Origin: Candidatus Abyssobacteria bacterium SURF_5
GTDB taxonomy: Bacteria; Abyssobacteria; SURF-5
Direction: 5' to 3'
Assembly (NCBI GenBank): GCA_003598085.1
Contig: QZKU01000059.1
Coordinates: 1-25,523, forward strand
DNA length: 25,523 nt
Shown: in pieces, positions 1 through 25,523 of the stretch
Layout of the letters: each line of letters starts with the position of its first letter
Position numbering within the stretch: the first letter of the stretch is position 1
Notes under the pieces: generated by a model
Told to the model about the DNA's origin: nothing
The model's input: only the letters and a program-made list of their open reading frames with translations
The model's database searches: none
Translations under genes and position numbers: made by a program

Positions 1-70
1 CTACCGCACATTTGAAACCTTTTCGCTTGCCCTTTATCACGTGCTCGGAGACCTTCCTATGCCACAATTA

Positions 71-112
71 ACCCACAAATTCTTGTGAGGAGCTAGAAAT
101 ATTTATTCTTGC
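71..112 (+). repeat. Left copy of a 42-43 bp imperfect dispersed repeat
   Basis: The core ACCCACAAATTC, followed by TTGTGAGGA and AGAAAT, recurs in opposite orientation at 25407-25449. Over the first 30 bases about 26 match; similarity then continues more weakly to about base 112 with a one-base indel. This copy contains a CACAA-attc-TTGTG inverted repeat. It also overlaps a hairpin at 89-115 (GGAGC and AGAA pairing with TTCT and GCTCC, with one T-T mismatch). It lies between the end of the molybdoenzyme gene and the window edge. The function is unknown; it could be a dispersed repeat or a shared regulator site. Confidence 0.5.
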
Positions 113-192
113 TCCATGGCTTCAAGATAAGGCCACGCAATCTCATGTCATGATTCAAGGCAGTATCCGGCAAGGATGATATTTTCTGTCGT

Positions 193-2322
193 TCAGGCCT
201 TTGGACAAGCGCGAAGGGAACACGGGATCGCGTTATAGAGGGGCATCCCGGTGAATGAATCGAGACAGGAGTCGTCGGTAAGAACATTGGCGTTCGCACC
301 CTGTTCTAGCGAGGGCGACTGGCTTTCAGGATGGTCAAGGATTCGTCCCCACCCATGAGGAATCGAGACGACGCCTTGGCGCATGCCGTCATCGATGCGC
401 GCTTTCAGGCGAATGCTTCCATTGCCAGTAATAATCTCGACGACGTCGCCTTCGGTCGCCGAAAGCGCCTGCGCATCGGAAGGATGGAGCCGAACACAAT
501 TTTCGGATTGCTTCACCAGCAGGCTCTTCAGTCCCCGAAGATTCGTATTCTTTGTGTACCGCGAGCGCTCGCCGCTGATCAGCATAAACGGGTGGTCGCG
601 ATCAACCTCGGGGGGCAAAACATGGGCAAGCGCGGTTGTGAATTCGGGCGGAGCGATTTCAATCTTCTTTGAGCGGGTAGCCAGCTTCCGCAATGCGCTC
701 CCAAACTGGATATTCCCCTTCATTACCCCGTGCGGGTGATTCATCAACTCCGCCATCTTCACTTTCCCCATCGGCCCGAGAAGGAGTCGATAATAGTTCT
801 TCGGATCGAAGCCGAATCTGCCGACGCCGGTCATTCTGTCACAAAACGCGCCTGCCTTAAAAAGGAAATCTATCATGCGTTGGTTCAAGAGAGGGCGGCG
901 CATTGCGCGCGCGAGCATGAGGAAGATTTCCCATTCGGCTTTCGCCTCGCCGGGCGGCTCGACCACCTTGCGGCTCCATTGGGCGAACGGGTACGGGAAA
1001 TGATCCGGAAAAGTCACATACAAATCATCCTTTTCGAGAAAGTTAGCAGCAGGAAGAACGAAATCGGCGTCTTGCGCTGTCTCATTCATGTACATGTCGA
1101 TGCTCACCAGCAGGTCGAGCTGTTCCCGGGCCTCGGCAAATCTCCGAGAGTTCGGGAATACCAGAGACGGATCGCCTGCATCGACAATGAGAGCGCGAAT
1201 TCTCTTCGGCGTATCCGACAGAATCTCCTGCGCCAAGATGGATGCGGGATATGAGCCGGTCAGGTAAGGATAGCCTCCAACCATCGAATGCCGCTTTTTC
1301 TTTCCGACCGCCATGCGCGAAAGCAAGTCCAGGTCCAGGATTCCAGGATTGAACAAGAGTCCGCCCGGCCGATCGATATTGCCGGTAACCGCGTTCAGCG
1401 CCTCAACCAGCCAATAGGTGAGCGTGCAGTTGCGCGACGTATTGACGCCAAGCTTGCAGATTGCGCAGGCGGATTCAGCACCGGCAAATTCCTCCGCTAT
1501 TTGCGTTATCGTTTCGGCGGGAACTCCGCACACCCGTTCCGCTTCACTCGGCGAAAGAGGTCCCCAAGACTCGAAAAATCGCCAGCCGGAACAATGCTCC
1601 TTCAGGAATTCCCCATCGTATAATTCCTTTTGAAGAAGATGCGCATATATTCCCTGCAGGAGGAAGAGATCGCTCCCCGGCACTATCTGAGCGTGAATAT
1701 CCGCCATCTCCGCCGTTTCCGTCCGGCGCGGATCGACGACAAACAACTTGCCGCCACGTTTCTTCAGCTCGTTCAATGAACGGACGATGCCGGGATGATC
1801 AAGCGAAACGAGCGGATTACTCCCGAAGAGCAGCAGGCACCGAGTTCGTTCAAGGTCCGGTTGTGTGACGCGGAACTGGCTTCCGTACATTTTCTCCATC
1901 ACGAGATATCGATTCGTAAATTCCAGCGTGAGCACGTTGTACATCCGGTCGGAACCGAGCGAGCGAAGAAAACTGTCCGCCATGACATAATTCATCGACG
2001 AGGTCGGCGTCCCGGCGCCGTAATATGTTGCCACCGCCTGCGGGCCGTGCGCCCGAATGATACCGTTCAGTCTTTCCGAGATTTTCCCGATAGCTTCTTT
2101 CCAACCGATGCGCCGCCAGCCGGACCCTGTCTTTTCGTACGGGTAAAGAACACGCAGCGGATCAGATATCATTTCGTGAGCGACGGCGCCCTTCGTACAA
2201 AGGAACCCTCTCGTCAACGGCTGCTCTTTATCGCCGCGCAAGGCGACCAGCTTACCGGATTCAATCTCTGCTTCCATTCCGCATGCGGCCAGGCAGATCC
2301 CGCAGTGTGTGTACTTTTTCAT
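193..2322 (-). CDS. Molybdopterin-dependent oxidoreductase (formate dehydrogenase/DMSO reductase superfamily), substrate unknown
   Basis: This 709-residue protein is a catalytic subunit of the Mo/W-bisPGD superfamily. An N-terminal [4Fe-4S] site is visible as C7, C10, C14 and C42 (CxxCx3Cx27C) followed by CTKG. The central molybdopterin domain includes LLLFGSNP near 164-170 and FVVDPRR near 195. The C-terminal dinucleotide-binding domain begins near HPFMLISGERSRYTKN. Where formate dehydrogenases carry Cys or Sec as metal ligand, this protein reads LTLEFTNRY (about 131-139), with no Cys and no in-frame TGA. That argues against a classic formate dehydrogenase. There is no Tat signal, so it is probably cytoplasmic. 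The start at 2322 overlaps the upstream PaaX-family gene by 4 bp (ATGA), so the two are probably cotranscribed and translationally coupled. Electron-transfer subunits are not next to it. The family is certain; the reaction is not. Confidence 0.9.
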   Translation of the reverse strand: MKKYTHCGICLAACGMEAEIESGKLVALRGDKEQPLTRGFLCTKGAVAHEMISDPLRVLYPYEKTGSGWRRIGWKEAIGKISERLNGIIRAHGPQAVATYYGAGTPTSSMNYVMADSFLRSLGSDRMYNVLTLEFTNRYLVMEKMYGSQFRVTQPDLERTRCLLLFGSNPLVSLDHPGIVRSLNELKKRGGKLFVVDPRRTETAEMADIHAQIVPGSDLFLLQGIYAHLLQKELYDGEFLKEHCSGWRFFESWGPLSPSEAERVCGVPAETITQIAEEFAGAESACAICKLGVNTSRNCTLTYWLVEALNAVTGNIDRPGGLLFNPGILDLDLLSRMAVGKKKRHSMVGGYPYLTGSYPASILAQEILSDTPKRIRALIVDAGDPSLVFPNSRRFAEAREQLDLLVSIDMYMNETAQDADFVLPAANFLEKDDLYVTFPDHFPYPFAQWSRKVVEPPGEAKAEWEIFLMLARAMRRPLLNQRMIDFLFKAGAFCDRMTGVGRFGFDPKNYYRLLLGPMGKVKMAELMNHPHGVMKGNIQFGSALRKLATRSKKIEIAPPEFTTALAHVLPPEVDRDHPFMLISGERSRYTKNTNLRGLKSLLVKQSENCVRLHPSDAQALSATEGDVVEIITGNGSIRLKARIDDGMRQGVVSIPHGWGRILDHPESQSPSLEQGANANVLTDDSCLDSFTGMPLYNAIPCSLRACPKA

Positions 2323-3233
2323 GATCTGTTTCTCCGGTGAGGTCTCGCAGGACGGGGAATATCAAGCTCATCGGGCAGTCTGAGCAAATAGGCGTAGGCG
2401 TCGCCTGTCTCCAATCCGTGAATCAAATGAAAATGTTCATGGATCAGATCCTGCACATACAGTCCCAGCCAATCCCGGGGAAGCAGTTCCCTCGGAAGAG
2501 AAGGGTCGTGAGAAACGAGCTCCGCTGCTTCACTGAAGACGGTAAAAAGCTCCAGAAATGCCTCGCGCGCGCCCGGTGGCCGGCCTGACTCCACCGCCTT
2601 GCGAACCTTCTTGATCCGTACCTCCATCTTTTGCCCCATCACTTTACACTTGCGGTTAAGCGCGTCGAGCGGCCAAATTTCGCCCACGCGCTCCGCCACG
2701 GGAAAACCTCCCATGCGAATATCTCGGGTGAGCGAAACTATGATGTCGTGGACAACTCCCAGCCGACTTGCCAGCAGAGACACACTTTCAGACTTGTCTC
2801 GAGGCGCGATCCATACTCCTGCGGATGCTTGCCCGAATCCCAATTCCTTAAGACCCTCGCGCAGCCTGTCCCGTCTCTCACGCATCTTCTCGGGAATATT
2901 GAAGCTGATCAGAGTCCACGTGCCATCCCAATGATCACGGTTCTCAACGATGGAGTGCAAATGTTTGAACCTGTCGATCACTTCCGCGGCCAGTCTTTTG
3001 CCACGGGGAGAAAGCGCATACTCGGCTGTATTTCTCCCCGATGCAATCCGCGTGAGCAAACCGAGGCGGGCGAGCCTGCTGACACAACCGCGAACCGACG
3101 AAGGGCTCTTTCCAAAGAGCTCACCCAGTTCAACGGCCTCGCCAAGCCGCATGGTCTCGCCCTGGCTGAATGCGAAGAGAATGAATCTTTGTATATCCAT
3201 CAGTTGCGTTAGTTTTATTAACGGTCGTTTCAT
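2319..3233 (-). CDS. PaaX-family transcriptional regulator
   Basis: This is a 304-residue protein of the size usual for PaaX, the repressor of phenylacetate catabolism that senses phenylacetyl-CoA. An N-terminal winged helix (about 13-75) includes LGELFGKSPSSVRGCVSRL. The central PaaX domain has the typical W-D-G-T-W-T-L-I-S-F-N-I-P-E stretch and the later GFG...AGVWIAP. The C-terminal part, ending around LRLPDELDIP, matches the family C-domain. It overlaps the molybdoenzyme start by 4 bp, so it probably regulates that gene and itself. The start is uncertain. The ATG at 3233 lies upstream of the transcription start predicted from the promoter at 3235-3263, so the ATG at 3200 (MDIQRF) is a good alternative; neither has a clear Shine-Dalgarno. 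No other phenylacetate genes are present, so the ligand may differ from that of classic PaaX. Confidence 0.88.
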   Translation of the reverse strand: MKRPLIKLTQLMDIQRFILFAFSQGETMRLGEAVELGELFGKSPSSVRGCVSRLARLGLLTRIASGRNTAEYALSPRGKRLAAEVIDRFKHLHSIVENRDHWDGTWTLISFNIPEKMRERRDRLREGLKELGFGQASAGVWIAPRDKSESVSLLASRLGVVHDIIVSLTRDIRMGGFPVAERVGEIWPLDALNRKCKVMGQKMEVRIKKVRKAVESGRPPGAREAFLELFTVFSEAAELVSHDPSLPRELLPRDWLGLYVQDLIHEHFHLIHGLETGDAYAYLLRLPDELDIPRPARPHRRNRS

Positions 3234-3263
3234 ATTAATAACATATCAGCTTCTTTGTGTCAA
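3215..3263 (-). promoter_or_regulatory. Promoter and inverted repeat for the paaX-like/molybdoenzyme operon
   Basis: On the minus strand TTGACA (3263-3258) is separated by 17 bases from TATTAA (3240-3235). An inverted repeat TTATTAA-N13-TTAATAA (3215-3221 and 3235-3241) covers the -10 box and the first ATG. This fits an autoregulatory operator. The repeat is AT-rich, so chance is possible. Confidence 0.5.
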
Positions 3264-3367
3264 GCTTTTCCGACGCGACATGTGAAAAACTCCAGGCTCG
3301 GCCACCGCGCCCCGGCGGGCGCCGATGCTAACGTTTGCTTGCGCGTTCGGCGCAAGTATCCGTCTTC

Positions 3368-3396
3368 TTGACAACATCCCTTGCTGCTGTTACAAT
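3368..3396 (+). promoter_or_regulatory. Sigma70-type promoter of the iolGMN operon
   Basis: TTGACA (3368-3373), a 17-base spacer and TACAAT (3391-3396) form a near-consensus promoter. It would start transcription near 3403 and give a leader of about 80 bases before the iolG ATG at 3485. The ATG is preceded by AAAGGA at good spacing. The leader contains the palindromes TTCGAA and CTTGCCAAG, possible regulator sites, but no recognised operator. Confidence 0.6.
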
Positions 3397-3484
3397 TTTT
3401 TTTGGCTGTTGGCTAACAATTCGAATCCCCTTCTTGCCAAGCCGTTTCTCCAGAAACCCCCGGTAGTTCAGCCAAAGGAAAAGC

Positions 3485-4510
3485 ATGCACAGTACAGGAA
3501 GGGTGCGCATAGGCATCATCGGTTCGGGACGAATCGGCCGCATTCACGCCGAAAACCTTTGCAGATATCTGCCTGAGGCAGATGTCGTCGCCGTTACCGA
3601 CGCTATCCCGCGCGTCGCCGAGATCTGCGCAAAGGAATGCGGAATTCTTCATGTGTTCCCCGATTACCGCTTGCTTCTCGAACGTGAGGATATCGAGGCC
3701 GTTGTCATCTGCTCCAGCACCGAATCGCACGGTCTTCTTATCGAGAAAGCGGCCGCGGCCGGCAAACACATTTTCTGCGAAAAACCGATTGCGCTCGATC
3801 TGAAAGCCATCGACACCGCGCTTGCTGCCGTCGCGCAGGCGGGAGTAAAACTGCAGATCGGCTTTCAAAGAAGATTCGACCCGAGCTTCCGCAAAGTGCA
3901 TGACCTTGTTCAGTCCGGGCAAATTGGCGCTCCCTACATTCTCCGCATCACGAGCAGAGACCCCGAGCCGCCTCCTCTTGAGTACATCAGGAATTCGGGC
4001 GGAATATTCCTCGATATGACCATCCATGATTTTGATATGGCTCGATTTCTTCTGAATGACGAAGTTGAGGAGGTCTTCGCCTGCGGAACCGTCCTCGTAG
4101 ATGAAACCATTGGCCGCGCGGGAGACTTTGATACGGCGGTGGTCAACCTGAAATTCCGCCATGGCGCTCTCGCAGTCATTGATAATTGTCGAAAATCAGC
4201 ATATGGATACGACCAGCGGATTGAAGTACATGGTTCGCGCGGCATGGTGAGTGCAGGTAACCAAGTACCCGACACGACGATCACGAGCGATACCGCCGGG
4301 ATCCATCAACCATTGCCGCTCCATTTTTTTCTGGAGCGTTATCAGGAAGCATACCGAGAGGAAATGAAATCGTTTCTCAGCTCGATCCTCCTGGATCAAG
4401 AGCCGGAGGTCACCGGCGCGGACGGCCGAGCCCCGGTGGTTATGGCCCATGCCGCCTTGCTCTCGGTGAAAGAGAAACGTCCGGTGAAACTCTCTGAAGT
4501 CGAACCATAG
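3485..4510 (+). CDS. iolG: Inositol 2-dehydrogenase (Gfo/Idh/MocA family)
   Basis: The protein catalyses NAD-dependent oxidation of myo-inositol to scyllo-inosose (2-keto-myo-inositol) in the cytoplasm. Its 341 residues match the family length. The N-terminal Rossmann fold has GSGRIG (13-18). The Gfo/Idh/MocA signature EKP is at 99-101. The segment GGIFLDMTIHDFDMARFL (172-189), which supplies the catalytic Asp/His pair (D177, H181), is characteristic of inositol dehydrogenases within this superfamily. The start is supported by AAAGGA five bases upstream of ATG. It is first in an operon with an IolM-like dehydrogenase and an IolN-like hydrolase, which strengthens inositol over other sugar substrates. 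A related polyol such as scyllo-inositol or chiro-inositol cannot be excluded. Confidence 0.88.
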   Translation: MHSTGRVRIGIIGSGRIGRIHAENLCRYLPEADVVAVTDAIPRVAEICAKECGILHVFPDYRLLLEREDIEAVVICSSTESHGLLIEKAAAAGKHIFCEKPIALDLKAIDTALAAVAQAGVKLQIGFQRRFDPSFRKVHDLVQSGQIGAPYILRITSRDPEPPPLEYIRNSGGIFLDMTIHDFDMARFLLNDEVEEVFACGTVLVDETIGRAGDFDTAVVNLKFRHGALAVIDNCRKSAYGYDQRIEVHGSRGMVSAGNQVPDTTITSDTAGIHQPLPLHFFLERYQEAYREEMKSFLSSILLDQEPEVTGADGRAPVVMAHAALLSVKEKRPVKLSEVEP

Positions 4511-4596
4511 TTCCAGCCTTCCTGAGGACGAGAGCGCCCTCAGGCAAAATGGGTAAAGCGTTCACAAACCCTTCCAGTTAAGAAAGGAGAAAATAT

Positions 4597-5754
4597 ATGA
4601 AAGCGGTCGTTGCATCGGCCGAAAAGCAGCCACGCCGGGATTACGTCCTAAGCGAGTTCGAGAAGAGCACCGGAAAGGCGATTCAAGGATTCAAAGTCTG
4701 GAAAAATCCGTCCCTCGAGGTGAAGGAGGTTTCCGATCCTCGACCCGGCCCGACCGACGTCATCGTCGAAGTCAAGGCTGCAGGCATTTGCGGGTCCGAT
4801 GTTCATTTTTACGAAACGACGTCCGACGGATACATCCTCTATCCAGGCCTGACAAAATTCCCCGTCATCATCGGGCATGAGTTCGCCGGCGAGATTGTCG
4901 AGGTTGGCGCCGGCGTGCGCGATTTTCGAGTCGGAGATCGGGTGACGGCGGAGGAAATGGTGTGGTGTGGCTATTGCCGCGCCTGCCGCGACGGCTACCC
5001 GAATCATTGCCACAATCTCGAGGAGATAGGGTTTACCATTGACGGCGCAGATGCGAAATACGTGGCCGTCCCCTTCAGACTATGCTGGAAGGTAGAGAGC
5101 CTGTTCGAACATTACCCGAGCAGCGAGACCGCTTGGGAAGTCGCGGCTACAACCGAACCCACTTGCGTCGCCTATAATGGGATTTTCGAAAGAGCAGGCG
5201 GCTTTCGACCGGGCGCTCACGTCGTAATTTACGGCGGGGGACCGATCGGCCTGGCGGCGGTTGCGTTGTGCCGCACGGCCGGCGCCGCCTCGATAACCTG
5301 CTTTGAGCTCTCGGCTAAACGGAGGACGCTCGCCGCCCAGATGGGCGCCGACCATGTCTTCGACCCCCGCTCAGTCGTCCCACATCAGGTCGTGCTCGAT
5401 GTCACAAATGGCGAAGGGGCCGACCTGCAGGTCGAAGCGGCCGGCTCTCCAACCAAGACCATTCCCCAGATGGAACGCGCGCTTGCCATAAATGGCAAGG
5501 TATGCGTCATCGGGCGCGCCGCCGAACCTGTTCCGACTTTCTTTGAGACATATCAAGTCAGAAGAAGCCAAATCTATGGCTCGCAGGGCCATTCGGGCCA
5601 CGGCACGTTCCCCTCGGTTATCAGGTTGATGGGAGCGGGACGAGTCGACACCAGTCCGATGATCACTGCCCGATTCCCGCTCACGAAAGCCGTCGACGCC
5701 ATCAAGTTCCTGAGCGAAAACCGCGACGAAGGAAAAATCATGCTTCGTCCATGA
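4597..5754 (+). CDS. iolM: Zn-dependent scyllo-inosose 3-dehydrogenase (IolM-like medium-chain dehydrogenase)
   Basis: A 385-residue zinc-containing medium-chain dehydrogenase. Catalytic-zinc ligands are C65 (GICGSDVH) and H94-E95 (GHEF). Structural-zinc cysteines are C124, C127, C130 and C138. The NAD-binding GGGPIG is at 213-218. From memory it resembles Thermotoga maritima TM0412/IolM in its N-terminal extension before the GroES-like domain, in YILYPGLTKFPV, and in the C-terminal QGHSGHGTFP. That enzyme oxidises scyllo-inosose to the diketo compound 3-dehydro-scyllo-inosose. The gene follows iolG by 86 bases with AAGGAG upstream of its ATG, and precedes an IolN-like gene. A generic annotation would be sorbitol or threonine dehydrogenase-like; the neighbourhood makes IolM much more likely. 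Confidence 0.85.
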   Translation: MKAVVASAEKQPRRDYVLSEFEKSTGKAIQGFKVWKNPSLEVKEVSDPRPGPTDVIVEVKAAGICGSDVHFYETTSDGYILYPGLTKFPVIIGHEFAGEIVEVGAGVRDFRVGDRVTAEEMVWCGYCRACRDGYPNHCHNLEEIGFTIDGADAKYVAVPFRLCWKVESLFEHYPSSETAWEVAATTEPTCVAYNGIFERAGGFRPGAHVVIYGGGPIGLAAVALCRTAGAASITCFELSAKRRTLAAQMGADHVFDPRSVVPHQVVLDVTNGEGADLQVEAAGSPTKTIPQMERALAINGKVCVIGRAAEPVPTFFETYQVRRSQIYGSQGHSGHGTFPSVIRLMGAGRVDTSPMITARFPLTKAVDAIKFLSENRDEGKIMLRP

Positions 5755-5779
5755 GAAAGCGGAGGATAAAGAAAGACTT

Positions 5780-6886
5780 ATGAATCAGGAAAATCTTTGG
5801 CTGACCACAGAGAATCCTTCGATTATCTTTGAAAATACCGACGTTGGACGATTGAAGAAACGCCTGTGGGATGCATCCGAAGAAGAAATCGACAAAATTC
5901 TCGGAGAGTATGACGTGCCTTCACAGCCCGAACTCGGCAAGGCCGACAGCTATATCCAGACCACCGTTCGCCAGCGACTGATTGAAAACAGGCGAAAGAA
6001 CGACATCGTACTCGTTCCACTCGGCTGCACCGAGAATCATGGCCGTCATACCGTCTCGGGTCTCGATACATTTATGGTGACACAGATCGCTGAAGCCGTC
6101 CGCCGTTTTACCGCAAAGAAGGACAAACCTGTCGCTCTGGCTCTGCCGCCTCTGAATTACGGAGCACACCCATATCATCACGTCGGGATGCCCGGCACCG
6201 TTATCCTGCCGCAGGAGTTAGTGAAGGAACTGCTGGTGAACGTCATGCTCGGTTTATGGAATGACGGTTTCCGCAAACAGATATATCTCAATAACCATGG
6301 ACAACTCTGGGTTCTGGAAAGCGCCGTTCACGAGTTCATGTATCGCTACCAGCTTCCGGCGATCATCCGCGTGCTCGACTGGCACCGAGCCGTGCGCGAG
6401 TTCTTTTCTCCGTCCGGCAGGCCGGACAGCCTTGACACCAACTTCGTTCACGCTGATGAGGCCGAGACTTCAGTCGCCCTCCTTCTGTTTCCGCAAGGAA
6501 TGGTGGACATGAATCTCGCTGACGAAACGCAGGTTCAGGGCTTTTTGCCGGGCGGCCATTTCGATTCTTCCGTCGACCCATTTCGACGGCCGCATCGATG
6601 GTCGGAAGGCGAAGGACATTCGCCGATAGAGATTGCGTCAACTCCTGAGGGGGTGGTCGGCAATCCCCGCCTGGCGTCGGCCCGAAAGGCAAAACGGCCG
6701 GTTGCCGCAATTCTGAGTTATTTGACCCTGGTTATCGAGCAGATACTTGAGGCTTTTCCGCCGGGAACCGTTCCGCCGGCCGGAAAGCTGACATTGCGCA
6801 ATCCGGCCGAGCTGGAACCATATCTGAAGGAGCCTCAGACCAGCGGCTGGAAGTCCGCCTATGGGCTTGCAAAAATGGGGTGGTAG
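5780..6886 (+). CDS. iolN: 3-dehydro-scyllo-inosose hydrolase (IolN-like, creatininase superfamily)
   Basis: A 368-residue creatininase-superfamily metal hydrolase. The creatininase-type ligand pattern E-x-H-x8-D is seen as E85, H87 and D96 in GCTENHGRHTVSGLDTF. NNHGQ (171-175) and HADEAETS (224-231) supply the remaining active-site elements. In Thermotoga the IolN family opens the diketo-inositol ring to 5-keto-L-gluconate. The gene starts 25 bases after iolM. The nearest Shine-Dalgarno, GGAGG at 5761-5765, is 14 bases from ATG, a rather long spacing. The next pathway enzyme, the epimerase IolO, is not in the window, nor is a transporter. The superfamily is certain; the specific reaction rests on order and family recall. 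Confidence 0.8.
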   Translation: MNQENLWLTTENPSIIFENTDVGRLKKRLWDASEEEIDKILGEYDVPSQPELGKADSYIQTTVRQRLIENRRKNDIVLVPLGCTENHGRHTVSGLDTFMVTQIAEAVRRFTAKKDKPVALALPPLNYGAHPYHHVGMPGTVILPQELVKELLVNVMLGLWNDGFRKQIYLNNHGQLWVLESAVHEFMYRYQLPAIIRVLDWHRAVREFFSPSGRPDSLDTNFVHADEAETSVALLLFPQGMVDMNLADETQVQGFLPGGHFDSSVDPFRRPHRWSEGEGHSPIEIASTPEGVVGNPRLASARKAKRPVAAILSYLTLVIEQILEAFPPGTVPPAGKLTLRNPAELEPYLKEPQTSGWKSAYGLAKMGW

Positions 6887-6909
6887 CGCCCAAACAGGCG
6901 AGAATCCTG

Positions 6910-7347
6910 CTACTTTATTCCCTTGTCTGAGAGAATCTTTTTGATGCTGCGACGCCCAAGCTTGCGCAACGCGACTAGTCCCGCCTTGTTTTCACCACGG
7001 GGTCGCGCGCGACCCTGTTCCCAAAAAGCAACGGCTCCGGGACTCACATTGAGCAAGAGTGCGAGTTTCTCCTGGCTGACGCCAAGCTTTTTCCGAATAT
7101 TCTTTATGGCTCTGGCGGAAACTCTCGCAGATTTTACCTCTGCTTCACCTGCCTGCAATAAATGCCCGGGCCGCTCCGCTGTCTCGTGCTGAAGTTCGGT
7201 ACGAGGCCCATTGACCAGCCGCTCCAGTTTGCTGACAGTCTTTTTCAGTTCCCTGACATCCTTTGTGAGAGGGAGAACAGAATTCCGGAACTGTTTCCTC
7301 GTGAGACGGAGAACCTCAGCTTTAAAAGCGTCTTCCATCTTTCCCAT
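6910..7347 (-). CDS. Small coiled-coil plus XRE-type helix-turn-helix protein
   Basis: A 145-residue basic protein. Residues about 1-45 are predicted helical or coiled-coil (TKDVRELKKTVSKLERLV). A variable linker follows. An XRE/Cro-type HTH occupies about 80-125 (RKKLGVSQEKLALLLNVSP, then WEQGRARPR). The tail is LRKLGRRSIKKIL. I recall a widespread uncharacterised family with this layout. The frame is open upstream to 7515, but the start at 7347 (MGKMEDAF) is chosen because GAGGAGAGG lies just before it and the longer form would run into the HU gene. It is encoded directly downstream of HU on the same strand, 143 bases away, so cotranscription from the HU promoter is plausible. It is probably a DNA-binding protein; the targets are unknown. 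Confidence 0.72.
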   Translation of the reverse strand: MGKMEDAFKAEVLRLTRKQFRNSVLPLTKDVRELKKTVSKLERLVNGPRTELQHETAERPGHLLQAGEAEVKSARVSARAIKNIRKKLGVSQEKLALLLNVSPGAVAFWEQGRARPRGENKAGLVALRKLGRRSIKKILSDKGIK

Positions 7348-7489
7348 TTCTTTTTCCTCTCCTCGGGCTGAACGAGCGTACTCTTGCGATACTTTCCGAG
7401 GGACTCCTCTACTCCTACCGCTGAGCCGCGGGAAAAGACGATAGTAAAGAAGGACAAAGCCTCCTTTACTATCCGCAGGAAGATATGTG

Positions 7490-7780
7490 CTATTTCTTTT
7501 TGGCCATGACCGCATCTTTTGCGGCTTTGGCCACCCGGAACTTCAGAACGCGCTTGGCGGGAATCTTTATTGCTTCCCCGGTGGCGGGATTACGGCCCGT
7601 ACGGGCTTTCCGGTTTACAACTACCAGCTTTCCAATGCCGGGAATCGTGAATCCGTTCTTCGCCTCTTTATAGGCGGTTGCAGCTAATTGATCGAGTAGT
7701 TCATTGACCTGCTTTTTCGGAATCGCCGATTTCTCCGAAAGTTGCGCTACCAGTTGTGATTTCGTCATCGCTTTCGCCAT
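7490..7780 (-). CDS. HU/IHF-family nucleoid DNA-binding protein
   Basis: A 96-residue histone-like protein that would bind and bend DNA as a dimer. MTKSQLVAQLSEKS is the typical N-terminal helix. FTIPGIGKLVVVNRKARTGR followed by NPATGEAIKIPA covers the DNA-gripping arm with the conserved RxxRNPxTGE-type motif. KVLKF-like and lysine-rich endings are also present (MAKKK). An upstream ATG exists at 7807, but the ATG at 7780 has GGAGG eight bases before it and gives the usual length. It has its own strong promoter. HU versus IHF subunit cannot be decided here. Confidence 0.93.
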   Translation of the reverse strand: MAKAMTKSQLVAQLSEKSAIPKKQVNELLDQLAATAYKEAKNGFTIPGIGKLVVVNRKARTGRNPATGEAIKIPAKRVLKFRVAKAAKDAVMAKKK

Positions 7781-7844
7781 TCCTGTTTCCTCCGAGTTGA
7801 ATTCCACACGTCAACGAAAACTACTACTCCACTGATTTGAAGAA

Positions 7845-7873
7845 ATTATAGAGAATTAATAGCTGATTGTCAA
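7845..7873 (-). promoter_or_regulatory. Perfect-consensus sigma70 promoter for the HU gene
   Basis: On the minus strand TTGACA (7873-7868), a 17-base spacer and TATAAT (7850-7845) match the consensus exactly. Transcription would start near 7838, leaving a leader of about 58 bases to the HU ATG. This fits the high expression expected of a nucleoid protein. The rest of the gap to hypE (7874-8016) holds only a weak CTCC-atc-GGAG hairpin and no convincing terminator. Confidence 0.8.
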
Positions 7874-8016
7874 CTGAACCAGCTTGCTGATGTGCAGATG
7901 CTCTCCGATGGAGCGTCTCCAGCCTTCTCGCGTCATCAAAAAAATGAAGGGATACTCACAAGGCGCCCGTGGATTGATAACGGATAATTTGCCTGATGGT
8001 TCATCGCCTGGAGGAT

Positions 8017-9039
8017 TTAACAGATGCGGGGGAGAAGCCTTCCCGAAGGCATATCGATAATTCGTTTGCTGCCGATTGCAGTACGGCCGATCACCACTGC
8101 TTTCCCATATTCTATGACCCTGCCGATCACCGCTGCCGTTCTTCCATATTCATGGCGCTGCATCACCGCAAGCACCGTGTCGCAATCGCGCGCCGGACAG
8201 ATAATGATGCATTTGCCTTCATTTCCGATATTCAGAGGGTCGATTCCCAATAGATGACACACAGCCGACACCTCGTGGCGCACAGGTATCGCCGCCTCGT
8301 CCACTTCGATCGCTTTGCCGGATGCCGACGCCACCTCGTTCAGCGCTGCCGCTATCCCGCCTCTCGTTAGATCCCGCATGAAATGCAGGCCGGGGCAAAC
8401 CATGAGAATGGATTCGATCATTCCCGCGAGTGGGGCGACGTCGCTTTCGAGATCGCTCTTGAAGTCGTACTCGCCGCGACCGAGTATCAGGGCGACTCCG
8501 TGATCGCCTATGAATCCGTTGACAAGCACCGCGTCTCCGACATCAATCCGCTCCGGTCCGACAGAGACGTGCTCCGGAATATCACCCACGCCGGCGGTGG
8601 TAATGAATATCCCTTCTGCAGCCCCTCTCTCAACTACTTTGGTATCGCCAGTCGCAATGACGACATCGGCTTCTCTCGCCGCAGCGGTAACGGAGCGAGT
8701 GATTTTCTTCAGCAAAGATATCGGAAAACCCTCCTCGATTATCATCGACACCGACAGAAAGCGAGGCCGTGCGCCAGCCACCGCGAGATCATTCACGGTT
8801 CCACAGACGGCAAGCCTGCCGATGTCGCCGCCTCTGAAGAAAAGAGGCTTGACAACAAAAGAATCCGTCGTGAAAGCCAGTTTCCCCGCAGAACCCGATC
8901 GTATGACCGCGCTATCACCGAGTTCGCAAAGGATATCATTTGAGAAAGCTGATACGAAAATCTCCTCGATCAAGTTCCTCATCAGCTTCCCGCCGCCGCC
9001 GTGAGCCAGCGTCACACGCTCGATTGATTCGTTCTTCAC
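8017..9039 (-). CDS. hypE: Hydrogenase maturation factor HypE (carbamoyl dehydratase)
   Basis: HypE dehydrates the carbamoyl group passed from HypF into a cyanide, the CN ligand of the [NiFe] site, on its C-terminal cysteine. This 340-residue protein has the PurM-like ATP-binding fold: the AHGGGGKLM start, GDSAVI, FTTDSFVV, and GTVNDLAVAGARP. It ends in PRIC, with the acceptor cysteine as the last residue as the family requires. It is last in the operon, 31 bases after hypD. All functional landmarks look intact. Confidence 0.97.
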   Translation of the reverse strand: MKNESIERVTLAHGGGGKLMRNLIEEIFVSAFSNDILCELGDSAVIRSGSAGKLAFTTDSFVVKPLFFRGGDIGRLAVCGTVNDLAVAGARPRFLSVSMIIEEGFPISLLKKITRSVTAAAREADVVIATGDTKVVERGAAEGIFITTAGVGDIPEHVSVGPERIDVGDAVLVNGFIGDHGVALILGRGEYDFKSDLESDVAPLAGMIESILMVCPGLHFMRDLTRGGIAAALNEVASASGKAIEVDEAAIPVRHEVSAVCHLLGIDPLNIGNEGKCIIICPARDCDTVLAVMQRHEYGRTAAVIGRVIEYGKAVVIGRTAIGSKRIIDMPSGRLLPRIC

Positions 9040-9070
9040 AAACCGCTCCTGAAAAGGTCAGCACTTGCTT

Positions 9071-10180
9071 TCAAAAATCGTCGATGCCCGCCGTCTTCTG
9101 GTTATAATGTGCGGCGCATGTCCCTTCTGACGAGACAATGCATGGACCGATGGGAGTTTCCGGTGTACACGTTGTGCCGAATAAGCCGCATTCTTCGGGA
9201 GACTTGACTCCGCGAAGGATTTCGCCACACATACAACCTGGTGCAGGCCGACCTGACTCCACAGCCATGCCTGCTTCCATTACGGCATCAAACCTGGCAT
9301 ACCCTTTAGTAAACCCGAGACCGCTGTCCGGAATCAGGCTGAATCCGCGCCATTCGCTGTCAACTCGCTTGAATACCGTGCGTATGATGACCTGCGCCCG
9401 CCGGTTCCCGCCAAAAGTCACCGCTCGCATATACGCTATCTCCACCAGTGCCTTGGCCGCCTGTACCTGGCGAAGCAGCATCAAAACGGCAAGAAGAATA
9501 TCGACCGGCTCAAAACCGGAAACCACCGCCGGCACATGATGTGTTCGCGCAACCGCCTCGAAGGCAGAGGCGCCTATGATCGCGCTCACGTGTCCCGGGC
9601 ATATGAAACCGTCAATCCTCAGGTCTGGCGCTTGCGCCAGCACCTCGAGCGCCGGCGGAAGAAGTTTGTTCGCTGCAATCACAAACAGGTTCTCAATGCC
9701 GCTCCGTTCGGCCTGCATAAGTGTCCATGCGACCGACGGAGCCGTGGTCTCAAAGCCTGCTGAAAAAAACACAATCCGGCTGCTTCGATTCTCCCGTGCA
9801 AGGGCAAATAATTCGGTGGGGGAGTAGATCACCCGAACATCGGCGCCCCCCGCCCGTGCCGCTTCGAGTGAACCCCCGCCGCCCGGAACACGAAGCATAT
9901 CGCCAAAAGTGACGAGGATGACCCGCGGACGGCCTGCAAGAGTGATTGCAGCGTCAATAAGGCCGGGCGGCGTCACACAGACAGGACAACCGGGACCGGA
10001 AACCAATTGGATATTTTTCGGCAGCAGCCTCCGCAACCCGCTTTTCACGATCACAGCCGTATGCGTGCCGCAAACCTCCATCAGGGTTACACGCCGGGGA
10101 GCCAGGCGGAGCGCGATTCCTTCGATCTCCCGGACGAGGCGCACCGCCGCCCTCGGGTCATTCAGCATTCTCGTGATCAT
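9071..10180 (-). CDS. hypD: Hydrogenase maturation factor HypD
   Basis: HypD is the Fe-S scaffold that, with HypC, carries the Fe(CN)2CO unit during [NiFe]-hydrogenase assembly. The 369-residue protein shows MEVCGTHT near residue 35 and SGPGCPVCVTP near 62-72. Its C-terminal [4Fe-4S] cysteine region comprises GCMCGEILRG, then C-G-L-F-G-T-T-C-T-P, then GPC and GTC. The start overlaps the end of hypC by 23 bases. A second in-frame ATG lies four codons downstream and could be used instead. Confidence 0.97.
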   Translation of the reverse strand: MITRMLNDPRAAVRLVREIEGIALRLAPRRVTLMEVCGTHTAVIVKSGLRRLLPKNIQLVSGPGCPVCVTPPGLIDAAITLAGRPRVILVTFGDMLRVPGGGGSLEAARAGGADVRVIYSPTELFALARENRSSRIVFFSAGFETTAPSVAWTLMQAERSGIENLFVIAANKLLPPALEVLAQAPDLRIDGFICPGHVSAIIGASAFEAVARTHHVPAVVSGFEPVDILLAVLMLLRQVQAAKALVEIAYMRAVTFGGNRRAQVIIRTVFKRVDSEWRGFSLIPDSGLGFTKGYARFDAVMEAGMAVESGRPAPGCMCGEILRGVKSPEECGLFGTTCTPETPIGPCIVSSEGTCAAHYNQKTAGIDDF

Positions 10181-10388
10181 TCACCATCCGCCGCAAAAGT
10201 TCCAACGTCTTTATTGCTTTATCGAGATCAAGTTTATGGATAGCAAAACCGGTATGCACAAGAACGTATTCTCCGACGGCCAAATCGTCAACCAGCGCGA
10301 CGCAAATCCGCATCCGGATCCCGTCGATATCCACCCTGGCGTAATCACCCTCAACCTCTATTACGCGCGCCGGAACTGCAAGGCACAT
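10158..10388 (-). CDS. hypC: Hydrogenase maturation chaperone HypC/HybG
   Basis: A 76-residue chaperone that brings the Fe(CN)2CO group to the hydrogenase large-subunit precursor. The start is fixed by the family: MCLAVPARV, with Cys2 the essential iron and partner-binding residue. AGAGGGG lies upstream of this ATG. The frame is open further upstream but that extension is inside hypF. The OB-fold hallmarks VDIDG, VGEYVLVHTGFAI are present. Its start overlaps the hypF 3' end by 38 bases and its end overlaps hypD by 23, indicating tight translational coupling. Confidence 0.95.
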   Translation of the reverse strand: MCLAVPARVIEVEGDYARVDIDGIRMRICVALVDDLAVGEYVLVHTGFAIHKLDLDKAIKTLELLRRMVNDHENAE

Positions 10389-12681
10389 CACGTCCCCTCT
10401 CATTTGCCACAATCGCTTGCCCAAGAGAAATGCATTCATCGTTCGGAGGTAGGTATCGATGAAAATAGACTGAAAAACCGGCTGAGCCAAGTCGTTTCAC
10501 AACGTGTTCGAGTACGTATCCGTTTTGAAAGACGCCGCCCGTCAGTACCACCGCATTCAGATGTGTTTCTTCTCTGATCTGGCCGCACACATCCGCGGTC
10601 ATTTCACAGACGGCGTTATGAAAACAGGCTGAAATGATCTCTTTCGGCCGCCCCTCGAAAATGTCGCTTACAATCGCGGCGATGACGGGCGCCGGATCGA
10701 CAAGGATCGGCCGACAACAATGTATCTGAAAAGCATACGAATCTGTTACCCCCTTCGCCGCAATCGCTTCCAAATACGTCGGGCCTTCGCCTTCATACGT
10801 GGAGACCGTACAGAGTCGCAACAATGCGCCAACCGCATCGAACAACCTGCCCATCCCGCACGTCGAGGCGGCGTATTCTTTATTGTTGATGATGCTCAGG
10901 AGAAAGGATATTTTATCGCGACCCACTTGCGGGAATAGTTTCGTCGCGGTCTCGACAGCATTTTCCTTAAAAATCTCGTGCAGGTATGAGAAAGCCATTC
11001 GATATGGCTCGCGTACGGCCGCTTCACCCCCCGGCATCAGGATATATTTCATGTGGCCGAGCCGGCGATAATTGGAAGCGCGCACTGCAAGAAATTCACT
11101 GCCCCATATGCTCCCGTCCTCACCCAGCCCCGCACCGTCGAAAACAACTGCAAGTACCTCCGTGCCAAGCAGGTGATTCTCCGCTATGGAACTGACGGCA
11201 TGTGCGTGATGATGCTGCACCCGGTGCAGTCGCCCCCTCGCTCGCTCGAGGGCAAGTTGTGACGAGCCAAGTTCAGCATGCAGATCGCAGGCAGCCGCAC
11301 TGGTCTCAATTCCAAGTTCATGCTGCATCCCTTCAAGCATCTCTGTGCTGCTGTTCCGTGTCTCACAGTAGTCCAGGTCCCCAATGTAGCGGCTCACATG
11401 CGCCGCATTCCCTCTCGTCACGCAGACAGTGTTTTTTTTATGTGCGCCATACGCAGAAACAGTCGCAGTTGAGCTCTCCAACATAATAGGGCGGGGAACA
11501 AAGCCGCGCGATCGGCGGAGCAGAATCGGGAGAGAACCGGCAAACCGCACGATTGAGTCGTCGCATCTTCTGACAATATCTCGATCATGCAACAGCACCA
11601 GATCCGCTATTCCAGCCAACTCGGAAAGCGCTTCCTCATTTCGATAAATAAGGGGCTCGCCGAGCCTGTTCGCGCTGGTCATCACCAGGGCCGGGAAAGC
11701 ATCGCGCAGCAAAAGATGATGCAACGGAGTATATGCCAGCATGACTCCAAGGCTGTCGAGACCGGGCGCGACCCCGTCGGCGATTACTCCAACAGGCTTC
11801 CTCCGGAGAAGAACAATCGGGGACGCCGGGGAAGAGAGAGCGGCCTTTTCGGCGTCAGATACCTCGGCGTACGAAAGAACATCTTCTGTCACAGCCGACA
11901 TCAGGGCAAATGGTTTCCGCGGTCGCTGTTTCCGCAGCCGGAGCCGCTTAACGGCTTCCTCATCCTGCGCATTTGCCGCCAAATGAAATCCGCCCAGTCC
12001 TTTTACCGCAACTATCCGGCCTTCTTTCAGAAACATGATTGCTTCCGCAATCACATCCGCGCTATCGAGAACTCGGCCGCTGATATCAACCATCCTGATA
12101 TGTGGGCCGCAGGAAGGACAACTGTTGATCTGGGAATGAAAGCGCCTGCTCTCGGTATCCTTATATTCATTCCTGCATGCGCCACACATCTTGAAAACTC
12201 TCATCGAGGTCGCCTCGCGATCGAACGGCGCGGATTCGGCAAGCGAATAGCGCGGACCGCAGTGAATGCAGCCGTTGAACGGATACCGATACCGCCTGTC
12301 GGCAGGATCAAATACTTCGTTGACGCAATCAGCACACACTGCGCTATCCGGCGCAATACTCAAATCGGGCGCTCCACAATCCTCGCTCCTCAGTATCTGA
12401 AAACTTTCCGCGTGACGAGGCTCAGTATCAATGACCGAGGCCGAAACTATGCTCGCATGGAGCGGCGGGCGGGTAGTGACATCACTGACAAAGGCGCGAA
12501 CATCCCGTTCGCCGCCCTCGGCTTCAATCAAAACGCCGGTCCGAGTATTTGTGACAAACCCACCCACCCTGTGCTCGCGCGCTTTCCGGAAGACAAACGG
12601 GCGAAACCCCACCCCCTGAACGACCCCGGTTACCAGGATCTTCTTGCGCACGACGGCATCCGTTTTTGAAACGGTCCGCAT
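10351..12681 (-). CDS. hypF: Hydrogenase maturation carbamoyltransferase HypF
   Basis: HypF makes carbamoyl-adenylate from carbamoyl phosphate and transfers the carbamoyl group to HypE. Domains in order: acylphosphatase-like (VVQGVGFRPFVFRKA near 19-33); two zinc fingers (CADC...CIHC and CGAC...CPSC); YrdC-like (around VKGLGGFHLA and MTSANRLGEPL); and a C-terminal Kae1-like domain with HHHAHAVSS and LTGGVFQNGYV. Its 776 residues are normal. The frame is open up to 12885, but that extension lacks homology features and would overlap the protease gene. The ATG at 12681 is therefore chosen although its Shine-Dalgarno is weak. The C terminus has NDECISLGQ where relatives usually have NDGG, plus a short tail running into hypC. 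Confidence 0.95.
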   Translation of the reverse strand: MRTVSKTDAVVRKKILVTGVVQGVGFRPFVFRKAREHRVGGFVTNTRTGVLIEAEGGERDVRAFVSDVTTRPPLHASIVSASVIDTEPRHAESFQILRSEDCGAPDLSIAPDSAVCADCVNEVFDPADRRYRYPFNGCIHCGPRYSLAESAPFDREATSMRVFKMCGACRNEYKDTESRRFHSQINSCPSCGPHIRMVDISGRVLDSADVIAEAIMFLKEGRIVAVKGLGGFHLAANAQDEEAVKRLRLRKQRPRKPFALMSAVTEDVLSYAEVSDAEKAALSSPASPIVLLRRKPVGVIADGVAPGLDSLGVMLAYTPLHHLLLRDAFPALVMTSANRLGEPLIYRNEEALSELAGIADLVLLHDRDIVRRCDDSIVRFAGSLPILLRRSRGFVPRPIMLESSTATVSAYGAHKKNTVCVTRGNAAHVSRYIGDLDYCETRNSSTEMLEGMQHELGIETSAAACDLHAELGSSQLALERARGRLHRVQHHHAHAVSSIAENHLLGTEVLAVVFDGAGLGEDGSIWGSEFLAVRASNYRRLGHMKYILMPGGEAAVREPYRMAFSYLHEIFKENAVETATKLFPQVGRDKISFLLSIINNKEYAASTCGMGRLFDAVGALLRLCTVSTYEGEGPTYLEAIAAKGVTDSYAFQIHCCRPILVDPAPVIAAIVSDIFEGRPKEIISACFHNAVCEMTADVCGQIREETHLNAVVLTGGVFQNGYVLEHVVKRLGSAGFSVYFHRYLPPNDECISLGQAIVANERGRDVPCSSGARNRG

Positions 12682-12757
12682 AAAGCTGTCACTCTTGCCT
12701 AAAAGAACTTTTTTCTTTGAACTAACCCGATCAAAAGCAGGAGAACCCAAGAGCCAA

Positions 12758-13234
12758 CTACGAAACAATCTCTTGCGACCCTGAAACCAATCCCCTGATA
12801 TGATCAAGGAGTTCAGGAATTGCCGCTTCCACCTGCGGCGACAACTCCCGGCCGGCCGTTGTGATCGCTGGTTCAATCCCCACAAATATGAACTCCGCCC
12901 CCACAGATCCGACCGCCTTCAACAACACGGCCCAATTGACCGGCGACAGCCGGTGGGCTGAACGGGATCCGCTGCAAAAAGCACTCAGGTCTTGCTCTCG
13001 TATGCAGTGCACAGTTCCGGGAACAGCCCCAAGTTGAATGGCGTCAACGATAATGATCCGGCATTCTTCTAAATATGCCCCCAACACAGAAAGAAAGTCC
13101 GAGCCACAGTCCAGAACCGATGCTCCGTCAGGGAGGCCCGACTCCCTCAGCCGATGCACAACGTGCCTCCCCAGCCCGTCATCACTGAGTAAGTCGTTCC
13201 CAACACCGACTATGAGTGCCGTTGAATATCCCAT
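12758..13234 (-). CDS. [NiFe]-hydrogenase maturation protease
   Basis: This endopeptidase removes the C-terminal peptide of the hydrogenase large subunit after nickel insertion. GVGNDLLSDDGLG near the N terminus, IIIVDAIQLG in the middle and SAHRLSPVNW carry the conserved Asp, Asp and His that read the nickel site. The start at 13234 (MGYSTAL) gives 158 residues, the family norm. It lacks a clear Shine-Dalgarno, and a TTG a few codons upstream behind AAGGA is an alternative; the frame is open to 13300. It is first in the hyp operon. Which hydrogenase it serves cannot be told, since no large subunit is in the window. Confidence 0.9.
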   Translation of the reverse strand: MGYSTALIVGVGNDLLSDDGLGRHVVHRLRESGLPDGASVLDCGSDFLSVLGAYLEECRIIIVDAIQLGAVPGTVHCIREQDLSAFCSGSRSAHRLSPVNWAVLLKAVGSVGAEFIFVGIEPAITTAGRELSPQVEAAIPELLDHIRGLVSGSQEIVS

Positions 13235-13325
13235 AAAATCAGCAAGCCGCGACAAAACAATCCTTGCGAAAATAATGTCATCTTTCCATACCATTATCAA
13301 TGCAAGACGCGCGAGAGCCTTTCTC

Positions 13326-13373
13326 TTGACAGGTATACCCTCTCCGCGTTATACTATACTTACCGGTAGGTAA
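13326..13373 (+). promoter_or_regulatory. Promoter with TetR-like operator for the tetR-RND operon
   Basis: TTGACA (13326-13331) and TATACT (13350-13355) are separated by 18 bases. Just downstream is the inverted repeat TTACC-GGTA-GGTAA (13360-13373), which overlaps the expected transcription start. TACCGGTAGGTA-type palindromes are common operators of TetR-family efflux regulators, so autorepression together with the pump genes is the likely control. The hyp operon starts divergently about 90 bases away. Confidence 0.7.
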
Positions 13374-13392
13374 ATAATCGGCGGAGGACCAA

Positions 13393-14022
13393 TTGGCAGG
13401 CAGAATCAAAAATAAACCGGCCGCTCCACCAGGCGGCTCAAAAAAGGACTTGATTGAAAGGAAAGCCCTCACCTTCTTCTCAGAGAAAGGCTACGACGCG
13501 ACCTCGATGCGGGAAATCGCGGAGGCCGCCGGCGTTACTAAACCGGTTATCTATTATTATTTCAAAAATAAAGAACAGTTGTGCCATCATTTGATCAGTT
13601 CGGGGTTGGAAGAGTTTCGTCAGAGCATACAGCGCGTGTGCTTGGAACCCTCGGATGATGTGCTTGAACAGGTTGTGCGAATGGTGCAGGTCCATTTTGA
13701 CTTCTGCAAGTCGCACCTCGAATTCATGCGGTTCATCTATGCAATCAATTTCGGACCCGATAGAAAGAAGATCACGTACAATTTTTACGATTACAGCATG
13801 AGCATTTTCGATATGCAGGTTTCCCTGATGCGGCGAATGTCCCAGGCGCGCCTGCTGAAAAATGGAAAAGAAGAAGCGGCGGTCTATTACCTTCGAGGGA
13901 TCATCAGTACCTTCGCCATGATGTATCTTGATGGAAGACATCCGCTGAATTCGAACTTGGCAAAAAATATTGTGGTGGATCTGGTCGGCGGTCTTGGAGC
14001 ATCCGGATCCCGGATTCGGTGA
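13393..14022 (+). CDS. TetR/AcrR-family transcriptional regulator
   Basis: A 209-residue repressor-type protein. The N-terminal HTH is clear: RKALTFFSEKGYDATSMREI, then AEAAGVTKPVIYYYFKNKEQL. The C-terminal ligand domain is unspecific (around VHFDFCKSHLEFMRFIYAINFG). Translation starts at a TTG at 13393, chosen because GGAGG lies seven bases before it and no ATG fits. The gene is first of three on the same strand and ends 19 bases before the membrane-fusion protein start, so it most likely controls the pump through the operator at 13360-13373. The inducer is unknown. Confidence 0.93.
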   Translation: MAGRIKNKPAAPPGGSKKDLIERKALTFFSEKGYDATSMREIAEAAGVTKPVIYYYFKNKEQLCHHLISSGLEEFRQSIQRVCLEPSDDVLEQVVRMVQVHFDFCKSHLEFMRFIYAINFGPDRKKITYNFYDYSMSIFDMQVSLMRRMSQARLLKNGKEEAAVYYLRGIISTFAMMYLDGRHPLNSNLAKNIVVDLVGGLGASGSRIR

Positions 14023-14041
14023 AGCGGGTGGGAGAATGCAG

Positions 14042-15112
14042 ATGTTCAAGAAACAATTGATTCCAGGAATAGTCATAATATTTCTGATCGCGCTGGTCGC
14101 GGCATTGTTCCTCCTCCCGGGAGCGACGCGTTCCATCGAGCAGCCGCCGGAGGAGCGCGTTGCCGACGTGAGGGTCATGGAGCTGAACCCCGATGACCTC
14201 CTCGACGTGATCGATCTGCCGGCTACTGTCGAGCCGTTCGTCTCTACCGAGGTGCCAGCCGAAGTGAGCGGTCGGATTGACTGGATCGGCCCGGCGGAAG
14301 GGTCAATTATCTCGAAGGGCGCTCCAATTATCCGTATTGACCAGAGGACCTATCAGGCCGAACTTAATGAGGCGCGGGCCTCTTATGATTTGGCAATGAA
14401 CAATCACAAGCGAATGCAGAGGTTGTACGAAGAAGGAATCGTCAGCAAGGACAAAATGGACGAGTTTAAGACTTCGGTCGCCACGAGCGTAGCAAGACTT
14501 GACATGGCCAAAGTACAACTCGAAAAGGCAAGCATCAATTCGCCCATCGCCGGTGTCCTCAACGATGTTTACTTCGACGTCGGAGAATACGTGCGGCAGG
14601 GAGATAAGGTCGCAGAAATCGTTGTCATCGACCCTGTAAAGGTGCTTGTCAGGATTCCCGAAAAAGATATCCCTTATATCAAGAAGGACGAACGAGTTGA
14701 CGTTGTCTTCAAAATGAACGGTTTGGAAGACCGGAGAGGCACCATCAATTACCTGAGCGTCGTCGGCAATGCCGCAACGCGTACATATGATGTTGAAATC
14801 ACCGTCCCCAATCCTTCGCACGAGATTCTACCGTCCATGATCGCGCGTGTTCGCGTCGTTAAACAGCATATCCCGAACGCGATCACTGTGCCGCTGTTCT
14901 CTGTGATTCCGCGAGGTGACTATAAAGCGGTGTTCGTCGAGAATGACGGACGAGCCGAGGAGCGCCAGGTCGAACTGGGAATCCTCGCCGGAAACAGCGT
15001 CCAGATTCTCAGCGGGCTGCAACCCCATGAAAGGTTGATTGTGGAGGGCCATCGCGAACTTACGGACGGCGAAAAGATTCGCGTAGTGGGGGTGGCGGAA
15101 GAAGTCTCATGA
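14042..15112 (+). CDS. RND efflux periplasmic adaptor (membrane-fusion protein)
   Basis: A 356-residue adaptor linking an inner-membrane RND pump to an outer-membrane channel. It is anchored by one N-terminal membrane helix (about 8-30, IPGIVIIFLIALVAALFLLP) without a lipobox cysteine. The lipoyl/barrel-sandwich halves are EVPAEVSGRIDWI and INSPIAGVL, with an alpha-hairpin between them. The beta-barrel and membrane-proximal parts follow, including the typical VPLFSVI and VELGILAGNSVQILSGL. Two ATGs lie six bases apart; the second (14042) is preferred because GGGAG sits seven bases upstream. The end overlaps the pump gene by 4 bp. No outer-membrane TolC-like gene is in the operon. Confidence 0.93.
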   Translation: MFKKQLIPGIVIIFLIALVAALFLLPGATRSIEQPPEERVADVRVMELNPDDLLDVIDLPATVEPFVSTEVPAEVSGRIDWIGPAEGSIISKGAPIIRIDQRTYQAELNEARASYDLAMNNHKRMQRLYEEGIVSKDKMDEFKTSVATSVARLDMAKVQLEKASINSPIAGVLNDVYFDVGEYVRQGDKVAEIVVIDPVKVLVRIPEKDIPYIKKDERVDVVFKMNGLEDRRGTINYLSVVGNAATRTYDVEITVPNPSHEILPSMIARVRVVKQHIPNAITVPLFSVIPRGDYKAVFVENDGRAEERQVELGILAGNSVQILSGLQPHERLIVEGHRELTDGEKIRVVGVAEEVS

Positions 15113-18100
15113 ACATCACGAATATTGCGATTCAAAAGCGCACGACGATTTTCGTGCTCATCGCGATGATCCTCATTTCCGGACTCTATTTCTACATCAC
15201 CTTGCCGCGAGAATCCACGCCCGATATCCCCGTGCCCTACATCATTGTCACCACCACCTATACCGGTGTTTCCCCTGCCGATATGGAGAATACCGTCACC
15301 GTTCCGATCGAGAAAAAGCTGAAGGGACTGCACGACGTCGAGGAGATCCGGTCGGTCTCGGCGGAAGGCATTTCCACAATCAGTATCGAGTTCTTGCCGG
15401 AAGTTGACATAGACGACGCTTTGCAGAAGGTCCGGGATAAAGTCGACCAGGCCCAAGCGGATCTTCCCGAGGATGCGGATGATCCCATCATCACCGAGGT
15501 AAGTTTCTCCGACTTCCCCATCATGATCGTGAATGTCTCCGGCGACGTCGGCCTCGTACGTTTGAAAGCGGTCGCAGACGAACTCGAGGAGCGGATTGAA
15601 GCCGTTCCGGGCGTCCTTGATGCTTCGGTCATCGGCGGCCTCGAACGCGAAATTCGAATTGAGCCCGATCCCGAACGGCTTGCCGCCTATGAAATCCCGC
15701 TCGGTGAACTGCTTGCGCTCATCGGCTCGGAAAATGAGAACGTGGCCGCCGGAAACATCGATTTGCCCGAAGCCAAGTTCCAGGTGCGCGTGCCCGGCGA
15801 GTTCCAGGACCCAAAGGAAGCACAGAACCTCATCCTCATGGTGCGCGACGGCAACCCGATCTATCTGACGGACGTCGCGCAGATTCGGGACACCTTCAAG
15901 GACAGCGAAAGCTATTCACGAATCAATGGCCGTGAGAGCGTCGCGATCAGCATTCAAAAACGAACCGGCGAAAACGCGTTGCGGATAACGAAGCAGATCA
16001 AGCACATCCTGTCGGAGGACCGTAGTCAAGTCCCTCATGGAATCGATTTGACCGTATCCATGGACGAATCCAAATACGTTCTCATGATGGTGAGCGACCT
16101 CGAAAACAACATCCTGTCCGGCCTGGTGCTCGTGCTTGCGATCATTTTTATTTCCATGGGCCTGCGAAACGCATTTTTTGTCGCCCTGGCAATCCCTCTC
16201 TCGATGCTGATCTCCTTCATCGTCCTGCGAGTCTTCGGCATGACATTGAACAACGTCGTCCTGTTTAGCCTTATCCTCGCGCTCGGTATGCTGGTTGATA
16301 ATGCCATCGTTATCGTCGAGAACTGTTACCGGCACATGCAGGAAGGAAAGGGGAGACTGGAGGCCGCCCGCGAGGGAACCACCGAGGTGGCGCTGCCCGT
16401 AATCGTATCGACGGTAACCACCTTGTGCGCCTTCTTGCCGATGCTGTTCTGGCCCGGCATCATGGGCGAATTCATGAGCTACTTGCCGAAGACCTTGATC
16501 ATCACGCTCTCGGCCTCCCTGTTCGTCGCGCTGGTCATCAATCCCGTTTTCGCGTCCCGTTTCATGAAAGTGCGCAAGCTGCGCGACGTCAAGCGCCTGA
16601 AAAAAGAGGGCGGTTTGCTCACGTATTACAGCCGGTTCTTGAATTTTTCGCTCGATCGGCCGGGAATGCTGCTGATTATCTGCGGACTCGTGCTTCTGGC
16701 CACCGTTGTCGGATACCGCAAATTCGGACACGGCATCCAGTTCTTTCCTGATGCCGACCCCGATCGAGCAATGGTGTATATCCGCGGGCCGGAAGGAACC
16801 AGCCTGAATAAGAGCGACGAGATTACGCGCGTTATCGAACAAAAGCTCGCGAAGTACGAAGACATCGAGAACTACGTTGCAAATGTCGGCTCGCGTCCCG
16901 GCGGATTCTTCGGCGGAGGCTCCTCGGGCTCCCATGTCGCCCGGATCTCTATTGATTTCAAAGAGGCGGAGGATCGACGGGAATCATCTCGATGGGTGCT
17001 TCAACAGATTCGTCAGGACATGAAAGGAATAGCCGGCGCCGAAATCCAAGTGGAGGAGGAACGGCACGGCCCACCGCAGGACCCCCCGATCAACATTGAG
17101 ATTTCGGGCGAGGAATTTGACGTTCTGGCCGGTATCTCCCAGGACGTCAAACGACACATCCAAAACGTACCGGGGCTGGTGGACCTGAAAGACGACTACG
17201 AGCAGGCACGTCCCGAGCTGCGCTTCCAGGTGGATCGACAAAGGGCCGCGCTGCTCGATGTGGATACCGTCACAATAGCCAACTATGTGAAGGCGGCGGT
17301 CATGGGACGCAAAGTCGGCAATTTCCGCCAGGGTGAGGACGAGTATGATATCACTGTCAGATTGGCGCCACAGGATCGCGATAATCTCCAGAAAGTGCTC
17401 CGCCTCAATGTGCCCGGCCCTCGCGGCGAACCGATCCCTCTTTCCTCGCTCGCTCGCGTTGATTATGCCGGCGGCCTCGGCTCCATCACCCGGATCGATC
17501 AAAAACGGGTGATTACGCTGGACTCCGAGGTCGAGGGCAGGCTCCCGAATGACGCGCTGGCCGACGTCAAACGCATTCTTTCCAGCTATCAGACGCCGGT
17601 CGGCTACGGCATCGCCTTCACGGGGCAGGACACACAGCAGAAGGAGGCAAGCGATTTTCTTATCAAGGCGTTCGTAGTTGCGCTGTTCCTCATTCTGCTC
17701 GTGCTCATCACGCAGTTCAATTCGCTCATCCTGCCGTCCATCATCATGGTCTCGGTCATTCTTTCCCTTGCCGGTGTCTTGATCGGTTTGTTGGTCGTGG
17801 GAATACCCTTCGGGATTGTGATGACCGGCATCGGCGTGATCAGCCTTGCGGGTGTTGTGGTAAATAACGCCATCGTCCTCATTGACTACGTGCAATTGCT
17901 GCGGGCCAGAGGTCTTGCGCGACGGGACGCGCTCGTGCAGGCGGGAATCGTGCGCCTTCGACCCGTGCTGCTCACGGCCGTCACAACTATTCTTGGACTG
18001 ATCCCCATGGCGACCGGAATCAGCTTCAATTTCCGAGAGTTTCGCCTCGTTCTCGAAAGCGAGAGCAGCCAGTGGTGGGGGCCCATGGCTATCGCGGTCA

Positions 18101-18234
18101 TCTTCGGACTCGCCTTCGCCACCCTCCTTACGCTGGTGGTCGTGCCAACCATGTATGAATTGCTCGACTCGCTTGTTGAAAGGATGCGAACGAAAACAAG
18201 TGAACCTGTTGAGCAGGTTGTCGATTCAAACTGA
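15109..18234 (+). CDS. RND efflux transporter permease (AcrB/MdtB-like)
   Basis: A 1041-residue proton-driven inner-membrane pump of standard RND length. It has two repeats, each with a large periplasmic loop. TM1 is near 12-30, a TM2-6 block near 335-480, TM7 near 520, and TM8-12 from about 845 onward. TM4 contains LALGMLVDNAIVIVEN, with one Asp where AcrB has an Asp-Asp pair, as in many RND subfamilies. GVVVNNAIVLIDYV marks TM10. Arg-Pro-Val-Leu-Leu-Thr-Ala is also present. A Gly-rich stretch RPGGFFGGGSSGS lies in the second periplasmic loop. The ATG overlaps the adaptor stop (ATGA). The substrate cannot be inferred; a metal pump is less likely because charged metal-relay residues are not evident. 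Confidence 0.96.
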   Translation: MNITNIAIQKRTTIFVLIAMILISGLYFYITLPRESTPDIPVPYIIVTTTYTGVSPADMENTVTVPIEKKLKGLHDVEEIRSVSAEGISTISIEFLPEVDIDDALQKVRDKVDQAQADLPEDADDPIITEVSFSDFPIMIVNVSGDVGLVRLKAVADELEERIEAVPGVLDASVIGGLEREIRIEPDPERLAAYEIPLGELLALIGSENENVAAGNIDLPEAKFQVRVPGEFQDPKEAQNLILMVRDGNPIYLTDVAQIRDTFKDSESYSRINGRESVAISIQKRTGENALRITKQIKHILSEDRSQVPHGIDLTVSMDESKYVLMMVSDLENNILSGLVLVLAIIFISMGLRNAFFVALAIPLSMLISFIVLRVFGMTLNNVVLFSLILALGMLVDNAIVIVENCYRHMQEGKGRLEAAREGTTEVALPVIVSTVTTLCAFLPMLFWPGIMGEFMSYLPKTLIITLSASLFVALVINPVFASRFMKVRKLRDVKRLKKEGGLLTYYSRFLNFSLDRPGMLLIICGLVLLATVVGYRKFGHGIQFFPDADPDRAMVYIRGPEGTSLNKSDEITRVIEQKLAKYEDIENYVANVGSRPGGFFGGGSSGSHVARISIDFKEAEDRRESSRWVLQQIRQDMKGIAGAEIQVEEERHGPPQDPPINIEISGEEFDVLAGISQDVKRHIQNVPGLVDLKDDYEQARPELRFQVDRQRAALLDVDTVTIANYVKAAVMGRKVGNFRQGEDEYDITVRLAPQDRDNLQKVLRLNVPGPRGEPIPLSSLARVDYAGGLGSITRIDQKRVITLDSEVEGRLPNDALADVKRILSSYQTPVGYGIAFTGQDTQQKEASDFLIKAFVVALFLILLVLITQFNSLILPSIIMVSVILSLAGVLIGLLVVGIPFGIVMTGIGVISLAGVVVNNAIVLIDYVQLLRARGLARRDALVQAGIVRLRPVLLTAVTTILGLIPMATGISFNFREFRLVLESESSQWWGPMAIAVIFGLAFATLLTLVVVPTMYELLDSLVERMRTKTSEPVEQVVDSN

Positions 18235-18429
18235 ACCTCATAGTCCCCTTTTCTTCGATGTCTCCCGTGTTTTTTCACAATATCTCTTTATGGGTGGCAG
18301 ACGTTGGGGGCAAAGGGTCATATTTAATTAGGGACTTTTCAGTGAAAGCGAAAAGTATTTGTTAACGGCCGAGATTGGCAACGGTTTGCCATTCGGCACG
18401 TAAAACTCTTATAATGGAGGAATGCGTAA
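18235..18429 (+). promoter_or_regulatory. Intergenic region with promoter-like boxes and two inverted repeats before the FKBP gene
   Basis: A 7-bp perfect hairpin ACTTTTC/GAAAAGT (18334-18356) lacks a T-run, so it is at best a weak terminator for the pump operon. TTGCCA (18386-18391) and TATAAT (18410-18415) are 18 bases apart and look like a sigma70 promoter. TTGCCA is also the right arm of TGGCAA-CGGT-TTGCCA (18376-18391), a possible operator. The -10 box directly abuts the GGAGG ribosome site (18416-18420). A transcript from this promoter would therefore lack that site, which weakens the promoter call. Confidence 0.4.
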
Positions 18430-18858
18430 ATGAACAAAGCAAAGGAAGGGGATAAAGTCCGAGTTCATTACACCGGCAAACTGGACGACGGGACAGTCTT
18501 TGATAGCTCCGCCGACCGCGAGCCGCTGGAATTTACGATTGGTGAAGAGCAGGTGATTCCCGGTTTTGAACAGGCGGTAATCGGCATGGAGCCGGGGGAA
18601 ACTAAAACTGCAGCCGTTTCTCCCGACAGAGCCTACGGTCCGTATCGCGAGGAAATGATCGTTGAAGTCGATCGGAGCCAGTTCCCCGACGACCTTGAGC
18701 CGGAGGTGGACCAGCGCTTGCAGATGCGACGAGCCGACGGACATTCCATCGTCGTCCGCGTCGCCGACGTGTCGGCCGAAAGCGTTCTTCTCGACGCGAA
18801 TCACCCGCTGGCCGGCAAGGACCTCATTTTCGACATTGAGCTCGTGGAAATCGGATAA
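18430..18858 (+). CDS. SlyD-like FKBP-type peptidyl-prolyl cis-trans isomerase
   Basis: A 142-residue cytoplasmic folding helper. The FKBP halves VRVHYTGKLDDGTVFDSS, GEEQVIPGFEQAVIGM and the C-terminal DANHPLAGKDLIFDIELVEI flank an insert-in-flap chaperone domain (about 68-118), as in SlyD. The His/Cys-rich metal-binding tail of E. coli SlyD is absent, so a nickel-delivery role is not supported despite the hydrogenase genes nearby. The start has GGAGG nine bases upstream. The next gene on this strand is another peptidyl-prolyl isomerase. Confidence 0.93.
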   Translation: MNKAKEGDKVRVHYTGKLDDGTVFDSSADREPLEFTIGEEQVIPGFEQAVIGMEPGETKTAAVSPDRAYGPYREEMIVEVDRSQFPDDLEPEVDQRLQMRRADGHSIVVRVADVSAESVLLDANHPLAGKDLIFDIELVEIG

Positions 18859-18975
18859 GGTCAGGGTACCGTCGGTTTGCGGAAGGAGGCTGATCTGCTG
18901 ACCAGGAAGTATGGTATTGTGTGGCGTTTCGAAAGCCGCAGTTATCAATGCATAGTGAAAAAAAGGAGAAATTGA

Positions 18976-20046
18976 ATGCAGGCACATCGGGGGAAATGGA
19001 TCCATGTGGTCGCGGTTATAGCGTTGCTCGCGGCAATTTCGATTGTCTCGCTCGCAATAGCAGCCGAGAAGCAGGATCTTGCCAAAGAAAGCTCATCGAC
19101 AGACGCCGGAGCGGCTAATATCGCCGTGGTAAATGGCGTTGCCATTACACGGGCGGAGTTCGATACCGAAATGGATAGCATTAAACAGCAATTCCTGGCG
19201 ATGGGACAGCCAATGCCGGAAGAACGTGTCGCTCAGATGGAAAAGGAAGTGCTGGAGAATCTGATATCGACGGAATTGTTGTTTCAGGCGGCCCAACAGG
19301 GCAGTGTAAAGGTCGAAACCTCCGAAGTCGACGAGAAATACGCGTCCTTGAAGAAGCGATTTCCCTCGGAGGAGGAATTCTCGAAAGCGTTAGAGAAAAT
19401 GCATCTGACCGAGGCCGGCCTCAGAGCAAAGCTTGAGAGGGGAATGATTATTGAGGAATTGATCGACCGCGAAATCGTTCAAAAAATCCCCATTTCCGAT
19501 GAGGAAATAAAAACTTATTACGAGTCCAATCCGGCCCTCTTCACCCAGCCCGAGCGAGTTCAGGCAAGCCATATCCTCCTGAAGGTCGATAAGAACGCCG
19601 ACGCTTCCCAAAAGGAAATGGCCCGAAAGAAAGGCGAGGAGATTCAGCAGAAATTGAAAAACGGCGAAGATTTCGCCGCTCTGGCAAAGGAGTTCTCCCA
19701 GTGCCCGAGCAGTGCGAAGGGCGGCGATCTCGGGTTGTTCCGCCGCGGACAAATGGTGAAACCTTTCGAGGATGCGGCCTTCTCAATGAATCCCGGCGAC
19801 ATCAGCGATATCGTAGAAACGCAGTTTGGATATCACATAATCAAAGTCACCGATAAGAAGCCCGAGGCAGTGATGCCGTTTGAAGACGTGAAAGACCGCC
19901 TCACCCAATTCCTGAAGCAGGAAAAGGTGCAGACGGAAGTGTCGCAGTACATTGAAAAACTCCGGGCGGAAGCAAAGATCCAGGATAACTTGAACCCGCC
20001 CGCCGCAGCAGTTCAGCCGGCAGCCGTTGAGGAAGAGAAGAAGTAG
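18976..20046 (+). CDS. Exported SurA/PrsA-like foldase with parvulin domain
   Basis: A 356-residue periplasmic or cell-surface chaperone and peptidyl-prolyl isomerase. The N terminus is a signal sequence (basic start, hydrophobic [19 protein letters not shown]) with no lipobox Cys. A SurA-N-like helical chaperone domain spans about 50-185. A single PpiC/parvulin domain follows (about 193-295): [41 protein letters not shown], and [12 protein letters not shown]. The tail is Ala/Pro/Lys-rich. The start is supported by AAAGGAGA six bases upstream. It lies 117 bases after the SlyD-like gene and is followed by a strong terminator. SurA of proteobacteria usually has two parvulin domains; this has one. 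Confidence 0.94.
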
Positions 20047-20062
20047 CAGCTTTGAAATGAAC

Positions 20063-20104
20063 AAGGGAAGGAGGATTTATTCCTCCTTCCCTTCTCTTTT
20101 TTTT
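20063..20104 (+). terminator. Strong rho-independent terminator after the foldase gene
   Basis: A perfect 13-bp stem (AAGGGAAGGAGGA pairing with TCCTCCTTCCCTT), loop TTTAT, and a run of eight T at 20097-20104. It lies 16 bases after the foldase stop. It ends exactly at the stop codon of the converging minus-strand gene. On the minus strand there is no T-run after the stem, so it mainly serves the plus strand. Confidence 0.95.
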
Positions 20105-21102
20105 CAGGAGCCCGTTGGGATAAAATCGACCGGGCGCACTTCGTTGAAATGGATCGCATCCGAGGGACAGACAACGGCACACAGGCCGCACCCGACGCAT
20201 TTCTCGCCGTTGACCGATGCTTTCAGCTCATCGTCACCACTCACGCTGATCGCGCCGAAATAACACCTGTCAATGCACGATTCGCAGCCGATACATGCTT
20301 CTTCATCCACTTCCGCCTGGAACCGAGACGGTGAAACAAACTTCGTGCCTTCGCTGATCATGTACTTGAGCCCGATACAACAATCGGAACAGCAATTGCA
20401 GATGTAATGGTCGATATGGTCCGTGTTTATGGTTACATGAACCAGACCCGCTTCCTCGGCCTTCTTGATAATATCCATCGCCTCTTTTTTGTCGATCTCC
20501 CGGCCGGTTCCCCGGGTAATCGCATAATCCGCGGCACGATTGATCTGGATGCACGCTTCCACCGGCAAACCGCATTTGCCGTCCACCACCCGGCACGTGC
20601 ACCTGGTGACCGCGATCCGCTTTGCCTTTTCAACGATCTCCCGCACATTCTCGTAGTGAAGTATCTGGTTCTTTGCCTCCAAGGCGGCCTCGACCGGGAT
20701 GATCCGCGTCGGCGGGCGAGGTATCATTGATTCTATCACCCGTACGGTCGGCCCCCATTCTTTATCTGTGAAATCCTTCCATAAATGATGAAATTCTTTC
20801 GGCGCCTCGGGCCAAAGAATGCTCGCATCGTGAAACTGAACGATATCCCGGCACATCCGGTATTTGCCCGAGCTCGCGGAAATAAAAACCAGCCCCTTGT
20901 GAAAAAGCAAATCCAGCGATTTCTTGATCGCCTCGAGGGAACGGCCGGTGGACTGCGCCAACTGTTCCGGAGTTGCGGGCATCCCCAGCAGGAGCTGGGC
21001 CTCCTCTTCGTCAGCAATCATCTTGAACAGGCGCTTGACGATGTCAGAGTGACCCATCATCAGCTTGTCCGCCAGATCCTGATACACTGTGCTTTCGCTC
21101 AT
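20104..21102 (-). CDS. Winged-helix-like plus multi-[4Fe-4S] ferredoxin protein
   Basis: A 332-residue protein of uncertain role. The N-terminal part (about 1-85) looks like a winged helix (MPATPEQLAQSTGRSLEAIK, KSLDLLFHKGLVF). The middle has cysteines C168, C170, C177 and C184, and then a dense group C235, C237, C238, C241, C242 (ICNCCSDCCIG). The C terminus is a two-cluster ferredoxin: C270/273/276/280 and C302/305/308/312. I know this layout as an uncharacterised 4Fe-4S protein found in anaerobes. The start at 21102 is chosen because GGAGG lies seven bases upstream. It is preceded on the same strand by a Cys-rich DUF116 gene but has its own promoter. It could be an electron carrier or a redox-responsive regulator. 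Confidence 0.85.
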   Translation of the reverse strand: MSESTVYQDLADKLMMGHSDIVKRLFKMIADEEEAQLLLGMPATPEQLAQSTGRSLEAIKKSLDLLFHKGLVFISASSGKYRMCRDIVQFHDASILWPEAPKEFHHLWKDFTDKEWGPTVRVIESMIPRPPTRIIPVEAALEAKNQILHYENVREIVEKAKRIAVTRCTCRVVDGKCGLPVEACIQINRAADYAITRGTGREIDKKEAMDIIKKAEEAGLVHVTINTDHIDHYICNCCSDCCIGLKYMISEGTKFVSPSRFQAEVDEEACIGCESCIDRCYFGAISVSGDDELKASVNGEKCVGCGLCAVVCPSDAIHFNEVRPVDFIPTGS

Positions 21103-21180
21103 CAAATACCTCCGCCGTATTTCAGCCTCGTGCGAAACGATTACAGCCTTCAATGTTAGGCTCTTTAGAACGCGACATAA

Positions 21181-21210
21181 GTTATATCAAGCATTACGAC
21201 TGCCTGTCAA
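21181..21210 (-). promoter_or_regulatory. Sigma70-like promoter for the ferredoxin-type gene
   Basis: On the minus strand TTGACA (21210-21205) is followed after 18 bases by TATAAC (21186-21181). Transcription would start near 21174, about 70 bases before the ATG at 21102. It allows this gene to be expressed apart from the upstream DUF116 gene. Confidence 0.6.
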
Positions 21211-21249
21211 GCTGAAACAGAAGGGGAAATGATAAACCCGGGGGCTTTG

Positions 21250-21834
21250 TCAATCCTCTTCAGAAGTGGGGGAGAGGCCCGAGTTTGTTTCAACGAGGAG
21301 AGCAAGCGTCCGCTCCACCCGTTCGACGTCGACCGTGGTGTTCTTGCACGGACCGTTCGGACGCTCATTGAGGATTCCCAAAACCGGGAGCGGCAGTGAA
21401 TCCCGAATGCCGGAAATCATGTCGCGCTCGCATGCCACCGCCAGCACAAAATCAGGCCGCGTGTCGATTATCGCGCGGCGAGCGGCCGATCCGCCGCCGA
21501 CAACCCGCATTGGCACTTTGTAGCGATCGCCGATCCGAACCAACTCCGGAATCTTGCACTTCCCGCAGGCATGACAATTATGGATGTCGGCATTGATGCG
21601 GTGCGGGCATTCCCAATCCTGGAGGCAATGGGGAAAGAGAAGCAGCATCTTCTGAGGCGGATATTTTTTCCTCGACTGCAAGATCAGCCGGTTGTTTTTT
21701 TCAATAAAGAAATCGTCAATTGAATCGCCGCTAATACCGAAGAGCCTGCCGGCGGCGCGATAAACCGGGTACACCACATTCATGATCATGCTGCGCTTCG
21801 GAGCCGTTGCGTCGGTGGATACTGTTCTCTTCAT
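21250..21834 (-). CDS. DUF116 family Cys-rich protein
   Basis: A 194-residue protein with the DUF116 pattern: LLLFPHCLQ (C70), C76, then CHACGKCKI (C87, C90, C93), followed by a Rossmann-like VVGGGSAARRAI, then VACERD (C135) and a late C163. The spacing suggests an Fe-S or metal site, but no function is established for the family. The start is unsure: ATG at 21834 has no clear Shine-Dalgarno, and ATGs lie at 21789 and 21783. An extended -10 promoter is upstream. DUF116 genes are often found in anaerobes, sometimes near Fe-S proteins; the next gene downstream here is a multi-[4Fe-4S] protein. Confidence 0.8.
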   Translation of the reverse strand: MKRTVSTDATAPKRSMIMNVVYPVYRAAGRLFGISGDSIDDFFIEKNNRLILQSRKKYPPQKMLLLFPHCLQDWECPHRINADIHNCHACGKCKIPELVRIGDRYKVPMRVVGGGSAARRAIIDTRPDFVLAVACERDMISGIRDSLPLPVLGILNERPNGPCKNTTVDVERVERTLALLVETNSGLSPTSEED

Positions 21835-21868
21835 GGCGATCGAATCCAGTCAGTTCCTCTTAAGACAC

Positions 21869-21877
21869 ATTATAACA
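21869..21877 (-). promoter_or_regulatory. Extended -10 promoter for the DUF116 gene
   Basis: On the minus strand TG-T-TATAAT (21877-21869) is a perfect extended -10 element. No matching -35 is seen at the usual distance. Transcription would start near 21862, 28 bases before the ATG. The remaining gap to the PLP-enzyme gene (21878-22042) shows no other feature. Confidence 0.5.
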
Positions 21878-22042
21878 TATGTGATGGCCGCCCATTCCTT
21901 TCGCTCAGGCAATGATCCAAACATCCTGCAGCACTTCCGGACCGGATCCTCCCCTTACAGACGTTTTCGCTAAACAGCTGACTGCTTTATCTTTCCGCAA
22001 CCACAGTTGTCTCTTGGCATCAAGATAATCAAGACCTTCGTG

Positions 22043-23131
22043 TTACGAGGTAAAGAAGGCGTGGAATTTCTCGGGCAGCAGGTGCGGATCGGGAGCGTTC
22101 TTGATGAATGGATTCAGGTCGACGGAATTGAATGTGTGCCAAAAAAGGAGGTTCCTGCCCGCTTTATCGCCACTTTCCACGAACCTTAGAAGAGCCGCCA
22201 TTGTCTTGCCGGTGTACGTTGTGTCGAGAGCCAGCCCTTCGCAGTCTCCAACTAATTTCATGGCTGCAAGTCCGGCCTCGGTCACACCAGCGTATTCCTC
22301 CCCGAAAAAATCATGCTCCAAAATGACGTCTTCAGCTCGATACCGTGGGTAGTTCAGGCGACACCCGCACCGCGCCAGATACCGAATCGTGCGGTTAATT
22401 TCCCAGGCAATGATGCGTTCGTTGGAAAAGACCTTGTCGAGGACTCGTACGCCGATCACTTTGCTTTTCAGACCCGCCATCCGTAACCCTAGTTGCAGAC
22501 CGGCCATCGTTCCTCCCGTGCCGACCGTTATGAAAATGTAATCCGGCTCAGGCAGGAGCCCTTGCTCCACCTGTTCTTTCAGTTCAAGAGCCGCATTGAC
22601 ATAACCCAAACAGCTCAAAGCGGAAGATCCAACGAGCGGAACCAGATACGGGCGGCTGCCGTTAAAAGGATTCCAATGCCTGACATACTGGATGAGCAGT
22701 TTCAGAAACAGCTCAAGTGAGGAATTCGCATAATCCATTTGTGCGCCGAGCCCGGCATCAATCAGTAAATTCCTGCGCACATAATCATGGATCGGCTGGC
22801 GGTTGAAAACGACGGATAACTTCTTGAAGCCGAGTTCGCGCCCGAAAATGCACGACGCCATCACCTGGTTTGAGCCCAGGGCGCCCCAACAGAGCAAGGC
22901 ATCGCGCTTCTTCCTCTTTGCGTCCGCCAGCGCAAATTCCATCATGCGGACCTTGTTGCCGCCGTAGATTGGGCTGCTCTCGTCGTCGCGCTTGATCCAA
23001 AGTTCGGGACAGCAAAGGTGCCGGCCCAACCTCTCCAGTTTATGTACGCGCGTCGGATAGGTTCCCATGGATATCCACGGGACATTCTCCTGCAGCTCGG
23101 GGTAAACTCGAAACAGGGGTGGCTGCTGCAT
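22043..23131 (-). CDS. PLP-dependent ACC deaminase/D-cysteine desulfhydrase family protein
   Basis: A 362-residue fold-type II PLP enzyme. YGGNKVRMME carries the PLP lysine (K60). GALGSNQVMA (83-92) and the phosphate-binding loop TVGTGGTMAG (202-211) are typical of the 1-aminocyclopropane-1-carboxylate deaminase/D-cysteine desulfhydrase branch. The C-terminal LALDTTYTGKTMAALL and LFWHTFNSVDL also fit. The start has AAGGA five bases upstream. Substrate specificity cannot be assigned from motifs: D-cysteine, ACC and other amino acids are all possible. It follows the broken radical SAM gene by 92 bases on the same strand. Confidence 0.9.
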   Translation of the reverse strand: MQQPPLFRVYPELQENVPWISMGTYPTRVHKLERLGRHLCCPELWIKRDDESSPIYGGNKVRMMEFALADAKRKKRDALLCWGALGSNQVMASCIFGRELGFKKLSVVFNRQPIHDYVRRNLLIDAGLGAQMDYANSSLELFLKLLIQYVRHWNPFNGSRPYLVPLVGSSALSCLGYVNAALELKEQVEQGLLPEPDYIFITVGTGGTMAGLQLGLRMAGLKSKVIGVRVLDKVFSNERIIAWEINRTIRYLARCGCRLNYPRYRAEDVILEHDFFGEEYAGVTEAGLAAMKLVGDCEGLALDTTYTGKTMAALLRFVESGDKAGRNLLFWHTFNSVDLNPFIKNAPDPHLLPEKFHAFFTS

Positions 23132-23223
23132 TACTTGTCCTTTTGCCGGGAGCGAAAGAAGTATACCACACTTGTGGGAAATTTTCAGGTGTCACACATT
23201 TTCTCTCGTATCGGCAGGTGGAG

Positions 23224-24496
23224 CTACAAGAACCAGGTCGGCTTCTTCGCGAGCAGATCCTGCACTCTGCTCCGCAGCCAGCTCTCAAGACCCTTCTCAA
23301 TATAAAACTTTGGGGACAGAAGACTGTCCTCCGGCGGGATGATACCCTCTTCAACAGCGATCTTCGCCAGTCGTGTGTATGGATAAATACGAATCCCTAT
23401 GCTGATCTTCAGCATGTCGAGATCAACTGACTCGGCAAAGCTTAAACTCTCTTCGACCGATTCCTTCGTCTCTCCCGGTCCGCCCAGCAGAAGAAACCCC
23501 ATTCGGCGTATGCCAAAGTCCTTGAGCAGCGCGCATGTCCACCGGACATCATCCGGCTTGAATCTCTTATTCATCGAGCAAAGCATGTGCTCGCTCCCGC
23601 TTTCGCACCCAAGAGAGACTTCCTTGCAACCGGATTTCGCCATGTCCCGCACGAGAGTATCGCTAAGCTTGACCGGATAGACGATGCATCTCCATGAAAC
23701 TCTTAGTCCGCTCGATATCAGCTTGCGGCACAACTCGCCGGCATATGAAGGCGGCAGATTGAAAGTGTTGTCGGTGAAATAAAATTGGGTAAAGCCCTTT
23801 TGCACGTGCCGAGCCATCCACTCAATGACCGGGGCAACGGAACGGCTCCTGAGTTTCCTGCCTTCGACCGTGGCGGTCGAACAATAGCTGCTCCATCGAA
23901 CACCCTCGCCTGGTCTGAATGGGCATCCATACCGCCGGGTCCCGCGCGAAAGAACCCCGCCACAGGTCCGGCCCCGGCAATGGCAGATCGTCCAGGTTCT
24001 CTACAAATTCTCTTTCGCCCTGTAAGCCCTTTCCCCGCAGATACAGGCCCGGAATTCCCTCAACGCCCGCCTTCTCACAAAGACACCCCAGCAGCTTCAA
24101 GAAAGACGCCTCGCCTTCGCCCTGGATACCCATGTCCGCCCCCAAATATTCCAGCGCCGCCACCGGCACAATGCTGTAGCCGGCTCCACCAATAACGACC
24201 GGCGCAGGCGAAAGCCTCTTGCACTCCATAACGGTCGCTCTTGCCTTGTCGAGCATGAACTTCGTATCTTCCATTCTCTGGTCATCGATGTTTCTGACTG
24301 AGATGCCGATTACTTCCGGGTGAAACTCGCAAATGGCTTCCTGAAGAACCGGAAGAGGGTTCGTCTCGCCCATAAGATCAAGCATCTGAATTTCGTGTCC
24401 GGCCTGGCGTGCCGCCTCGGCTATGCATCCCAGCCCGAATGGCAGCGTGGGCATATTCACTTTTTCCGTGTTGGCGGAAATAAATAAAACCTTCAA
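23224..24496 (-). pseudogene. B12-binding domain radical SAM protein, frameshifted in the Fe-S motif
   Basis: Two adjacent reading frames together make one B12-binding/radical SAM protein. The first part has a cobalamin-binding-like domain (VLFISANTEKVNMPTLPFGL, VIGISVRN, VVIGGAGYSI, GADMGIQGEGE), without the DxHxxG motif, as in BchE-like families. It reaches RRGCSME, leaves frame and stops at 23822. The other frame resumes as SYCSTATVEGR and continues through the SAM barrel to 23224. Adding the two bases TG after GAG near 23890 restores C-x3-C-x2-C and gives one 424-residue protein. The start is a TTG at 24496, with AAGGAG eight bases upstream. It is either a genuine disruption, which removes one cluster cysteine, or a sequencing or assembly error. 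The substrate is unknown. Confidence 0.85.
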
Positions 24497-24601
24497 AAAC
24501 GCTGCTCCTTTATTCTCTGCTTCCACAAGAAATGGGATGAAAACAGGTCGGAAGGATCTCGGCGGGTATTGTCCGCGATGATGCAGACCGCTATCGGCGC
24601 T

Positions 24602-25324
24602 TCACTCAGGCATTGAGCCGCGCTGTTGGATGATCTCGACCGCTTCTTCGACCGAGTCAGTTATATGAAGCAAATCAAGATCAGCTCTGCTCAAAGTGCC
24701 TTCGCCAACTAATGTCTCGTGGATAAACTCTTTCAGAGACGCCCAGAATCTGGTTCCCATGGCGATCACCGGAAAAGATTCGATCTTGTTCGTCTGAATG
24801 AGCACAAGCGTTTCGAAGACCTCGTCAAGCGTACCAAACCCGCCGGGCATCACGACAAAGGCACGGGAATATTTCACCAGCATGACCTTGCGCACGAAAA
24901 AATGATCAAACTCGACAAAACGGTCCAGATACGGATTCGGTTTCTGCTCGCGGATAAGCTCAATATTGCATCCGATGCTGAGACCTCCGGATTCTTTGGC
25001 GCCCCGATTGGCCGCCTCCATTATGCCGGGGCCGCCGCCCGTCATCACCGTGAATCCAGCGCTCGCAAGCCGCTTTCCCAACTCGCGCGCCAGCTTGTAG
25101 TACCGGTGTCTCTCGTTGAACCTCGCCGACCCAAACACAGTCACGCACGGCCCCAGCGTCCCCAGCGCCTGGAAGCCGCGGACAAACTCAAGGAAAACCC
25201 TCGCCGCGCTCGCCAATTCTTCCGGACGCTCGCGGCTTCCCGCAAGAAACTCCTTCTCGTTCTTTCCCTGAAACGAGGCAAACCACTCGTTGTTCTTCTC
25301 GAACGGATGCTTGGCCCTTGGCAT
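24602..25324 (-). CDS. LOG-family nucleoside 5'-monophosphate phosphoribohydrolase-like protein
   Basis: A 240-residue Rossmann-fold protein of the LOG family, often mislabelled lysine decarboxylase. GGGPGIMEAANRGA (96-109) and PGGFGTLDE (160-168) are the diagnostic motifs. Characterised members cleave N6-modified or plain nucleoside monophosphates into base and ribose 5-phosphate. An N-terminal extension of about 55 residues precedes the core, as in the longer LOG subgroup. The ATG at 25324 has only a distant AGGGA upstream. It is the first gene of a possible minus-strand unit with the radical SAM gene, 105 bases downstream. Confidence 0.92.
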   Translation of the reverse strand: MPRAKHPFEKNNEWFASFQGKNEKEFLAGSRERPEELASAARVFLEFVRGFQALGTLGPCVTVFGSARFNERHRYYKLARELGKRLASAGFTVMTGGGPGIMEAANRGAKESGGLSIGCNIELIREQKPNPYLDRFVEFDHFFVRKVMLVKYSRAFVVMPGGFGTLDEVFETLVLIQTNKIESFPVIAMGTRFWASLKEFIHETLVGEGTLSRADLDLLHITDSVEEAVEIIQQRGSMPE

Positions 25325-25368
25325 TTCCGCTTCGTCCCTTTTCTCCCTATCTTACTCTGACGTTACCA

Positions 25369-25377
25369 GTATACCAG
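25369..25377 (-). promoter_or_regulatory. Extended -10 promoter of the LOG-family gene
   Basis: On the minus strand TG-G-TATACT (25377-25369) is a good extended -10 element. No consensus -35 is seen. Transcription would begin near 25362, about 38 bases before the ATG. Confidence 0.45.
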
Positions 25378-25406
25378 AAACAGGCCCGATTATTCGCGCA
25401 CAAATC

Positions 25407-25449
25407 GCAGGATGAAATAATTTCTGGGTCCTCATGAGAATTTGTGGGT
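25407..25449 (-). repeat. Right copy of the 42-43 bp imperfect dispersed repeat
   Basis: The minus-strand sequence here begins ACCCACAAATTC, then TCATGAGGA and AGAAAT, and matches 71-112 of the plus strand at about 26 of the first 30 bases, with weaker similarity beyond. This copy has the palindrome CTCATGAG instead of CACAA/TTGTG. It can form AGGA/TCCT and GAAAT/ATTTC pairings. It lies about 30 bases upstream of the LOG-gene promoter. The rest of the right edge (25450-25523) shows nothing I can assign. Confidence 0.5.
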
Positions 25450-25523
25450 GAGAAAAAGTCATAAATAATTGAAAAGCATGAACTAAATCCTGTATATCGA
25501 GTGTCTGAAGAGGATACTTGAAA

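Follow-up and report, generated by a model that had tools for sequence, protein, structure and literature searches.

The window, a stretch of 25,523 nucleotides, is the entire contig C59 of Candidatus Abyssubacteria SURF_5, a single MAG obtained from 150-bp paired Illumina HiSeq 2500 reads that had been co-assembled with IDBA-UD (PMC6121073). The MAG, which originated from deep groundwater, comprises 5,103,455 bases in 145 contigs, with a longest scaffold of 208,377 bp. A B12-binding/radical-SAM gene was found in the window as one gene split over two reading frames, the features of which are listed in Table 1. By eye, a putative hydrogenase maturation cluster (hypE, hypD, hypC, hypF and a maturation-protease-like gene) was also seen on the minus strand at 8017-13300, with all frames open and the gene ends overlapping.

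Translation of the minus strand yielded an upstream frame, QTRRGCSMEQLL, the recognisable part of which stops with QTRRGCSME, and a downstream frame, SYCSTATVEGRKLRSRSV, which is recognisable from SYCSTATVEGR and runs to a stop at 23224. The change of frame coincides with the second cysteine of the CxxxCxxC motif, where the minus strand reads CGA GGG TGT TCG ATG GAG / C AGC TAT TGT TCG ACC GCC ACG GTC GAA (the slash marking the junction), and the downstream frame reads R-W-S-S-Y-C across it. When the orthologue from SURF_17 was used as a tblastn query, two collinear pieces were returned with one residue absent between them: query residues 1-202 on 24496-23891 (frame -2, 65% identical) and 204-422 on 23889-23233 (frame -3, 63% identical). 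These two pieces exceed chance by far and fix the junction at 23890/23891. Neither half contains any additional stop or shift and, when rejoined from the TTG start at 24496, they amount to 424 residues, equal to the SURF_17 orthologue. The sequence-only reading of this locus had placed the lesion within the motif at 23881-23896, between frames reading GCSME and SYCSTATVEGR, and had predicted a continuous protein of 424 residues, all of which proved correct.

Table 1. Features of the split B12-binding/radical SAM gene, in positions of the window.
Feature	Position	Strand	Evidence
B12-binding/radical SAM gene in two frames, orthologue of the SURF_17 424-aa gene	23224-24496	-	sequence, tblastn, orthologue comparison
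Upstream frame: B12-binding domain PF02310 (E=1.5e-14), then the motif up to its first Cys and adjoining residues (GCSME); GGAG before the TTG start	23891-24496	-	
Downstream frame: radical SAM core PF04055 (E=7e-16), reaching from the third motif Cys to the stop	23224-23889	-	
Junction: two bases and the middle Cys codon of CxxxCxxC absent relative to all orthologues	23890-23891	-	
TGA closing the upstream frame as assembled	23822-23824	-	
Perfect inverted repeat (8 bp, 3-nt loop) within coding sequence, at a distance of 9 nt from the junction; not conserved in SURF_17	23863-23881		

Profile searches of genome contigs with the window half alone as the query gave no match, whilst a two-sequence alignment retrieved 11 loci. 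The comparison with sister genomes that had been proposed from the sequence alone found the SURF_17 orthologue (locus L043 of genome G002; CAMDCSYCSTATIEG) to be intact, as a single frame of 424 codons (64/62% identical) with the motif CAMDCSYC. Nine more orthologues likewise carry the motif in an open frame, in MAGs that include deltaproteobacterial and acidobacterial ones; one of the nine (L045) runs off its contig upstream. As the motif lies in a single open frame in all ten orthologues found, that of SURF_17 included, the break is peculiar to the window copy. No close orthologue was found in G001, the other genome of the family, and a search of viral contigs for the junction pattern returned no match. 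SURF_5 itself also encodes an intact, more distant B12-binding/radical-SAM paralogue of 446 residues on the minus strand of contig C92 (36215-37501), with the motif CAFNCLYC.

The arrangement of a B12-binding domain in the first half followed by a radical SAM core in the second places the gene in the B12-type radical SAM superfamily; CxxxCxxC stands in one open frame in the ten orthologues, but not in the window copy as assembled, from which the middle cysteine codon is absent. Both halves, like the intact orthologues, matched best to TIGR04072 (rSAM_ladder_B12), the lipid biosynthesis B12-binding/radical SAM protein, which has the same domain order and shares CxxxCxxC with the orthologues of the split gene. 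However, three intact orthologues scored 252-310 bits, below the curated cut-off of 360 bits, such that they form a neighbouring group, and the window copy lacks the middle cysteine codon. Tryptophan 2-C-methyltransferase (TIGR04428, PDB 6wte), in which a B12-binding domain also precedes the radical SAM core, is the nearest solved sequence (E=2e-31), yet with 137 of 500 bits the match lies well under the cut-off of that family. BzaD (TIGR04385), a radical SAM protein of B12 lower ligand biosynthesis, is likewise a B12/radical SAM protein and alignable over its full length, but the score of 171 of 450 bits leaves the family of the split gene outside it. We infer that the intact enzyme is a cobalamin-dependent radical SAM enzyme and assign its function to that level only; it is probably a methylase or a related carbon-chemistry enzyme near TIGR04072. 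The neighbours of the orthologues, which include CTP synthase, Band_7, histidine kinase and sigma-54 activator genes among others, are not conserved and thus give no hint to the substrate.

To assess decay of the gene, the window protein was aligned with nine full-length orthologues, and the columns that are invariant in all of the others were counted. Of these, the window protein keeps 32 of 35 ahead of the junction and 48 of 51 beyond it, whilst intact orthologues, when each is omitted likewise, lose 1-5 invariant columns ahead of the junction and 0-10 beyond it. The split gene therefore does not resemble a decaying pseudogene, in that its invariant residues are kept as in intact orthologues and further stops or shifts are absent, which bears out the earlier impression that there was no decay beyond the junction. 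It follows from this lack of decay that the lesion, if real, is very young.

Programmed ribosomal frameshifting or transcriptional slippage might fuse the two open, conserved frames into a full enzyme, and a hairpin does lie downstream of the junction. Each single shift of -2, -1, +1 or +2 was enumerated at every codon boundary, up to 60 bases past the start of the junction codons ATG GAG. A total of 111 single shifts yielded proteins of more than 400 residues, but none of these contained CxxxCxxC, since the middle cysteine codon is not among the bases present (the downstream frame reading R-W-S-S-Y-C there). Nor was there a slippery run at the junction or a conserved break, all ten orthologues being uninterrupted; hence the programmed shift raised in the sequence-only reading is refuted. 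Of the slippery or structured sequence for which it had advised a search, the slippery run was not found, and the hairpin was, but the region shows no remarkable fold (z -1.6). Programmed shifting was accordingly rejected as a route to a normal radical SAM motif, and fusion of the frames by this means is exceedingly improbable. An adaptive split, in which the B12-binding and radical SAM fragments act as two proteins, the second translated from the ATG at 23817, appears very improbable as well. As that ATG follows the upstream-frame TGA by a few bases, re-initiation would be possible, but a second fragment begun there lacks all three cluster cysteines, full-length conservation persists through the stretch that would go untranslated in the second frame, and the arrangement occurs in none of the relatives compared. 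A recoded or split enzyme is thus not supported.

The sampled SURF_5 genome contains 1.7 stems per 10 kb of the kind formed by the 8-bp inverted repeat, and hairpins are a known kind of deletion hotspot. The repeat may have triggered slippage or a read error; its closeness to the junction, spotted after the fact, is suggestive and fits both slippage in the cell and technical error. The loss does not lie within a homopolymer. No 20-base word around the junction recurs in the 1.08 Mb of SURF_5 sampled, so that collapse of a repeat is not indicated.

The background rate of frameshifts at conserved gene places was estimated by tblastn over ~1.08 Mb of sequence from SURF_5 and 1.6 Mb from SURF_17. 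Approximately 315 conserved gene places were testable in SURF_5 and, the window gene (which had been chosen beforehand) aside, none of the remaining ~314 carried a clean frameshift. In SURF_17, which stems from the same co-assembly, three clean isolated frameshifts were found in ~334 testable conserved genes, along with one doubtful case. The three are situated in L115 at ~1316 (C21), L118 at ~14180 (C24) and L127 at ~16574 (C27), the last of which adjoins a run of C. Apparent frameshifts in L032 and L042 relative to histidine-kinase-like queries were discarded, the matches being multidomain and of low identity, and stops within tblastn matches were left out of the count, as many were terminal or in antisense frames. 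At a rough estimate, ~0.5% of genes (about one in 200) are broken in this way, or ~20 per genome of 4,000-4,500 genes, a figure that lumps real with false breaks and derives from incomplete detection. Against this background, one break in a catalytic motif is unsurprising. In bacterial assemblies, many seeming frameshift pseudogenes are artefactual and depend on coverage and assembler, with false frameshifts generally fewest in Illumina assemblies (PMC11017572). The window gene resembles these artefacts, being conserved apart from a lone frameshift and coming from a short-read assembly, but differs in that isolate assemblies were considered there, whereas the present case concerns a metagenome co-assembly and is judged from the assembled sequence.

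The lesion is almost certainly a plain two-base loss, not a programmed one, in an ordinary B12-binding radical SAM gene. With the programmed shift removed by the enumeration of 111 shifts, both of the other explanations first proposed remain, namely that the lesion is very recent or that the assembly is in error. We slightly favour a technical loss over a real lesion, and hold it to be about an even chance that the gene is intact in the cell. Two bases would in that case have been lost in the reads, in the assembly or in the choice of consensus. Consistent with such an error are the invariant residues kept in both halves with no accumulated stop or second shift, the ten intact orthologues, the origin of the genome as a single co-assembled MAG, the three frameshifts in ~334 genes of the co-assembled SURF_17, the hairpin beside the junction and the commonness of artefactual frameshifts in bacterial assemblies (PMC11017572). 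Counting against it are the lack of a homopolymer at the loss, the absence of other frameshifts from the ~314 SURF_5 places, the unique 20-base words and the low frequency of false frameshifts in Illumina assemblies (PMC11017572).

A real lesion, only just short of an even prospect, would be a very recent two-base deletion, perhaps arising by slippage at the 8-bp hairpin, with a null allele present in or dominating the sampled SURF_5 population. The product would be a truncated B12-domain fragment of ~224 residues from the TTG start, devoid of the [4Fe-4S] site. Null mutations also arise for real in natural populations, and the break is isolated, outside homopolymers, in Illumina data and next to a hairpin of the kind at which deletions recur. 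Near relatives, moreover, manage without the gene, as in G001, or with paralogues, as with the intact motif on C92 of SURF_5. However, relaxed constraint was not seen, and a real lesion must therefore have been caught very soon after arising. It is unlikely, though conceivable, that a fresh null allele coexists with an intact allele in SURF_5, in which case the deep subsurface would harbour a standing polymorphism for loss of the gene.

The case serves chiefly as a warning, in that its position in a catalytic motif makes the break seem meaningful, yet its frequency fits the background of both genomes. Loss of function is not to be concluded from it, and the gene is best annotated as a B12-radical-SAM gene whose frameshift is unverified.
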